Shown here piece by piece: positions 1-64,000 of a stretch of DNA of 64,000 bases; the stretch's first letter is position 1; each line of letters begins with the position of its first letter. The DNA comes from Rhizobiaceae bacterium. GTDB lineage: Bacteria; Pseudomonadota; Alphaproteobacteria; Rhizobiales; Rhizobiaceae. A model generated the notes under the pieces. That model saw only the letters and a program-made list of their open reading frames with translations. It had not been told where the DNA came from and did not search any database. The DNA lies in contig JABABQ010000072.1 in assembly GCA_014238155.1 (NCBI GenBank), positions 62,001 to 126,000 on the forward strand. Direction: 5' to 3'. Made by a program: the position numbers and the translations under genes.

Positions 1-22
1 TTGATAATATGGGAGCCAGACG

Positions 23-706
23 GTGACTGAAGACGATGAAGACGAAAACAGACTTTCGCGCTGGTCCAGGCGCAAAATTGCGGTCGCCAACGAGCAGGTC
101 CTGGAGAAAAATTCCGTTGAACAACTCGACCCAGAAGCGTCGGCTATAAGCGAAGCTGAACTTCAGGCAGAGTTGCAATCCAACCGTGAGACCGCTGAAG
201 CGGTGGATCTGGAGACTCTTAACGAAGAAAGTGACTTTTCGGTATTTATGAAAGCGGGAGTTCCCGAAAGTTTGAAAAGGCGCGCCATGGCCACTTTATG
301 GCGGTCCAACCCGGTATTTGCCAATGTCGATGGACTTGTCGATTATGATGATGATTTCGCTCATCCTGACCTGATCATGAAAACCTTCAAATCTGCCTAC
401 GAGATTGGCAGAGGCTATTTCGATCAAAGCGATGAAAACGAAGACGAGGTGATTGCTGAAGACGATCAGCAGCCAGAGGCGGGTGAGGTTGATGACACGA
501 TCGCAGACAGCAAACAGCAGGACGAAGAACCTCAGACCGATGAGTTGCAGGAACCCACCAGTCTTGCCGGGGAAGGTGCAGAAGAACTGCCAGAGAGCGT
601 GGTACTGAATGAATATCCGGAACCCGAAGAAGACAGTGAACTTATTGAGCCAGCGCAGCCCAAGATTTCGTTGCGTCGACGCCTGGAGCTGGAACAATCG
701 TCCTAG
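23..706 (+). CDS. DUF3306 domain protein
   Basis: A 227-residue, strongly acidic cytosolic protein. The N-terminal motif LSRWSRRK (about residues 10-17), followed by a long Glu/Asp-rich tail, is typical of the DUF3306 family, whose function is unknown. In alphaproteobacteria DUF3306 genes usually lie with DUF3305, a TorD-like chaperone and molybdenum- or tungsten-dependent formate dehydrogenase genes. That fits the tungstate transporter encoded just downstream on the other strand. The GTG start at 23 is preceded by GGGAG at 11-15 with 7-base spacing. Bases 1-30 also read as the last nine codons and stop of an upstream gene in another frame, so translational coupling with a preceding gene is likely. 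The stop overlaps the stop of the convergent next gene within CTAG. Confidence 0.8.
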   Translation: MTEDDEDENRLSRWSRRKIAVANEQVLEKNSVEQLDPEASAISEAELQAELQSNRETAEAVDLETLNEESDFSVFMKAGVPESLKRRAMATLWRSNPVFANVDGLVDYDDDFAHPDLIMKTFKSAYEIGRGYFDQSDENEDEVIAEDDQQPEAGEVDDTIADSKQQDEEPQTDELQEPTSLAGEGAEELPESVVLNEYPEPEEDSELIEPAQPKISLRRRLELEQSS

Positions 707-999
707 ACGCTGGGGTCGGCCAGATGGTTGCGCAACATTTCCTGATAGGACTTCAACATTTCAGTGACATAGGGTTCGTGTTCATCAACTTCGATGACAT
801 TCTTGGCGACATGGGCGTTGTATCGAGCTGCGGCGTATAGAAAAACCATGTGCAGGTCGGTGGCTTGAACAGTTTGGTTTTCGCGGTTTGCCACGTCGAT
901 GAATTTGTCCGCAATTTCCATAAAACGTTGATCAGTCATTTCTCCGCGGGCTGCGGCGGCACGTCGTTGTTTTCGGTTGGTGCTCGGATTGTCATCCAT
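703..999 (-). CDS. Small DUF3144-like protein
   Basis: A 98-residue soluble protein. Residues about 23-95 show the pattern RFMEIADKFIDVAN, YAAARYNAHV and YQEMLRNHL, which I recognise as the DUF3144 family (function unknown, mostly helical). The first 20 residues are basic. It is the last gene of a minus-strand run, 11 bases after tupA, so it is probably cotranscribed with the tungstate transporter. Whether it has any role in tungstate handling is unknown. Its stop overlaps that of the DUF3306 gene. Confidence 0.65.
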   Translation of the reverse strand: MDDNPSTNRKQRRAAAARGEMTDQRFMEIADKFIDVANRENQTVQATDLHMVFLYAAARYNAHVAKNVIEVDEHEPYVTEMLKSYQEMLRNHLADPSV

Positions 1000-1010
1000 G
1001 ACGGGTCCTC

Positions 1011-1826
1011 TTAGTTTGGTCTTGCATTGGGAATAAAAAGCATTTCTCCGGCAATTTTATAATCACCAATCATTGCTTGAGCCTTGGCGCTGGTCAGCCA
1101 AATTTCCAGGGCTTTGGTGAGTTTGCTTTTCACATGGGGATGCTTTGCCGGGTTGATCGGCAGATAGGCATATTGGTTGAAAAGGACGGGATCTTTGGCA
1201 AACAGCAGAGTCAAATTCCCCTTATTGCCAAATTTCAACCAGCTTGCCCGGTCAGAGATGATATAGGCGTTCATACCGCTGGCTGCATTAAGCGCCGCAC
1301 CCATGCCCGAACCCACCGCACGGTACCAATCAGCCTGAAATTTCTGCGGATCATTTCCGGTAAATTGCCACAAGGCCCGTTCTTTGCGGTGAGTACCACT
1401 GTCATCGCCTCGACTGACGAAGTTCGAACGCATTTCATAGATTGCCGTCAGAGCATCTTTGGCAGATTTTGAAACTGCGATGTTGGCCGGGTCATCAATC
1501 GGCCCGACCAGCACAAAATCATTATACATGATTTCGCGCCGATGGGTGGCATGGGCGCTGGCGACGAATTTTTCTTCGGCCGTTTTTGAATGCACCAGGA
1601 TGGCATCGACATCGCCGGCGCGTCCCAGCTTCAGCGCCTGTCCCGTTCCAACGACGATGAGCCGAACATCCAGATCGAGATCGTGCTTTATCTGCGGCAA
1701 TAAAATATCGGAAAGGCCAGAATTGTGAAACGACGTGGTAACGGCCATGCGGAAATCTTCCGCGTGGACGAGACCCGTTGCTGCGCCCATTGCCAGTGTG
1801 AGCAGCAGTTTCACCACCAGTTTCAT
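1011..1826 (-). CDS. tupA: Tungstate ABC transporter substrate-binding protein TupA
   Basis: A 271-residue periplasmic oxyanion-binding protein with a cleavable signal peptide (hydrophobic residues about 4-20, probable cleavage after VHA-22). Hallmarks of TupA are visible: TTSF near the mature N terminus, VGTGQALKLGRAGDVDAILVH around residues 59-79, and YNDFVLVGP and SRGDDSGTH further on. These segments form the anion pocket in TupA/WtpA proteins. The family prefers tungstate over molybdate, but selectivity cannot be proved from sequence. The start overlaps the tupC stop by 4 bases. The gene order on this strand is tupB-tupC-tupA, not the more usual order with the binding protein first. Confidence 0.85.
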   Translation of the reverse strand: MKLVVKLLLTLAMGAATGLVHAEDFRMAVTTSFHNSGLSDILLPQIKHDLDLDVRLIVVGTGQALKLGRAGDVDAILVHSKTAEEKFVASAHATHRREIMYNDFVLVGPIDDPANIAVSKSAKDALTAIYEMRSNFVSRGDDSGTHRKERALWQFTGNDPQKFQADWYRAVGSGMGAALNAASGMNAYIISDRASWLKFGNKGNLTLLFAKDPVLFNQYAYLPINPAKHPHVKSKLTKALEIWLTSAKAQAMIGDYKIAGEMLFIPNARPN

Positions 1827-2542
1827 TCGAGTATTTCTCCATTCAGATAGGCCCTTGCAGCGTCGCTGTGCGGACCTTCAAAAAACACCTCTGCGGTTGA
1901 ATGTTCACACAACCTGCCTTTGTTGAGGAACACAACTTCTGTGGCCAGCCGTCGGGCCTGCCCAATATCATGTGTCGTCATGATCATTCGCGTGCCGCTG
2001 CTGTGGGCTGATTGCAGGATGGCTTCAATTTCCCGGGTCGATTTGCCATCCAGATTGGTGGTCGGCTCGTCCAAAAAAAGAATATCGGGTTTACCGATCA
2101 ATGCCCGGGCGATGGCCAGCTTTTGGCGTTCGCCACCTGAAAGATTGGCAGCTTCCAGTTGCAGCGCGTCACCAAGGCCAACATTTATTGCCCAATCTGC
2201 CGCTTGCTTGCGGGCCTCAGATTTGCTGCTGCCGCGGACGGTTAGTGGATAGGCGATATTATCGAGCACCGAACGGCGCATCATGATGGGAGTTTGAAAA
2301 ACAAAGGCCTGTCTGCTTTGCGCATCATCGGCACTGCAGTTCCAACTTACCCGCCCGCTCCTCGGTCGTTCCAAACCGTGTATCAACCGCAGCAAAGTTG
2401 TTTTCCCAGCCCCGTTCGGCCCCATTACGATGGTCATTCCGGTTGGCTCGAAAGTCAAAGATATGGCATCAATAATTAATTTGCCGCGTTTGCGAACAAC
2501 TGCATTTTCCAATCGCAAAGGAAGAATAGTGGTGCTCACCAT
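1823..2542 (-). CDS. tupC: Tungstate ABC transporter ATP-binding protein TupC
   Basis: A 239-residue ATPase subunit of the tungstate importer. Walker A GPNGAGKTT lies at 41-49, signature LSGGERQ at 134-140, Walker B ILFLDEP at 154-160, and the switch His follows in MTTHD. There is no C-terminal TOBE or MOP regulatory domain, as expected for the short TupC type and unlike ModC. It overlaps tupB upstream by 7 bases and tupA downstream by 4, so the three subunits are translationally coupled. Confidence 0.85.
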   Translation of the reverse strand: MVSTTILPLRLENAVVRKRGKLIIDAISLTFEPTGMTIVMGPNGAGKTTLLRLIHGLERPRSGRVSWNCSADDAQSRQAFVFQTPIMMRRSVLDNIAYPLTVRGSSKSEARKQAADWAINVGLGDALQLEAANLSGGERQKLAIARALIGKPDILFLDEPTTNLDGKSTREIEAILQSAHSSGTRMIMTTHDIGQARRLATEVVFLNKGRLCEHSTAEVFFEGPHSDAARAYLNGEILE

Positions 2543-3240
2543 TGCCCCGTCCGCTCGGTTCTGGAGAGTGCATGTATTGCCATGTTGACGGCTATTGCAA
2601 GTCCAATGAGAATAAATCCAAGACCCAGGGCCAGGGCAAAATCGCCCTTGCCGGTTTCCAGTGCAATTGCGGTGGTTAATACCCGCGTGACATGATCGAT
2701 GTTGCCACCAACGATCATGATCGCGCCTACCTCGCCAATAGCGCGCCCAAATCCGGCAAGTGAAGCGGTGAGCAATGAGCGGCGGGAATCCCAGATCAAT
2801 GTCATCATGCGTTGACGCTTGCTTGTGTTGAGGGAAATCAACAAGTCATGATATTCCGACCACAAGTCTCTCAACGCCTGATGCGCGATTGACGCAATAA
2901 GCGGAGTGATAATGATCACCTGGGCGATAATCATGGCTGTTGGTGTGAAGAGCAGGCCAAACACGCCGAGCGGGCCGGACCGCGAGAACAGGATATAAAC
3001 GATCAACCCAACAACAACGGGGGGCAAACCCATCAGGGAGTTGAGTAGCGCAATTGCGGCGCGGCGAAACCTGAACCGATTGACCGCCAGCAATGCCCCC
3101 AGTGGCAAACCAATGAGAGATGCGATAAGGACCGCCGAAAGGGTGACCTGCAGCGACAGTAACACGATCTCGAAAAGATCGGCGTCGAAGCTCAGGATCA
3201 GTTTGAAGGCATTTAAAAGCCCCAACCAAATATCGTTCAT
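2536..3240 (-). CDS. tupB: Tungstate ABC transporter permease TupB
   Basis: A 234-residue inner-membrane permease with five or six hydrophobic segments and the binding-protein-dependent transport signature around AGFGRAIGEVGAIMIVGGN (about residues 160-178). This region contains the EAA-like loop that contacts the ATPase. Length and motifs match TupB. It starts 18 bases after the cytochrome c stop, so it probably belongs to the same transcript as the upstream redox genes. Confidence 0.85.
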   Translation of the reverse strand: MNDIWLGLLNAFKLILSFDADLFEIVLLSLQVTLSAVLIASLIGLPLGALLAVNRFRFRRAAIALLNSLMGLPPVVVGLIVYILFSRSGPLGVFGLLFTPTAMIIAQVIIITPLIASIAHQALRDLWSEYHDLLISLNTSKRQRMMTLIWDSRRSLLTASLAGFGRAIGEVGAIMIVGGNIDHVTRVLTTAIALETGKGDFALALGLGFILIGLAIAVNMAIHALSRTERTGQW

Positions 3241-3258
3241 TGGCCAAAAACCATCGGG

Positions 3259-3651
3259 TTATTTTTCTCGTTTCAGGGTTTTGGCGTAGCTGACCAAGGC
3301 ATCGATATCTGAATATTCAAGCTCAAATGGCGCAAGGACAACTGGTTTGTTGGGGTCGATCTCTTCACCCCTGAATCTGATAAAGGAAGGGTGAGGACGG
3401 CGGGTATGAAAACTGAGAAACCGTTCTTCCCAGTCGGCTAGTTCATTGACAAGAAGCGGAAAAGACGGAGTTGAAGATATACCTGCAAACAGGTTTACTG
3501 TATCGACCACGTGACAACGTGAACAATGTTTTTGTGAAAGTTCATGTCCCAATTGTTGCAGAGGACCATTGGACTGCGCCCATGACGAATGAGCAGACAG
3601 CCACAAGGTAACCAGACAAAAGCACCAGACATAACGGTTCAAAAAATTCAT
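3259..3651 (-). CDS. Small secreted c-type cytochrome
   Basis: A 130-residue protein with a signal peptide (hydrophobic residues 7-24, probable cleavage after AQ near residue 26) and one haem c motif, CSRCH at 43-47. I chose the ATG at 3651 because it places the signal peptide at the N terminus; the frame is open further upstream but encodes unlike sequence. No methionine is present after the haem motif. The sixth iron ligand therefore cannot be the usual Met and may be a His in the segment FHTRRPHPSF. It lies between a membrane haem b protein upstream (101-base gap) and tupB downstream (18 bases), which suggests a periplasmic electron carrier for a neighbouring redox enzyme. Confidence 0.75.
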   Translation of the reverse strand: MNFLNRYVWCFCLVTLWLSAHSSWAQSNGPLQQLGHELSQKHCSRCHVVDTVNLFAGISSTPSFPLLVNELADWEERFLSFHTRRPHPSFIRFRGEEIDPNKPVVLAPFELEYSDIDALVSYAKTLKREK

Positions 3652-3752
3652 GTGTGTAATGTGACATGAAGTTATCAGATCGCAAGCATGTTCGCCCATT
3701 TCGACAACCGAGATTATCCAACGCTGCCTTTCTGCAAGATGGTTGCGTCGCG

Positions 3753-4334
3753 TTAGGACCTGACCCTGGCTATCGCCAAAATGGTCACAATGAGCACGAG
3801 CAGGCAGAGTGCGGTCTTTGATACGGTCTCCATCGTGCCTTCGATCAGCATTGCATGAACCACACTGCCAACGACGGTGATCAACGCAAGAATTGTGTGA
3901 ACAAGACGCCACAGACGTGGCCGCAATCGCCGCCGAAAAATGATCACCAGTGCGGCCGCGAAAACTGCCCACATTGCCATCACACCCCATGCAGAGAACG
4001 GCGTCGGTGAGGCAAATAGCAAGGCGTCAACAACATCCGGTGGACTGGTAGCCCAAAGGCCAGCGACGTGAATCACAACTGCTGCGACCAGACCGCCACC
4101 GACCCAAAGATGGAGTCGCCGGCTGAGTTGATCCGACAGGCCCGGCAACAAGACTCCCACCAGCAACGGCTGCAGAAGCAACAGGGACATTGCGACAACT
4201 CCTGCCAAGCCCGCGGCAATATATACCGGTTCGCGCCAGGCGATTAGCGGGCTTACCGCGGCGATGGCGATCGGTAGGATAGCTATCACAGCAAGCGCCA
4301 ACCAAACTGAGATCGTGCGGATCAGGTTCTTCAA
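3753..4334 (-). CDS. Ferric-reductase-like transmembrane haem protein
   Basis: A 193-residue membrane protein with about five or six hydrophobic helices. Paired histidines in RRLHLWVG, VVIHVAG, LVHTI and VVHAML look like bis-His haem b ligands of the ferric reductase-like transmembrane family (the same superfamily as MsrQ and NOX cores). No cytosolic FAD/NAD domain is attached, so electrons must come from quinol or another partner. It starts 12 bases after the stop of a Tat-exported protein, recalling the MsrP-MsrQ pairing of a Tat enzyme with a membrane haem b subunit. The substrate is unknown. Confidence 0.75.
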   Translation of the reverse strand: MKNLIRTISVWLALAVIAILPIAIAAVSPLIAWREPVYIAAGLAGVVAMSLLLLQPLLVGVLLPGLSDQLSRRLHLWVGGGLVAAVVIHVAGLWATSPPDVVDALLFASPTPFSAWGVMAMWAVFAAALVIIFRRRLRPRLWRLVHTILALITVVGSVVHAMLIEGTMETVSKTALCLLVLIVTILAIARVRS

Positions 4335-4346
4335 CTTTGAACGGCT

Positions 4347-4838
4347 CTAAACCGGTTGAAGAACGAAATGCGCGCTCAGGTATTTGTCTTTTGAGCTTGC
4401 CATTACCGGGCGCAGGAAAACGGTTTCGAATTGATCATCATCATAGGCAAGGTGGCCATGAGCCTGACCAAACGCCGGAACGATTTGGGGCATCTCAAGA
4501 CGAAACTCACCAATTTGATTGGTTCGGGTGGCACCATGGCTATGAGGGTCGCGTTCATGCCCCTCGGTTGTGTGGGCCCAGATCTGGATACGTTGGCCCG
4601 CAAGCGGAGCACCATCACCTGCATGACGAACTGTCCCGCTCATCCAAAAGCCACCGCCGCCAATCCGATCGACAATCGGGGCACCAGGGAGGTAGTTGTT
4701 GGCACCACCGCGCATGGAAGGCGTCGGTTCGAAGCCCTGTGCACCGGCGAAATCATTGCGCCCCGGAATTCCGGTCGCCACGATGGCGCCGCCTGCGGCC
4801 AGAAGGGAACGACGGGTGAACAGTGCTGATGGTGGCAT
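4347..4838 (-). CDS. Tat-exported intradiol-dioxygenase-like protein
   Basis: A 163-residue protein with a twin-arginine signal (TRRSLLAAGG, residues 8-17). The remainder follows the intradiol ring-cleavage dioxygenase / transthyretin-like fold: SGTVRHAGDGAPLAGQRIQIW resembles the family signature, and AHGHL resembles the HxH iron site. The tyrosine iron ligands are not where expected: the position before the HxH motif (usual YRPxHxH) reads FGQAHGH, and the Tyr after the W-x(5)-G block is missing. It is also shorter than catalytic dioxygenases. It may be a periplasmic non-haem iron or other metal protein fed by the membrane haem protein encoded 12 bases downstream. It probably heads the minus-strand run that includes tupBCA. 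Confidence 0.6.
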   Translation of the reverse strand: MPPSALFTRRSLLAAGGAIVATGIPGRNDFAGAQGFEPTPSMRGGANNYLPGAPIVDRIGGGGFWMSGTVRHAGDGAPLAGQRIQIWAHTTEGHERDPHSHGATRTNQIGEFRLEMPQIVPAFGQAHGHLAYDDDQFETVFLRPVMASSKDKYLSAHFVLQPV

Positions 4839-4977
4839 ACAGAACTCTCCTATCGCGCGAATGTGCCCGGCTCAACCAGATGGGTCGGACACAACAGACC
4901 TTGAATTATAACACGTTGGCGAAAAAAACTGAATTGGTGCAGCCGGCGCATTTGGAAAAGATTGTTGAGCGACATCG

Positions 4978-5012
4978 TTCATCGATGGCCACAGTGTGTG
5001 GCCATCGATGAA
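4978..5012 (-). terminator. Perfect 16-bp hairpin downstream of the lectin-like gene
   Basis: Left arm 4978-4993 (TTCATCGATGGCCACA), loop GTG, right arm 4997-5012, with no mismatches. It lies 21 bases past the stop of the minus-strand gene at 5034 and before the next minus-strand gene (start 4838), as expected of a terminator. The minus-strand exit lacks a clear U-tract, whereas on the plus strand ATTTT follows. It could also act as a transcript-stabilising hairpin. The rest of the gap 4839-5033 shows nothing else recognisable. Confidence 0.55.
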
Positions 5013-5033
5013 ATTTTCCTGTGGGCTGCTGTC

Positions 5034-5678
5034 CTATTGTTGTGCGAAACAGTAAAAGAGACCCGCACCGCCTGTCCCTTTCAGGGCATCCTGGCTGCAT
5101 CCGCGCGAGTTATGAGCCTGGTTCCACGATACATTGCCGCCACCGTGGCGGTCATGATGACCAACCGTGGCGCTGCCTTCTCCATTGCTGGTCCAGCTGG
5201 AACAGGTTTTGTCACCTTCTTCCCAAGGAAAGTATGCCGTTCCGTCAGCTTTGGTACCGGTAAGAATATCGTGCTCGTTGGGTTGATCTCCACGGCCTTT
5301 GACGGAATTGCCATTTTCATCCAATGCGGTGGATTTGTAGAGATTGGGCAAAATATGAAGCTCATCCAGATTCTTTGCAATCAAGACACCTTTGACGTTA
5401 TGCCATGGACCGGAACCGATACGATCTCGGGCAGATATTCCGCGTTTGCCCTTTTCCTGAGTAGACAGATAAGCACGCCAGGTTTTGCCCTGTATGCCAG
5501 CGGCTTCGGCCAGCCCTGCACAATGGGCGTCAGCGCCGCTCAGACCCCCCAGGTTTGCTCCATTACCGGAGCCTGTGCTGGTGACAAAAAAACTAGCATT
5601 TGAATCTTGCGCGATTGCGGTAGCGGAAGCGCAGGTTGCCACTGCGGTCGCCAGAAGAATTGAACGTATGAGTGTCAT
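5034..5678 (-). CDS. Secreted lectin-like (endostatin/collagen NC10-type) protein
   Basis: A 214-residue exported protein. The ATG at 5678 gives a clean signal peptide (residues about 3-22, cleavage near AIA-QD). The mature part has the pattern SGADAHCAGLAEAAG, TWRAYLST, and a C-terminal CSSWTS...GLFYCFA block with four cysteines. This matches the small alphaproteobacterial periplasmic proteins annotated as lectin or collagenase NC10/endostatin-like; their function is not established. The gene is flanked by gaps on both sides and seems monocistronic, with a strong hairpin after its stop. The gap of about 250 bases to the divergent MscS gene should hold both promoters; I could not assign clear -35/-10 elements. 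Confidence 0.65.
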   Translation of the reverse strand: MTLIRSILLATAVATCASATAIAQDSNASFFVTSTGSGNGANLGGLSGADAHCAGLAEAAGIQGKTWRAYLSTQEKGKRGISARDRIGSGPWHNVKGVLIAKNLDELHILPNLYKSTALDENGNSVKGRGDQPNEHDILTGTKADGTAYFPWEEGDKTCSSWTSNGEGSATVGHHDRHGGGNVSWNQAHNSRGCSQDALKGTGGAGLFYCFAQQ

Positions 5679-5935
5679 AGCAATTTGCTCCAAAAAACGT
5701 GTTGGTATGGAAGAGACGAAAATTGTAGCTTTGCAAAGCAGAATTTGTGAAGGGGCTGAACCCGAGGCGTCGATCACGGTTGCGTGTTTGTGGCATTCTT
5801 GTGACGCAGACATGCCGGGGGTGACAAACCGACTATTGGATGAGGGCAGTTTGGGTCAATCCCCACATCTTGTCTTCACACTTGTGCAATTGAGCCTTAT
5901 GGATTGAGGTTACGGTAAATGTTGGGAGATTGTAC

Positions 5936-8272
5936 TTGGTTCGTACAAATAGATTTTCGATTTTGATGGCCCTGCTCGGAGTATTCTTCTGGAGCATTGG
6001 CGCAGCAGATCTGAACCGGGCTCAAGCTCAATTTCTTCCGGGGTCGGCTGTTTCGGATTCGAAGGAAGGAGCGACCAGTGGATTGGGGGCTGTGCTCGAT
6101 GAGGCTCGCACGAATGGATCGACGGTAATTATCGTCAGTCCTGAAGGTCAAAATCGTGGGACTTCTGAACCGAGCGCAGATGACACAAGGGCAGCACTGT
6201 TCCTAAAGGCGCGGTCACGTGTGAAGGATACTTTCGCCAGTGCTCCCGCGCTTTGGCAAAATATCCAAAAATCTTTCAAGATTGCCAGTCCGGATGGATC
6301 GAGCTTCTGGATCTTCAGGGCAATAGGAACAGCTTTGCTGGGCCTGTTTATTGGCTGGCTTGCCATCAAGCCGGTACTTGTATGGGGTCGAGAATATTTC
6401 AGTTATATGTATGATCCCAACCCGGCCACCACCGCGGACAAGGCAAAATACCTGGTGTTTCGGGTGGTCCTTGCGATTGTTTACATCGCTATTTTCTTTG
6501 TCATGGCCATGCTCGTGGCCCTGATCCTGGATTCAGGTCATGACCCATCAAGACAGATCATTTTCGAAATCGTTCTGGCCTATCTGTTCTATCGGTTGAT
6601 GATCCGAGGCGTTTCCTGGAATGTGTTTGCCTATGATGCGCCAAGTCACCGTATCGTTAATTTAACAGACGCCGAGGCCATTCGGATTCACCGCGATTGG
6701 GGTATTGCGGTTGCCTTTGCTGTTGTTATCGCAGCGTTTTCCCGGTTTTTGAGTTTGACCGGCGAAGCCCAAAACTATGCCGGACTGACTGTCGAAAATA
6801 TCCTTTTGATCCAGATAGGAACTGCCTGTCTGGTAACGTTGATATTGGCAATCCTCGCGGTCAAAAACTGGAAGGCCTGGCAGCACATATTCGCGCCCAA
6901 AAGCGCCAGCGCGTGGCTTTACAAGCTCCGCAAGGGACTCTCGAACACCACACCTGCGATTTTCCTGACCTATATGCTGCTGGCGCTCGGCGCTTTCATC
7001 TATCGCCTGGCCCTTGGCCTTCCAAACCCCGGCCAAATTATCGCCGCACCTTTTGTGGTCTTTTGGGCGGCTCTGATGGCCTATGGGGTGGTGATCATCA
7101 TTATCCAGGCGATGTACAACAGGCGCGGCAGATATTTTGAAGAACGCGCCGTTGCAGAACGGGAAAGGTTCGCGGCGGAAAACGGCCAGACCGAAAGCGA
7201 CGAGACGGAAGCAACAATTTCCCAGCCGTCGCCTGACGATTTCGAATACCGGCCAGTGTTCAAACCATTTATCGAGATGGCGGCGATGGGGATTATCACG
7301 ATCGTTGCGGTTGGAGAACTCATCCACAGCTGGGGCGTGGATCTAAGGAGTGAAGGCAACAACTGGCGCGCATTGCTGGATATCGTGCTGGCAACTCTTT
7401 TGTGCTGGCTCGCCTATCGTGCGATTTCGGTCCTTATCGACCGCAGATTGGAGGAGGAAGGTGGTGCACCAGAAGCCGAAGAAGAGATCGGGGGAGAAGG
7501 TGGTGGTGCCGGGGCAACGCGGGTGGCAACCCTGTTGCCGATTATTCGCTATTTAATGATCATTGTTCTTTTCTCGACCGCTTTGATGATTTTTCTGTCA
7601 CGACTGGGGTTTGATATCGGGCCAATTTTCGCCGGTGCGGGGGTCATCGGCATCGCAGTTGGATTCGGTGCACAAACGCTCATCCGTGACATTTTTTCAG
7701 GCGCCTTCTTCCTGCTGGATGACGCATTTCGCAAGGGAGAATATATTGATATCGAAGGTGTTAAAGGCACAGTCGAAAGGATCTCGATCCGGTCATTTCA
7801 GCTTCGGCACCATCTTGGGGCGCTGCACACAATTCCGTTTGGTGAAATCAAGCAGCTGACCAATTATTCGCGCGACTGGGTGATGGTGAAACTGCCACTG
7901 AGAGTGACCTACGACACCGATGTGGAAAAGCTGCGCAAGCTGGTAAAAAAGCTGGGTCAGCAATTGCTGGACCATCCTCAGGTGGGACACACATTTGTAC
8001 AGCCGCTTAAATCTCAGGGCGTATACAAAATGGAAGACAGCGCGATGATCATTCGCGTCAAATTCATGACCAAACCCGGAGAACAGTTTGTAACACGCAA
8101 GGTGGTCTATGAAGCTATTCAGGATCTTTTTGTCCGCGAAGGCATTCACTTTGCACACAAGGAAGTCACGGTTCGACTGGCTGATGCAGAAGCGACGCCC
8201 GATCTCGCCGACGACCAATCAAAGCCATTGGCTTTGGAGTCGCCGGATGTTGATGGCGGCTCGAAGTCCTAG
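5936..8272 (+). CDS. Large MscS-family mechanosensitive ion channel
   Basis: About 778 residues. The N-terminal hydrophobic stretch (signal or first helix) precedes a periplasmic part and many transmembrane helices between about residues 120 and 500. The MscS core is clear: the pore helix GPIFAGAGVIGIAVGFGAQ (near residue 563), then the beta domain FRKGEYIDIEGVKGTVERI and a C-terminal alpha/beta domain. Total length fits the large MscS subfamilies rather than the 286-residue E. coli form. An acidic, Gly-rich linker (EEEGGAPEAEEEIGGEGGG) separates the membrane arm from the pore. I prefer TTG 5936 because GGGAG at 5924-5928 gives 7-base spacing; TTG 5930 and ATG 5966 are alternatives. It probably releases solutes on osmotic downshock. 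Confidence 0.85.
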   Translation: MVRTNRFSILMALLGVFFWSIGAADLNRAQAQFLPGSAVSDSKEGATSGLGAVLDEARTNGSTVIIVSPEGQNRGTSEPSADDTRAALFLKARSRVKDTFASAPALWQNIQKSFKIASPDGSSFWIFRAIGTALLGLFIGWLAIKPVLVWGREYFSYMYDPNPATTADKAKYLVFRVVLAIVYIAIFFVMAMLVALILDSGHDPSRQIIFEIVLAYLFYRLMIRGVSWNVFAYDAPSHRIVNLTDAEAIRIHRDWGIAVAFAVVIAAFSRFLSLTGEAQNYAGLTVENILLIQIGTACLVTLILAILAVKNWKAWQHIFAPKSASAWLYKLRKGLSNTTPAIFLTYMLLALGAFIYRLALGLPNPGQIIAAPFVVFWAALMAYGVVIIIIQAMYNRRGRYFEERAVAERERFAAENGQTESDETEATISQPSPDDFEYRPVFKPFIEMAAMGIITIVAVGELIHSWGVDLRSEGNNWRALLDIVLATLLCWLAYRAISVLIDRRLEEEGGAPEAEEEIGGEGGGAGATRVATLLPIIRYLMIIVLFSTALMIFLSRLGFDIGPIFAGAGVIGIAVGFGAQTLIRDIFSGAFFLLDDAFRKGEYIDIEGVKGTVERISIRSFQLRHHLGALHTIPFGEIKQLTNYSRDWVMVKLPLRVTYDTDVEKLRKLVKKLGQQLLDHPQVGHTFVQPLKSQGVYKMEDSAMIIRVKFMTKPGEQFVTRKVVYEAIQDLFVREGIHFAHKEVTVRLADAEATPDLADDQSKPLALESPDVDGGSKS

Positions 8273-8274
8273 GG

Positions 8275-9105
8275 TCAGGTTAGATCGAATCCCTTGGCAC
8301 GTATGAACTGGCCAAAGTTTTGTCGTTCTTTTTGCGCGTATTGTCGGGCCTTGTCCTCAGACCATCCATACCGGGTTGAAGTTCCAAAAAGATCTGCTCG
8401 GCGCTGTTGTTTATATGGCAACTGACGGTCCCGGCGCGCATCATATGCTTCTATTTGTTCATCAATATTGTCTTCATTGTAGCGGTCAGTGTGGACTGTT
8501 GCCCTGAGAGGGAGCCGCGGGCTCACTGTCGGCCTGGTCGAAGTCGGATAGCCCACAGCAATGCCGGCGACGGGAAAGACATGTGCCGGCAGGCCCAGAA
8601 GATCGCTGACTTTGTCTGGCGCGTTTCTGATGGCGCTGATTGGACAGCAGCCCAGACCCACCACTTCCGCGGCGATAACGAAGGCAGACAGGGCAACGCC
8701 AGCATCAACGGCTGCATTGAAAAAGGCATCCAGATGATCATTTACGAATGGGCGATTGCGCAGTTGATGGACACGTCGCTGTCGACGGTTATTGCCGCAA
8801 AAAACCAACAGGCAGGGAGCTTCCGCAATCCAGCTTTGCCCGCTCAAAAGCTGGACAATCTCTGTCTTCAGAACCGGATCATTCAGCACGACGATATCGC
8901 GCTGTTGCAGGTCGCTTTTTGTTGGCGAAGCCAGTGCAGTGGCGCACAGGAGCTGTATGAGCTCTGGAGCGACTTCTGTTTGTTGAAAGGATCGACAGGA
9001 CCCGCGACCTATCATTGAACTCAATTGTGAATAGCCAGCCACATCCACCAGATGTTCAGCGTCATGCCCATATCTATCAATCAACGGGGAATGTGGATTG
9101 CTCAT
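8275..9105 (-). CDS. Nitroreductase-family NAD(P)H-dependent flavin oxidoreductase
   Basis: A 276-residue cytosolic FMN enzyme of the nitroreductase / NfrA-FRP type. FMN-phosphate-binding residues lie in RGSCRSFQ near residue 33. The central FFNAAVDAGVALSAFVIAAEVVGLGCCPISAIR and the following AGIAVGYP segment are characteristic. The C-terminal helical tail (YDARRDRQL onwards) matches flavin reductase P relatives. ATG 9105 is chosen over the upstream in-frame ATG at 9171 because AGGAAAGG precedes it by 7 bases. Its stop lies 2 bases from the convergent MscS stop, leaving no room for a terminator. Its substrate (flavin, quinone or nitro compound) cannot be read from sequence. Confidence 0.8.
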   Translation of the reverse strand: MSNPHSPLIDRYGHDAEHLVDVAGYSQLSSMIGRGSCRSFQQTEVAPELIQLLCATALASPTKSDLQQRDIVVLNDPVLKTEIVQLLSGQSWIAEAPCLLVFCGNNRRQRRVHQLRNRPFVNDHLDAFFNAAVDAGVALSAFVIAAEVVGLGCCPISAIRNAPDKVSDLLGLPAHVFPVAGIAVGYPTSTRPTVSPRLPLRATVHTDRYNEDNIDEQIEAYDARRDRQLPYKQQRRADLFGTSTRYGWSEDKARQYAQKERQNFGQFIRAKGFDLT

Positions 9106-9269
9106 GCGAAGGCCTTTCCTGCTTGTTTTGAATTCGGTGAGAAAGTTATCAACCGAGCGAACTGAATGCACAAATATTGCCGGCTAATGTCTCACATCAT
9201 CCATCCGCTGTAGATCAACTGCAAAGCGACCAAGGAAACGAAAACCTTGAAAACTCGGCGAAACGGCGC

Positions 9270-10175
9270 TCACGAATCCAGTCTTATCAGACTGAACGCC
9301 TTTGCTATTTCATTGCACAGCAAGTGCTTGATGGGTGCCATATTTATCTGGTCTGAAACGATAACTCCCAGCTTCAGGGATTTTAGGTGAGCCACCTCCA
9401 ACGGGACGTAACGCAGCTTGCCTGCTTCAATCTCTTTAAGAAATCCAAGCTTTGTATAGAGCCCCAACCCCCGGCCACGAATGATCATTTCCCGGGCCAT
9501 TGGTTGCGAGTTTGTAAACATTGTTGTGGAGAGCAAGGGAGCAATGTCGGAAACAACCTGGTCGATAATTGATTGGCCTCCGCGCGCGTCGATGGACCGG
9601 ATCATGGGGAAACCCGCGAGATCTGCCACGCTCAGACTGTGGCGCTCTGCCAGAGGGTGATTTGGCAGCATCACGACCCCAATCGGGGCAGATTTTTCCG
9701 TCAAACTCCTGACACCTGGATGGGCGTCATCGACAAATGAGATGCCGATATCGGTACTGTCATCAGAGACCGATTTTATGATTTCGTCTGGCTGTGCCGT
9801 TGTCACTGAATAGGTGACTTGCGGGTAGGTTTCAGAAAACTGGTCCAATATGCTGGGCAAAATTCCAAGCGAAATGGAATCAAGGGTCATTATTTCTACA
9901 TGACCCGTTCGCATGTCACGAATGTCTTCGATCAGGATGCTCACCCGTTCAAAGTCGAACAGGGTTTTGCGACAGTGCTCCAGCACAATCGACCCCGCGC
10001 TGGTCAGTTTCACACCTTCTGAACTCCTGTGAAATAGTTTGACGCCGAGTTGTTTTTCGGTGCCCAGAATATTCCTGTTTACCGATGTGGAAGAGATGTT
10101 GAGGATTTTGGCGGCTTTGCGGATTGAACCCTGTCTGGCGACTTCGTCAAAATGCCGCAAAAAACTACTGTGCAT
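9270..10175 (-). CDS. LysR-family transcriptional regulator
   Basis: A 301-residue regulator. The N-terminal winged HTH (residues about 1-60: FDEVARQGSIRKAAKILNISSTSVNRNI, then LGVKLFHR) is followed by a LysR substrate-binding domain with GHVEIMTLDSI and a C-terminal periplasmic-binding-like half. The HTH departs from the canonical AA..L..SQ..LS pattern (AAKILNISSTSVNR). ATG 10175 is used because the earlier in-frame start adds unrelated residues that would cover the operator. It diverges from the ABC/catabolic operon at 10314 across a palindromic T-N11-A box, so it very likely controls that operon and itself, with a pathway intermediate as inducer. Confidence 0.88.
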   Translation of the reverse strand: MHSSFLRHFDEVARQGSIRKAAKILNISSTSVNRNILGTEKQLGVKLFHRSSEGVKLTSAGSIVLEHCRKTLFDFERVSILIEDIRDMRTGHVEIMTLDSISLGILPSILDQFSETYPQVTYSVTTAQPDEIIKSVSDDSTDIGISFVDDAHPGVRSLTEKSAPIGVVMLPNHPLAERHSLSVADLAGFPMIRSIDARGGQSIIDQVVSDIAPLLSTTMFTNSQPMAREMIIRGRGLGLYTKLGFLKEIEAGKLRYVPLEVAHLKSLKLGVIVSDQINMAPIKHLLCNEIAKAFSLIRLDS

Positions 10176-10198
10176 TGATTTTCCTGCCTGTTTTGAAG

Positions 10199-10219
10199 GT
10201 GGTGCAGTTTTTGCACCAC
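10199..10219. promoter_or_regulatory. LysR-type operator palindrome
   Basis: Perfect inverted repeat GTGGTGCA (10199-10206), 5-base spacer GTTTT, TGCACCAC (10212-10219). It contains T-N11-A (T at 10203, A at 10215), the classic LysR-box geometry. It lies 24 bases before the LysR start and about 95 bases before the ABC substrate-binding gene, a usual place for the recognition site in divergent LysR promoters. Confidence 0.7.
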
Positions 10220-10313
10220 TGTTAGCATAAATCGACACTATGTGTACCGCAATCGGAATTGTAGCCTCTTTGGGGTCACAAGATTTAAAAAATGCAAAAC
10301 GGGAGTGAAACAA

Positions 10314-11360
10314 ATGAATAAAGATTCTCTAATGAACCCAAGCCGCAGGGATCTGCTCAAAGGAGTTGGAGCAGCAGCGGGAATCGCCAGTGCCGGAACT
10401 CTGATGTCGGTAATACCTGCGCAGGGCGCAGATCCGTTCAAAATTCGCATGCAATTGGGTTGGTTGGCTTCTAACGGTATTTTGGGTGAGGTTGCAGCTG
10501 CCAAGCTGGGATATTTCAAGGAAGAAGGTTTGGAACTTGAAATCGTGCCGGGCGGACCAAATGTTGACGGAATTGGGTCTGTTGCATCGGGTGGCAATAA
10601 TTTTGGTTCTATTTCTTCCAGCCCATCATTGATGCTTGCACGAGCAGCAGGAATACCGATCAAGTGCATCGCTGCGGGCTATCAGCAACATCCGTTCACA
10701 TATTTCTCGCTGGGTGGCAAAGGCAACGTTCGCACACCGCAGGATCTCATCGGAAAGAAAGTTGCGACCCAGGGAACGGCTCGAATCCTGTTGCGTGCCA
10801 TGCTGGCGAAAAACGGCATTGCTGAAGATCAGGTAGAAGTGTCTGTTATGGGTGGTGATATGTCGCCACTAATGACCGGTCAGGTAGATGTGGCAACCGG
10901 CTGGAAAACCAATGTTGGTGCATTGTCCGTACTTGGCGACGATCGTGTCGATATGACGCTGTGGGACAGCGGCATTCAGCTTTATGCAAATCCTTATTAT
11001 GTGACCGATAGTGTCCTTGCAGAACACAACGACAAAGTTGTTGGTGCTATTCGTGCGATTTCGCGCGGTTGGGGCTGGGCTCAGGCAAACCCCGAAGGTG
11101 CGGTGGACGCATTGGTGGAAAGATATCCAAACCTCAAGAAAGAGAACGAGATGAAGGCCGTCGGTCTGGTTCTCGGGTATTCGTTCAATGAAAAAACAGC
11201 AGCCGGAGGGTGGGGTGTGATGACGGCCGATAATTGGCAAGCTCAGATCAGCACATATGATACTCTGGGCCAATTCAAGAACGGCGCACCAAAGCTGGAA
11301 GATATCATGACCCTTGATATCCTGAAGGCGACTGCGGATGTCCGCCCGAAGCTCGGCTAG
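10314..11360 (+). CDS. NMT1/SsuA-type ABC transporter substrate-binding protein (Tat-exported)
   Basis: A 348-residue periplasmic binding protein. It has a twin-arginine signal, SRRDLLKGVG, at about residues 8-17, with cleavage near QGA. The mature fold matches the NMT1/ThiY/SsuA family: MQLGWLASNGILGEVAAAKLGYFKEEGLELEI at the N-terminal lobe, then the GGNNFGSISSSPSLMLARAAG cleft segment. The family binds sulfonates, nitrate, pyrimidines or aromatic anions; the ligand here is unknown. ATG 10314 is preceded by GGGAG at 10301-10305 with 8-base spacing. It is the first gene of the LysR-controlled catabolic operon, and the ATPase and permease follow directly. Confidence 0.85.
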   Translation: MNKDSLMNPSRRDLLKGVGAAAGIASAGTLMSVIPAQGADPFKIRMQLGWLASNGILGEVAAAKLGYFKEEGLELEIVPGGPNVDGIGSVASGGNNFGSISSSPSLMLARAAGIPIKCIAAGYQQHPFTYFSLGGKGNVRTPQDLIGKKVATQGTARILLRAMLAKNGIAEDQVEVSVMGGDMSPLMTGQVDVATGWKTNVGALSVLGDDRVDMTLWDSGIQLYANPYYVTDSVLAEHNDKVVGAIRAISRGWGWAQANPEGAVDALVERYPNLKKENEMKAVGLVLGYSFNEKTAAGGWGVMTADNWQAQISTYDTLGQFKNGAPKLEDIMTLDILKATADVRPKLG

Positions 11361-11364
11361 CCAA

Positions 11365-12159
11365 ATGTTGGACAACCAAAAAATTGCGGCGGAAGGAAAT
11401 TCCGTCGCAGCCTCGCTTGTCGATGCAACTGTCAAATTTGGAAGCTTTACCGCCATTGATAAAATATCTCTGGATATTGATGCTGGTGATTTCTGGACGA
11501 TTCTCGGGCCTTCTGGTTGTGGCAAGTCAACCTTGCTGCGACTGGTGTCGGACTTGATACCCGCAGCGTCTGGCAGTCTTCAGGTTCTGGGCAAATCTAC
11601 CGAAGAGGCACGGCTCGCCAGAGAGTTTGCATTCGTCTTTCAGGACGCAACCCTGCTGCCCTGGCGATCCGCCTTGAGCAATGTGCAATTGCCGCTCGAG
11701 ATTGGTCGAAAACGTGGCGTCAAGATTCCTGTTGGAGACAAGACACCCAAAGAATTACTTGAAATGGTCGGACTCAAGGGGCGTGAAGATGCGTTACCCC
11801 ACGAACTTTCCGGGGGCATGCGTCAACGGGTAGCAATTGCTCGGGCACTGGTTTGCCAGCCGAAACTGCTTCTTATGGACGAGCCCTTCGGAGCGCTTGA
11901 TGAAATGACCCGAGATCGCCTGAATTTGCAGATTCTGGACATCTGGCGGGAAACCGGCACGACCATATTGTTTGTAACCCACTCAATCACTGAAGCGGTC
12001 TTTTTGGGGCAAAAAATACTGATGCTGCAGGCGCACCCGGGCCGGGTCAAAAAAGTGGTGAATATCGAGCTGCCCGAACCAAGGGAAATCACCGTACGGG
12101 AAACGCCAAAATTCAATAAATATTGCGGCGAACTTCGCGAACTATTGGAGGAATGTTGA
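11365..12159 (+). CDS. ABC transporter ATP-binding protein (SsuB/TauB type)
   Basis: 264 residues. Walker [10 protein letters not shown] spans 48-56, signature LSGGMRQ 148-154, Walker B LLLMDEP 168-174, followed by FGALDEMTR, typical of the nitrate/sulfonate/taurine importer ATPases. ATG 11365 lies 4 bases after the binding-protein stop. It couples ATP hydrolysis to import through the permease encoded next, with which it shares a TGATG overlap. Confidence 0.88.
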   Translation: MLDNQKIAAEGNSVAASLVDATVKFGSFTAIDKISLDIDAGDFWTILGPSGCGKSTLLRLVSDLIPAASGSLQVLGKSTEEARLAREFAFVFQDATLLPWRSALSNVQLPLEIGRKRGVKIPVGDKTPKELLEMVGLKGREDALPHELSGGMRQRVAIARALVCQPKLLLMDEPFGALDEMTRDRLNLQILDIWRETGTTILFVTHSITEAVFLGQKILMLQAHPGRVKKVVNIELPEPREITVRETPKFNKYCGELRELLEEC

Positions 12160-12977
12160 TGTCCGACATGGAAGCAACCCTGGAACAAAATGTGGATCAG
12201 AGCCCTGATACAGATACGGCTGATAGCAATGTTCAGGACAGCAGGCTTGTGGAAATTCTTGTTCCTATAGCAACCGCAATTGGTCTGATACTGATCTGGC
12301 AGTTTGGTGTTCGAATATTTGGCGTGCCTGAATATATCGCACCGGCGCCCTCGGATGTCGCCGCGGAGTTTGTAAGGGAGTTCCCGCTCCTGGTCCGAAA
12401 TTTCTGGCCCACTCTATATGAAAGTGTCACCGGATTCCTGGTTGGAAATCTAACCGCGATCCTCATCGCCATAGCGTTCGTGCACAGCAGAACGGTCGAA
12501 AGAGCATTTTTCCCGATTGCCGTATTCATCAACACGATCCCGATTCTAGCAATCGCGCCAATTCTGGTATTGATTTTTGGTGCCGGCATGACCGCGAAAG
12601 TTGTCATCGCTGCATTAATTTGTTTCTTCCCGACGCTGGTAAACATGGTCAGAGGCCTGCAGGCCGTTAGCCCGCAAGCGCTGGAACTGGCCCGAATTCT
12701 TTCCGCCTCCAAGTCAGAGGTATTCTGGAAGATGCGGCTTCCTTCGTCTTTGCCGTTCCTGTTTTCGGCTCTCAAAATTGCTGCAACCACCTGTGTCATT
12801 GGGGCAATTGTTGGTGAGTGGATTGGCGCTGACCTTGGTCTTGGGGCGCTCATTATCGACAGCACTTTTAATTATCGATCTTCACTTCTCTACGCGACCG
12901 TATTCATGTCGTCTGGATTGTCGGTCTTACTGTTTGCCACGGTCAGTATTGCAGAAAAACTTGTCGTACGCTGGTAG
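12159..12977 (+). CDS. ABC transporter permease (SsuC type)
   Basis: 272 residues. A polar N-terminal tail of about 35 residues is followed by six hydrophobic helices and the transport signature ALELARILSASKSEVFWKMRLP (about residues 170-191), which contains the EAA-like loop. The ending, GADLGLGALIIDSTFNYRSSLLYA, is typical of SsuC/TauC permeases. ATG 12159 is chosen because GGAGG at 12147-12151 gives 7-base spacing; the ATG at 12153 would be only 1 base away. It forms the membrane channel of the importer encoded from 10314. Confidence 0.86.
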   Translation: MSDMEATLEQNVDQSPDTDTADSNVQDSRLVEILVPIATAIGLILIWQFGVRIFGVPEYIAPAPSDVAAEFVREFPLLVRNFWPTLYESVTGFLVGNLTAILIAIAFVHSRTVERAFFPIAVFINTIPILAIAPILVLIFGAGMTAKVVIAALICFFPTLVNMVRGLQAVSPQALELARILSASKSEVFWKMRLPSSLPFLFSALKIAATTCVIGAIVGEWIGADLGLGALIIDSTFNYRSSLLYATVFMSSGLSVLLFATVSIAEKLVVRW

Positions 12978-12996
12978 CCAAACATCGTTGAAATAA

Positions 12997-13013
12997 TGGG
13001 GTTTTTCGCCCCA
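12997..13013 (+). other. Short intercistronic hairpin
   Basis: TGGGG (12997-13001) and CCCCA (13009-13013) flank a 7-base T-rich loop in the 53-base gap between the transporter permease and the FAD oxidoreductase. It is too weak to be a sure terminator. It may attenuate or stabilise the message at the transporter/enzyme boundary. Confidence 0.35.
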
Positions 13014-13030
13014 ACTCTTTGGAGGATAAA

Positions 13031-14398
13031 ATGTCGGAACGTCAATTGGAATTTGTAAATGTAAGTGACGGGCAGATACCCGTTGTAGCCGATTGTGATG
13101 TGGTTGTGGTCGGTGCAGGCCCAGCCGGGCACAGCGCCGCTGTATCGGCTGCCCGAAACGGATGTTCAGTTACATTGCTGGAGCGGTATCATCATTTAGG
13201 CGGCATGGCTTCTGGTGGCATGGTGCTGGTGCTGGACGACATGGTCAACGAAGGCAATGAGATTGTTACAACCGGGGTTGTGGACGAATTCGTCGAGCGC
13301 CTTGAGCGCGTTGATGCGGCCGTTTATCCACCCCGCGAAGATTGCCAGACCAACTGGGAAATGTGGCAGAAATGGTCGCGTTGGGGATGCATTGATTTTC
13401 ATAAAGCCATGACCCCGCAACCGATAATTCATGCCGTCGCGTTTGATCCTGATGCATGGAAACGCGTCAGCCTGGATATGGTGAGGGAATCAGGTGTGAA
13501 CCTGCGAACGCACTCATGGTTTTCAGATGTTCTCATGGAGGGTGGCAAAATTACCGGTGTGATTGTCCAGTCCAAACTTGGTCGTCAGGCAATACGGGCA
13601 AAGATGGTCGTTGACGGCACCGGAGATCTCGACGTTGGTGTTGCTGCCGGGGCAGATTATACCGACGGTCAGTTTATTGTGACGACGGTGTTCCGCCTTT
13701 GTGATGTTGATACAGATAAAGCCGAAGCGTTCGAATATTCCAATCCTGAGGAATACAAAAAGCTTGATCGTGCAGCCCGCCGGGCGATTGGCGGAGCTTG
13801 GGGCATGTGGTGGTTGAAAACACCATTGCCTGGAATCGTCTGGTGTAACTGTCCCCACATGCCTGGTTATGATGGACTGTCCGTCGAAGACATGGTCAAG
13901 GCAGAATATGAGGGTCGCGAGCGAATGATGAATTTGCTGGCCTTTGCTCGGGAAAATATCCCGGGATTTGAAAATGCCAAGATGCTTGGCGCTGCTGAGC
14001 AGATGGGGGTCCGTCAAACACGGTTGTTGCAGGGCGAGTATGTTGTATCCAAAAGCGATGTAACGTCGCGCCGATATTTCGATGATACGGTATGTCGTGG
14101 ACGAGATTATTATACGCCCTATCGCGCGCTCTTGCCCAAAGGTATCGACAATTTGATCGTCGCGGGAAGACACTATTCGGTGGACAGCGATGCCCAAAAA
14201 ATGTCCCGCGAAATTCCGCCATGCATGTCTCAGGGTGAGGCTGCCGGTGTGGCCGTGTCACTGGCGCTGAATGGTGATGTTGCTCTTCGCGATGTTGATC
14301 CAATTGCCATTCAAAAACAAATGCGCGCACAAGGCGCCGACCCGGGAGATGTCCCCTCGGCAAATGCTCTTCTGGAACCTCCGGTAGCCGCAGAATAA
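13031..14398 (+). CDS. FAD-dependent oxidoreductase (FAD_oxidored family)
   Basis: 455 residues. The N-terminal Rossmann motif VVVVGAGPAGHSAAVSAAR (about residues 25-43) and its acidic strand end (LLERY) bind FAD. MASGGMV and the C-terminal DNLIVAGRHYSVDSDA...PPCMSQGEAAGVAVSLAL are typical of the FAD-dependent oxidoreductase family found in catabolic operons. The GGAGG at 13021-13025 fixes the ATG at 13031. The substrate is not recognisable. Being the first enzyme after the transporter, with a ferredoxin downstream, it may perform the first oxidation or reduction of the imported compound with ferredoxin as partner. Confidence 0.8.
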   Translation: MSERQLEFVNVSDGQIPVVADCDVVVVGAGPAGHSAAVSAARNGCSVTLLERYHHLGGMASGGMVLVLDDMVNEGNEIVTTGVVDEFVERLERVDAAVYPPREDCQTNWEMWQKWSRWGCIDFHKAMTPQPIIHAVAFDPDAWKRVSLDMVRESGVNLRTHSWFSDVLMEGGKITGVIVQSKLGRQAIRAKMVVDGTGDLDVGVAAGADYTDGQFIVTTVFRLCDVDTDKAEAFEYSNPEEYKKLDRAARRAIGGAWGMWWLKTPLPGIVWCNCPHMPGYDGLSVEDMVKAEYEGRERMMNLLAFARENIPGFENAKMLGAAEQMGVRQTRLLQGEYVVSKSDVTSRRYFDDTVCRGRDYYTPYRALLPKGIDNLIVAGRHYSVDSDAQKMSREIPPCMSQGEAAGVAVSLALNGDVALRDVDPIAIQKQMRAQGADPGDVPSANALLEPPVAAE

Positions 14399-14408
14399 GG
14401 AACACATA

Positions 14409-15575
14409 ATGACCGATGCAGTTTTGCCGCTCAGCGGTGTAAGAGTGATCGACTTTACCCAGGTTATGATGGGGCCGTGTGCGACCCAGATGTTGGGTGA
14501 TTTCGGCGCTGATGTGATCAAGGTTGAGCGACCCGGTGTTGGTGACCTGTCTCGTAACTTTTTTGGTGAAACCAGTGAAGAGGCGATGAACAATGCGGTT
14601 TTTGCGTCCCTCAATCGCAATAAACGGTCTGTTGAGATCGATACGAAATCCGAATCTGGACGCAATGCCGTTTTGGAATTGATCAAGACTGCCGATGTTG
14701 TTGTCGATAATTTTCGCGCCGGCGTGATGGAAAGACTTGGCTTGGGTTATTCAGAACTTTCCAAGCTGAACTCGCGTATCATCTGCGCTTCGGGAACAGG
14801 CTACGGGCCAACCGGTCCATATGCCCACAAGGGTGGTCAGGATGTGTTGGCGCAAGCCATGAGCGGCGTTATGGAAAAAACCCAGGATCCGTCGATTCCC
14901 AAGTCCATATATCCAACAACATTGTGTGACTATTCTGCGGGAATGCACCTGGTTCAAGGCATTATGGCGGCTTTGTTGATGCGGGAGAAAACGGGAACCG
15001 GTCAGCAGGTAAACGTTTCCCTATACGACAGTATGATTGCCATGCAGATGCAGGAGGCCGCGCAATGGTCGAAGCACCGGGAGGTGCTCAACTGGGCTGC
15101 AATGCCACTGACCGGAGCGTTTGAGACGACCGACGGTGCGCTTGTGGTTGTGGGTGCATTTAAAGCAAATCCATTGCGCGATATCTGCGTTGCCCTGGAT
15201 CTTGAGGATCTGTCGCCAACCTACCCGGACCTGGCCAGCCAGCGGCAGAACAAGCCGTTTCTGCAGGAAACATTCCGCACTCAGTTTGGCAAGAACACCA
15301 CATCTCATTGGATCGCCAAGCTTGAGGAGCAGGATCTTTTATGCGCACCAGTGCGTTCACTGGGAGAAGCGCTTGATGACCCGCAAACTGAAATTAATCA
15401 AATGCTGCAAACCATAGATCATCCGGTTCTGGGCGAGATTACGGTTGTTGGCTCACCGGTTCATTTGAGTGCTGCACCCATGAAAGTGCACCGTGTTCCA
15501 CCAAAGCTGGGAGAACACACTGAAGAGGTGTTGGCCGAGATTAACGCCACCGATGTAGACAGGATGGCCGGATGA
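14409..15575 (+). CDS. Class III CoA-transferase (CaiB/BaiF family)
   Basis: 388 residues, the usual family length. The N terminus LSGVRVIDFTQVMMGPCATQMLGDFGADVIKVERP is diagnostic of CaiB/BaiF/formyl-CoA transferases. The catalytic aspartate is probably the D in VNVSLYDSMIAMQ (about residue 202). It should transfer CoA to a carboxylate intermediate of the pathway, activating it for the hydratase encoded next, whose start overlaps this stop by 4 bases. The donor CoA ester is unknown. Confidence 0.88.
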   Translation: MTDAVLPLSGVRVIDFTQVMMGPCATQMLGDFGADVIKVERPGVGDLSRNFFGETSEEAMNNAVFASLNRNKRSVEIDTKSESGRNAVLELIKTADVVVDNFRAGVMERLGLGYSELSKLNSRIICASGTGYGPTGPYAHKGGQDVLAQAMSGVMEKTQDPSIPKSIYPTTLCDYSAGMHLVQGIMAALLMREKTGTGQQVNVSLYDSMIAMQMQEAAQWSKHREVLNWAAMPLTGAFETTDGALVVVGAFKANPLRDICVALDLEDLSPTYPDLASQRQNKPFLQETFRTQFGKNTTSHWIAKLEEQDLLCAPVRSLGEALDDPQTEINQMLQTIDHPVLGEITVVGSPVHLSAAPMKVHRVPPKLGEHTEEVLAEINATDVDRMAG

Positions 15576-16327
15576 GCATTCGCCTTGAAGTCCAGGACCG
15601 TGTCGCCCGGGTGACAATCGAACGTCCAGAGCGAATGAATGCGCTGGACAGTGCCGCACACACAAAACTGGCTGAAATTTGGCAAGAGATATCCGCAAAC
15701 GATGATATCCGCTGCACAGTACTCACCGGAGTTGGAGAACGGGCGTTTTGCGCCGGAGCAGACCTGAAGGAAAATACCGGTCGCAGCGGGTTGGAATATT
15801 GGTCTTCGTTCGACGCGATTGGTTTTGGTGGATCAAAACCCATAATTGCCCGGGTCAATGGCCTGGCTCTTGGTGGTGGTCTGGAATTGGTTTTGGGGTG
15901 CGACATCGTGATTGCGGCAGAGACCGCAAGATTTGGACTCCCTGAAGCAAAGGTGGGCCGGATCCCTCTGGACGGTGGCATGACCCTGCTTCCTCGATTG
16001 ATACCACGCAATATTGCGGTGGGAATGATGATGACCGGGCGCCTGTCCCCGGCATCTGAAATGGCACGGTATGGACTGGTCAACTCAGTTGTTTCTCCCG
16101 ACGAACTGGACGCGGAAACCGACCGTTGGGTTGCAGATATTCTGGCCTGCGCACCACTCAGCTTGCAAGCGATTAAGGCGACAGTTCGAAAAACAGCGCA
16201 TCTGTCTGTTCATGATGCCTACGGCTGCAAAACGCCGGAACTTGTGGCGGCACTGGAATCAGAAGACGCGAATGAGGGGGTCATTGCTTTTCAGGAAAAG
16301 CGTCGCCCGGATTGGAAGGGATGTTGA
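15572..16327 (+). CDS. Enoyl-CoA hydratase/isomerase family protein
   Basis: 251 residues, crotonase fold. The oxyanion-hole segment AFCAGADLKE (about residues 60-69) and GGGLELVLGCD (about 101-111) are present. Both catalytic glutamates of hydratases are apparently retained: one in GGGLEL and one in GLPEAKVG. It probably hydrates the enoyl-CoA formed after CoA transfer. The start is within the ATGA overlap with the CoA-transferase stop. Confidence 0.88.
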   Translation: MSIRLEVQDRVARVTIERPERMNALDSAAHTKLAEIWQEISANDDIRCTVLTGVGERAFCAGADLKENTGRSGLEYWSSFDAIGFGGSKPIIARVNGLALGGGLELVLGCDIVIAAETARFGLPEAKVGRIPLDGGMTLLPRLIPRNIAVGMMMTGRLSPASEMARYGLVNSVVSPDELDAETDRWVADILACAPLSLQAIKATVRKTAHLSVHDAYGCKTPELVAALESEDANEGVIAFQEKRRPDWKGC

Positions 16328-16330
16328 TGT

Positions 16331-16663
16331 ATGACCCTCGTCATAATTAGCCCCTGTATTGATATTAAGGACGGAATTTGTACCACGTCCTGCCCGGTAG
16401 ACTGTATCTATGAGGGCGACCGCATGTACTACATTCATCCCGTCGAGTGCATCGAATGTGGGATGTGTGAATCTATCTGCCCGGTCGACGCAATTCGTTA
16501 TGACGATGAAGTGCCGGAGGAAGACACACCCTTCGTCAAGCTGAATGAAGACGTGTTTAAGAATAAAGATGGCTCTGACATTTTTCCAGGTGGTTGGAAA
16601 AAGGGACAAGCTCCATTGCCGGATCCACCGGAACTTGAGTCATTGGCCAGCAGATCACAATAA
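16331..16663 (+). CDS. Seven-iron ferredoxin (3Fe-4S/4Fe-4S)
   Basis: 110 residues. Cysteines at 9, 17, 21, 25, 40, 43, 46 and 50 form C-x7-C-x3-CPVDC and CxxCxxCxxxCPVDA motifs of 7Fe ferredoxins. The spacing C-x7-C and the phrase CIYEGDRMYYIHPVEC are closer to the actinobacterial type than to the usual proteobacterial FdxA. It starts 3 bases after the hydratase stop. A ferredoxin inside a catabolic operon implies a dedicated redox partner, perhaps the FAD oxidoreductase two genes upstream. Confidence 0.9.
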   Translation: MTLVIISPCIDIKDGICTTSCPVDCIYEGDRMYYIHPVECIECGMCESICPVDAIRYDDEVPEEDTPFVKLNEDVFKNKDGSDIFPGGWKKGQAPLPDPPELESLASRSQ

Positions 16664-16691
16664 TCGACCGAAGCAGGAAAAAGCGAAAAAA

Positions 16692-18128
16692 ATGAAAAAA
16701 CACCAATCACTAATCGGCGGCGAATGGGTCGATTTTGGCAATTATAATCAAGATGTTAATCCGGCGGACACGACGGATATCATCGGCGAATTTTCCTACG
16801 GAGATGACAGCGCTGTCGACCAGGCTGTTGCCGCCGCCAAATCGGCCAAGGCAGGCTGGGCCGCTTCAACCCCGCAACAACGGCACGATCTGCTTGCTGC
16901 GGTTGGCAGCAAGCTTGCCGAGCGGGTTGAAGAAATCGGCAATCTGCTGGCGCGTGAGGAGGGTAAAACCCTGGCCGAAGCAAAAGGCGAGACAATGCGG
17001 GCGTCGCAGGTGTTCAAATTTTTTGCGGGAGAAGCCCTTCGACTTGCCGGCGAACTGCTTCCGTCGGTTCGAAATGACATTGATGTTGAAATAACGCGGG
17101 AACCTGTCGGCATAGTCGGGTTGATTACACCGTGGAACTTTCCAATCGCAATTCCTGCATGGAAAACTGCCCCGGCGCTTGCCTTTGGCAATTGTGTGGT
17201 CCTGAAGGCCGCAGATCTGACCCCGGCCTGTGCTCATGTTTTGGCGGATATCCTGAATGAATGCGGCTGCCCCCCCGGAGTGTTCAATCTTGTTTTGGGT
17301 CGCGGTTCAACTGTCGGTGACGCCCTCGTCAATCATCCTGATATTGGTGCGATCTCGTTTACCGGTTCGGTTCCGGTGGGAAATCGAATTGCCGAAACCT
17401 GCGGGCGATTGCGTAAAAAGGTGCAACTTGAAATGGGGGGTAAAAACCCCATGGTTGTCATGGACGATGCCGATCTTTCGCTTGCCGTGGACGCCTGTTT
17501 GAACGGTGCATTTTTCTCAACCGGACAGCGTTGCACCGCCTCTTCGCGCCTTATTATCCAGTCTGGTATTCACGATGAATTTGTGGATGCTCTGAGCAAG
17601 GCAATGACATCCTTGAAAGTTGGAAACCCTCTCGACGCCACCACACAGATTGGCCCGGTGGTCGATGAGAAACAGCTTATGTCGAACCTGGACTATGTGA
17701 ATATTGCTAAATCCGAAGCCGGGGACGTTATTGGTGGCGACAGGCTGGAACTTGAAACACCTGGGTTTTATCAGGCTCCGGGGCTTTTTGTCGGAACCAC
17801 CAACGACATGCGCATCAACCGCGAAGAGATATTCGGCCCCTGCGCGTCGGTGATTAAAGTGGGTGATCTGGAAGAAGCAATATCGGTTGCCAATGATACG
17901 GAATTTGGCCTGTCTTCGGGCATTTGCACCAGTAGTTTGAAATCAGCACGGGAATTTCGCAAGCGCTCCGAAGCCGGAATGTTGATGGTGAACCTGCCCA
18001 CTGCCGGCGTCGACTATCATGTTCCCTTTGGCGGTCGTAAGGGTTCGTCCTTTGGACCACGCGAGCAGGGAAGCTATGCCTCCGAGTTCTATACAATCGT
18101 CAAGACGTCCTATGTATTTGCTGGATAA
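16692..18128 (+). CDS. Aldehyde dehydrogenase, alpha-ketoglutarate-semialdehyde dehydrogenase type
   Basis: 478 residues. Catalytic Glu247 is in LEMGGKNP and nucleophile Cys281 in GQRCTASS. NAD-binding TPWNFP is near 146-151. The C-terminal VDYHVPFGGRKGSSFGPREQG block is typical of the alpha-ketoglutaric semialdehyde dehydrogenase subgroup. It should oxidise a semialdehyde to an acid with NAD(P). ATG 16692 gives the standard N terminus (HQSLIGGEWV); the frame is open further upstream over the ferredoxin gene but does not look coding. If the substrate really is alpha-ketoglutarate semialdehyde, the pathway ends in the TCA cycle. Confidence 0.88.
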   Translation: MKKHQSLIGGEWVDFGNYNQDVNPADTTDIIGEFSYGDDSAVDQAVAAAKSAKAGWAASTPQQRHDLLAAVGSKLAERVEEIGNLLAREEGKTLAEAKGETMRASQVFKFFAGEALRLAGELLPSVRNDIDVEITREPVGIVGLITPWNFPIAIPAWKTAPALAFGNCVVLKAADLTPACAHVLADILNECGCPPGVFNLVLGRGSTVGDALVNHPDIGAISFTGSVPVGNRIAETCGRLRKKVQLEMGGKNPMVVMDDADLSLAVDACLNGAFFSTGQRCTASSRLIIQSGIHDEFVDALSKAMTSLKVGNPLDATTQIGPVVDEKQLMSNLDYVNIAKSEAGDVIGGDRLELETPGFYQAPGLFVGTTNDMRINREEIFGPCASVIKVGDLEEAISVANDTEFGLSSGICTSSLKSAREFRKRSEAGMLMVNLPTAGVDYHVPFGGRKGSSFGPREQGSYASEFYTIVKTSYVFAG

Positions 18129-18133
18129 TTGCC

Positions 18134-18589
18134 ATGAATGATGCGCAAACAAAGTGGGCAAAGCGATTCCTGGGCCTTTGTGATCATGTGTCGAGCTGGT
18201 CGGAAGACCGGGATTTTCAGGTTGGTTGTGTCATCGTTGGTCCGGGCCAGGAGATTCGGGCAACAGGATATAATGGACTTCCGCGCGGTGTCGCATCCGA
18301 TGATGATGAGCGTTTTGACCGCCCAAGTGGCGAAAAGTTCTTCTGGATCGAGCATGCGGAACGCAATGCCATTTACAACGCTGCCCGGTCAGGTGCTCAG
18401 TTGGCCGGTTGTACTCTTTATGTAAATCGGTTTCCTTGCGCCGATTGCGGGCGTGGAATCATCCAGTCAGGTATAGCCTGTGTCGTTTGCCCGCCAATTC
18501 CCGAAGCAGATGGGGCTCTCGATCATAGCTTTCAGGTTTCGGCGAAAATGCTCGACGAAGCGGGCATAGATGTCTCTCATCCTTCATAA
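18134..18589 (+). CDS. dCMP/cytidine-deaminase-fold zinc deaminase
   Basis: 151 residues. The zinc site HAE at 74-76 (His ligand and catalytic Glu) and PCADC at 101-105 (two Cys ligands) are intact. The overall layout (YNGLPRGV, then a Phe/Asp-rich loop, then HAERNAI) matches deoxycytidylate deaminase relatives. It starts 5 bases after the aldehyde dehydrogenase stop. Its location in a catabolic operon suggests deamination of a pathway intermediate rather than dTTP synthesis, although a nucleotide role is not excluded. Confidence 0.82.
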   Translation: MNDAQTKWAKRFLGLCDHVSSWSEDRDFQVGCVIVGPGQEIRATGYNGLPRGVASDDDERFDRPSGEKFFWIEHAERNAIYNAARSGAQLAGCTLYVNRFPCADCGRGIIQSGIACVVCPPIPEADGALDHSFQVSAKMLDEAGIDVSHPS

Positions 18590-18655
18590 TGAACCTTGAA
18601 ACTGGAATAACAGTCCTGCAGCTAACCACATGGATGACGGGATTATGAGGTGATT

Positions 18656-19288
18656 ATGAAGGGCCACAAGCGTGTCGAGATCTGGTTTTCGTTGCAGAGC
18701 GACTATTGCTATTTCCTGATAGATCGCCTTTTGGGGCTCTCCAGTTCGGGGGTTGATGTCGTCGTGCGCCCGGTCCTGGGTCTGGTCTTGAGAATGCCGC
18801 AAGCCACTCAAGATAGAAGTATGATGGAGCAACGGTACTTTAACAAAGATACTGAACGAACAGCAGAATACCTCAACCTTCCTTACGCCCGCCCGGACCC
18901 GTCTCCGATTCAGCTGGAGCCAGGTTCAGTTTGGATCGCTACGCCAGACCAACCGCTGATTGACCGGCTGTACCGGCTATTTGTCGGGGCCAACATGCAA
19001 GGAGCGGGATTGCAGTTTTTGGATGTGGTCGTCCGCGGCCTGTGGAACGGTTCAAATACCGGTTGGGACAAAAGCCAATTTCTCCAAGATGCATTGTCAG
19101 GAATTGGTTTGGACCCCGATGACATTCTGGCGAATACGTCCTGGGAAGCGGCGAGCCGGATACTTGATGAAAATCATCAGGGAATGCTTGACCTGGGACA
19201 TTGGGGAGTTCCGCTGATGGCTTATGACGGCGAACCATTTTACGGGCAAGATCGGTTTGATCAATTGATTTGGCGAATGGGCCAATAA
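18656..19288 (+). CDS. DsbA-fold / 2-hydroxychromene-2-carboxylate isomerase-like protein
   Basis: 210 residues. N-terminal KRVEIWFSLQSDYCYFLIDRL fits the glutathione-transferase-kappa/HCCA isomerase family (thioredoxin fold with a helical insertion), in which SPYSYL-like residues bind glutathione. Here the usual SPY is SDY and there is no CxxC, so it is not a disulfide oxidoreductase. The C-terminal WGVPLMAYDGEPFYGQDRFDQLIWRM contains the cis-Pro VP motif. ATG 18656 follows GAGG at 18647-18650. It is the last gene of the LysR operon and probably isomerises an intermediate in a glutathione-dependent step. Confidence 0.75.
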   Translation: MKGHKRVEIWFSLQSDYCYFLIDRLLGLSSSGVDVVVRPVLGLVLRMPQATQDRSMMEQRYFNKDTERTAEYLNLPYARPDPSPIQLEPGSVWIATPDQPLIDRLYRLFVGANMQGAGLQFLDVVVRGLWNGSNTGWDKSQFLQDALSGIGLDPDDILANTSWEAASRILDENHQGMLDLGHWGVPLMAYDGEPFYGQDRFDQLIWRMGQ

Positions 19289-19320
19289 ACACCGAAAACG
19301 GTCCTTCAAAAACCTGCGGA

Positions 19321-21633
19321 TCAGCTGCGCTTGGCCAGAAAGTTGGCCATCAGTTTAAAGGCTCCCGGAACCAGTTTTTCCATTTGGTGATGCAGGATCA
19401 GTGCACAATGGGTGTGGCGGCCTTTGCCAATATCGGCGGTGAGCAATGCGCCACGATGAAGTTGTTCCTCAGGGTCGGCCATTTCCAAAAGCGGTGTGTA
19501 GGCGTCTGCCCATGCTTGTGCAAAATACAGCCCGCGCTCCTTGTACCATCCCTGCCAATCTTCGCTGGTAATCCTGTTTGGTGTTGCAAGCAGCGGATGG
19601 CCCACCAGATGGGTTACCTCACACGTCTCATCTGTCACACGCCATCTCAGCGACGGTTGCCCAATTTCCAGCATTTCCGGAGATGTCATGTCCTTGTCCC
19701 AATTGTCCCAGGGGCGATGATATAGGGTGAGTAATGTGCCGCCGGCTCGAGTCCATTTGTGCAATCGAGGCATTTGTTCCACCAGACCCGCACGAAACTT
19801 CAAGGCAAAAATGCCAATGACGATACTGTCAAATTGCGCCAGTTGAGCGTCAGACTTCAGATCATCATCACTTAATGCGGATACATCCATTCCCAACCGC
19901 TCCAGCCAGTAATCTACGCGATCATTGCCACCGCCGATATAGCCAACTTTCACGGCAGGGAGCGCCGCGTCGAGCACCAGCACCTGTAATTCTGCAGGGC
20001 CGACCAAAGCGCGAGGCGCCACATGGTCATGTTCGATCGTGCGCATAGTTTGCACCGAACTGGCGTCCAGTGTCACCGGAACCATGTAACGGCCAGCTTT
20101 GGTATCCCGGGGCAATGTCAGCGTAATACCTGTCTCGTCTGATCGAGAGTTCCAACCTTCGGGTACACTCATTCTGGCTTGCGCCCCACTGGGTACGATA
20201 TTGCTGATCAGGAGGGGTATTTGACGTCGCGTTGCTGCCCGATTCACGACTTCTTTGAGTGGCGAAATGTCGACTGATTTTTGAGGTATCACCAATGGCG
20301 TCACCTCAAACGGTTTGCGGGTCTGGCTTTTAACACCGTTGGTTTCCAAGGTGATGATTACGCAGGGATCTGAAGGTTGTTGAGGCAGGTAAATATCCGG
20401 ATAGGGATCCGATAGATTTGCATTTTTTGTTTCAATGCCATCTGCCGTTGCGTGCCAGCCTTCTGGAAGCGAGAGCGATGTTTCCAACTTTTTGGCAAGC
20501 CCGCTGCGGGTCTCAATCGTGACCAACGCTTTGTCCGTCGGGCGTAGAATGTCCTTGTTCAGTTCCGCATGAATTTCGGCACCGGCAGCAATTTTGATGA
20601 CGAGAGCCAACTGCTCGCGTTTGCGTTGAAGCTTATGAGAAAACTCTGGTGCAATTGACGCATCTTCAAGTGCATTCAAGGCCAGGGAGGCTTCTTTCAA
20701 AACCACCTCAAAATCGGGAAATGCTGCGCGGGCCGCGTCAATATGATTTTGAACTTTCGGCAACCCCAGCGCCTTCAGATCAAATGTAAGTCCGGCAAAC
20801 ACAGTGTCGTCTGGGCCTTCCACATGGGTTTCGGCCAAGTGCAATGGCCAGTTCCGCTCGTTTCCTGCAGGTATCCAAGATCCCATTGCCTGGGTGCGGT
20901 GAAATGCCCGACTTTGCTGGCCAATGTGTTCGTAGGACCAGCCGCTCACCGGGTCATATCCATCTGCTTCAATGATCAGGGTTGCAGGCGGTGGTGGCAG
21001 GTCATCGTCATATGACTGACCCGCACCTGACCACGCCGGCAGGTACATTTTCTTGACTTGCCATGGCGTCAGGATGCTGCCGGCAAAATCAGGATCTGCA
21101 GCGAGTGACATGACCAGATGTGCGGCCTCGGTCATCGCGCGGTGATGCCCGTGTTGTCCGGGAATGTTCAAAAATGTCGGGCAAATGATATCGGGCTTTT
21201 CGGTGCGCAAAATGTCTACAAATCGTGCCAGAGTTCGGTCGCGATTCCATTTATCCATCGTCTCGACACCCGATTTCGAGAACCCAAAATCAAAAATCGT
21301 GTCTTGAGGGGACACAGAAAGCCAGTACATTCGCAGCCCCAGAACATCACAGGCTCGCTCCATTTCCGCGGTACGCAGAACGCCAAGGGCCTCGGTAGTT
21401 TCTGTGCCGATGTCGTTTTGCCCACCCTCACCACGCGTCGAGCAGGCATAGCTGATATCGATGCCGTCCCGAAAACTGAGAGCGGCGAGCATGGCCGAAG
21501 TCTCATCATCGGGGTGCGCTCCGGTATTCATGAACGACACCACCGTTTGCAGAGGAACCAGCGCCCGCCACAATTCCAGAATTCGCGGTTGCAGTCGTTC
21601 GCGGTCGATACGGGCCCGATCGGTTAGCGGCAT
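19321..21633 (-). CDS. Three-module PIG-L family deacetylase
   Basis: 770 residues. The N-terminal PIG-L/LmbE zinc hydrolase has AHPDDE at 39-44 and HGHHR near 155, which supply the metal and catalytic residues of N-acetylglucosaminyl deacetylases. The middle (about 340-560) looks like two beta-sandwich modules (repeated PEGW and a C-terminal TLPRDTKAGRYMVPVTL, NEW3-like). The C terminus (about 570-770) resembles a class I glutamine-amidotransferase-like/ThuA-like fold (VKVGYIGGGNDRVDYWLERLG). No signal peptide is evident. ATG 21633 is preceded by AAGGAAA. It lies 13 bases after the ROK regulator gene, in one operon divergent from the sugar importer, and may remove an acyl group from an imported sugar derivative. 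Confidence 0.78.
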   Translation of the reverse strand: MPLTDRARIDRERLQPRILELWRALVPLQTVVSFMNTGAHPDDETSAMLAALSFRDGIDISYACSTRGEGGQNDIGTETTEALGVLRTAEMERACDVLGLRMYWLSVSPQDTIFDFGFSKSGVETMDKWNRDRTLARFVDILRTEKPDIICPTFLNIPGQHGHHRAMTEAAHLVMSLAADPDFAGSILTPWQVKKMYLPAWSGAGQSYDDDLPPPPATLIIEADGYDPVSGWSYEHIGQQSRAFHRTQAMGSWIPAGNERNWPLHLAETHVEGPDDTVFAGLTFDLKALGLPKVQNHIDAARAAFPDFEVVLKEASLALNALEDASIAPEFSHKLQRKREQLALVIKIAAGAEIHAELNKDILRPTDKALVTIETRSGLAKKLETSLSLPEGWHATADGIETKNANLSDPYPDIYLPQQPSDPCVIITLETNGVKSQTRKPFEVTPLVIPQKSVDISPLKEVVNRAATRRQIPLLISNIVPSGAQARMSVPEGWNSRSDETGITLTLPRDTKAGRYMVPVTLDASSVQTMRTIEHDHVAPRALVGPAELQVLVLDAALPAVKVGYIGGGNDRVDYWLERLGMDVSALSDDDLKSDAQLAQFDSIVIGIFALKFRAGLVEQMPRLHKWTRAGGTLLTLYHRPWDNWDKDMTSPEMLEIGQPSLRWRVTDETCEVTHLVGHPLLATPNRITSEDWQGWYKERGLYFAQAWADAYTPLLEMADPEEQLHRGALLTADIGKGRHTHCALILHHQMEKLVPGAFKLMANFLAKRS

Positions 21634-21646
21634 GTGGTTTCCTTGG

Positions 21647-22813
21647 TCAAAGTGACGCGGCCTGTGGGGTGAATGCACGGTTCAGAATTAACGATGCTGC
21701 ACCGAGCGTTGCTGTCATGCGCCCACACGTGCCGCGCAGCAGGCGAGGATAGGGGCTGTCGACTCGATTGGATACAGACAGTTCCGGTAGAAGGGTCTGC
21801 GCGATCAAATGATCTATTACGGTCTCCGGCATAGCCCCACCAAGAATGGTTGTCTGCGGATCGAACAGGTTTTCGATCAGCCCCAGGGCTTGAGACAAGG
21901 CCACGGCACTTGAATCAAGCCAGGCCATGAACTTTTGATCTTTGCCCGAATAAAGCCTATCGATCGCTGCGATATCTAAGGGAACTTTGAAATTCATGTG
22001 GTTCTGCACCGCAACACGGCTTAGTTGCTGCTCAAGCGGGGCAGGGCCGTTGGCGGTCATCACGGGCACATGGCCAATCTCACCAGCATTGCCAAATGCA
22101 CCTTCCACGAGTTGGCCATGATTGATCAATCCAAGTCCAAGACCTGCCCCGAAGTAAAGATAGGCAAAGTTGGTCAATCCACGAGCCGGACCCTGTGCAA
22201 TCCGTTCTGACATAGCAGCGGCATTTGCGTCATTGCTCAACTCGACCGGCAGGCCAAGCGCAGTCTCAAACAGCGACCGGGCGTCGATCTGTTGCCAACC
22301 GGCCAGGTCAGAACCAAGTCCGGAAAGGCCGGTTTGCCCAAACGGCCCCGGCACTACAATGCCAGCACCCAGCAACTTGTCTGCATCAATGCCGGTCTTC
22401 TCCAACATCTCGTCGCGCAATCTCAGGACTTTGGATACCAGCTTGTCAGGTCTGGTATTTTTCAAACTTCTCCTGCGGGTGACCACGGCGGTGCGGTGAA
22501 GATCCACCAGAGCCGCGAAAATGGCATCGGGGCGAATTTCTATTCCCAGAGCGTAACCGCCTTCAGCATTTATCCCATACTGAACTGCCGGAAGACCGCG
22601 GCCGCCTGATCTCGTTCCGGCCTCCAGAAGCAGGCCGTCGTGTTCCAGTTCGGCGATAATGTTGCTGACTGCCTGTGTCGAAAGCCCAAGTGCCCTGGCG
22701 ATCTCAGCCCGCCCCATTTGACCGGCACTTTGAATGCGCCCCAATACAGCCTGACGGTTTGAGGACCTTGACCGCTCTGCATTGCTGCCGGAAACTGAAA
22801 ACGAATGGCTCAT
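21647..22813 (-). CDS. ROK-family transcriptional repressor
   Basis: 388 residues. An N-terminal winged HTH (about 20-75, MGRAEIARALGLSTQAVSNIIAELEHDGLL) is joined to a ROK sugar-kinase-like domain (ALGIEIRPDAIFAALVDL, GAGIVVPGPFG, LSNDANAAA, GAGLGLGLI). The usual CxCGxxGC zinc motif after GEIGH is missing (GHVPVMTANGPAPLEQQ). Loss of the zinc motif is seen in some ROK regulators, and such proteins may sense differently. Together with the adjacent palindrome, this points to control of the divergent ABC operon and of its own PIG-L partner. Confidence 0.86.
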   Translation of the reverse strand: MSHSFSVSGSNAERSRSSNRQAVLGRIQSAGQMGRAEIARALGLSTQAVSNIIAELEHDGLLLEAGTRSGGRGLPAVQYGINAEGGYALGIEIRPDAIFAALVDLHRTAVVTRRRSLKNTRPDKLVSKVLRLRDEMLEKTGIDADKLLGAGIVVPGPFGQTGLSGLGSDLAGWQQIDARSLFETALGLPVELSNDANAAAMSERIAQGPARGLTNFAYLYFGAGLGLGLINHGQLVEGAFGNAGEIGHVPVMTANGPAPLEQQLSRVAVQNHMNFKVPLDIAAIDRLYSGKDQKFMAWLDSSAVALSQALGLIENLFDPQTTILGGAMPETVIDHLIAQTLLPELSVSNRVDSPYPRLLRGTCGRMTATLGAASLILNRAFTPQAASL

Positions 22814-22841
22814 GGTGTAGGAATTAACTCAACTTACTTGA

Positions 22842-22862
22842 TAACTCAAGCGGCTTGAGTTA
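22842..22862. promoter_or_regulatory. Putative ROK operator palindrome
   Basis: Perfect inverted repeat TAACTCAAG (22842-22850), CGG, CTTGAGTTA (22854-22862), in the 125-base gap between the divergent ROK and sugar-binding-protein genes. A further TTAACTCAA half-site lies at 22824-22832 and faces CTTGA at 22838-22842, making a second, weaker palindrome. AT-rich TTAACTCAA/TTGAGTTAA half-sites fit ROK-type operators. The rest of the gap contains an RBS-like GGGAG before the plus-strand start. Confidence 0.65.
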
Positions 22863-22938
22863 ATAAGAACTGAAAACTGAATAACCTGCACGATAGAAAT
22901 CGCACTCCACAGCAAACCATCAACGGGAGAAACAAAAG

Positions 22939-24192
22939 ATGATAAGTAAGATCAAAACACTCGCACTTGCCAGTCTGGCGAGCACAGCAGTCTTGTTTTC
23001 CAACGCCGCCCAAGCCGTCGAAATCGAATATTGGCAGTATTTCTTCCAGGCTCGCGTCACCGCAATGGAAGAGATAATCAAAAAATTTGAAGCCGAAAAT
23101 CCAGGCATCACAGTCAAGATGACGCATTTTCCGTATGCCGATTATCGCACCAAAGTGGCAGCAGCAATTCCCGCCGGTGAGGGACCAGATGTGGTCCAGT
23201 TGTTCTACGGTTGGTTGAATGATTACAAGCAGGCAAAGTTGATCCAAAAACTGCCGGCGACAGATTTCCCAACTTCGGAAATTGATAAAGATTTTTTCCC
23301 GATGGTACAGGCCATGAAAGAAGGCGACAATTACTGGGCGCTGCCAACTGCCGTTCGCAGTCTTGCACTGTTTTATAACACCAGCTTGTTTGATGCAGCA
23401 GGCGTCGACGGGCCGCCGGCAACGCTGGACGAGCTGGTCGAGACCGCCAAGAAGCTGACCAAGCTGGACGGTGCCGGAAACATCACTCAAGTTGGCATCA
23501 CCGCAGGCATGAATGCACAAGACCATCACTGGTTTCGTGAAGTATTGGTGCGCCAAATGGGCGGTGACCCTTACCTCAACGATTACAAAACTGTGAATTA
23601 TAATTCCGAGGCCGGGCAAAAGGCTCTCGACTTTTATGTGGGTCTTGCCAAAAAGCACAAAGTGACTGCATTTGGCTTCATGGATGAGCCGCAAGCCGCT
23701 TTCAAGGCGGGTCGTGCGGGTATGCATATTGATGGTTCATTTCGCATTGGGTCGCTGAATAAAACCCGCGGCCTGAAGTGGGGGGTTGCTGAGCTTCCGG
23801 CTGGTCCTGACGGCACAAAGTCGAACTATTCTTCTTACTGGGTGAATGCGATTACCAGCAAGGCAAAGGGTGAAAAATACGACGCTTCAGTCAAGTTCAT
23901 GAAGTTTGTCACGTCTGATGCCTCAATGCAGATTTGGTTGGATACAGTCGGAGAACTGCCAGCCAAACCGTCAGTAGGCCTGACCGAAGCGAATGCTAAT
24001 AATGAAGTTTTCGGCCCGTTTATCCGCGGCCTCAAATACGCCAATACCACGAAGTTCGCCAATGAATCTGCTCAACGGCAAGCGTTGATGGACATGGTCT
24101 CGCGAATGGACATAGAAGGACAATCTGCAGCTGATGCTATTGCGGCGGCGGCTGCAGAAGAGCAGAAAATTCTGGACGATTACTACAAATAG
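22939..24192 (+). CDS. CUT1-type sugar ABC transporter substrate-binding protein
   Basis: 417 residues, family 1 extracellular solute-binding protein. It has a signal peptide at 1-26 (cleavage near AQA-VE). The N-terminal IEYWQYFFQARVTAMEEIIKKFEAENPGITVKM and the FKAGRAGMHIDGSF segment (late lobe) are typical of binding proteins for oligosaccharides or sugar derivatives. It is the first gene of the operon, downstream of the putative ROK operator. The ligand is not deducible, but the deacetylase and lyase in the locus suggest an amidated or acylated sugar-like compound. Confidence 0.87.
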   Translation: MISKIKTLALASLASTAVLFSNAAQAVEIEYWQYFFQARVTAMEEIIKKFEAENPGITVKMTHFPYADYRTKVAAAIPAGEGPDVVQLFYGWLNDYKQAKLIQKLPATDFPTSEIDKDFFPMVQAMKEGDNYWALPTAVRSLALFYNTSLFDAAGVDGPPATLDELVETAKKLTKLDGAGNITQVGITAGMNAQDHHWFREVLVRQMGGDPYLNDYKTVNYNSEAGQKALDFYVGLAKKHKVTAFGFMDEPQAAFKAGRAGMHIDGSFRIGSLNKTRGLKWGVAELPAGPDGTKSNYSSYWVNAITSKAKGEKYDASVKFMKFVTSDASMQIWLDTVGELPAKPSVGLTEANANNEVFGPFIRGLKYANTTKFANESAQRQALMDMVSRMDIEGQSAADAIAAAAAEEQKILDDYYK

Positions 24193-24205
24193 GCCGTTCT
24201 CCCTC

Positions 24206-24232
24206 GCCATCCCCCGCCAATTGGGGGGTGGC
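24206..24232 (+). other. Intercistronic stem-loop after substrate-binding protein gene
   Basis: GCCATCCCCC (24206-24215) pairs with GGGGGGTGGC (24223-24232) with one G-T wobble and a 7-base loop, 13 bases after the binding-protein stop and before the permease gene. It has no U-tract. Such a hairpin usually protects the upstream message or partly terminates it, so that binding protein exceeds membrane subunits. Confidence 0.65.
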
Positions 24233-24278
24233 AACCACCCCTGTTGAATGGTCTTCAAAGAACGGCGAGAAACACCCC

Positions 24279-25172
24279 ATGAGGGCCTACCAAAACCTCA
24301 CCATCAAGCAAAAGCAGATCGTTTGGGCCTGGACATTCCTGGCGATTCCGGTGTTATTTTACGGTGTCATTCGGTTTTATCCCACTGGCACCGCATTCGT
24401 GATTTCGTTTCAGGAATGGAATCTTCTGGGAACCCGGTCCTGGGCCGGTTTTGAAAATTACGTAACGTTGTGGAACGACCGGGTATTCTGGAAAGTGTTT
24501 CAAAATACTTTCGTCTATCTGCTGATCGGTACCCCGGTTTCGCTGATTGTCAGCTTCATCATTGCCTATCATCTGGATAAGCTGCGCTTCATGCACGGCT
24601 TTTTGCGGATGCTTTATTTTTTACCATTCATGACATCTGCGGTCGCTATGGCCTGGGTCTGGCGCTGGTTTTATCAGGGTGTGCCAATCGGCCTGTTCAA
24701 CAATATTCTCGCCAAGTTCGGCATAGCGCAGATCGAATTCCTGAATTCCACGACCAATGCGCTGCCGGCGGTTTTGGCACCTGCTGTATGGGCGGGCCTG
24801 GGCTTCCAGATCATCATATTCATGGCCGGAATTCGGGCCATCCCCGCAAGCTATTATGAAGCTGCCAAGATCGATGGTGTCAATTGGTGGACTGTGCTTA
24901 CGCAAATTACCCTGCCGCTGCTCAAACCAACCATGGTGTTCATAGTGGTGTTCTCCTCGATCGGATTTCTGCGCATTTTTGATCATGTATTCAACATGAC
25001 TACCAACAATCCTGGCGGCCCGCTGAACTCTACCAAACCCCTGGTGTTGATGATCTATGACACCGCATTCAACGGGTTTAACATGGGCTATGCTGCGGCA
25101 CAGACGGTGGTCCTGTTTACCATCCTGTTGGTGGTTTCGCTGGTCCAGCTTCGCTTGCTGAGGAGTGAATAA
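24279..25172 (+). CDS. CUT1 sugar ABC transporter permease 1 (MalF type)
   Basis: 297 residues, six predicted helices. The EAA motif is in YYEAAKIDGVNWWTVLTQITLPLLKP (about residues 200-225). ATG 24279 begins the typical N terminus MRAYQNLTIKQKQ. Its stop shares TAATG with the next permease start. It forms the heteromeric channel with the permease encoded next. Confidence 0.88.
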   Translation: MRAYQNLTIKQKQIVWAWTFLAIPVLFYGVIRFYPTGTAFVISFQEWNLLGTRSWAGFENYVTLWNDRVFWKVFQNTFVYLLIGTPVSLIVSFIIAYHLDKLRFMHGFLRMLYFLPFMTSAVAMAWVWRWFYQGVPIGLFNNILAKFGIAQIEFLNSTTNALPAVLAPAVWAGLGFQIIIFMAGIRAIPASYYEAAKIDGVNWWTVLTQITLPLLKPTMVFIVVFSSIGFLRIFDHVFNMTTNNPGGPLNSTKPLVLMIYDTAFNGFNMGYAAAQTVVLFTILLVVSLVQLRLLRSE

Positions 25173-26059
25173 TGACCGTCGCCGCAGATATTTCGGCGCC
25201 GATCCGCCCCTCCTCGGATACCTTGTTGGCGACCCGACAGGGCAAGCCCAGAAATATGGGGCAGATCATTCGTTGGCTGCTATTGTTTGCCGGCGGGATC
25301 GTCATGATCATGCCCATAGCCTATATGATCTCGACATCGCTGAAGTGGCCGCATGAGGTTTACAACGTCAACCTGATCCCCGTCGAACCGACGCTTGAAA
25401 ACTATACCTATGTGCTGGAAGACGGGCGGTTCTATTGGTGGTTTGTCAACTCAATAATCATCGCGACCATAACCACGATCTGCAATTTGTTCTTCGACAG
25501 TCTCGTCGGTTACACTTTGTGCAAATTTCGTTTTCCGGGACGCCAGATCGTATTCATCGCGATTCTGTCGACGCTGATGATTCCTACGGAAATGCTTGTG
25601 ATCCCATGGTATTTGATGTCTCAGTCATTCGGCTGGCTGGATAGTTACTGGGGCATTATGTTCCCCGGTCTGATGACAGCTTTCGGCACGTTTTTGATGA
25701 AGCAGTTTTTTGAAAGTGTGCCCGATGAATTCCTTGAAGCGGCCCGGATTGATGGTCTAAACGAGCTGCAAATCTGGTGGACCGTGGCCATGCCATTGGT
25801 CAAGCCAGCATTGGCTGCGCTGGCAATCTTTGTTTTCCTGGGTAACTGGACAGCGTTCTTGTGGCCGCTGATTGTCACCAACTCTACCGATATGTACACG
25901 ATACCGGTGGGATTGTCGGGCTTTGGCGATGAAGCAGACGTCGCCTGGGAACTCATCATGACGGGCGCGGCCATCAGCACGATTCCAACACTGGTCGTCT
26001 TCCTCATTTTCCAACGCTTCATCATTCGTGGCGTCGTTATGGCTGGGTTGAAGGGATGA
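25172..26059 (+). CDS. CUT1 sugar ABC transporter permease 2 (MalG type)
   Basis: 295 residues with a soluble N-terminal tail of about 30 residues and six helices. The EAA loop FLEAARIDGLNELQIWWTVAMPLVKPALAAL (about residues 188-218) is clear. The start is in TAATG with the previous stop, and its own stop overlaps the lyase start by 4 bases (ATGA). This makes the lyase an integral part of the transport operon. Confidence 0.88.
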   Translation: MTVAADISAPIRPSSDTLLATRQGKPRNMGQIIRWLLLFAGGIVMIMPIAYMISTSLKWPHEVYNVNLIPVEPTLENYTYVLEDGRFYWWFVNSIIIATITTICNLFFDSLVGYTLCKFRFPGRQIVFIAILSTLMIPTEMLVIPWYLMSQSFGWLDSYWGIMFPGLMTAFGTFLMKQFFESVPDEFLEAARIDGLNELQIWWTVAMPLVKPALAALAIFVFLGNWTAFLWPLIVTNSTDMYTIPVGLSGFGDEADVAWELIMTGAAISTIPTLVVFLIFQRFIIRGVVMAGLKG

Positions 26060-27540
26060 TCGAAAAAACCACTTTCCCGGACCTGACGTATAAGGAAACG
26101 GTTCTTGCGCCACTGTTTGATGGCGTAAAAACCCACTATGTCGACTACTTCACGTCGATCAACAAGGCGCATTTGGTCATGTTGACGGAGACGGAAATAT
26201 TGACGCGGGAGCAGGCTTCCAGGATTGCCGAAGCGCTTCAGCAGATTGAGCAGGAAACCGACATCGCGTCCCTGCACTATACGGGCGAACACGAGGATTA
26301 TTTCTTTGTGGTCGAAGCCGCGCTGCGTGACAAACTTGGCGATTTGGGGGGCAGGCTCCACACTGGTCGATCACGTAATGATATGGATCACACGCTTTTT
26401 AAGCTCGCATTGCGCTGCCGTGCGGCTCGGATGTTGGTTCAGATGGAAACTCTGATCGCCTCGCTTCTCGACAAGGCGGAGGCCGAGGCGGCAACGCTCA
26501 TCGTCGCATACACCCATGGCCAACCTGCCCAGCCAACGACATTTGGCCACTACCTTGCTGCAATGATTGAAGTGTTGATCCGTGATATGACACGCCTCAA
26601 TGCCGCCGCCGAAAATCTGGAGCAATGCCCGATGGGTGCAGCTGCCATCACAACTTCTGGTTTTCCCCTTGACCGCCAACGTATGGCTGATCTGCTTGGA
26701 TTTGAGGGTCCGCTGCTTAATTCCTATGGTTGCATTGCTTCTGTCGATTATATCACGGGTCTGTATTCGGCGATAAAACTGGTGTTCGTGCATTTGGGCC
26801 GCGTGGTTCAGGATATGGGCGTTTGGTCGAGCTTTGAAGTTGGTCAGCTGTATGTTCCAAATTCCTTTGTGCAAATCAGTTCGATCATGCCGCAAAAGCG
26901 TAATCCTGTGCCTATTGAGCACATGCGTCATCTTGCGTCTGTCACGGTAGGCCGTTGCGACATGGTGGTGAACACGATGCACAATACGCCTTTTACCGAC
27001 ATGAATGACAGTGAAGGCGAAGTTCAACAGTCTGGTTATGCTGCCTTTGACTCAGGCGGCCGGATGCTGGAATTACTGGCGAGTTTTTTAACGGCGTGCT
27101 CGATCAATCAGAACAACGTGAAGCGCAATACCGATGCCGCATGTATCACAATCACTGAGCTGGCAGACACATTGGTCCGCAATGAAAACCTCTCATTTCG
27201 CCAGGCTCATGAGATAGCTGCTGCAACCGCGCATGCTGTGATCGATTCCGGTAAACCGCTTGGTTCGGGGTATTCAAATTGCCGAGCCGCGTTTCAATCA
27301 GAGACGGGTCGCACATTGGACATGACTGAAAACCAGTTCGCCAGAGCGACGTCTGCGCAAAACTTTGTTGCTGTGCGTAACCTGCCTGGAGGTCCTGCGC
27401 CGGAAGCACTGTCGGCTGCATTGAAAATCTATCGATCAAATCTGCGACAGCTGTCGGCCAGTTGTGCATCGCGAACAAGCCGCCAGTCAGACGCGGAAAC
27501 TGATCTGGATGCTGCTTTCAATTCATTGCTGGAGACCTAG
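26056..27540 (+). CDS. Argininosuccinate-lyase-like enzyme inside a sugar ABC operon
   Basis: 494 residues, fumarase/aspartase superfamily. The closest pattern is argininosuccinate lyase: HTGRSRNDMD (about 101-110), the His-containing AYTHGQPAQPTTFGHY (about 152-167), and the mobile catalytic loop SSIMPQKRNP (about 275-284, with the usual second Lys as Arg). It is embedded between the permease and ATPase genes with a 4-base overlap, not next to arginine genes. A housekeeping role is therefore unlikely. It probably eliminates fumarate or a related acid from an imported N-substituted aspartate or succinyl compound, as EDDS lyase-like members of this superfamily do. The exact substrate is unknown. 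Confidence 0.78.
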   Translation: MIEKTTFPDLTYKETVLAPLFDGVKTHYVDYFTSINKAHLVMLTETEILTREQASRIAEALQQIEQETDIASLHYTGEHEDYFFVVEAALRDKLGDLGGRLHTGRSRNDMDHTLFKLALRCRAARMLVQMETLIASLLDKAEAEAATLIVAYTHGQPAQPTTFGHYLAAMIEVLIRDMTRLNAAAENLEQCPMGAAAITTSGFPLDRQRMADLLGFEGPLLNSYGCIASVDYITGLYSAIKLVFVHLGRVVQDMGVWSSFEVGQLYVPNSFVQISSIMPQKRNPVPIEHMRHLASVTVGRCDMVVNTMHNTPFTDMNDSEGEVQQSGYAAFDSGGRMLELLASFLTACSINQNNVKRNTDAACITITELADTLVRNENLSFRQAHEIAAATAHAVIDSGKPLGSGYSNCRAAFQSETGRTLDMTENQFARATSAQNFVAVRNLPGGPAPEALSAALKIYRSNLRQLSASCASRTSRQSDAETDLDAAFNSLLET

Positions 27541-27544
27541 AATC

Positions 27545-28600
27545 ATGGCCAATCTTGCAGTTCGAGACCTGATGAAATCCTACGGCCAAACCGAAGTGCT
27601 GCACGGCATCAATCTTGACGTGGCGGATGGCGAATTCGTTGTATTGGTCGGCCCTTCAGGATGCGGTAAGTCCACAACTCTGAGAATGATCGCCGGCCTG
27701 GAAGAGATCACAGCCGGGGACGTCATCATTGGTGACCGGGTGGTCAATAATCTGGAACCGAAAGAGCGGGACATTGCGATGGTGTTCCAGAATTACGCAA
27801 TTTATCCGCATATGTCGGTCAAGAAAAATATCGCCTTCGGCTTGAGAACATCGAAGATGTCAAAGCCGGAAAAAGAAGCACGTATCCAGGAGGTGGCAGA
27901 AATCCTTGATATGCAAATGCTGCTGGACCGCAAACCAAATGCCCTGTCTGGTGGCCAGCGACAAAGGGTTGCCATCGGCCGTGCAATGGTCCGCGACCCG
28001 GCGGTGTTTCTGTTTGATGAGCCGCTGTCAAATCTAGATGCGCAGCTGAGAACACAGATGCGACTGGAGATCAAAAAACTGCACCAACGCGTGGGGAACA
28101 CGATCATTTTCGTGACCCACGATCAGGTGGAGGCCATGACCATGGCCGATCGGATTGTCATCATGAAGGACGGCCACATCCAGCAAGTTGGCACGCCTGG
28201 AGAAGTCTATCACCAACCGGCCAACGCATTTGTTGCGCAATTCATTGGTGCGCCATCGATGAATATGCTGCCGGGTACATTGAATGGCGACGGTGTTCAT
28301 CTTGAAGGTGGCGGCAGCTTCAAGACCAGTCAGACACACCCAAGTCCACTTCAGGTCATGGTTGGCGTGCGCCCGGATGACCTGACGTTGGAAGCAGGAC
28401 AGTCAATTCTGTCTGGCAAGGTCACCGTCCGCGAACCGTTGGGACCCGAAACGCTGATATATGTTGAAACCACATCTGGTGAGATCATTGCCAAAGCGTC
28501 TGGCCGGACCCCTCCAGAAGTTGGCGAGAAAGTTGAACTTTCAGCCGACATGGCCAATTTGCACATCTTTGACGCCGATACCGGAAATGTCTTGCGGTGA
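27545..28600 (+). CDS. CUT1 sugar ABC transporter ATP-binding protein (MalK/UgpC type)
   Basis: 351 residues. Walker [10 protein letters not shown] 36-44, signature LSGGQRQ 134-140, Walker B FLFDEP 155-160, then a C-terminal TOBE/OB regulatory part from about 235 (VGVRPDDLTLE). ATG 27545 lies 4 bases after the lyase stop. Its own stop overlaps the kinase GTG start (GTGA). It powers the importer encoded from 22939. Confidence 0.88.
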   Translation: MANLAVRDLMKSYGQTEVLHGINLDVADGEFVVLVGPSGCGKSTTLRMIAGLEEITAGDVIIGDRVVNNLEPKERDIAMVFQNYAIYPHMSVKKNIAFGLRTSKMSKPEKEARIQEVAEILDMQMLLDRKPNALSGGQRQRVAIGRAMVRDPAVFLFDEPLSNLDAQLRTQMRLEIKKLHQRVGNTIIFVTHDQVEAMTMADRIVIMKDGHIQQVGTPGEVYHQPANAFVAQFIGAPSMNMLPGTLNGDGVHLEGGGSFKTSQTHPSPLQVMVGVRPDDLTLEAGQSILSGKVTVREPLGPETLIYVETTSGEIIAKASGRTPPEVGEKVELSADMANLHIFDADTGNVLR

Positions 28601-29499
28601 GAGATACTCCTCCATCAAACACGGTGCTTTGTGCTGGTCGCTTATATTGTGATCTGGTATTTACAGGCGTTCCAAAATTGCCAGTTATGGGGACCGAAAC
28701 ATTCGCCAATGATCTGTCCCTGCATGCGGGTGGTGGTGCGTTTATTACAGCAGCGGCATTCAGTGCCCTGGGTTGGCAAGCGTCACTGCTTGCGACGCTC
28801 CCTGCGGCTCCCTTTGATTCAATTGTTTGTGCACAAATCGAGAGTTCAGGTGTTGAGATTGATTTTTGCAAATCCGCGGAACGGGGTGCAGCGCCACAGC
28901 TTACCGTTGCCATAACCGGCAAAGATGATCGCGCATTTCTCAGCAACAAGACTGGCAAGGCGATGCCTGATTTTGACTTTTCTGCCGGCGCTATCAAGCA
29001 TCTTCATATTGGCGAACTTAGAAGTTTGGTGGAGCATCCCGACCTGATCGAAAAGGCTCGGCTGGCGGGAATGACAATTTCTTTGGACTGTGCGTGGGAT
29101 GCTGAGCTGTTGGCCCAAGGGTCTCAAATGAGCTCTCTTTTATCAAAGGTCGATGTCTTCCTGCCCAATGATTCAGAATATTCCCTTTTGACACAGTCAG
29201 GGCTTGCCGAAGACGCAACCCCACTCACGGTTGTCAAATGCGGAAGTGAAGGAGCGCGAGCTCTGCAACAGGGCAGATGGATTGTGGTACCCGCGATTCC
29301 GGCCACAGTCGTGGATTCAACCGGAGCGGGCGACGCTTTCAATGGCGGTTTTTTAACCAGCTGGCTTTCTGGAAAACCACTCCGCGATTGTCTGTTGGAT
29401 GGCAATCGGTGTGGCCATATTTCTGTTGGTCAAACCGGTGGTACCGGGGGGTTAGCCGAACTGCGCAGCGACATACAATATCACAGCAAGCTTGCCTGA
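28597..29499 (+). CDS. PfkB-family carbohydrate kinase
   Basis: 300 residues. The C-terminal PfkB signature DSTGAGDAFNGGF (about residues 242-254) contains the anion hole and catalytic Asp. The N-terminal GGGAFITAAAFSALGW is the sugar-binding glycine-rich motif of ribokinase-like enzymes. The GTG start at 28597 overlaps the ATPase stop. It should phosphorylate the sugar or sugar-like product released by the locus. It is the last gene of the operon. Confidence 0.84.
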   Translation: MRDTPPSNTVLCAGRLYCDLVFTGVPKLPVMGTETFANDLSLHAGGGAFITAAAFSALGWQASLLATLPAAPFDSIVCAQIESSGVEIDFCKSAERGAAPQLTVAITGKDDRAFLSNKTGKAMPDFDFSAGAIKHLHIGELRSLVEHPDLIEKARLAGMTISLDCAWDAELLAQGSQMSSLLSKVDVFLPNDSEYSLLTQSGLAEDATPLTVVKCGSEGARALQQGRWIVVPAIPATVVDSTGAGDAFNGGFLTSWLSGKPLRDCLLDGNRCGHISVGQTGGTGGLAELRSDIQYHSKLA

Positions 29500-29525
29500 T
29501 ATCGGCTGGCGGCCACCTGACATCC

Positions 29526-29573
29526 AGCGGCGAGCGACGAGCGGCGAGCGGCGTCGAACAGCGGCGAGCGGCG
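29526..29573. repeat. Short GC-rich repeat AGCGGCGAGCGGCG
   Basis: Three tandem-like copies: AGCGGCGAGCGACG at 29526-29539, AGCGGCGAGCGGCG at 29540-29553, and the identical 14-mer at 29560-29573. They lie in the 300-base gap 29500-29799 just after the kinase stop. The rest of that gap contains no recognisable gene and no clear T-tract terminator; AAGGAG precedes the next start at 29800. Confidence 0.7.
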
Positions 29574-29799
29574 CCCGGTCGGCCCTTTCAATTGTTCAAA
29601 ACGCCCGCCGAATTCATTGCTTTTGTAAAACAAATCCGCTGCCAGATACGCCCTTAATCTTCCACAAGCCCTTGCAAACCGGGTGTTTTGCCGGGGTGTG
29701 CCACAATTCACAGATTTGTGTTCAAGCCAAAGATAGGTTTCCTTCACCACGCATTGGGGAATCCACTTCAGCGTGACCTTTTAGGAAGGAGACCCAACA

Positions 29800-32328
29800 A
29801 TGAGTAAGAACAATTTGACGCTAATTTGTACCGCTGCTCTTGCCGCCGGCATGTTGGCAGGAAATGCTCGTGCACAGGAAGGCCCGGTCCTAGAGCCAGG
29901 CGACGCTGTCGTCACCGGCTTTTCCGGCACCGCTCAACCAACCACATCTACACCAACACTCCACATCGACCTTGACGGACCCTCTGCACAGATAATGTCA
30001 TTGGCCGCGATGTCCGGTGCACCCACAGGTGCAATGACCACCGTGACCGCCAAACGGCGCATCACAGCTAAGGAAGTTGGACAGGTTTTTGCCATCGCGC
30101 TTGATGATGCCGGCGATGGAGAAACCCCCAACATCTATCTCGGTGCGACTTCATTGTTCGGGCTGTATATTGTTGAAGGTCGAGGTGGCGAACGACTTGA
30201 ATTCGGTGAGCCCGGAGCGACATTTATGAATGGTCAATTTGGCCCTGGCGGTTCGGCTGGTTCAATTTGGCAAATCGATGGCGTAACCGGTGAGATTTCC
30301 GAATTTGCCCGGCTTCCCGGAAATTCGGGTGTCGGTGTCGGCGACGTCGTCTTCGATGCTGCCAGCCGACAGTTCTTTGCAACCGATCTCGACAACGGAA
30401 TGATTTATCGAATTTCTGAAGACGGAACCGTTGTCGATTCATTCGACCATGGTGTCACTGGCCGTACAAATGCCGGGTTGGACGCTGTCACTGATGATGA
30501 TTCGCTGCTCGATATCACGAACCCATCTTTCGATGCCTCTGCCACCGATACCTGGGGTTACACCCAGTCGCAACGACGTGTGTGGGGCCTGACGACCAAC
30601 AACGGCCGTGTGTATTACGCCACTCAAAACGAACCGCAGGTCTGGTCCGTTGGCATCGCTGACGATGGCAGTTTCGCTGAAGATCCGAAGTTGGAGTTCG
30701 ATGTCAAGGATCTGCCCAGTAATGGTCCGATCACCGATATGCTGTTTGATAAATCCGGGCGGATATATCTCGCCCAACGAGGTCCACAGACGGCAAGCTT
30801 CAATTTTTCCGAGTTTATAGAACCTGGAAAAGCTAGTGTGATGCGCTATATCCCGTCGACCTCGGATGAGGGATCATGGGAACCGGATCCTGACTATTAT
30901 GCGATCGGCATGCCAGCTGAACACGAAGCCGCCAATGGTGGTGCAGCTCTGGGTTATGACTACGATGAAAATGGTGCTGCCCATACCAATAAATGTGGTG
31001 GCATGTTGTGGTCGACCGGTGGTCGTTTGGTCGCCAGTGATGGTTCCGACGAAACACCTGCCGACGTTCATGGCCTCCAGGGCAATTCGGTAGGACTCGT
31101 TCGACCGGAGAATGTCCCGCCACTGGCTTCATATTTTGTCGATGATGATGGACTGACCGGTGATTCGCATAAAGCCGGCCACATGGGCGATGTTGAAATC
31201 TTCCAGCCTTGCCTGGAGACAGCCGAAAACCAATATCCTCCTGGCTATTTCCCGCCATATGATGAGCCACCAACCGATTGGCCGCCGGAATTTCCTCCAC
31301 CGACTGATCCCTTCCACACCAATTTGCGTCTGACTAAAACGGCCTCACCAAAAGATTGCTTGCCGATGTATGGCGGTTGGTCATGCCAGTTTAAAATTGT
31401 TGTGCGGAACACCGGACCCGATCGCTATTGGGGTGATATCCTGGTGAGAGATGTAGTGCCAGCAGCACCTGCGGGCGTCTACTTTGGTGTTGGACCCGTG
31501 CCACCTTGGTCCTGCTGGAAGGCAGGTCCGGCGGAATTGCGGTGCTGGCGTCCAAACGTCATCCTCAATGTCGGTCAATACGTGGAATTGAAAGTCAATG
31601 TCTGGCTGCCAAATTCTTACAACCGGTGCCGCCTGCGCAACATCGCAGAAATCGAATGGGCTCCCGGTGGAACCCAATGGAACACCGATCCCGATGACGA
31701 CTTTGATGGTGCGTCTGCTACTCTGCCGTTACGCCATTGCGTGCCTGCACACCGGCCAATAGGGTCCAATGTTCACCGGCCTGTAGGCTCGGATGTTCAC
31801 CGTCCACAGGGCTCGGTCGTCCATCGTCCAAGAGGTTCGGTCGTCCATCGTCCACGCGGCTCGGTTGTCCATCGTCCAAGAGGTTCGGTCGTCCATCGTC
31901 CACGCGGTTCGGTTGTCCACCGTCCACGCGGCTCGGTTGTCCATCGTCCACGCGGTTCGGTCGTCCATCGTCCACAGGGCTCGGTTGTGCACCGTCCGAA
32001 GGGCTCGGTTGTCCACCGTCCAAGAGGTTCGATCGTCCATCGTCCACGCGGCTCGGTTGTGCACCGTCCGAAGGGCTCGGTTGTCCATCGTCCTCGGGGT
32101 TCGGTTGTCCACCGTCCAAAAGGTTCGAAGGTCCACCGTCCAAGGGGATCCAAGGTTCACCTCCCAAGGGGATCCAGGGTTCACCGTCCAAAGGGATCCA
32201 AGGTTCATCTTCCAAGGGGATCCAGGGTTCACCGTCCAAAGGGATCCAAGGTTCATCTCCCAAGGGGATCCAGGATATTGATCCCACGGTCGCAAAATCT
32301 GCAACTGAATAGAGCGCCAACAAACTAA
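29800..32328 (+). CDS. Secreted protein with propeller-like domain, DUF11-like domain and 22 HRPxGSxV repeats
   Basis: 842 residues. Signal peptide 1-25 (cleavage after ARA-Q). Residues about 80-480 contain repeated short motifs such as VFAIALDD, SIWQIDGVTG, MIYRISEDGTV and RVWGLTTNNGRVYYAT that suggest a beta-propeller. A Pro-rich linker (PPGYFPPYDEPPTDWPPEFPPP) leads to a DUF11-like beta-sandwich at about 507-645 (TNLRLTKTASPKDC, CQFKIVVRNTGPD) with several Cys. Residues 651-826 are 22 octapeptides HRPxGSxV, very basic, ending in a short tail. The function is unknown; export and architecture suggest a cell-surface or matrix protein. AAGGAG precedes the ATG. A second secreted protein is encoded downstream. 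Confidence 0.75.
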   Translation: MSKNNLTLICTAALAAGMLAGNARAQEGPVLEPGDAVVTGFSGTAQPTTSTPTLHIDLDGPSAQIMSLAAMSGAPTGAMTTVTAKRRITAKEVGQVFAIALDDAGDGETPNIYLGATSLFGLYIVEGRGGERLEFGEPGATFMNGQFGPGGSAGSIWQIDGVTGEISEFARLPGNSGVGVGDVVFDAASRQFFATDLDNGMIYRISEDGTVVDSFDHGVTGRTNAGLDAVTDDDSLLDITNPSFDASATDTWGYTQSQRRVWGLTTNNGRVYYATQNEPQVWSVGIADDGSFAEDPKLEFDVKDLPSNGPITDMLFDKSGRIYLAQRGPQTASFNFSEFIEPGKASVMRYIPSTSDEGSWEPDPDYYAIGMPAEHEAANGGAALGYDYDENGAAHTNKCGGMLWSTGGRLVASDGSDETPADVHGLQGNSVGLVRPENVPPLASYFVDDDGLTGDSHKAGHMGDVEIFQPCLETAENQYPPGYFPPYDEPPTDWPPEFPPPTDPFHTNLRLTKTASPKDCLPMYGGWSCQFKIVVRNTGPDRYWGDILVRDVVPAAPAGVYFGVGPVPPWSCWKAGPAELRCWRPNVILNVGQYVELKVNVWLPNSYNRCRLRNIAEIEWAPGGTQWNTDPDDDFDGASATLPLRHCVPAHRPIGSNVHRPVGSDVHRPQGSVVHRPRGSVVHRPRGSVVHRPRGSVVHRPRGSVVHRPRGSVVHRPRGSVVHRPQGSVVHRPKGSVVHRPRGSIVHRPRGSVVHRPKGSVVHRPRGSVVHRPKGSKVHRPRGSKVHLPRGSRVHRPKGSKVHLPRGSRVHRPKGSKVHLPRGSRILIPRSQNLQLNRAPTN
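31750..32277 (+). repeat. 22 x 24-bp in-frame tandem repeat (HRPxGSxV)
   Basis: Uninterrupted 24-bp units, each beginning CAC/CAT-CG and encoding HRPxGSxV. The x residue is I, V and Q in units 1-3, mostly R in units 4-9, then Q, K or R. Units 18-22 alternate HLPRGSRV and HRPKGSKV, giving a 48-bp higher-order repeat with GGATCC in each unit. Arg is encoded by either CGC or AGA in otherwise near-identical units. The array leaves other frames open, which explains the long overlapping reading frames there. Confidence 0.95.
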
Positions 32329-32362
32329 CTTCTGACTGCGCACTATGCGGACTGAACAAGAC

Positions 32363-32388
32363 GGCCCATCGGCACCTGCCGGTGGGCC
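32363..32388 (+). terminator. Strong hairpin between the repeat protein and next gene
   Basis: GGCCCATCGGCA (32363-32374) pairs with TGCCGGTGGGCC (32377-32388) with one G-T wobble, 35 bases after the stop of the repeat protein. No T-tract follows, so it may be a partial terminator or an mRNA 3'-end stabiliser, with the downstream secreted protein read through at a lower level. Confidence 0.5.
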
Positions 32389-32468
32389 AACTAACTGTAA
32401 ACCTCCACTCTTCTCAATATGTGCAAATACTGGCAACATTCAAAGATGAAGCGCCCAGGGACCCCGAC

Positions 32469-33545
32469 ATGACAAGATCAATGATTGAAAATCCAATTTT
32501 TCACCGGGGAGCACGTTTGTATTTCGCTGGCGCCTGCCATTGGTTTTTAGCAGTGGCAGCGGCATTGCTGCTTTGGCCAACTGCAACGATGTCTGCCCGG
32601 GCGGAAAGCCCCGAGATCAAGACCAATCAGTCCTGGATCGAAAATATGCAAACGGGTGGAGAACTGAAAATCAACAGCGTTGAAGATGCATTTGAATTTG
32701 TATTTTCGCGGCTACCCGATCAGGTTTCTGTTTATCCAACCGAAAATTATTACTATTTCACCTTCCCCGCAGACGGAGTGATCTATGCTGGCAATCTGCG
32801 TCTTGCAGCTCAGGACCGTGAGCAGGGCGTGATTCATTTTGCCGCTTTCAAACAAGCAAATCAGTCCAGCGAAGCTGGCGAGATGCTGTACAAGCCTTTG
32901 ACAATTAAAGACGGTGTCGAAGTCAACAAACTTGACCCATTTTCCTACCAGGTGGTTTACAAGGAAAAGTCAGTCACTTTCAATCTCAACGATGTTTCTG
33001 CCATCCAGCCACCCAAAGAGATAATTGCCGAAGGAGAGCGCTATCTCGGCCTGGTTGCTGATGAGTCGGGCGTGCGGTTTTTCCTGTTCTATAATCAAAT
33101 ACACAAGGTTTTCGCCTATGTTTTGGACGAAACGAACGGTGTTCTTGACCAGTTTGTTCAAACAGCAGAGGACAGTCGTGTCCTTGTTGGACAACGAACC
33201 GGATTTGCATTTTACAATCACCACTATCTCGACCGGCGGGTTTTGATAGGTGTGCATGGCGCCAACACGGTGGTGAATAATTACTATGACGGCCCGGCGG
33301 ACCAACTGCCGGAAAACCACATTATTGATGACAATTTGCGCAAGTCTATCGTCGATTCAGACCCGGATGTGAAAGACCGGCTCGACAAGTTCGGATATTT
33401 CAAGAGTGGTGAAGGCCGGTATCTGATTTCGCCTTATGTTCAATATCTGTATCTGGAGGAACTTGATGGATATCATCAGTGTGCTGGCAATCCAGAGCTT
33501 GCGGCAGAAATTTACGACGCCTGTTTCGTTGCGGGTGATGAATAA
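32469..33545 (+). CDS. Secreted protein of unknown function
   Basis: 358 residues when started at ATG 32469, which has AGGGA about 8 bases upstream. A hydrophobic segment (about residues 22-42, FLAVAAALLLWPTATMSARA) looks like a signal peptide after a long basic N-region, so the mature protein begins near ES. The rest is mixed alpha/beta, rich in Tyr and Asp, with FEFVFSRLPDQVSVYPTENYYYFTFPADG near the mature N terminus and a short Cys-containing end. I do not recognise a family. Its position behind the octapeptide-repeat protein suggests they work together. Confidence 0.65.
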   Translation: MTRSMIENPIFHRGARLYFAGACHWFLAVAAALLLWPTATMSARAESPEIKTNQSWIENMQTGGELKINSVEDAFEFVFSRLPDQVSVYPTENYYYFTFPADGVIYAGNLRLAAQDREQGVIHFAAFKQANQSSEAGEMLYKPLTIKDGVEVNKLDPFSYQVVYKEKSVTFNLNDVSAIQPPKEIIAEGERYLGLVADESGVRFFLFYNQIHKVFAYVLDETNGVLDQFVQTAEDSRVLVGQRTGFAFYNHHYLDRRVLIGVHGANTVVNNYYDGPADQLPENHIIDDNLRKSIVDSDPDVKDRLDKFGYFKSGEGRYLISPYVQYLYLEELDGYHQCAGNPELAAEIYDACFVAGDE

Positions 33546-33652
33546 CCCGGTTTGGCGGTGCCGTTTCCACCCAGGCTCGTCGAAATCCTGGTAGATTTTT
33601 AATTACCCGCCAATATGTGATAGCCTGTGGTGATTATAGTGGGAGGAAGAAA

Positions 33653-33913
33653 ATGCCAAAAGTAATTTCTACGCACGAAGTCGATGACGTTGCCCATTGG
33701 CTCGCATCGCCCAAACGGGCAGAGGTGTTTAGTGGGGTGGCGGAAAACATTCGAACATTTGTTCATTCAACTGAGCCCAATCAGGTCGGTTTGACGATGG
33801 ATATAGCAGACATGGACGCTTTCCAGGCAGTGTTGGAAAGCGATGCTGGTGCTGCAGCGATGAAGTATGATGGTGTTCGACCGGAAACCGTCGTGGTGCT
33901 GATCGAAGGCTAG
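33653..33913 (+). CDS. Small hypothetical protein
   Basis: 86 residues. GGGAGGAAG directly upstream of ATG 33653 is a strong ribosome binding site. It is soluble and acidic, with FVHSTEPNQVGLTMDIADMDAFQAVLES in the middle, resembling the ferredoxin-like alpha+beta proteins of about 90 residues found in many proteobacteria. I cannot name a family. It is separated from its neighbours by 107 and 55 bases, so it is probably transcribed alone. It converges on the next minus-strand operon. Confidence 0.6.
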   Translation: MPKVISTHEVDDVAHWLASPKRAEVFSGVAENIRTFVHSTEPNQVGLTMDIADMDAFQAVLESDAGAAAMKYDGVRPETVVVLIEG

Positions 33914-33968
33914 AGTTTGAACCGCGCTGGGTGACCAGAATGAATGTGGAACACATTTTGCCGACGGA

Positions 33969-34724
33969 TCAGATAACGCGCTCCGTCGCCACGCCTCTGA
34001 CGTCCATCTCATAATCCAGAACGTCGAGGGGCGGACGACAGAATTGCCAGGTAACCCCGGCCTTCGCGGCGCCACGTGTCACCAGTTCCTCTTCGAGAAA
34101 CGGGTGAATATCATAAACGCTGTAGACATGGGTTGCCGATGTATCGTCCCAACCAAAATCAAGCGCTTTCATGCGGCGCTCCATTTCCGTGAGCACGAAT
34201 TGCGCTTTCTCCTGCATGGCATCAGCAGTTTGTTCTCCGCAGCGTACGGTTTCCTCTTCATACCTCGTGTTGCCTTCAGGCGATTCTGCGCTGCCGGCAA
34301 TTACAAAACTGCCCCGTGAATCCTCTGCCGCTGCAGGCACGGTGTAGGAAAATGCGTAAAATACCGGCTCGCTCGGCGCGTTGACTTTTGGACAGACATT
34401 GCTGCGGGCGATCGGGTTGTCGTCATTTTGTACGATGCCCCAATCCTCGAGCGGGCGAATGTACTGGCGGTTAAAATCGCGAAATCCGTCATCGTCAAAC
34501 GGTGCTGGTGATCTCAATTCGCAGGCGCAAAAAGCGTCAATCGGACGGCCAATTGCCTGCAGATGGGATTTGATTGCATCGAAACCTTCAGCGAGAGGTA
34601 AGGGTTTTTCAAACCGGACCCTTTCGATTTCATAGCCCGGCAATGCTGCGACACCGGCGGAATACTGAAACAACCCTTTAATGTAGCGATAGCCACCTTT
34701 TTCATTCGTCTTAGTCTGTGACAT
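33969..34724 (-). CDS. CnbZ-like (2-amino-5-chloromuconate deaminase-type) RidA-fold protein
   Basis: 251 residues. The pattern YIKGLFQYSAGVAALPGYEIERVRF at the N terminus, FCACELRSPAPF near residue 65 and ARSNVCPK near 107 is that of proteins annotated as 2-amino-5-chloromuconate deaminase CnbZ. These resemble a double RidA/YjgF fold that hydrolyses enamines or imines. It is the third gene of a minus-strand operon after an amidohydrolase and an aldehyde dehydrogenase (39-base gap). A general enamine deaminase role in amino-compound breakdown fits better than chloromuconate turnover here, as no aromatic-ring genes are nearby. Confidence 0.7.
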   Translation of the reverse strand: MSQTKTNEKGGYRYIKGLFQYSAGVAALPGYEIERVRFEKPLPLAEGFDAIKSHLQAIGRPIDAFCACELRSPAPFDDDGFRDFNRQYIRPLEDWGIVQNDDNPIARSNVCPKVNAPSEPVFYAFSYTVPAAAEDSRGSFVIAGSAESPEGNTRYEEETVRCGEQTADAMQEKAQFVLTEMERRMKALDFGWDDTSATHVYSVYDIHPFLEEELVTRGAAKAGVTWQFCRPPLDVLDYEMDVRGVATERVI

Positions 34725-34763
34725 GAAACTTTTCCTTGCTCACATATGAAATTTCAGTGCGCA

Positions 34764-36218
34764 TTAATTGAGGTCAAAAATCACTGTTTTGACGTCAGTC
34801 ATTTCGCGCAGCGTATTGGAGCCCCCAAGGCGGCCAATGCCACTGTTCTTTCCCGATGCTCCGCCGAATGGGATGTGCAATTCCCAGTAACAACTGGCAG
34901 CATTGATATTGACGATTCCGGTTTGCAGGGCGTCGCCAAATCGATGGGCGGCCTTGAGGTTTTCAGTAAATACAGAAGCGGCGAGTCCGTGTTCGGCGCC
35001 GTTGGCGATTTCCAGCATGTGGTCTTCGTTATCACAGACAATGACCGGTGCAACGGGACCAAATGTTTCTGCGGTATTCAACAGGCTTGAAGTTGCAACA
35101 TTGGTCATGACCGTCGGTTCAAAATAAAGCTCGCTTCCCAGTTCAGGCATGTTTGCCCCGCCGCAAACCAGGGTTGCCCCTTTGGCACAGGCGTCTGCGA
35201 TATGCAGTTGGATCTTCGCCAGAACATCTTCGTTGTTGAGCGGCCCCATCGTCGTGTCGGAGAGAGTGGAAGGTCCCAAAACGACCTTATTTGCAATGGC
35301 CTCCAGACGTTGAACTACTGCATCGTGGTTCTTCCGGGTTACCAAAATCCGACCTGTCGCCGCACAGACCTGACCAGCATTGAAAAAACTGCCAAAGGCA
35401 GCGGCTTCAGCGGCTTTGTCGAGATCCGCATCGTCCAAAATGATAACCGGGCCGTTGCCCCCGAGTTCCAGCAACATCGGCTTGCCGGCGCCTCTTTGGG
35501 CGATTTTCTGACCGGTTTGCGGACTGCCGGTAAAGCCAATTCCGTTGACGTCCTTGTGAGATACAAATTCGTCGCCAACAACCGCGCCGGGTCCGGTCAC
35601 CATATTGACCACACCATCGGGTAATCCGGCATTTGACATGACTTGGCACAATTTCACTGCACAAAGCGATGTGGTCGGGGCGGGGGCCCAAACGACGCAA
35701 TTTCCAGCAGCAATCGCCGGAGCAAGATATTCGACTGGAATGTTGATGGGAAAATTCCACGGTGTCACCACGGCATAGATGCCGCGTGGCTGGCGATAGG
35801 ATATCACCCGCTTTCCCGGTGTTTCGGTTGGAATGACCTCGCCGTTCATCCATTTGATGAGCTCGCCAGCTTCGCGGAATCCGGTTGCTGCTGCATCAAT
35901 TTCGCCATAGGCCTCGGTGTTCAGGGGTTTGCCCTGTTCGGTCGCCAAAACCATGGCCAGCTCATCGCGATTGTTGTCTATTTCATCGGCTATGCGGTGG
36001 CACAGGCGCGACCGGTCCCAGATCTGCGATTTGGAAAATTCCGGAAAAGCGGCGCGAGCCGATGCGACCGCAGCCCGGGCATCTTGTCTATTACCTTCGG
36101 CGAGTTCGGCCAGAATTTCCCCGGTGGCAGGAGCGGAGGAAAAAAAGGTCTTGCCAGAGCGGCCCGTCTGCCAGTGGCCGCCTATGAAATGGCCAAATGT
36201 GGTGTTTAACTTATCCAT
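34764..36218 (-). CDS. NAD(P)-dependent aldehyde dehydrogenase
   Basis: 484 residues. Catalytic Glu251 is in LELGGNGP and Cys285 in GQVCAATG; TPWNFP is at 152-157. The cofactor-binding Lys of the usual KP(A/S) motif is replaced: CVVWAPAP at 174-181 has Ala where Lys is expected, a feature I have seen in one ALDH subgroup that may bind cofactor differently. ATG 36218 follows GAAAGG and overlaps the amidohydrolase stop by 8 bases. It should oxidise an aldehyde produced in this amino-compound pathway, for example by the aldolase-fold enzyme encoded at 44.6 kb (inference). Confidence 0.83.
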   Translation of the reverse strand: MDKLNTTFGHFIGGHWQTGRSGKTFFSSAPATGEILAELAEGNRQDARAAVASARAAFPEFSKSQIWDRSRLCHRIADEIDNNRDELAMVLATEQGKPLNTEAYGEIDAAATGFREAGELIKWMNGEVIPTETPGKRVISYRQPRGIYAVVTPWNFPINIPVEYLAPAIAAGNCVVWAPAPTTSLCAVKLCQVMSNAGLPDGVVNMVTGPGAVVGDEFVSHKDVNGIGFTGSPQTGQKIAQRGAGKPMLLELGGNGPVIILDDADLDKAAEAAAFGSFFNAGQVCAATGRILVTRKNHDAVVQRLEAIANKVVLGPSTLSDTTMGPLNNEDVLAKIQLHIADACAKGATLVCGGANMPELGSELYFEPTVMTNVATSSLLNTAETFGPVAPVIVCDNEDHMLEIANGAEHGLAASVFTENLKAAHRFGDALQTGIVNINAASCYWELHIPFGGASGKNSGIGRLGGSNTLREMTDVKTVIFDLN

Positions 36219-37368
36219 GTTCAGCCTTTCCGTCTTTTCCGATGGTATTTCCGGCAACCATCAACCGGTCACAAATCAGGTGGCGTTTGGTATCCAGGGT
36301 TTGACCTTTTGCGTCGACAAATGTTTTTGGCGAGCTCTGCCACTTAAAAATTGCGAGATCAGCAGGAGTTCCAATCGCCAGCGAACCGAGTTCGCTATGG
36401 CCGATAATTTCAGCCGGTTTTGCAGTGCAAGCCGTGAACCCGTCTACCACAGGCATTCCCAGTGCAATTAGCTTGTTAAGAGTGGTGAGCTGATCGAATG
36501 CTGGTCCGTCAACCGATTGAGCGTGTATATCGCTGCTTATCGTGTCGGGCTTTATTCCAAGGTCCAGCATGATTTTGCACACTTCAAAATCGAATCCTCC
36601 CATGCCGTGGCCAATATCGAGCAATACTCCCCGGTCGATGGCTTTGAGCAATTCGGGAATGGCATTCTTGTGGGAATCCACAACGGTATTTGGTCCGGGT
36701 TTTGAACAGTGGGTGAGCAGATCCCCTTCCTGCAAATAATCTAAACCCTGCTGTATGGAGGGTGGATGGGCGTCCACATGACACATTAGCGGCAGGTCCA
36801 GTTTCTCGGCTATTCGCCTGCCGATTTCGATGGCCAATGCACCATTTTCACCGGCTGCCTTTTTCCCTGCCCGCACCTTGATCCCGATGATCAAATCACG
36901 GTTTTGTTCGGCAACCTGCTGGCATGATTCCTCATGCAACAACCGCCCGATCTCACCTTCACCAACCATCAGCGATTTGCCGAATCCAAATATTCCGGCG
37001 AATGAAACGTTTAAGAATGCAAAGCAACGCAGGTCGCTGTTTTTTGCAATGAATTCGCGAAAGCCTAAAAAATTGCCCGCGCCGGCCGAGCCGGCATCAA
37101 CGAATGTACCGGTTCCCGAGCGGCTGGCGACATGTTCTGCATTGACGCCCAGAGAGGTCGCGCCCCAGTAAATATGCGTATGCAAGTCAATCAAGGCTGG
37201 TGATACAATACCGCCTGCTGCGTCGATTTCGGGCAAACTGGATGATTTCAGATCAGTGCCGATTTCTTTGATGACACCATCCGAGACCACAATGTCGAGG
37301 GGAGCGTCATGATAATTGTCGACTGCGCTGAGAAGCCTGCCGTTACTAATGAGAATCGTGTCAGACAC
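36211..37368 (-). CDS. Amidohydrolase/deacetylase family metallohydrolase
   Basis: 385 residues from GTG 37368 (an ATG at 37437 in frame adds 23 atypical residues and would abut the operators). Metal-site residues are all visible: HTH at 63-65, carboxylated Lys164 in IGIKVRAG, His197 in CHVDAHPP, His220 in LTHCSKP, and Asp280 in SSDIHAQS. This is the dihydroorotase-like branch that includes EF_0837-type deacetylases, which hydrolyse N-acyl or O-acyl substrates. It is the first gene of a minus-strand operon, and its promoter must lie in the TetR-type operator region. The acyl substrate is unknown. Confidence 0.8.
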   Translation of the reverse strand: MSDTILISNGRLLSAVDNYHDAPLDIVVSDGVIKEIGTDLKSSSLPEIDAAGGIVSPALIDLHTHIYWGATSLGVNAEHVASRSGTGTFVDAGSAGAGNFLGFREFIAKNSDLRCFAFLNVSFAGIFGFGKSLMVGEGEIGRLLHEESCQQVAEQNRDLIIGIKVRAGKKAAGENGALAIEIGRRIAEKLDLPLMCHVDAHPPSIQQGLDYLQEGDLLTHCSKPGPNTVVDSHKNAIPELLKAIDRGVLLDIGHGMGGFDFEVCKIMLDLGIKPDTISSDIHAQSVDGPAFDQLTTLNKLIALGMPVVDGFTACTAKPAEIIGHSELGSLAIGTPADLAIFKWQSSPKTFVDAKGQTLDTKRHLICDRLMVAGNTIGKDGKAEHG

Positions 37369-37444
37369 AGAATTTCCAATTCCAACTATTTCGATTGCAA
37401 AAAGTGTATCAGGTTTTTCCACAATCTGCTGACACAAAATACAT

Positions 37445-37464
37445 TAACTGACCGGTCTGTCAAT
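37445..37464. promoter_or_regulatory. Twin operator, copy 1 (TetR-type)
   Basis: TAACTGACCGGTCTGTCAAT, with the perfect core palindrome GACCGGTC. It matches copy 2 (37470-37489) at 18 of 20 bases with a 25-base period. It lies between the divergent amidohydrolase operon and sugar importer. A TetR regulator is encoded at the end of the importer operon (41847), and its family commonly binds such palindromes. Confidence 0.68.
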
Positions 37465-37469
37465 AATTT

Positions 37470-37489
37470 TAACTGAACGGTCAGTCAAT
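37470..37489. promoter_or_regulatory. Twin operator, copy 2 (TetR-type)
   Basis: TAACTGAACGGTCAGTCAAT, with imperfect dyad ACTGA/TCAGT around ACGG. It ends 3 bases before the -35 box of the importer promoter (37493), so bound repressor would block RNA polymerase. Confidence 0.68.
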
Positions 37490-37492
37490 TAG

Positions 37493-37521
37493 TTGACAAG
37501 TAATATTTTTGCCTCTATCTT
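37493..37521 (+). promoter_or_regulatory. Sigma70 promoter for the second sugar importer
   Basis: TTGACA at 37493-37498, 17-base spacer, TATCTT at 37516-37521. This is the best -35/-10 match I found in the window. Transcription should start near 37528, giving a leader of about 60 bases before ATG 37591. Confidence 0.65.
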
Positions 37522-37590
37522 GCCTTGCCATCGGCAGTACCGCGCAACGTTGACGGGGTGGGGTGTCGTCAAACCCAAGGAGGATTTGAA

Positions 37591-38832
37591 ATGAAATCGA
37601 GATTTTTAACCGCATGCGCCGTTGGCGCACTCATCGCAGCCAGCGCTGTTTCCACAGTTGGAATCGCCTACGCCAAGGACACAATTCGTGTTCGATTGGC
37701 TGAATACAGCACCAAAACCGGCCCTTTTTTCAAAGGCCTGGCTGAAAAATACAATACCATGCAAGATGGTGTTGAAGTTAAAGTTGAACATCTGCCATGG
37801 CCGGAGATGCAACAGCAGTTGGTGACCGATATTTCGGCAGGCACCGCACCGGACATTTCGCATATGGCCACCCGCTGGATGGCAGGATTTGCCAAGGATG
37901 GTGCCCTGGCGCCGATTGAAGGATTGATGTCCGACAGCTTTACGCAAAGCTTTGTTCCGACCTTCCTCGACCTGCAGAAGCAAGATGGCCACACATGGGG
38001 ATTGCCGATTGCGGCCTCTGCCCGCGGCATGTTTATCAACAAGGAATTATTCGCCAAGGCAGGCATTTCTTCCGCGCCTAAAACCTGGGACGAAACATTG
38101 TCTGTGGCCAAGAAGATCAGTGCACTGGGCGACCAGATTTATGGCATTGGCGTTCAGGGTCACGATCTGGATACAGAGGGCTACTGGTTCTATTCCCTGT
38201 GGACACACGGCGGAGCGATCATTGGCGAAGACGGCAAAAGCGGTTTTGCCAGTGCCGAAGCAGTTGCCGCCACTGACAACTATATTCGCCTCATCAAGGA
38301 AGGCGTTACTCAGCCGGGTGTCACAGCGTCAAGTCGTGAAGATCTGCAAAACCTGTTTGCCGCCGGGAAACTGGGCATGGTTCTTTCAGGTCCGTGGTTG
38401 AACAAGCAGCTGTCTGAGGAAGCGCCAAATATCAAGTATGAGATTGCCGCTATCCCAACCAAGACAACCAGCGCGACTTATGGAGTAACAGACACGATTT
38501 CGGTTCTGGAAACTTCCCAGAACAAGGAAGAGGCAATCAAGTTTCTGGAATTTGCCTTCAACGACGAAAACCGTCTTGAATTTGGCAAGATTGAAGGATT
38601 TGTACCGGTCCTGAATTCGATGGCCAAAGAGAAGTTCTTTACTGAAGATCCCAATATGGCGGTGTTCCTGGAGATGTCACCGGTGGCTCGTTTTGCCCCA
38701 TTGGTTCCCCATTGGGAAGAAATGGCAGACGCGCTGAAATCTGGCCTTTCCCAGGCCTATTCCGGCGATATGTCATCACAGGATGCCTTGCAGAAAGCTG
38801 CTGCGAAAATGGACGAACTTTTGGCGGAGTAG
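37591..38832 (+). CDS. CUT1-type sugar ABC transporter substrate-binding protein
   Basis: 413 residues with a signal peptide at 1-29 (cleavage near AYA-KD). Family 1 solute-binding pattern: FFKGLAEKYNTMQDGVEVKVEHLPWPEMQQQL, then DISHMATRWMAGFAKDGAL, and a typical FAAGKLGMVLSGPW near residue 255. AAGGAGG precedes ATG 37591. It starts the operon under the TetR-type twin operator. The ligand is unknown. Confidence 0.87.
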   Translation: MKSRFLTACAVGALIAASAVSTVGIAYAKDTIRVRLAEYSTKTGPFFKGLAEKYNTMQDGVEVKVEHLPWPEMQQQLVTDISAGTAPDISHMATRWMAGFAKDGALAPIEGLMSDSFTQSFVPTFLDLQKQDGHTWGLPIAASARGMFINKELFAKAGISSAPKTWDETLSVAKKISALGDQIYGIGVQGHDLDTEGYWFYSLWTHGGAIIGEDGKSGFASAEAVAATDNYIRLIKEGVTQPGVTASSREDLQNLFAAGKLGMVLSGPWLNKQLSEEAPNIKYEIAAIPTKTTSATYGVTDTISVLETSQNKEEAIKFLEFAFNDENRLEFGKIEGFVPVLNSMAKEKFFTEDPNMAVFLEMSPVARFAPLVPHWEEMADALKSGLSQAYSGDMSSQDALQKAAAKMDELLAE

Positions 38833-38840
38833 CTCTGATG

Positions 38841-38877
38841 AGCTGGCCAGCGACGCCCTCCCAGCCGTTGGCCAGCT
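38841..38877 (+). other. Intercistronic stem-loop after substrate-binding protein gene
   Basis: AGCTGGCCA (38841-38849) and TGGCCAGCT (38869-38877), perfect 9-base arms with a 19-base loop, start 8 bases after the binding-protein stop. There is no U-tract. It lies in the 123-base gap before the first permease and probably separates high binding-protein expression from low permease expression. Confidence 0.65.
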
Positions 38878-38955
38878 TGCGCTCTACGAATTACCCGGTG
38901 ACAATGATCGGGTGCGGGAGACGATCTGAAATTTAAAAAATCATACGGCGGAAAA

Positions 38956-39891
38956 ATGAGATCAATTGGAAAATTTTCGCCGTATTTATTGATCGCGCCA
39001 AGCTTTTTTCTGTCGGTATTTGTAATTGGCTATCCGATTTTCGACGTCGTTCGGATGTCGCTTTTTAAGGTCAATCGATTTGGCAAGCTGCAGAAATTTA
39101 ATGGTTTTGGAAATTTTACCAAAGCATTCAGCGATGATGTATTTCTCCAAACCATTGGTCAAACTGCCATTTGGACCGTGTCGGTAGTTGGTGGCACGGT
39201 ATTGCTGTCGATCCCGATTGCGATGATCCTCAACGAAGATTTTTATGGCCGATCTGTTGCTCGCACCATCATTTTGCTGCCCTGGGCGGTGTCATTGGCG
39301 ATGACTGCAGTTGTCTGGACCTGGGTGGTCAACGGTGATTTTGGCACACTCAATATGACGTTGAATTCCCTTGGTTTGATGGACGGCAATTATGTCTGGC
39401 TGGCCAATGCTGATGCCGCCTTTACAATCGTGATCTTAATCGGAATCTTGGTTTCCATTCCTTTCACCGTGACGATATTTCTGGGCGGCCTGACATCAAT
39501 CCCCGACACACTGTATGAAGCGGCGATGACAGACGGGGCGAGCGGATGGAAACGGTTCCGATATATCACCATGCCACTGCTCAAACCGTTTACCCAGATC
39601 GCCGTGGTCCTGAACGTGATTTACGTGTTCAACTCATTCCCGCTGATTTGGATCATGACCAATGGTGGTCCCGCCAATCAAACCGATATTTTGATTACCT
39701 ATGTCTACAAGCAGGCGTTTCGGTTTGGGAAACTCGACAAGGCGGCTGCAGGTTCGGTGGTGATGTTTTTGATGCTGGTCGTCTTCACCATTTTGTATTT
39801 TTATATCACGCGGGACAAACACCCCGCCGCCAAGAAAGCCAAACAACCTGACGGTGCAGCGTTGGAGGATCTCAATGTCTCCAAAGCTTAA
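38956..39891 (+). CDS. CUT1 sugar ABC transporter permease 1
   Basis: 311 residues with six helices. The EAA motif is in LYEAAMTDGASGWKRFRYITMPLLKP (about residues 186-211). A hydrophilic, Lys-rich tail (YFYITRDKHPAAKKAKQPDG) follows the last helix. It overlaps the second permease by 17 bases, indicating translational coupling. Confidence 0.87.
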   Translation: MRSIGKFSPYLLIAPSFFLSVFVIGYPIFDVVRMSLFKVNRFGKLQKFNGFGNFTKAFSDDVFLQTIGQTAIWTVSVVGGTVLLSIPIAMILNEDFYGRSVARTIILLPWAVSLAMTAVVWTWVVNGDFGTLNMTLNSLGLMDGNYVWLANADAAFTIVILIGILVSIPFTVTIFLGGLTSIPDTLYEAAMTDGASGWKRFRYITMPLLKPFTQIAVVLNVIYVFNSFPLIWIMTNGGPANQTDILITYVYKQAFRFGKLDKAAAGSVVMFLMLVVFTILYFYITRDKHPAAKKAKQPDGAALEDLNVSKA

Positions 39892-40705
39892 ACGCAGCCT
39901 GATTTGTTGGGGTCTCCTGTCACCAATTGTTGTGGTGATCTTGTTTCCTTATCTGACGATGCTTTCAACGGCGCTGACGGCGAAATCGGAAATATTCGTA
40001 TTTGAGAAATCCTGGTTTCCTAAAGTGCCAACCTTTGAGAACTTCGCCATGGTCTGGACCGAGCGGGGATTTGGACGGGCGCTGGCCAACAGCTTGTATA
40101 TATCCATCGGTGCAACTCTGCTGTCAGTAATCGTCGCAATTCCTGCCGCCTATGCAATGTCTCGCCTGCATTTTAAAGGGCGTAATGCCTATCGAATTTA
40201 CCTTCTGATTACGCAGATGATATCGCCAATCGTCTTGATTATCGGATTGTTTCGGCTGTTTGCATTCCTCGGCATGGTCAATAGCATGAATGCGCTGATT
40301 GCCGCGCAAAGTGCGTTTTTCATGGCCTTCGCAATCTGGATGACTGCCAGCTATTTTGACACGGTTCCCAAGGAACTGGAGGAAGCAGCCTGGTTGGATG
40401 GTGCGGGTAAGTTTACCGCCTTCATGCGCGTGTTTTTGCCGTTGTGCCTCCCCGGAATTGCCGTGACAGCACTTTTCACATTCATCAATTCCTGGAACGA
40501 ATATGCGCTGGCCTTAACGCTGCTGCGTGACAATGCCAACCACACTGTTCCGGTTGCCATCGCGTTCCTGACCGGCACTTTGTATGAGATTGAATGGAAC
40601 CTCATCATGGCTGCCACCTTTATGGCGACCATTCCGGTGGCCATCATCTTCGCATCCATTCAGCGGTATTTGATCCGCGGATTGTCATTGGGTGGCGTCA
40701 AATGA
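39875..40705 (+). CDS. CUT1 sugar ABC transporter permease 2
   Basis: 276 residues with six helices. The EAA loop [26 protein letters not shown] (about residues 169-194) is present. ATG 39875 is preceded by GGAGGA and lies inside the previous gene. It pairs with permease 1 to form the channel of the importer encoded from 37591. Confidence 0.87.
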
Positions 40706-40724
40706 TCAAAGAGGATTTCCACTC

Positions 40725-41813
40725 ATGTCTTCAATAAACGTTAGGGACGTTGCCAAATTTTATGGCTCGCAGCAGGTGTTGTTTGACGTGAACGTCGCCA
40801 TCGAGCATGGGGAATTTGTTGTTCTGGTGGGACCATCTGGTTGCGGGAAATCCACCTTGCTGCGGATGATTGCGGGACTGGAATCTGTGTCCGGTGGTGA
40901 AATTCGTCTGGGTGATGAGTTAATCAATGATGTATCGCCGCAAAAACGCGACGTTGCCATGGTGTTCCAGACCTATGCTCTGTATCCGCATATGACGGTG
41001 GAAGAAAACATGCTGTTCGCCTTGAAAATGCGCAATCAGTCTCCTCAGGAATGCGCGGTGGCGTTAAAGCAGGTGTCGGAGATACTTGGTCTTGGTGATC
41101 TGTTGGACAGGTATCCCAAACAATTGTCCGGAGGGCAGCGCCAGCGGGTGGCCATGGGGCGTGCGATTGTGCGAAATCCTCAGGCATTTCTGTTTGATGA
41201 GCCGTTGAGCAACCTCGACGCCAAACTGAGGTCACATATGCGCACGGAAATCCGCGGGCTGCACCAAAGATTGGGATCGACTTCGGTTTACGTGACACAT
41301 GACCAGGTTGAAGCCATGACAATGGCCGACCGCATTGTGGTTATGAATGGGGGTCGCATTGAACAGATTGGAACACCGATCGAACTCTACGATAATCCCG
41401 CCAACAAATTCGTTGCTGGATTTTTGGGGTCGCCAACCATGAACTTCATAGACGGTGAATTGCGGGTGGAAGGTAACGATGCGGCGTTTATCTCTCACCA
41501 TCAACACGAGTTTCAAGTCGACTCACACGCCAATATGGGTGATTTGCGCAAACGTCGGGCGACAATCGGAATTCGCCCGCAAAACATTACCCTTACACCA
41601 GTGGATTCCCAGGGTGATGCAATGGTGGGCAGGGTTCGGGTCGTTGAACAAACCGGGTCGGAAACCATTTCAGTGGTTGACTTTCTTGACACTGAAATCA
41701 TCGTCCAAAGCCCCCGCAGGCAGTTGTTAAATCCTGATCAGATGGTTCTGGTTGAGTTCGATATGGCGGCGGCACATATGTTTGATGCCCAAAACGGCCT
41801 ACGTTTAAACTAA
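40725..41813 (+). CDS. CUT1 sugar ABC transporter ATP-binding protein (MalK/UgpC type)
   Basis: 362 residues. Walker [10 protein letters not shown] 36-44, signature LSGGQRQ 134-140, Walker B FLFDEP near 155-160, and the C-terminal TOBE domain from about 235. AGAGGA upstream of ATG 40725. It is followed after 33 bases by the TetR gene, so regulator and transporter are probably on one transcript. Confidence 0.88.
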
Positions 41814-41846
41814 CTGATTCTGATCGATTCCAGGGACCCAACAAAG

Positions 41847-42497
41847 ATGGCAAAAAGAGACCGAGCCCGATCTGAAAGAAATATCCTGAAGGCGGCCCGC
41901 CAGGAATTTGCAAAGTCCGGTTATGCCGGAGCCAGAGTTGAAAAGATTGGCTCACGCGCAAAAGTCAGCAAGGGTATGATTTATCATTGCTTTGGCAGCA
42001 AGGACGGGTTGTTTGTTGCTGTGTTGGAAGAGCTATACCAACTGCTCAATGAAAATAACGACGAATTGGTGATCAACGACTGTGAACCCGTGGAGGGTAT
42101 TCAGCGGCTGACTGCTCACACGTTCAGATATTTCGCTGAGAATCCGGAATTTATCATCCTGGTGAATTCTGAAAACCTGATGAAAGGCAAGCATCTAAAG
42201 AAGTCAAAAACCATGCGGGAGATGTTTCGCCCGATCCATGACAAGCTTGACTATTTGCTTAAGACCGGCGCTGAGCAGGGGATCTTTCGCAAGGATGTCG
42301 AAACCACCCATTTCTATATATCAATTGTTGCGCTGGGCTATTTCTTCCTGTCCAACCGCTACACGCTTGGTGTGGTGTTTGATTCCGATCTGTTTTCTGA
42401 AGACATTCTGGACCAGCGTTTGCAGCATATTCAGGAGATTGTTCTGGGATACCTGTCCAACTCGTCTGACCAGACAAGCCTTTTGCCTTCTGTTTGA
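41847..42497 (+). CDS. TetR-family transcriptional regulator
   Basis: 216 residues. The N-terminal HTH (about 7-55: RSERNILKAARQEFAKSGYAGARVEKIGSRAKVSKGMIYHCFGSKDGLF) is canonical TetR. The ligand-binding domain resembles regulators with a TetR_C-type helical bundle. As the last gene of the importer operon it probably represses the operon through the twin palindromes at 37445-37489, an autoregulatory loop. The inducer would be the imported compound or a product of its catabolism. Confidence 0.87.
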   Translation: MAKRDRARSERNILKAARQEFAKSGYAGARVEKIGSRAKVSKGMIYHCFGSKDGLFVAVLEELYQLLNENNDELVINDCEPVEGIQRLTAHTFRYFAENPEFIILVNSENLMKGKHLKKSKTMREMFRPIHDKLDYLLKTGAEQGIFRKDVETTHFYISIVALGYFFLSNRYTLGVVFDSDLFSEDILDQRLQHIQEIVLGYLSNSSDQTSLLPSV

Positions 42498-42596
42498 TCA
42501 AGTGTTGTCAGATGACTGAAAATCATTTGGGTCATTGGTTGCGGCGTCCAGCTCAATCTCTGTCATTATTAAATTACATTAAATCAAGAGATTAAC

Positions 42597-43820
42597 ATGA
42601 ACTACAGGGGAATTCTGTTCTATCCATGGGACGCAGTTGGTGCGGATGGCCGCTCATCTGAGGGTTTTGAGGATTGGGCCGAGCAAAGCAATCTCAATAC
42701 ATTGACAATGGCGACCAGCTATCATGCAGGCAAGTTCATACGACCGGCCGCGAAGTTCGGACCGAAGGTGGTGTTTCCAGAAGACGGCACGGTTTACTTC
42801 CAGCCAGATATTTCTCGATATGGATCGGTTAAACCAAAGGTCTCTGCGTTTACCCAGAAGGTTGATGTGCTGGAGGCATTGTGTCGATCGGGTCGCCACT
42901 CAATCGTTGGCTGGACCGTATTGCTCCACAATTTACGGCTTGGATTTGAACATCCCGACAAAACGGTTCGCAACGCCTTTGGTGATCGGTATCCCTATAG
43001 TCTGTGCCCTTCGCATCCTGATAACCGGCAATATGTGGTCAATTTGTGCTGTGACCTTGGAGCGAATTACGATCTGAAGGGATTGTCGATTGAGACACCG
43101 GGGTTCTTGCCGTTTGCACATGGCTATCATCACGAGTTTTCGCAGATGCGCTCCAATCTCTGGCTGGATCATCATTTGGGTCTCTGCTTTTGCGATCACT
43201 GTATGGCGGGGGCATCAAAGGCAGGGATTGATGCTGAAAGCCTGAAGCGGGAAATCGCCGCGCAAATCGATGATTATCTGACTTCCCCGGATGACTTGTC
43301 TGCGGCAGATGCGTCGACCCGACTGGCCAATGACCGTCGAACCAACAGCGATCTGGATGCTTATGTTGCCCATCGTTGTGAAACGGTGTCGAAATTGGTT
43401 GGCCAGGTCAGAACCGAGTTGCGTGCTGACTGCGAGTTATTTGTTATTCCGACGACCGACCGACCAACTTCCCATTGCTGGGTGGAGGGATCTGACCTGG
43501 CTCGTTTGGCACAGGTTGCCGATGGACTTGAAGTGCCGTTTTACGAACCGACGGTTCAGGCGATCCTAAAAGATGCTTCTGAAACCAGAGCGACTGCAGG
43601 CCCGAACGCGCGTATTCGCGGGATCCTGCGCCCCGGTCAACCGGATCTGAATGATCCCCAGGACCTGATATCAGCAGTCGGCGGATTGAGCGGTTCCGGG
43701 GTTGAGGGCATCTCATTTTACAATTTTGGATTGCTGCGCCCTCATCATCTGGAAGCCATTGGCCAGGCGGCGACGGCAGACGCAGATCCCCCATTCGCCA
43801 ATTCAGGAGAGAATACATGA
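42597..43820 (+). CDS. Putative TIM-barrel (glycoside-hydrolase-like) protein
   Basis: 407 residues, no signal peptide, so cytosolic. NYRGILFYPWDA at the start, WTVLLHNLRLG, LKGLSIETPGF and a C-terminal strand (GVEGISFYNFGLLRP) resemble the strand ends of TIM-barrel glycoside hydrolases. Residues LCFCDHCMAG (about 197-206) form a C-x-C-x2-C cluster of the type seen in some uncharacterised GH-like families. I could not assign catalytic acids securely, and the family is not one I can name. It overlaps the following SDR by 4 bases. The 99-base gap before it may carry a promoter. Confidence 0.55.
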   Translation: MNYRGILFYPWDAVGADGRSSEGFEDWAEQSNLNTLTMATSYHAGKFIRPAAKFGPKVVFPEDGTVYFQPDISRYGSVKPKVSAFTQKVDVLEALCRSGRHSIVGWTVLLHNLRLGFEHPDKTVRNAFGDRYPYSLCPSHPDNRQYVVNLCCDLGANYDLKGLSIETPGFLPFAHGYHHEFSQMRSNLWLDHHLGLCFCDHCMAGASKAGIDAESLKREIAAQIDDYLTSPDDLSAADASTRLANDRRTNSDLDAYVAHRCETVSKLVGQVRTELRADCELFVIPTTDRPTSHCWVEGSDLARLAQVADGLEVPFYEPTVQAILKDASETRATAGPNARIRGILRPGQPDLNDPQDLISAVGGLSGSGVEGISFYNFGLLRPHHLEAIGQAATADADPPFANSGENT

Positions 43821-44608
43821 GCCAGAACATAGTTTTGATTTCAGGAGCGCCCGGTGGAATCGGTGTCGCATTGTGTCGTAAATTCATCGAGCAGGGATAT
43901 ATAATTGCTGCACTGGACCGCGATGAAGCGGCGATGCAGCGTCTGGAGAAATCCATGCAGGACGAGTTCGGATCAACCATCATTCCGGTGCTGTGTGATT
44001 TGACCGAAGGTCAGCAAATTCGTGAAGCCGTCGACCAACTCGAAGCAGATCACGGCGCAATTTCCAGACTGGTCAACAATGCGGCCTTCATTACAGAAAC
44101 CGGTAATCTGAAGCGTATGACGCCGGAAAAATGGGAAGCGGAAATATCCGTCAATCTAAACGGGGTATACAATCTGACCGCCCCGGTGCTCGACCATATG
44201 TGCCGTCGGCAATCTGGAGTTGTGACAACGGTGTCGTCAGTCAACGGATTGGCAGCCTTTGGGCATCCTGCTTACAGTGCGTCAAAAGCTGGCCTGATCA
44301 GCCATATGCAATGTGTCGCCATTGAATATGGCCCACGGGGTATCCGCGCCAATTGTGTGCTGCCGGGGACTGTGGCAACCGACGCCTGGAAGGCGCGTAT
44401 TGAAAAAGAACCAAATGTATTTGAGCTGTTGAAGAAGTGGTATCCGCTGGGAATTGTTGCCACTCCGGAAGATGTCGCAGAGGCGGTCTGGTTCCTGTCT
44501 TCGCCCGCCGCCAGGGTCATCACCGGCACCAGCCTGCGGGTTGACGCTGGCCTGATGGCCGGTAACCGGTTGATGGCGCAGGAACTGTCTCAGGAAGACT
44601 TTTCATGA
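43817..44608 (+). CDS. Short-chain dehydrogenase/reductase (SDR)
   Basis: 263 residues. The cofactor motif SGAPGGIG (about 7-14) with Asp after the second strand (ALDRD) favours NAD. NNAA and the catalytic S...YSASKAG triad (about 138-158) are intact. It oxidises or reduces a hydroxy/keto intermediate of the locus. It starts in the ATGA overlap with the TIM-barrel gene, and AGGAGAG lies upstream. Confidence 0.87.
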   Translation: MSQNIVLISGAPGGIGVALCRKFIEQGYIIAALDRDEAAMQRLEKSMQDEFGSTIIPVLCDLTEGQQIREAVDQLEADHGAISRLVNNAAFITETGNLKRMTPEKWEAEISVNLNGVYNLTAPVLDHMCRRQSGVVTTVSSVNGLAAFGHPAYSASKAGLISHMQCVAIEYGPRGIRANCVLPGTVATDAWKARIEKEPNVFELLKKWYPLGIVATPEDVAEAVWFLSSPAARVITGTSLRVDAGLMAGNRLMAQELSQEDFS

Positions 44609-44630
44609 CCAACACTATTGAGACAGGCTT

Positions 44631-45704
44631 ATGAGCAGTCGATATCTTCCTGACCATATCGAAACGCCCTGTGTCGTAATTGATGTGAATATTGTCGACC
44701 GGAATATTCGCCGAGCGCAGGATTATCTGGACGAGCATGGCATCAAGAGCAGGCCCCACATAAAAACTCACAAATTGCCGAAATTTGCCCACCGGCAAAT
44801 TGAGGCGGGGGCCATTGGCATTACCTGTCAGAAAATAGGCGAAGCCGAAGTCATGGCAGAAGCTGGGATTGGCGACATATTGATCACCTATAACATTCTT
44901 GGCACGGCCAAGTTGCAACGACTTCGCCAATTGGCTGAAACATGCCGGCTGACAGTTGTTGCCGATTCTGAACAGGTGGTTGGTGGCCTGTCTGAGACCT
45001 TTGCGACAGCCGCCTCTGAATTGTCGGTTCTGGTGGAATGCGATACCGGCCAGCAGCGGTGTGGCGTACAAACAAGCGAACAGGCGGCACATCTTGCAAC
45101 AATCATTGATGCGGCTCCGGGGCTGAAATTTGACGGGTTGATGACCTATCCGCCGAAGAAGAGCCATCTCCTGGTCAATCAGTTTCTTCAACGCGCCACA
45201 GAACTTTGCGCAGTCAACAAACTCGAAGTTTATACGGTCAGCAATGGTGGAACACCTGACATGCAAAATAGCCACCTGGTGAGCTGTGCAACGGAGCACA
45301 GGAGCGGAACCTATATCTATAACGACCGCAGCCTGGTGGAATCCGGTGACTGTGAATTGACGGATTGTGCGCTCAAGGTTCATGCAACGGTGGTTTCGCG
45401 ACCGACCGATGATCGGATGATCATTGATGCCGGTTCGAAAGTCCAGACATCAGACCCGATGGGCCTGATCGGGTTTGGTCATGTTGTGGAATATCCAGAT
45501 GCAGAAATTCGGGAATTGCATGAGGAACATGGAATTGTTGACCTTTCAAACTGTGTTGGCGCCTTGCCCAAAATTGGTGATGTGATTCAAATTATTCCCA
45601 ATCATGCCTGCGTGGTGAGCAACCTGTTCGACCGGGTTTTCCTGCGTCATGGTGACGGCCGCATCGAAGTGCAGGATGTTGCCTGTCGCGGGCAGGTGTG
45701 GTGA
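44631..45704 (+). CDS. D-threonine-aldolase / D-serine-dehydratase fold PLP enzyme
   Basis: 357 residues, alanine-racemase-like N-terminal barrel plus DSD1-like C-terminal domain. The PLP lysine is K45 in SRPHIKTHK. The C-terminal LPKIGDVIQIIPNHACVVSNLFD contains the His and nearby Cys that position the metal ion in D-threonine aldolases and D-3-hydroxyaspartate or D-serine dehydratases. The length fits the low-specificity D-threonine aldolase type. It would split a D-beta-hydroxy amino acid to glycine plus an aldehyde, or dehydrate it. The two activities cannot be separated from sequence. It is 22 bases after the SDR. Confidence 0.78.
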   Translation: MSSRYLPDHIETPCVVIDVNIVDRNIRRAQDYLDEHGIKSRPHIKTHKLPKFAHRQIEAGAIGITCQKIGEAEVMAEAGIGDILITYNILGTAKLQRLRQLAETCRLTVVADSEQVVGGLSETFATAASELSVLVECDTGQQRCGVQTSEQAAHLATIIDAAPGLKFDGLMTYPPKKSHLLVNQFLQRATELCAVNKLEVYTVSNGGTPDMQNSHLVSCATEHRSGTYIYNDRSLVESGDCELTDCALKVHATVVSRPTDDRMIIDAGSKVQTSDPMGLIGFGHVVEYPDAEIRELHEEHGIVDLSNCVGALPKIGDVIQIIPNHACVVSNLFDRVFLRHGDGRIEVQDVACRGQVW

Positions 45705-45729
45705 CGCGCGAGCTGACCCGTGGTGCTAT

Positions 45730-46935
45730 CTACAAATCAGAAAAGTCGCTGCGCCGCGTTCTTGCGTCTTTGCGTTTGGCAATGTCGGGATTGAGCGCGA
45801 TGCCCAGTCCGGGTCCGGCGGGGGCTTTGATGAAACCGTTCTCGATCGGCGGTAATTCGGTGACGAGCTCACTGTACCAACCGTAGTAGAAGGCGCGCAC
45901 GACTTCCTGGATGAACATATTTGGTGCGTGAAGTGCCAGATGGGTTGAGGCCGTCAACGCAACCGGGCCGGTGCAGTCATGGGCGGCAAATGGGATGCCG
46001 TGACTGTCGCAAAGGGAAGCCACTTTACGGCCTTCCGATAAGCCACCTCCCCAAACCAGATCCATGATCACCACTCCCATGCGGGCTTGTTCAATCAGCT
46101 GTTTGAATTGAAATCTCTGCCCGAGCAATTCACCGCCTGCAATTGGTGTTTGTACGGTGTCGCAGATTGCGGCTGCCTGGCTCGGGTCGTCCATGCGCAC
46201 CGGATCTTCAATCCATGTAAGGTCAAATTCTTCGAGGGCTTGGGCAATGCGCCGGGCCGTGGGTACATTCCACAAGGAATGCAATTCGGCCATGATTTCC
46301 ATTTTGTCACCAACCGCATTGCGAATTTTCTCGAATGGCTCGAGCGCCTTTTTTAGATCCTGATTTGAAATATATGTGCCACCGGATGCCTCTGCGGCAA
46401 AATCAAACGGCCAGATCTTCATCGCATTGATGTTCATCTCCAACAGGCTTTGTGCCACGTCATCTGCTCGGTGCAGAAAGCCTTCAAGATCTTCATAAGG
46501 TCCGGCTTTGGAATCAAGACCAAAATTGGCCGTGGTCTGGGCCGGCGCCTTGCGGACATATTGGTAGCCTGCGCAAGTATTATAGACCCGAACAGAATCC
46601 CGACTTGCGCCGCCCAGTAGTTGATAGATTGGTTGGTTTGCAGATTGGCCCCAGACATCCCACAGGGCAATTTCCACGGCTGAAGTGCCACGCATTTCCG
46701 CTCCGGATCCGCCGCGGCCAGCATAGCCCGTCATGCGCTGGGCGTGACGCTCAATCTGCAATGGATTTTGCCCCAACAGGTAGGGTGCAATAAATTCATG
46801 GATATGCGCCTCTACAGTATCGGCACCAAAATAAGTCTCTCCCAGCCCAATCAAACCTTGATCGGTATGGACCTGAACCCAGAGCAGGTTCGGAAATTCA
46901 TCGACATAAATTGTTTCTAATGCGGTTACCTTCAT
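45730..46935 (-). CDS. Mandelate racemase/muconate lactonizing enzyme (enolase superfamily) dehydratase-like
   Basis: 401 residues from ATG 46935 (N terminus MKVTALETIYVDEF matches family members; an upstream in-frame ATG at 47112 adds atypical sequence). Metal ligands appear in AELHSLWN, WIEDPVR and AGGELLG, and the His general base is in FAAHDCTGPV. The ELH triad with His resembles sugar-acid dehydratases more than racemases. It is convergent with the aldolase-fold gene (25-base gap) and divergent from the CUT2 importer. It probably dehydrates a sugar or polyhydroxy acid. Confidence 0.8.
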   Translation of the reverse strand: MKVTALETIYVDEFPNLLWVQVHTDQGLIGLGETYFGADTVEAHIHEFIAPYLLGQNPLQIERHAQRMTGYAGRGGSGAEMRGTSAVEIALWDVWGQSANQPIYQLLGGASRDSVRVYNTCAGYQYVRKAPAQTTANFGLDSKAGPYEDLEGFLHRADDVAQSLLEMNINAMKIWPFDFAAEASGGTYISNQDLKKALEPFEKIRNAVGDKMEIMAELHSLWNVPTARRIAQALEEFDLTWIEDPVRMDDPSQAAAICDTVQTPIAGGELLGQRFQFKQLIEQARMGVVIMDLVWGGGLSEGRKVASLCDSHGIPFAAHDCTGPVALTASTHLALHAPNMFIQEVVRAFYYGWYSELVTELPPIENGFIKAPAGPGLGIALNPDIAKRKDARTRRSDFSDL

Positions 46936-47203
46936 GGGGCGTATCCTGGGCTGGTAGCGATTGAATCTGTTGCATCGATCACATGATAACTCTCGGTTAC
47001 ATTGGCTGAATCTGTGGTCGGTGATTATCTGTAATGAAAGGCCGAAGAGAGTTGAATTTGACTCCACAAAAGTATTTTTTGCAAAAATATTCTCCGACAA
47101 AATTGGCCGCATTCATCGGTGATTTGGTTACAGGGCCACTTTTTTGTTCTTTTTCAAAGAGTTAAGGTGATATTTGATCTTGTAGTGAAATAAAAATTAC
47201 ACG

Positions 47204-47234
47204 TTGACATTTATTTCATTTGTGTGAAATAAAT
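47204..47234. promoter_or_regulatory. Promoter/operator for the polyol operon (SorC-type candidate)
   Basis: Perfect inverted repeat ATTTATTTCA (47209-47218), 6-base spacer, TGAAATAAAT (47225-47234). A third TGAAATAAA half-site is at 47186-47194. TTGACA at 47204-47209 may be a -35 box overlapping the first arm; no good -10 is visible. It lies in the 415-base AT-rich gap 46936-47350 between the divergent enolase-superfamily gene and the importer. The SorC-family regulator of this operon (52145) is the likely ligand-responsive binder. I see nothing else definite in the gap. Confidence 0.6.
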
Positions 47235-47350
47235 ACCGCAAGCTGCAAGAAATTGCAAATTCTACATCTACGGATTGTCGTTGTTTGCAGTGTTTGAAGG
47301 GAAATCAGCCGGACGGTTGGCCCGATCAACAGCAAAAGGAGTGATGTATT

Positions 47351-48367
47351 ATGGTAATTAGAAAAAACTTAATTGCGGCGGGCCTCGTGGTCTCTTCGCT
47401 TGTGGCAGCGGCCAGTGGCGCTGTGGCTGCAGATGGCAAACGGATCGCGTTTTTCGTGTCTGATTTGTCGAACGTGTTTCACCAGTCTCAGGCTGCAGAA
47501 GCGCAACGCTATGCAAAAGAAAAATATGGTGCTGAAGTGGTTGTCTTTGATGGACAGGCCGATTCTGCGGTAATGACTCAAAATGTCGATCAGGTTGTTG
47601 CTGGCGCATTTGATGCAGCTACTTTGCACATCTGGGACGCCGAGGCGGCGACGCCCGGTGTAAAAGAAGCATTGGGTGAAGGCATCGTCATGACATCCTT
47701 CTTCAGCCCGATTACGGATACCGGCATCCCGACTGCACGCAGCGATGAAGCTGGCGTTTCATTCGAGATGGGTAAACAGATGGCGAAGGCCTGGAAAGAA
47801 GCTCATCCTGACAAACCGATCGTCATGGTTCAGCTTGGATGGCCAAACCATACTGAGGTGAATTCAGGACGTACCGCTCCGTTTGCCAAAGGTGTTCTCT
47901 CCGTTGACCCAGCTGCCGAAAATCTTGGTGCGTTGGATTCAAGCGCCGGACAGGAAGCAGCCAAGCAAATCATCGTTGACCTGCTGACCCAGCGTCCTGA
48001 AGTCAATCTGATTTACTCCGAAGCTTCCAACCTGACAGTTGGCACAATGGCCGGTTTGTCCCAATTGGGCCGCGGCAAGTTCAAAGATGGCAAGCCGGTT
48101 ACCGAAATTGTGGCGAGTGTTGACTTTGACACTGTCGAGTTCAGCCAGATCTATGACCCAAATTCGAGCCTCAAAGTATCAATGGGCCTGCCGCCTGTTG
48201 AGACTGCTCAGGGTCGCATCGACCTGGTGATGGACGTGGTCAAAGGTAAGATTCCTTCATCGTCGAAGACGGCTGAAGAGTTCTTCTACAAGGCTTACAC
48301 CATTTCCTATTGGACAATGCCTGAGTCTGACGCCAAAACCTGGCTTGAAGCACAGTTCGGAAAGTAG
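47351..48367 (+). CDS. CUT2 (ribose-type) ABC transporter substrate-binding protein
   Basis: 338 residues, periplasmic binding protein of the LacI/RbsB type. Signal peptide 1-27 (cleavage near VAA-DG). Mature start GKRIAFFVSDLSNVFHQSQAAEAQRYAKE is characteristic, and DGQADSAVMTQNVDQVVA is the usual next element. It probably binds a polyol or pentose-like sugar, judged by the kinase and dehydrogenases of the operon. Confidence 0.87.
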   Translation: MVIRKNLIAAGLVVSSLVAAASGAVAADGKRIAFFVSDLSNVFHQSQAAEAQRYAKEKYGAEVVVFDGQADSAVMTQNVDQVVAGAFDAATLHIWDAEAATPGVKEALGEGIVMTSFFSPITDTGIPTARSDEAGVSFEMGKQMAKAWKEAHPDKPIVMVQLGWPNHTEVNSGRTAPFAKGVLSVDPAAENLGALDSSAGQEAAKQIIVDLLTQRPEVNLIYSEASNLTVGTMAGLSQLGRGKFKDGKPVTEIVASVDFDTVEFSQIYDPNSSLKVSMGLPPVETAQGRIDLVMDVVKGKIPSSSKTAEEFFYKAYTISYWTMPESDAKTWLEAQFGK

Positions 48368-48383
48368 TCTGAATAACCAAAGC

Positions 48384-48426
48384 GGGCGGACGGTTAACAT
48401 CACAGGTGTGAACCGGCCGGCCGCCC
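48384..48426 (+). other. Intercistronic stem-loop after CUT2 binding-protein gene
   Basis: GGGCGG (48384-48389) and CCGCCC (48421-48426) form an outer stem; CGGTT (48391-48395) and AACCG (48411-48415) an inner stem, with an asymmetric internal bulge. It lies 17 bases after the binding-protein stop in a 192-base gap before the ATPase gene. No U-tract. The remainder of the gap has only the AAGGAGAG site before TTG 48560. Confidence 0.6.
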
Positions 48427-48559
48427 TCCCAGTCAGCAGGCTGGCAAGCAAGATCCGACTGATTTTGATCCAGCCCGCTGATCCCTTCATTGCCAATTTA
48501 GGCGATGTTGCTGCACCAGCCGGAAAACAAATTAAACGCCAGGCAAAGGAGAGACCAGA

Positions 48560-50083
48560 TTGACCGATCACAACCAATCCCCGGTTCCTTCTCATGTTTT
48601 GGCCGTTAACGGTCTGACGAAGGACTATCCCGGCGTCCGGGCTGTCGACAATGTCAGCTTCTCTATTCAAAGCGGCACCGTACACTGCCTGGTGGGCGAA
48701 AATGGTGCTGGAAAGTCGACCCTGGTCAAAATGCTGACCGGTGCGTTGCAACCAACTAGCGGATCGATGAGTGTCAACGGGTCGCAATATTTACCAGGTA
48801 ATCCTCAAGATGCCCGCGATGGTGGCATTGCCACATTGTTTCAGGAACTTCATGTCGTCGATGAGTTGACGGTATTGGAAAACCTGACCCTGGGAATGGA
48901 ACGCAGTCGGTTTGGTTTCCTGATCAAGTCGAAACTGGAAGATCGTGTTGTACAAACACTGTATGCGATCGAACCTTCAATTAATCCATCTGCACGGGTG
49001 TCGACGCTGAGCGTTGCGCAAAAACAGATCGTCGAGATTGCCCGAGCTGCGTCTTCCGGTGCCAGTGTCATTATCATGGATGAACCCACTGCCGCCCTGT
49101 CGGAGCGGGAAGTAGAACGGTTGTTTGCGGTGATCCGGCGGTTGCGAGATTCCGCCGTGACGGTGGTTTATATTTCACACAAGCTTGAAGAAATTTTTCA
49201 ACTCGGTGATGCCGTCACCGTGCTTAGAGACGGAAAACATATTGCGACCAAGCAATTGTCCGATGTGGCAGGTCGGTCCGAACTGATCGAGATGATGATC
49301 GGCCGCAGCGTATTTCAGGACTATTCCCCCAGGACCAATATCTCAGATGAGAAAGTATTGCGCGCCGAGGGTTTGACCAATTCTGTCCTTCGCGATGTTT
49401 CATTTCATATCAATCGAGGTGAAATTGTCGGGTTCTACGGCCTCGTTGGTGCTGGCAAAACAGAAATAGCGCGTGCGTTATTTGGCGCCGACAAGGTCGC
49501 CGGATCGATCGAATTCAAGGGCCGACCGGTAGGCCGCTCCCCCAAGCAGGCGATCGCCGCCGGTATTGCGCTGGTTCCCGAAGAACGCCGGACCCAGGGC
49601 TTGTTTACAAACCTGTCGATCAGGGAAAACATTCCGGTGATGAACCTGCGTCGTTTGTCGAACAATGGGGTGTTTCGCGCGTCGGTGGAACATGATGCAG
49701 CGGTTGATTATGTCAACAGGCTGAACATCGCGACTGAGTCGATTGACAAACATACCGAGAAGCTTTCCGGTGGAAACCAGCAAAAAGTCGTGTTCGCCAA
49801 GTGCCTTTTTGCAGATGCAGATCTTCTGTTGCTTGATGAGCCGACAAGAGGCGTTGATGTTGGTGCCAAAACAGAGATTTATGACATAATCAGAAACCTC
49901 GCAGACGATGGAAATTCGGTCGCTATTTTTTCATCCGAACTGGAAGAAGTTCTGGGGATTTGTGATCGCATTTTCCTTCTATATTCCGGGTCGCTGGAAG
50001 CGGAAGTAATCAACGGGACCAATGTAGACGCCCCTCACATCCTCAACGTGGTCACCGGTGGCCATGTGGGAGGTGTGCAATGA
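48560..50083 (+). CDS. CUT2 ABC transporter ATP-binding protein (RbsA type, two NBDs)
   Basis: 507 residues with two fused ATPase domains. First Walker A GENGAGKST at 46-54; first signature is replaced by the degenerate LSVAQKQ typical of RbsA. Second P-loop GLVGAGKTE near 294 and signature LSGGNQQK near 411. The TTG start at 48560 follows AAGGAGAG. It overlaps the first permease by 4 bases. Confidence 0.88.
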   Translation: MTDHNQSPVPSHVLAVNGLTKDYPGVRAVDNVSFSIQSGTVHCLVGENGAGKSTLVKMLTGALQPTSGSMSVNGSQYLPGNPQDARDGGIATLFQELHVVDELTVLENLTLGMERSRFGFLIKSKLEDRVVQTLYAIEPSINPSARVSTLSVAQKQIVEIARAASSGASVIIMDEPTAALSEREVERLFAVIRRLRDSAVTVVYISHKLEEIFQLGDAVTVLRDGKHIATKQLSDVAGRSELIEMMIGRSVFQDYSPRTNISDEKVLRAEGLTNSVLRDVSFHINRGEIVGFYGLVGAGKTEIARALFGADKVAGSIEFKGRPVGRSPKQAIAAGIALVPEERRTQGLFTNLSIRENIPVMNLRRLSNNGVFRASVEHDAAVDYVNRLNIATESIDKHTEKLSGGNQQKVVFAKCLFADADLLLLDEPTRGVDVGAKTEIYDIIRNLADDGNSVAIFSSELEEVLGICDRIFLLYSGSLEAEVINGTNVDAPHILNVVTGGHVGGVQ

Positions 50084-51108
50084 CCGTCTCAGCAAATATC
50101 GGCCGGACGTTGAGTGATGACCGGCGCAAAATGAGCGATGAGTCATTCATCACACTTTTGGTGGCATCGGTTGCCGTTGGATTGTTTTTATTTGCTTCTT
50201 TGCTGGTGCCCAACTTTTTCCAATTGCTCAACATGCTCAATCTGGTGACCAACAATTGGGCGGTAATATCGCTTGGCATCGGCGTATCGTTTTTGCTTGT
50301 GTCTGGCAATTTTGATCTGTCGGTTGGTGGCATCGTTGCCCTTTCCGGCGTGCTTTCAGTGTGGTTTGCCCAGGCAATTGGTGGGTCGAATGCGTTGTCC
50401 ACCGGGCTGGGTCTTCCCTATTGGCTGGCAATTACATGTGCCCTGGGTGGCGCGCTTGCGATAGGGGCGTTGAATGCACTGTTCGTCGTGAAGTTTCGCA
50501 TTCCATCAATTATCGTCACATTGGGAACCATGATGTTGGCGCGCGGGGTCGCTCAAGTCGTTACTCAGGGATCGCAGCGCAATACAAATCTGCCAGATCA
50601 ATTTGGCGTTCTTGGCAATATGACCATGTTCGACACTTCCGTGAAACTTCCGGTCGTCTTCATGCTGGTGCTGTTGCTGATTGCAATATTTATCGAGAGA
50701 AAGACCGTTTTTGGACGGCTGACATACTGGATAGGGGCCAATCCAATTGCTGCCAGCTTGTCTGGGATCGATAAGGAAAGGCACATAACCTATCTGTATT
50801 TGTTCAGTTCACTGATCGCTGGAATCGTCGGCATTCTTCTGGCTTCGGAATTCAAGTCTGGATACTCCAACCGCGGAACACTGATGGAGTTTGATGCATT
50901 GGTGATCGCCCTGCTGGGTGGTGTTGCAATCGCTGGTGGGTTCGGATCCGTCGTTGGGATGTTCTTTGGGGCAATAATTCTCGCCATTGTCACATCTGCT
51001 GCAACCGGAATGGTGCTGTCGCCTGACTGGCAATTTATTCTAAAAGCAATTGCCGTATTTCTCGCGATTGTCACACAGACCTGGGCGCTGGCCCGCAGGA
51101 ATCGGTGA
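50080..51108 (+). CDS. CUT2 ABC transporter permease 1 (RbsC type)
   Basis: 342 residues, about eight to ten helices. LSVGGIVALSGVLSVW (about residues 81-96) and VTLGTMMLARGVAQVV are RbsC-family signatures. A basic N-terminal tail precedes the first helix. It overlaps the second permease start by 4 bases. The two permeases probably form a heterodimer, since both are encoded here. Confidence 0.87.
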   Translation: MTVSANIGRTLSDDRRKMSDESFITLLVASVAVGLFLFASLLVPNFFQLLNMLNLVTNNWAVISLGIGVSFLLVSGNFDLSVGGIVALSGVLSVWFAQAIGGSNALSTGLGLPYWLAITCALGGALAIGALNALFVVKFRIPSIIVTLGTMMLARGVAQVVTQGSQRNTNLPDQFGVLGNMTMFDTSVKLPVVFMLVLLLIAIFIERKTVFGRLTYWIGANPIAASLSGIDKERHITYLYLFSSLIAGIVGILLASEFKSGYSNRGTLMEFDALVIALLGGVAIAGGFGSVVGMFFGAIILAIVTSAATGMVLSPDWQFILKAIAVFLAIVTQTWALARRNR

Positions 51109-52148
51109 GCAAGATGGCGCAATCAACCAATATTTCGCAAGCTTCGGTCTCTGCTGGCAATCAGGTCGCGCAGTTTTTGAAGAACTACTATATCTATTTT
51201 GTACTTGTCGGCGTGATCGTGGTGTTGAGCGTGGCAAATCTGGACAGATACGATCTGTTTGAACGCGGCAATTTTCTCTACGACAAAAACATCATCAATG
51301 TCCTGCGGATATCTGCCCCGCTGCTGACGCTGGCAGGTGCGTTCACGCTGTTGATGGTATCGGGTTATATCGATTTGTCGGTCGGTAGCGCGATGAGCCT
51401 GAGTGCCGTGATCTATGCGATGTTGGCGATTAACGGCGTTCCGTTCTTGCCGGCATTTGCACTTACCGTTCTGGCGGGTGTGGGAATGGGCCTGATCAAT
51501 GGCTTTCTCGTTGTCCGACTGAAGATAACCCCCGTCATTGCAACGCTGATCACCCTTAGCCTCTATAAAGGAGTTGCATTGCTGTTGGTTCAGGACGGCG
51601 TTTCGGCGATCAAGTCCGGCGGTGGACTGAAAATGCCGGTCTGGTTTAATTCCTACGGGCGCGAAGCTGTGTGGTTGGGCCTGCCGATGGCGTTTTGGAT
51701 TGCCGTGGCGGTGACAATTGCCCTGGTGGTTGCGCAAAACCGCTCTTTGCTCGGAAAGTATGCGGCGGCGACTGGAGGTAATCCAACGGCTGCCAAATTA
51801 TCCGGGATCAACACCAGCAAAGTTGTCATTTGGCTCTATGTGCTGGTTGGTGTTTCGGCCGCATTGGCTGGAATTGCACGGTCAAGTTTCATGTCGCTGG
51901 GCGACCCGCTTTCTGGTGACGGTATGGAATTGTCGGCCATTTTGGTGGTGTTGATAGGCGGCACCGCGTTTAGTGGTGGCGAAGGGCGTGTGCTGCGTTC
52001 ATTTATCGGTGCACTGATCATTATGGCATTGACCATCGGCATGTTGACACTCGTACCTGCCTATTACCAAACATTGGTCATTGGTTCTGCACTGCTCGCT
52101 GCAGCAGCGTCCAACCACCTGGTCAGTCGAAAGGAGACGACGTCGTGA
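51105..52148 (+). CDS. CUT2 ABC transporter permease 2 (RbsC type)
   Basis: 347 residues from GTG 51105 (an ATG at 51114 is possible). IDLSVGSAMSLSAVIYAML and VIATLITLSLYKGVALLL mark the RbsC family, and GTAFSGGEGRVLRSFIGALII near the end is the conserved last loop-helix. Its stop overlaps the SorC start (4 bases). It forms the channel with permease 1. Confidence 0.86.
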   Translation: MSKMAQSTNISQASVSAGNQVAQFLKNYYIYFVLVGVIVVLSVANLDRYDLFERGNFLYDKNIINVLRISAPLLTLAGAFTLLMVSGYIDLSVGSAMSLSAVIYAMLAINGVPFLPAFALTVLAGVGMGLINGFLVVRLKITPVIATLITLSLYKGVALLLVQDGVSAIKSGGGLKMPVWFNSYGREAVWLGLPMAFWIAVAVTIALVVAQNRSLLGKYAAATGGNPTAAKLSGINTSKVVIWLYVLVGVSAALAGIARSSFMSLGDPLSGDGMELSAILVVLIGGTAFSGGEGRVLRSFIGALIIMALTIGMLTLVPAYYQTLVIGSALLAAAASNHLVSRKETTS

Positions 52149-53122
52149 ACATAGGTACTGGAACCACAGATTTTGAGACGATCCGGCTGATCACGCGCGT
52201 GCTTACACTTCATTATGAAGAAGGACGATTGCAATCGCAGATCGCAACCGAACTTGGTCTTTCTACGGCCAAAGTAAACCGGTTGATCAAGCAGGGCCGG
52301 GAACTGGGAATGGTGAAAATCACCATCGACAGTCCTTACCAACGACTGGTCGAACTTGAAAACAAATTGATCGGCAGATGGGACATTCAGAGCGCATTGG
52401 TCACTCCAACAGTCACCGGCAATCTTGAGACCACGCTGCAGCAGGTTGGAACGGCTGCCGCAAATCTTCTGGTTGAGAATATTCGTGATGGCGACATCAT
52501 CGCCATCACCGGCGGCAAAGGCGTAAGCGCACTGGTTGACAATCTGAGAGTAGATCGAGCCTTCAATGTCACTGTTGTGCCGCTCACCGGATGTGTCCAG
52601 GGAAAGCACTATACGGACGTCAATCATGTAGCAACGAAACTGGCCGAAGGGCTGGGGGGTAAGGCGATGCTTATCCATGCGCCACTGTTTGCTGAATCTG
52701 AAGATGAAAAGCGGATGATCTGCTCCTTGCGGCAAATCAACGAAGTATTCGATCTGGCGCGTAATGCTGACATTGCCCTGACCGGCATCGGGTCGATTTT
52801 GACACCGGCGTCAAGCTATTACGATCTGCATCCAATTTCCGCCACTGACCGCAAACTGCTGATAGACAAAGGGGCGGTTGGCGAGTTTGTCGCCCATTTG
52901 ATCGATGACAGAGGCCAGCTATGTGATGTTGAGCTGAACCGTAGACTGGTTGCGCTGGAACCTGAAGAAGTCGCTCGAATTCCAAAAACGGTTGGCATTG
53001 CAGCGGGCGAAGAAAAAGCCGTGCCGGTGCACGCAATCCTGAATGGTGAATATTTGTCGTCACTGGTTGTTGATGAGGCAACCGCCAATACGGCGCTCAG
53101 CCCGATCAAAGAAGTCGCATAA
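52145..53122 (+). CDS. SorC-family transcriptional regulator (EryD-like)
   Basis: 325 residues. The N-terminal HTH (about 18-60, HYEEGRLQSQIATELGLSTAKVNRLIKQGRELGMV) precedes a SorC/DeoR sugar-phosphate-binding domain (DIIAITGGKGVSALVDNL, ADIALTGIGSI). It lacks the DeoR-type core HTH arrangement and matches the SorC/EryD architecture. The GTG start overlaps the permease stop. It probably controls the operon through the palindrome near 47209, with a phosphorylated polyol or ketose as effector. Confidence 0.85.
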   Translation: MNIGTGTTDFETIRLITRVLTLHYEEGRLQSQIATELGLSTAKVNRLIKQGRELGMVKITIDSPYQRLVELENKLIGRWDIQSALVTPTVTGNLETTLQQVGTAAANLLVENIRDGDIIAITGGKGVSALVDNLRVDRAFNVTVVPLTGCVQGKHYTDVNHVATKLAEGLGGKAMLIHAPLFAESEDEKRMICSLRQINEVFDLARNADIALTGIGSILTPASSYYDLHPISATDRKLLIDKGAVGEFVAHLIDDRGQLCDVELNRRLVALEPEEVARIPKTVGIAAGEEKAVPVHAILNGEYLSSLVVDEATANTALSPIKEVA

Positions 53123-53131
53123 GAGGTCATA

Positions 53132-54115
53132 ATGCTTACACGTGAAATTGGAACAACTGGCATAACAGCGTCGGCCGTCGGTCTGGGTACCTGGGCTATT
53201 GGTGGCTGGATGTGGGGTGGCACCGACGAGGCCGCCGCCGTCGACGCCATCAAGGCGTCAATCGACAAGGGGATTAGCCTGATCGATACTGCCCCGGTCT
53301 ATGGTATGGGGCGCTCCGAGGAAATTGTTGGACGCGCAATTGCTGGACAACGCGATAAGATAATTTTGGCCACCAAATGCGGCCTCGTCTGGCATGCCCA
53401 AAAAGGCAATCACTTTTTCGATCAGCAGGATAAACCAGTTCATCGATACTTGGGGAAAGACGCCATGATCTACGAGGTTGAGCAAAGCCTTGACCGTTTG
53501 GGCACCGATTATATCGACCTCTACATCACCCACTGGCAAGATCCGACCACGCCAATCGCTGAAACGATGGAAGCGATGGAGCAGCTCAAAAAGGCTGGCA
53601 AAATCCGGGCAATCGGCGCCTCAAATACGTCGGTCGAAGATCTCAATTCCTATATCGCTGCCGGTCAACTGGACGCCCTGCAGGAAGAATACAGCATGGT
53701 GAAGCGGGATATTGAAAACACATTGTTGCCGGTTTGCACCAAAAATGACGTGTCGATGCTGAGCTATTCATCATTGTCGCTTGGCTTGCTGTCTGGGAAA
53801 ATTGGACCGGACAGAAAGTTTGATGGCGATGATTTGCGCAAAGATAATCCGCTGTTTTCGATCGGCAATCGCCAAAGAATATCGCGATTAATGGATGAAA
53901 TAGCACCCATTTGTGACGCTCACAATGCGACCAGTGCGCAGATAATTATCGCCTGGACGCTCCAGCAACCGGGCATAACATTTTCATTGTGCGGGGCTCG
54001 AAATCCGCAACAGGCTACCGAAAATGCCGATGCCGGGCATATTGAATTGAGCCAGGACGACATTAGGAAAATCAGTACAGCAGCAGCCAACCACCTGACC
54101 AATTTAGACGGTTAG
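53132..54115 (+). CDS. Aldo/keto reductase
   Basis: 327 residues, (beta/alpha)8 NADPH enzyme. The catalytic tetrad is visible: Asp in LIDTAPVYG with Tyr (about residues 51-58), Lys in LATKCG, and His in YITHWQDP. The length and N terminus (TREIGTTGITASAVGLGTWAIGG) fit the bacterial AKR family acting on sugar aldehydes or ketoses. It may interconvert the polyol and aldose of the pathway, or detoxify an aldehyde split by the aldolase encoded downstream. Confidence 0.87.
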   Translation: MLTREIGTTGITASAVGLGTWAIGGWMWGGTDEAAAVDAIKASIDKGISLIDTAPVYGMGRSEEIVGRAIAGQRDKIILATKCGLVWHAQKGNHFFDQQDKPVHRYLGKDAMIYEVEQSLDRLGTDYIDLYITHWQDPTTPIAETMEAMEQLKKAGKIRAIGASNTSVEDLNSYIAAGQLDALQEEYSMVKRDIENTLLPVCTKNDVSMLSYSSLSLGLLSGKIGPDRKFDGDDLRKDNPLFSIGNRQRISRLMDEIAPICDAHNATSAQIIIAWTLQQPGITFSLCGARNPQQATENADAGHIELSQDDIRKISTAAANHLTNLDG

Positions 54116-54173
54116 ATAAACGCAACACTCAAACAAGGAATTGCACTGACTTAGTTCAGTGAACCCCCGCCCT

Positions 54174-55886
54174 ATGTCTGTAATCAGAGATCAACATTTT
54201 ACCAGGATTTCCGAGAACGGCACTTTTGACGTGATTGTCATTGGTGGTGGCATCAATGGTATTGGCGTGTTTCGGGAATTGTCGCTGCAAGGATTGAGGG
54301 TCCTGCTTGTTGAGAGAAACGACTTTTGTTCGGGCTGCTCTGCCGCGCCTTCTAGAATGATTCATGGTGGACTGCGCTATTTGGAGAATGGCGAGTTTTC
54401 GCTGGTGCGTGAATCCCTGCAGGAGCGCGACGCCTTGTTGAGGAACGCACCCCACATGGTAAAGCAATTGCCGACCACGGTGCCCATTCGGTCAATATTT
54501 TCGGGTCTGTTGAATGGTGCGGCTAATTTTCTGCATTTGCCAACCAAACCATCCGAGCGGGGTGCCTTGATGATCAAGGCCGGCCTGATGATGTATGATT
54601 GGGTGACCCGGCGCCGCAGAATATTGCCAAAACATAGTTTTCGCGGGCCCTCCAAGACCCGACAAATCTGGCCACACATGCGCCATGATACGCGTTTTAG
54701 CGCGACATATTATGATGCCTGGATTAGTCATCCAGAACGTTTGGGATTGGAATTGCTGGTCGATGCGGAAGCCGCCAATTCAGGTTCGCTGGCAGTTAAT
54801 TATACGGATTTGACGACCGGTGACGATGATGCCCTGACGCTTACAGATAGCGTGTCGGGCAAGTCCTGGCCGGTTTCCGCCATGGCGATGGTAAATGCTA
54901 CGGGAGCCTGGGTAGACCGAACATCAGCGCAATTGCCTGGTCACAAAGAAGTTGCAGCCCCCATGGTGGAGGGTACAAAAGGATCGCATTTGATAATTGA
55001 CAATGCCGAACTGAAGGCCGCTTTGGGCGGGCATATGATCTATTTCGAAAATGCCGATGGTCGTGTGTGCATACTGTTTCCCTACCTGTCGAACGTACTT
55101 GTGGGAGCAACCGATATTCGGGTCGAAACTCCCTGCAGAACACGCTGCGAGGATGAGGAAAAAGACTATATTTTGAACTCACTGAAAAACGTGTTTCCCG
55201 AAATTGATGTGAAACTGTCTCAGGTCGTATTTTCCTATAGTGGCATCCGGCCATTGCCAAAAAGCGATCAGGAATTCACCGGGCGAATTTCCCGCTCACA
55301 TTTTGTCAAACGCCTGGAGGGGCCTGTTCCGCAGTTCTGCATGATCGGTGGCAAGTGGACCACATTTCGGGCATTTGCAGAACAAGCAACAGATGATGTG
55401 CTGGATGAACTTGGTAAAACCCGCACCAGCAAAACGCTGAATATGCCAATCGGTGGTGGTCGTGACTATCCGACCGATACGGCTGGATGGGTTGCTACAA
55501 TCTGTGCGGAATTCAATATTTCTGCTGAACGCGCTCAACATCTGCTGGACCATTATGGTGCCAATGCACGTCAGGTTCTGGCCGCATGTGACCAATATGG
55601 AGCGGAGATAAAACTGTCAGATGATTGTTCCTACACGTTCGCCGAGATTGCCTATCTGGCTCGGTCAGAGCGAATCGTGCACCTGTCTGATTTGGTGTTG
55701 CGCCGAACCGACCTGGCGATCACCGGACAAGTCTCCTCTGTAATGATTACAAATATCGCAAAAACTGTCGCCAACGAACTGGGTTGGAGCGCCGCTCGAA
55801 GGCAAAGCGAAGTAAAAGCGCTGACCGCAGAGCTGAACGAATTTTACGGTGTTTGCCCGCAAACACTTTCAAACAGGTCGAAATGA
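54174..55886 (+). CDS. GlpD-family FAD-dependent polyol-phosphate dehydrogenase
   Basis: About 570 residues. The FAD-binding Rossmann motif VIVIGGGINGIGVFRELSLQGLRVLLVERNDF is near the N terminus, followed by SRMIHGGLRYLE, the GlpD hallmark. The C-terminal DAO_C-like domain (AEIAYLARSERIVHLSDLVLRRT) is complete. EryB of erythritol pathways belongs to this family. With the kinase, aldolase and SorC gene around it, oxidation of a polyol phosphate to a ketose phosphate is the best proposal; ordinary glycerol-3-phosphate oxidation remains possible. ATG 54174 is preferred; GTG 54159 is in frame. Its stop overlaps a possible ATG of the next gene. Confidence 0.8.
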   Translation: MSVIRDQHFTRISENGTFDVIVIGGGINGIGVFRELSLQGLRVLLVERNDFCSGCSAAPSRMIHGGLRYLENGEFSLVRESLQERDALLRNAPHMVKQLPTTVPIRSIFSGLLNGAANFLHLPTKPSERGALMIKAGLMMYDWVTRRRRILPKHSFRGPSKTRQIWPHMRHDTRFSATYYDAWISHPERLGLELLVDAEAANSGSLAVNYTDLTTGDDDALTLTDSVSGKSWPVSAMAMVNATGAWVDRTSAQLPGHKEVAAPMVEGTKGSHLIIDNAELKAALGGHMIYFENADGRVCILFPYLSNVLVGATDIRVETPCRTRCEDEEKDYILNSLKNVFPEIDVKLSQVVFSYSGIRPLPKSDQEFTGRISRSHFVKRLEGPVPQFCMIGGKWTTFRAFAEQATDDVLDELGKTRTSKTLNMPIGGGRDYPTDTAGWVATICAEFNISAERAQHLLDHYGANARQVLAACDQYGAEIKLSDDCSYTFAEIAYLARSERIVHLSDLVLRRTDLAITGQVSSVMITNIAKTVANELGWSAARRQSEVKALTAELNEFYGVCPQTLSNRSK

Positions 55887-55897
55887 AGGAACGAAAA

Positions 55898-56740
55898 ATG
55901 CGTATCAGCACCAAAGCGCGAATGAATCGAATGTTCACCAATGGTGGTTGTCTCGATGTCGCCATTGACCATGGGGTTTGCAATGAACCGGGATTTATGG
56001 ACGGGCTTGAGGATATCGGTTCAGTGGTTGATCAGTTGATTGCTGCGGGGCCCGATGCCATCCAGATGAATTATGGTCAGGCCGACCTGCTTCAGTCACG
56101 TGGCGATAAACACAAGCCCGCCCTGGTGATGCGCATCGATATGGGCAATCCCTATAACGACCAGCGCCATCGGGTCATGTGGTCGCAATTGCAAAATGCT
56201 GATCAGCCAATAATTGGGGCGCTGGAAATGGATGCCGCTGCGGTCGTCGTCAACCTGTTTATGCTTCCCGATGAACCGGACCTGTTTCACCAATGCGTTG
56301 CAAATATTGCTAAAACCCGTTCCGCCTGCTCCAAATATGGCATGCCGCTCATGATCGAACCATTGGTGATGCTGCCCAACGATGTGCGTGGCGGTTACCA
56401 GGTAGATGGCGATGTTGACAAGATCGCTACGCTGGTTCGTTTGTCTGCCGAAATGGGAGCTGACGTGATCAAGGCAGATCCGACAACCAACGCCGAAGAT
56501 TACCACCGGGTGATTGAAGCGGCACGTTGCCCGGTTCTCGTTCGGGGCGGCGGCAAGGAAGATCTGAAGACCGTATTGATCAAATCGGCGGCCGTCATGA
56601 GTCAGGGCGCCCAGGGCATGGTCTATGGCCGAAACATCTATCAACACGATAATCCCAAACAGGTTGTGGCCGCCCTGATGGCGATCATCCACAAGGGTGC
56701 GTCGGGTGAAGAAGCTTGGGAAATCTATCAAGGTGGCTGA
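55898..56740 (+). CDS. Class I aldolase (DeoC/LacD/FbaB-like)
   Basis: 280 residues. TIM-barrel aldolase with AIDHGV (22-27) at the first strand and the Schiff-base lysine K192 in ADVIKADPTTN. RGGGKEDL near 216-223 binds the phosphate. These features match the DhnA-type class I fructose-bisphosphate/LacD aldolase family. AAGGA gives 7-base spacing to ATG 55898, better than ATG 55883. It would cleave the ketose phosphate of this pathway into DHAP or a related triose phosphate plus an aldehyde. It overlaps the kinase start by 8 bases. Confidence 0.82.
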   Translation: MRISTKARMNRMFTNGGCLDVAIDHGVCNEPGFMDGLEDIGSVVDQLIAAGPDAIQMNYGQADLLQSRGDKHKPALVMRIDMGNPYNDQRHRVMWSQLQNADQPIIGALEMDAAAVVVNLFMLPDEPDLFHQCVANIAKTRSACSKYGMPLMIEPLVMLPNDVRGGYQVDGDVDKIATLVRLSAEMGADVIKADPTTNAEDYHRVIEAARCPVLVRGGGKEDLKTVLIKSAAVMSQGAQGMVYGRNIYQHDNPKQVVAALMAIIHKGASGEEAWEIYQGG

Positions 56741-58244
56741 ACAACAAAAATATCTGCTGGGTCTGGATGCCGGCAACACGGTTATCAAGGCGGTTCTGTT
56801 TGATCTGTCGGGCAATGAAATTGCTAAATTTGCGCGCGATGGCCAGTCATCCACCCCTGAACCGGGTCATGTTGAACGCGATCTGCCGGAGCTGTGGCGG
56901 AATGCCTGTGAAGTCATCCGGGTCTGTATCGACCAGGCGAAAATCAACGCCAGCGACATAGTTGGTATTGGATGCGCCGGTCACGGAAATGGTTTGTATC
57001 TTTTGGACAAGAAAGATGCCCCGCTGCTGGCGATCCAGTCGCTGGATACAAGGGCGGCCGGGATGGCCGATAAGCTCAATGAAGCTGGCAATGGCGACAG
57101 GCTTCATGAGCTCTGCCTGCAGAAACCCTGGCCGTCCCAAACCCCAACCCTGCTGGCCTGGATCAAGGCCAATCGACCGGACATATATGCAGCTGTGGGC
57201 ACTGTTTTCCTGTGCAAGGATTTTATTACCTTCAATCTGACCGGTGAGAAGGTCAGTGACATATCGGACATGAGCGGTTGCGGATTTCTGTCGATGCCTG
57301 ATTGCACCTATGACGACGGATTGCTTGTCCATTACGGACTTGAAGACGCGGCCGAATACCTGCCCAGGCTGATTGGCCCTGACGATATTGCAGGTGTTGT
57401 CAGCGAGGCTGCCGCACATGCAACCGGTCTGATGCCAGGAACACCCGTCGTTGGAGGTCTGTTCGACGTGGTCGCCAGCGCTCTGGGATCCGGGGTGGTG
57501 CGGCCGGGACAAGCGTCCATCGTCGCTGGCACCTGGAGCATCAATCAGGTGCTTTCAAGTTCTCCGGTGATTGACGACAGCGTCTTCATGGTTTCTGGAT
57601 TTGGCAAAAACCGATTTTCAAATATCGAAGCCAGTGCAACCTCAGCGGCCAATCTGGAATGGTATGTTCGCGAATTCATTGAACGGGGTGACCATCACGA
57701 TGACCCGTTCGGCTATTGCAATCAGCGGGTCGGCGAAGTTAGCCCCGCTGACGATGATCCGATGTATCACCCTTTCCTCTATGGCTCGGGTCAGGGTGCC
57801 CAGATGCGCGCCGGATTTTACGGGATAGCCGGTTGGCACGGTGAAGGTCATATTTTGCGTGCGCTGTTTGAAGGTGTCGTATTCGAGCATAAACGCCATA
57901 TCGGGCAGTTGACATCCGCCGGGGTTGAATTTGGCGATGCAGTCCTGTCCGGCGGCGGTTCCCGCAGTCCGATCTGGCCACAAATGTTCGCTGACGCTCT
58001 TGGCAAATCAATGACGGTGGCTGCCTGCGAAGAGACAGGTGCTCTTGGTGCGGCGATTGCTGCTGGTTGTGGTGCCGGACTGTTTGACACCCTTGAAGAT
58101 GGTGTCGCAGCGATGACATCGGCGCGGGGAACTTTCGTTCCCGATGCGCTGGCGCAGGCCCATTTTCAGCGACGCTACTCCATTTTTACGGACCTTACTG
58201 CCAATATGGGCAGTTTCTGGGCCGCCCAACAAAATCTGACATAA
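56733..58244 (+). CDS. FGGY carbohydrate kinase (LyxK/EryA-like)
   Basis: 503 residues, two-domain sugar kinase. N-terminal GLDAGNTVIKAVLFDL is the phosphate-1 motif, LFDVVASALGSG and GTWSINQVLS the central phosphate-2 region, and LSGGGSRSPIWPQMFADALG the C-terminal FGGY block. It resembles E. coli L-xylulose kinase LyxK and erythritol kinase EryA rather than xylulokinase. It probably phosphorylates the imported polyol or ketose at a terminal hydroxyl. GTG 56733 starts inside the aldolase gene. Confidence 0.86.
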   Translation: MAEQQKYLLGLDAGNTVIKAVLFDLSGNEIAKFARDGQSSTPEPGHVERDLPELWRNACEVIRVCIDQAKINASDIVGIGCAGHGNGLYLLDKKDAPLLAIQSLDTRAAGMADKLNEAGNGDRLHELCLQKPWPSQTPTLLAWIKANRPDIYAAVGTVFLCKDFITFNLTGEKVSDISDMSGCGFLSMPDCTYDDGLLVHYGLEDAAEYLPRLIGPDDIAGVVSEAAAHATGLMPGTPVVGGLFDVVASALGSGVVRPGQASIVAGTWSINQVLSSSPVIDDSVFMVSGFGKNRFSNIEASATSAANLEWYVREFIERGDHHDDPFGYCNQRVGEVSPADDDPMYHPFLYGSGQGAQMRAGFYGIAGWHGEGHILRALFEGVVFEHKRHIGQLTSAGVEFGDAVLSGGGSRSPIWPQMFADALGKSMTVAACEETGALGAAIAAGCGAGLFDTLEDGVAAMTSARGTFVPDALAQAHFQRRYSIFTDLTANMGSFWAAQQNLT

Positions 58245-58256
58245 AGGACTTTATTC

Positions 58257-59267
58257 ATGAAAGCCGTAGGTTTCCTCAATTCATTGCCCATCAGCCATGC
58301 CGACAGTTTGTTTGAAGTCGAGCTGCCTGACCCCGCTCCACTGCCCAACGACTTGCTCATCAGAATCGAAGCGATATCGATTAATCCTGCAGACGCGAAA
58401 AGACGCCTGCGCACGGCGGTTGAACAGCCGCACGAGGAACCCTTCATTCTGGGATATGATGCGGTTGGCATTGTTGAGGCAATGGGAGATGCCGTTTCAG
58501 GGTTCAGCACGGGGGATCGGGTTTGGTATGCTGGAGACGCTGATCGGGCAGGTTCCTATGCCAGTCACCAATGTGTCGACCACCGCATCACCAGTCTGGC
58601 ACCAAATTCGGTATCGCCGGAAAGTGCGGCCTCATTGCCGCTTACCAGTCTGACGGCGTGGGAAATGCTGTTCGACCGCCTCAATGTGCCGGTGGATGAA
58701 ACTCCGGCCAGTTTGCTGATCATTGGTGGAGCAGGAGGAGTTGGTTCTGTGACAACCCAACTGGCTCGAAAGCTTACCGGGTTGCGGGTCGTTGCGACTG
58801 CTTCACGTCCGGAAACGGAACAATGGTGCCGTCAGATGGGGGCCCACGATATCGTCAACCACCGGGATCTGGTTGCCGATATGCACAAGGTGGGTCATCA
58901 GACTGCCGACTATATTGTTCAATATGCCGACACGGCTCAACATTGGGAGGCGATGTGCGAACTGGTTGCGCCTCAAGGAAAAATTGGCACGATTGTTGAA
59001 ACCGAAGAAAAGCTGGATATCTCTGCCTTGCAGGGAAAATCAGCGGCCTTATGCTGGGAATTAATGTTTACTCGTTCCTTATTTCAAACATCCGATATGT
59101 ACAAACAGGGGCAAATTCTGGCCCGTATGGCGTCGCTGGTTGATGATGGTACAATCACCACTACTGAAACTACGGTCTTGAATGGCCTTTCAGCTGCAAC
59201 GTTGAAACAGGCACATGAAACCATCGAACAGGCCGCGACAATTGGCAAAATTGTCGTCAAGTTCTAA
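58257..59267 (+). CDS. Zinc-type alcohol dehydrogenase family protein (MDR)
   Basis: 336 residues, MDR fold, very like the TIGR02817 group (KAVGFLNSLPISHADSLFEVELP at the N terminus, VWYAGDADRAGSYASHQCVD). The cofactor motif IGGAGGVGSVTTQLARKL (near residue 157) is intact. Zinc-binding cysteines are not obvious, so it may be a zinc-free quinone-oxidoreductase-like reductase. It ends the polyol operon, 12 bases after the kinase stop. Confidence 0.8.
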   Translation: MKAVGFLNSLPISHADSLFEVELPDPAPLPNDLLIRIEAISINPADAKRRLRTAVEQPHEEPFILGYDAVGIVEAMGDAVSGFSTGDRVWYAGDADRAGSYASHQCVDHRITSLAPNSVSPESAASLPLTSLTAWEMLFDRLNVPVDETPASLLIIGGAGGVGSVTTQLARKLTGLRVVATASRPETEQWCRQMGAHDIVNHRDLVADMHKVGHQTADYIVQYADTAQHWEAMCELVAPQGKIGTIVETEEKLDISALQGKSAALCWELMFTRSLFQTSDMYKQGQILARMASLVDDGTITTTETTVLNGLSAATLKQAHETIEQAATIGKIVVKF

Positions 59268-59342
59268 CAATCTTTGGATGACTTTATCATCCATCCCAAT
59301 TATGCAGTTGGTGGTTCAGTCGCTTGAAAGGCACGCATCGAA

Positions 59343-60974
59343 ATGAACCAGCCCATCCAGCCCAACCAAACCACTCAGCTTGATGGCAGCTATGACTATG
59401 TGATTGTTGGTGGTGGAACTGCTGGCTGCGTATTGGCCAACCGATTGAGTGAAGATCCGGCAACCAACGTGCTGTTGCTGGAGGCCGGGGGTAACGACAA
59501 TTATCACTGGGTTCATATACCGGTCGGCTATTTGTATTGCATTGGAAACCCCCGCACCGACTGGATGATGAAAACCGCAAGCGAAGCGGGATTGAACGGA
59601 CGCTCGCTGGTTTATCCGCGGGGCAAGGTTCTGGGTGGCTGCACGTCGGTCAACGGCATGATCTATATGCGTGGGCAGGCATCAGATTATGATGGTTGGC
59701 GGCAAATGGGAAATTCCGGCTGGGGCTGGGATGATGTGTTGCCCTATTTTGTCAAATCCGAAGATCATCACAAAGGTAAAAGTGCTCTGCATGGCAGCGG
59801 CGGTGAGTGGAAAGTCACGACCCAAAGGCTGAACTGGGAAATTCTGGAGGCCTTTCAGGAAGCCGCCAGCGAGTTTGGTTATCACCCGACCGATGATTTC
59901 AATCAGGGCACCAACGAAGGCTCCGGCTACTTCGAGGTAAATCAGAAAAACGGAGTTCGCTGGAATGCCACAAAGGCATTTTTGCGCCCCGCCATGAAAC
60001 GCCCCAATCTTCGGGTACTTACCCACGCCACAACTGAAAAAATTTTGCTGGATGGAAAACGCGCGACAGGCGTTGCTTTCCAACATAACGGCAAGTCGAT
60101 GAAGGTGCTGGCAGCACGGGAAGTTCTTCTGGCAGCCGGTTCCATAAACTCGCCAAAGCTGTTGGAGCATTCCGGAATCGGTCGTGCCGAGATTTTGCAA
60201 GGGCAGGGGATTGAGCTCAATCATGAACTTTCCGGAGTCGGCGAAAATCTTCAGGATCACCTGCAAATTAGGACGGTATTCAAGGTATCCAACACCAAAA
60301 CTCTCAATGAGCGGGCCAACAGTCTCGCCGGAAAGATTGGCATCGCACTGCAATATGCTCTGCAACGGAGCGGGCCGATGTCGATGGCGCCCAGTCAGTT
60401 CGGCCTGTTCACAAAAAGTGACCCGGCACTGGAAACTCCTGATCTTGAATATCATGTGCAGCCGCTTTCCACCGACAAGCTTGGTGACCCGTTGCACCCC
60501 TATCCGGCGATTACCGTATCTGTGTGCAACCTGCGCCCCCAAAGTGTCGGATCATGTCACATCACCAGTCGCGATGTTGACCAGCAGCCCGACATAAAAC
60601 TGAATTACCTGTCGGCAGAATCCGACAAACTAGTTGCCGTCAAATCGATAAAACAGGCGCGCAAGATCATGACTGCGCAAAGGCTGAAGCCTTATAAACC
60701 TGAGGAAGTCCTCCCCGGCGCTGAAGTTTCCAGCGATACCGAATTGCTTCGCGAAGCGGGAAATATAGCAACGACCATTTTCCATCCCGTCGGTACTTGC
60801 AAAATGGGCAGCGACCCCATGGCAGTCGTCGACCCGGAATTGAAGGTGCATGGTCTGCAGGGACTGCGGGTCATTGATGCTTCTGTCATGCCCAGAATTG
60901 TTTCTGGAAACACGGCTTCACCGGTCATCATGATCGCAGAGAAGGCGGCTGATATGATCCGCAACAACCACTAG
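59343..60974 (+). CDS. GMC-family FAD oxidoreductase (alcohol dehydrogenase/choline dehydrogenase-like)
   Basis: 543 residues. FAD-binding YVIVGGGTAGCVLANRLSEDP (about 19-39), the GMC signature GGCTSVNGMIYMRGQASDYDGW and the C-terminal catalytic HPVGTCKMGSD are all present, as is the final GNTASPVIMIAEKAADMI. No signal peptide. It oxidises a primary or secondary alcohol to an aldehyde or ketone. It starts 75 bases after the MDR gene and may extend the polyol operon or be independent. The 162-base gap that follows shows no clear terminator. Confidence 0.85.
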   Translation: MNQPIQPNQTTQLDGSYDYVIVGGGTAGCVLANRLSEDPATNVLLLEAGGNDNYHWVHIPVGYLYCIGNPRTDWMMKTASEAGLNGRSLVYPRGKVLGGCTSVNGMIYMRGQASDYDGWRQMGNSGWGWDDVLPYFVKSEDHHKGKSALHGSGGEWKVTTQRLNWEILEAFQEAASEFGYHPTDDFNQGTNEGSGYFEVNQKNGVRWNATKAFLRPAMKRPNLRVLTHATTEKILLDGKRATGVAFQHNGKSMKVLAAREVLLAAGSINSPKLLEHSGIGRAEILQGQGIELNHELSGVGENLQDHLQIRTVFKVSNTKTLNERANSLAGKIGIALQYALQRSGPMSMAPSQFGLFTKSDPALETPDLEYHVQPLSTDKLGDPLHPYPAITVSVCNLRPQSVGSCHITSRDVDQQPDIKLNYLSAESDKLVAVKSIKQARKIMTAQRLKPYKPEEVLPGAEVSSDTELLREAGNIATTIFHPVGTCKMGSDPMAVVDPELKVHGLQGLRVIDASVMPRIVSGNTASPVIMIAEKAADMIRNNH

Positions 60975-61136
60975 AGACTGAACCAATCCAAGCGAATTAT
61001 GTGTGCAATCCAGGCGGTCAGTATCATGTTATATTGGCGTAGATTGCCCGTTACGCATGCTTGCAGTAAATTGGTCAAGATAGATGAGGGAAATGGTCTG
61101 CGCTGACTAGATCTCAACAATAGATTGGTGGCATAA

Positions 61137-61922
61137 ATGGCAATTCGCACAATTGTTTGGGGTGAGAATATTCATGAGAATGAGAACCAGACGGTTCGCG
61201 AGCTGTATCCTGACGGATTACACGGATGTATTGCCGAGGCGCTGAATCAGGACGCCAATATTGACGCGACAACGGCAACGCTTCAGCAGGCCGAGCATGG
61301 ATTGACCCAACAAAGGCTGGCGCAAACTGATGTGCTGTTGTGGTGGGGACATGCAGCACACGGAGACGTGAGCGATGAGGTGACCGAGCGGGTATGTGAA
61401 GCAGTCTGGTCGGGCATGGGGATCATATTCCTGCATTCGGCGCACTTTTCCAAACCGTTCAAACGGCTTATGGGGTCATCCTGCAATTTGACCTGGCGGG
61501 AAGCCGGAGAGCGCGAACGTCTTTGGCTGACCAGCCCAAACCATGCAATCGCACGCGGCCTGCCCAATCATTTTGAATTGGAAAATGAAGAAATGTATGG
61601 CGAACCGTTTGGCGTGCCGGAGCCATTGGAAACGGTGTTTGTCAGCTGGTTCCAGGGTGGAGAAGTATTTCGGTCTGGTCTGACGTATAAGCGCGGTGCA
61701 GGAAATGTATTCTATTTTCGGCCAGGACATGAAACCTATCCGACCTACCATGATGAAAACATACGAACGGTACTGCGCAATGCGGTGAACTGGGCTCACA
61801 ATCCGGCCCGTCGTATAGAAGATCCGGTCGGCGCACCCAATGTGCCGGTGAATGAGGCTCCCGAACCGATCGAGGAACGTGGTCCGCGGCTTCATCGCGA
61901 TGGTGAAGCTGGATTCAGGTGA
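61137..61922 (+). CDS. thuA: ThuA family protein
   Basis: 261 residues. IRTIVWGENIHE at the start, VLLWWGHAAHGDV in the middle and FYFRPGHETYPTYHDENIRTVLRNAVNWA at the end are the ThuA pattern (GATase-like fold). In rhizobia thuA-thuB take part in trehalose, maltitol and sucrose utilisation by a 3-keto-disaccharide route; ThuA's biochemical step is not fully settled. The adjacent MocA-type dehydrogenase supports the pairing. No trehalose-type importer is adjacent. Confidence 0.82.
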   Translation: MAIRTIVWGENIHENENQTVRELYPDGLHGCIAEALNQDANIDATTATLQQAEHGLTQQRLAQTDVLLWWGHAAHGDVSDEVTERVCEAVWSGMGIIFLHSAHFSKPFKRLMGSSCNLTWREAGERERLWLTSPNHAIARGLPNHFELENEEMYGEPFGVPEPLETVFVSWFQGGEVFRSGLTYKRGAGNVFYFRPGHETYPTYHDENIRTVLRNAVNWAHNPARRIEDPVGAPNVPVNEAPEPIEERGPRLHRDGEAGFR

Positions 61923-61961
61923 ACTCAACTTGAATTTCTCCCAGGGTGCGGCAGGTGGCGA

Positions 61962-63017
61962 ATGACCAAAATCAAAATTCTTATTGTTGGCACCGGTGGC
62001 ATGGCGAAAACCCATGTTGAAGCCTATCGCGAAATGGCCTCAGTTGATGTGGTTGGTGGTGTCGATGTTAATCAACAAGCGCTGACCAGCTTCTGCGATC
62101 TGCATTCCATTGCACATCGGTTTAACTCACTGGAAGAAGCTATCAGCTGGGGTGAATTTGATGCGGTTTCAAATGTCACGCCGGATCGTTTGCATTATTC
62201 AACCACCATGTCCCTTTTGACGGCAGGCAAACACGTGCTGTGTGAAAAGCCGCTTGCCACCAATTTCGATGAGGCGCGTGAAATGGCAGATGCAGCAGCG
62301 GCTGCCAATGTCATCAATATGGTCAATTTAAGCTATCGGAATGTGGCTGCGATTCAAAAGGCTGCAGAGATTGTGGCACAAGGTTTGATTGGCCAGTGCA
62401 GGCACTTTGAAGCCTCCTATCTGCAAAGCTGGTTGACGCAACCCGCCTGGGGTGATTGGAGATCAGATTCGAAATGGCTCTGGCGTCTGTCTACCGCGCA
62501 CGGTTCAAAGGGTGTATTGGGCGACATTGGCATTCATATTCTTGATTTTACCTGCTTTGTTGCAGGCAGCCTTCCACGGGATATGTCGTGTCGCCTGAAA
62601 ACGTTTCAAAAAGCACCGGAGGATCAGATCGGAGAATACGTGCTTGATGCGAATGACAGCTGTGCGATGAATCTTGAGCTGCAGAACGGGGCGATTGGCG
62701 TGATCAGTGCAACACGCTTTGCCAGCGGGCATCATAATGATCTGCGATTGCGCATTTATGGTGATCTGGGTGGCGTTGAAGTGCGTTTTGAAAAGGCGGT
62801 TGGCCGGGTCAGGATGTGTGTCGGTGATGATATCAATGACGAGATTTGGCGGGATGTGGAAGCGCCGGAAGTTGAATCGACGTATCAGCGGTTTGTCGAG
62901 GCGGTTGGTCGCGGGGCGAATGGCGTACCGGACTTTGCGATGGCTGCATCCCTTCAACGTGCACTCGATTGTGCTGAATTATCGGATCAACAGGGTGGCA
63001 AACGAATCGTGATCTGA
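61962..63017 (+). CDS. Gfo/Idh/MocA family oxidoreductase (ThuB-like)
   Basis: 351 residues. The N-terminal NAD-binding fold IKILIVGTGGMAKTHVEAYREM (residues 3-24) and the catalytic EKPLATN motif (about 92-98) define the family. Next to thuA it is probably the ThuB-type dehydrogenase that oxidises a sugar hydroxyl to the 3-keto form. It starts 39 bases after thuA. A 116-base gap follows with no recognisable element. Confidence 0.84.
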   Translation: MTKIKILIVGTGGMAKTHVEAYREMASVDVVGGVDVNQQALTSFCDLHSIAHRFNSLEEAISWGEFDAVSNVTPDRLHYSTTMSLLTAGKHVLCEKPLATNFDEAREMADAAAAANVINMVNLSYRNVAAIQKAAEIVAQGLIGQCRHFEASYLQSWLTQPAWGDWRSDSKWLWRLSTAHGSKGVLGDIGIHILDFTCFVAGSLPRDMSCRLKTFQKAPEDQIGEYVLDANDSCAMNLELQNGAIGVISATRFASGHHNDLRLRIYGDLGGVEVRFEKAVGRVRMCVGDDINDEIWRDVEAPEVESTYQRFVEAVGRGANGVPDFAMAASLQRALDCAELSDQQGGKRIVI

Positions 63018-63133
63018 AAGCCTGCGGATCAGCTTCGGCAGTTGTCGCCATGCGAAGCATCGGCATTTGAGCTATCAATTGCAGCCTGCCCGCGTTAATG
63101 CTTGGTGTTTGCAATTGAGCATGTTGGAGTGAC

Positions 63134-64000
63134 GTGAAACCTGAGGGCAACTTTCGCGGAATCGCATTTATGCTTCTTGCTATGGGAGCTTTTGCGCTGG
63201 CTGATACGCTGGTGAAGCTGGGGTCGGCGGTCATGTCGCCAGCGCAGATATTGCTGCTGATGCTCGGCGGTGGGCTGGTCTTGTTTGCTCTGATGGCCGC
63301 GGTGCAGCGTGAGAGTCTGATTGATCGTCGGGCATTCATGCCAATTTTGCTGTTACGTTATCTTGCTGAAATATTTGGGATGGCTGGCCTCGTATTGGCT
63401 CTGGCTTATGTTCCTTTGTCGACATTCGGCGCGGTCACGCAGGCCACGCCAATATTGGTGGCGGTCGGTGCAGTGTTGATTCTGGATGAAAAGATAAGCT
63501 GGCGGCGCTGGACCTCGATTGCTGTTGGATTTATCGGTGTCCTGATTATCGTTCAACCGGGGACAGAGGGATTCGACCTGTCGATTCTGTGGGCCGTTCT
63601 GGCCATGGTGGCTCTGTCAGTGCGCGACCTGACCACCAGAATGATTCCACCAGATATCGCGTCAATCAGCCTGGCAATTTACACCATGTTGGCAACCATT
63701 CCGTTTGCGCTTTGCTGGGTGTTGATTTCTGGCGACAGTCTGATTCCAGATCAAACCAACTGGTGGTTGGTGGTGCCAATGGTCAGCCTCGGTGCGGTTG
63801 GCTATTTGTTGCTTATCGCTTCAATGCGCATGGCAGACGTCTCGGTGGTCACGCCATTTCGCTATTCGCGCATAATTTATCTGCTGGTTCTTGGCGTAAT
63901 TGTGTTTGGAGAGAGACCCAGCGCATTGACGCTGTTTGGCGCGGCTCTGGTCATTGGCTCGGGTGTTTATATGATGATCCGCGAACAACGGGTCCAACGC
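63134..64000 (+). CDS. DMT (EamA-type) transporter, truncated by window end
   Basis: The reading frame is open from GTG 63134 to the last base, 289 codons without a stop, which is close to the full family length of about 290-300. About ten hydrophobic helices and the internal duplication typical of EamA are visible: the first half ends in AVGFIGVLIIVQPG, and the second half ends in an analogous ALVIGSGVYMMIRE. It is an inner-membrane exporter of metabolites or amino acids, with unknown substrate. The true start could also be an ATG further in. Confidence 0.8.
   Translation, partial: MKPEGNFRGIAFMLLAMGAFALADTLVKLGSAVMSPAQILLLMLGGGLVLFALMAAVQRESLIDRRAFMPILLLRYLAEIFGMAGLVLALAYVPLSTFGAVTQATPILVAVGAVLILDEKISWRRWTSIAVGFIGVLIIVQPGTEGFDLSILWAVLAMVALSVRDLTTRMIPPDIASISLAIYTMLATIPFALCWVLISGDSLIPDQTNWWLVVPMVSLGAVGYLLLIASMRMADVSVVTPFRYSRIIYLLVLGVIVFGERPSALTLFGAALVIGSGVYMMIREQRVQR

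Follow-up and report, generated by a model that had tools for sequence, protein, structure and literature searches.

A His-x4-Ser repeat tail and its neighbouring gene suggest a two-part cell-surface system in Rhizobiaceae and related bacteria of the order

Tandem octapeptides with one His each are present in the prion protein, where Cu(II) is bound by His and backbone amides. Among bacterial proteins, HxsA (TIGR03979) is named for repeats that pair His with Ser, and HxsB and HxsC are its putative maturation radical SAM enzymes, as given in PMC9062424. In the lanthipeptide noursin, according to PMC10206099, a His ring nitrogen is enzymatically joined to a Thr-derived residue, and this His-to-butyrine crosslink leads to copper binding.

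The locus described here lies in a stretch of 64,000 nucleotides (contig JABABQ010000072.1) from a Rhizobiaceae bacterium, referred to below as the window. It contains an array gene, whose product ends in a tail of repeats, followed by a second gene that we call the partner gene. All features are given in window coordinates.

29800-32328, plus strand: array gene ORF, 842 aa
29800-29874, plus strand: signal peptide (MSKNNLTLICTAALAAGMLAGNARA), judged by eye from the translation
29875-31269, plus strand: propeller-like domain, residues about 26-490 (family distribution, weak profile matches)
31318-31719, plus strand: DUF11-like domain, residues about 507-640 (sub-cut-off Pfam match, AF2 beta strands)
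31750-32277, plus strand: 22 octapeptides HRPxGSxV / HLPRGSR[VI], each one H-x4-S unit (unit count, TRF)
32278-32328, plus strand: C-terminal end LIPRSQNLQLNRAPTN and stop codon
32363-32388, plus strand: 11-bp stem-loop between the array gene and the partner gene, GC-rich, no U-tract
32382-33545, plus strand: partner gene, with a mechanical GTG start (ATG at 32469 is more likely) and the mature part from about 32604 (by eye)

Immediately upstream of the array gene there is a short low-complexity run of AGCGGCG-like heptamers (29526-29573), and an argininosuccinate lyase-like gene (by eye) is located at 26056-27540 inside an apparent sugar ABC transporter operon. No Rfam match was found within 29000-34500.

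The array consists of 22 exact 8-residue units, uninterrupted, or 176 residues. A sequence-only reading of the same DNA had proposed an exported protein with precisely this array, in agreement with the unit count and with the signal-like N-terminus seen by eye. It had described all units as HRPxGS, which is true for 19 of the 22, the other three being HLPRGS, and had noted Arg codons switching between CGC and AGA; both are used in unit position 4, and so are CGG and AGG. The 48-bp double unit, correctly recognized as closing the array, is present in 3.0 copies (TRF, 32130-32274), and the strongly basic character of the array is reproduced by the net charge, +45 for the tail versus -46 for the remaining mature protein. 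Selection at the protein level, also suggested there, is a fair claim for H, P, G and S, which are invariant in 22/22 units and show silent codon changes only, while it does not extend to the unit as a whole, where neighbouring copies differ by 51 changes in synonymous and 51 in nonsynonymous codon pairs. The coding frame is the most uniform one, with the mean top-residue frequency of 0.87 versus 0.51-0.76 in the other frames. On the minus strand, ORFs of 213-236 aa are open across the array (31718-32439); these frames are open because the period is 24 bp, and the ORFs look like by-products of this period rather than genes.

When the own genome was searched with the whole array protein, this locus alone was found. 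The proposed recent expansion of the array fits the unit numbers in relatives from the window clade, namely 3, 12, at least 14, and 31 or 32 (many of the sampled genomes are drafts and arrays break contigs, which makes unit counts and some absences uncertain). In the relative with three units (L025:4154-4445) AT-rich sequence follows until the contig end, possibly due to misassembly at the repeat. Broken copies in relatives had been named as possible evidence against an array maintained as protein. A partly broken copy is found in genome G003 (L086:8019-10286, same as L026), where the scaffold part of a 92%-identical version is interrupted by two in-frame stops, one near the start and one in the middle of the propeller, but the frames of its 12-unit array and of the partner are open; the stops reflect either a decaying gene or MAG errors.

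The essential unit is H-x4-[S/T], and the HRPxGSxV octapeptide, previously taken for the unit itself, is one of its flavours: the kept feature is His with Ser or Thr at +5, while the intervening residues and the spacer are free. To describe it, 26 tails were selected from 99 tails of at least 100 residues by the content of His (at least 12) and Cys (at most 4), spacing being no criterion; L024 and L087 among them are the same protein. In each of the 26 tails Ser or Thr occupies position +5 in 76 to 100% of cases, and in the 22 tails outside the window clade this holds for 820 of 889 His residues (746 Ser and 74 Thr). The +5 spacing is not a copying effect, since it is retained in distinct sequences: 479 of the 524 distinct His hexamers of the 26 tails (window included) have S/T at +5, with 466 different x4 strings, and in 753 distinct 13-mers the proportion is 93% at +5 versus 3-27% at each of the remaining offsets (1 to 12).

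Of the 820 units outside the window clade, 69% have R, K or P at position +2. The unit-to-unit distance varies, being 6, 7, 8, 11 and many other values, up to more than 20. Other flavours include hexapeptide runs HNKKRS-HLRTGS (L241), heptads HRPIGSV (L092) and mixed spacings, and four of the 26 tails (L182, L090, L171, L102) have no basic charge, the net values being -8 to +3. A search with the octapeptide as the query yielded matches in 15 of 297 genomes, five of them in ORFs of the scaffold family (G000, G038, G126, G273, G185). The other ten matches (E 8e-9 to 8e-4) were rejected as such arrays, with S/T at +5 in at most 0.57 of His in the two ORFs richest in units at each place, within the stretches inspected. 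The tail also matches plasmid sequences (Cupriavidus CopB and others), at 29-46% over low-complexity sequence. In the literature, a full-text search for the unit and related peptide strings, e.g. HRPRGS and HWRWGS, gave no occurrence, and the titles and abstract openings covered, with most subscription papers outside, do not mention the motif or the partner gene.

Relatives of residues 1-647, i.e. of the scaffold that carries the tail, were found in 13 of 41 near genomes (own included) and in 90 of 297 sampled genomes of the order, and 100 stretches were fetched, chiefly from genomes with such relatives. The tree of 99 rows, which omits the near-duplicates, fragments or broken copies L024, L026, L027, L086, L104, L163, L166 and L176, comprises 49 Cys-type, 25 His-type and 24 tailless proteins, and one whose type is undetermined. 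Cys tails (L094-L099, L106-L164) are built of repeats like CPPGxxGxPPNC or CKxIGKxGKxPxC and represent a second kind of repeat carried by this scaffold. Tailless propeller genes are followed by a homologous large gene, probably DUF11-type, in 17 loci (L131:2470-7050 and 16 others).

The propeller and DUF11-like domains assigned in the sequence-only reading are tentative. DUF11 (PF01345) scores 12.5 bits in the window protein, below the Pfam cut-off of 24.6, and is above it in two of the scanned relatives (29.4 bits in L089, 31.9 bits in L096), with a match at E 1 in 8 of 24 family members; AF2 models the region as a set of beta strands (pLDDT by block 54-76), which by our reading appears sandwich-like in the model. 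The propeller region, a possible six-bladed beta-propeller, is assigned by weak matches: 15 PDB sequences with E values of 0.07 to 1.1, mainly named as diisopropyl-fluorophosphatase (DFPase) or its engineered relatives (5uwz is clearly a different protein), and DUF6923, Reg_prop and SSL_N at E 0.03 to 0.2. In the AF2 model of both domains from a six-row alignment (pLDDT 39) the propeller part is unusable. PG_binding_1 is above the cut-off in the relatives L089 and L167. The earlier statement that no named family has this repeat holds in Pfam, where the best match of the array is Fibrinogen_BP (PF08017) with 30.1 bits in the window and 32.6 in L088, below the gathering score of 50 and a low-complexity resemblance, and in NCBIfam, where the window array protein has no match at E 1.

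Two points absent from that reading are the H-x4-Ser rule and the partner gene. In the scaffold-family loci the partner profile finds 23 ORFs, two of which are the same gene (L026 and L086), and all of them sit with a His-x4-Ser array, in L091 across a contig break from it. The partner core, located by its conserved PTE motif, begins 228-563 bases downstream of the array gene, in the same orientation, in 20 of the 21 testable His-tail loci and in none of the 64 loci with Cys-type or tailless scaffold genes (Fisher 1.5e-18), where testable loci have at least 600 bases downstream and 14 shorter ones were dropped. Other counting rules yield 15/21 and 12/21 His-tail loci, with 0/64 controls each time; these numbers are lower because the stop-to-stop frame or the profile envelope of the partner overlaps the array frame. 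In the exceptional locus, L177 (G061), the array gene comes just behind another array gene with its partner (L222), the partner lying upstream. Genome G010 has an array and no partner in its assembly, the contig ending inside the array. Among the loci without a partner, a script that requires five units found five true arrays, namely L177 and four at contig ends. It also flagged a single ORF, different from the family protein, in each of the Cys-tail loci L107, L119 and L159; 70 loci had no arrays.

The partner product is probably exported, as indicated by an export-signal-like stretch seen by eye. It has no credible match in Pfam, NCBIfam, PHROGs or PDB (the best PDB E is 1.1, and the best Pfam/NCBIfam score, E 0.02, belongs to a single member out of 23), lanthipeptide and radical SAM models do not match it at E 1, and no match was found in plasmids and phages. 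The alignment of partner proteins has 42 invariant columns, which include two C-terminal Cys and no His. Partners are mostly acidic, with the median net charge of -17 over 53 proteins (range -36 to +10; -23 in the window), and the AF2 model from a two-row alignment is unusable (pLDDT 37). The stem-loop between the two genes is a possible partial terminator or processing site; L086 and L088 have 12-bp stems at about this position. Such a hairpin was rejected as a marker of the gene pair, since hairpins at p 0.05 are found in 8/23 His, 17/43 Cys and 1/24 tailless loci.

Searching from the partner side, we found profile matches in 44 of 397 sampled genomes of the order and in 2 of 15 genomes of the genus; in the class sample there were 2 of 289, one being the own genome, and in the phylum sample 1 of 398, the own genome. 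All new matches were fetched as 30 stretches, 29 of them distinct (L246, equal to locus L179 of G084, was left out). An ORF with at least five units was identified by the script in 17 of the 29 loci, four of the ORFs being cut at contig ends (L218, L239, L244, L245), and three more loci have 2 to 6 units by eye (L221, L226, L237). No clear array was seen at the other nine: L217, L219, L225, L231, L234, L235, L236, L238 (contig edge) and L242. Several of these arrays occur on scaffolds unrelated to the propeller: ORFs of about 100-190 aa with HWRWGS, HNRARS, HSRRRS, HYRRRS or HNKWKS units, most of them with a signal-like N-terminus (by eye), and ORFs of 219-234 aa with HIGKPS units. In 18 short array ORFs 81% of 136 His have S/T at +5, with 1-17% at other offsets; as these ORFs were picked with the motif known, the value is a description and not an independent test.

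The histories of the scaffold, the tail and the partner were compared using trees. In the propeller trees the window clade (window, L087, L088, L025) stands beside the Cys-tailed L094 and L095 (100/99 in the careful tree), separated from the His-tail group by a long branch. When the window clade was forced to the His side, this placement was rejected with the careful 50-row tree (AU p 0.004) but not with the quick 99-row tree (AU p 0.37). We chose the 50 rows ourselves (4 from the window clade, 19 with His tails, 18 with Cys tails, 4 further Cys-tailed ones from within the His side, and 5 tailless), with the near-copies L181 and L170 and the long-branch L182 omitted. A single scaffold clade of all His tails was rejected as well, though four Cys rows are split off in it too. 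In the tree of partners, the gene from the window groups with L089, L091, L232, L240 and L242 (100/98), and HxPxGS units are also found in the arrays of L089, L091, L232 and L240, none being seen at L242. The loci L092, L244 and L245 have HRPxGS arrays with partners from a distant branch, so that unit flavour and partner branch show no one-to-one match. A partner is missing from three Cys-tailed proteins that fall inside the His group. Since the scaffold and the partner of the window clade group differently, and Cys-tailed members of the His group have no partner, the partner is seen in these trees to go with the tail and not with the scaffold. The supported branches contain only three independent changes of tail, however, and this number does not give significance (median p 0.25). 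Composition of x4 correlates weakly with the partner distance (Mantel r 0.30, p 0.001 for 42 loci; r 0.23, p 0.017 for the 23 non-redundant ones).

We propose, with a probability of roughly 0.62, that the array is a multivalent H-x4-[S/T] tail on an exported scaffold, and that the next gene encodes a dedicated partner, which would recognize the units individually in the cell envelope. What we observe is the motif with its fixed spacing, the pairing of the genes and the change of tail type with partner presence; from these we infer physical recognition, its location and any chemistry. The units, often H-x-[R/K/P]-x-x-S, would build a tail for multivalent recognition, carried by an exported scaffold, which would be the propeller with DUF11 here, a protein with a peptidoglycan-binding domain in some relatives, and proteins of about 100-230 aa elsewhere. 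The array protein and the partner would meet in the envelope, as the export signals (by eye) and PG_binding_1 in L089 and L167 suggest, and the partner would recognize each unit, perhaps modifying the tail unit by unit. For its predicted role, acting on the His/Ser pair, by modifying or tying it, is slightly more likely than only binding it. The exchange of Ser and Thr, the fixed distance and the free spacers are better accounted for by a short linear motif, serving either for modification or as a ligand, than by a regular fold or a plain polycation. A regular fold would mean self-standing units, e.g. a repeat solenoid with His-Ser hydrogen bonds, and a partner serving as a chaperone or secretion helper; it would agree with the fixed spacing inside the unit and with the exported appearance of both proteins (by eye), but a regular solenoid would not be expected to tolerate unit-to-unit distances from 6 to more than 20, and we consider it the least probable of the explanations weighed here.

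The plain polycation corresponds to the binding of acidic polymers suggested in the sequence-only reading: a basic Pro/Gly-rich array, grown by slippage, would stick to acidic polysaccharide or DNA, with the neighbouring gene incidental. The tail charge of +45, the unit numbers differing among relatives and the 48-bp higher-order unit speak for it, but it gives no account of the exact His-Ser distance, constant over 466 different x4 strings, of a dedicated partner (20/21 versus 0/64), or of the four tails with net charge -8 to +3, which makes it quite improbable. Charge alone is not the rule for the tail-partner match, because these four tails are not basic, though partners are mostly acidic and tails mostly basic. 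Metal binding by one His per unit, as in the prion octarepeats, with the partner as a metallochaperone or loading factor and Cys as the ligand in the Cys-tailed relatives, is unlikely too. The tail residue does switch between His and Cys (25 and 49 of the 99 rows, respectively), and the window array has one His per 8 residues; still, ligation by His needs no Ser/Thr exactly at +5, no His is among the 42 invariant columns of the partner, whose two invariant Cys are C-terminal, and no metal genes were recognized by eye among the conserved neighbours. Returning to the tail recognized by a dedicated partner, a more specific version of it, tentative and in our estimate rather doubtful, is that the partner represents a putative new class of envelope enzymes covalently modifying every unit, e.g. 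joining His to a Ser/Thr-derived residue or decorating the hydroxyl. Tails of 3 to about 60 units would then become small constrained loops on interchangeable scaffolds, and the tail and the enzyme gene would move between scaffolds as one module.

A fixed His-Ser distance across hundreds of peptides that otherwise differ, in several kinds of exported protein and together with one unnamed gene, is a pattern of the sort expected for a substrate or ligand with a dedicated enzyme or receptor. Neither half matches a named family in the libraries searched, and the genomic data suggest that His-x4-Ser tails and the partner form a two-part cell-surface system not described before; if this is right, a surface or cell-wall system is added to the order. 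Its shortest natural versions, a protein of about 100 aa and one partner, would be simple to test.

Among the known systems, the prion octarepeats differ from the window array in sequence and are not known to have a dedicated partner gene or Ser at +5. Noursin is a small lanthipeptide made by a LanKC synthetase (PMC10206099), while here a long tail is found on an exported protein, and the partner has no credible Pfam or NCBIfam match. HxsA shows some similarity, but by profile scores and spacing the array protein falls outside this family: TIGR03979 gives at most 36.4 bits in the relatives versus the cut-off of 121.65, over the last third of the profile (the peptidoglycan-binding domain), and five sub-threshold places elsewhere in the own genome, none over the cut-off, while HxsB (TIGR03978) reaches 22 bits there versus 370. 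The spacing is His-x-Ser in HxsA and His-x4-Ser here, S/T at +2 of His having the frequency of 0.00 in the window tail. What HxsA and some of the relatives have in common is the peptidoglycan-binding domain, the source of their TIGR03979 score, and HxsA is likewise named for repeats pairing His with Ser and accompanied by dedicated neighbour genes.
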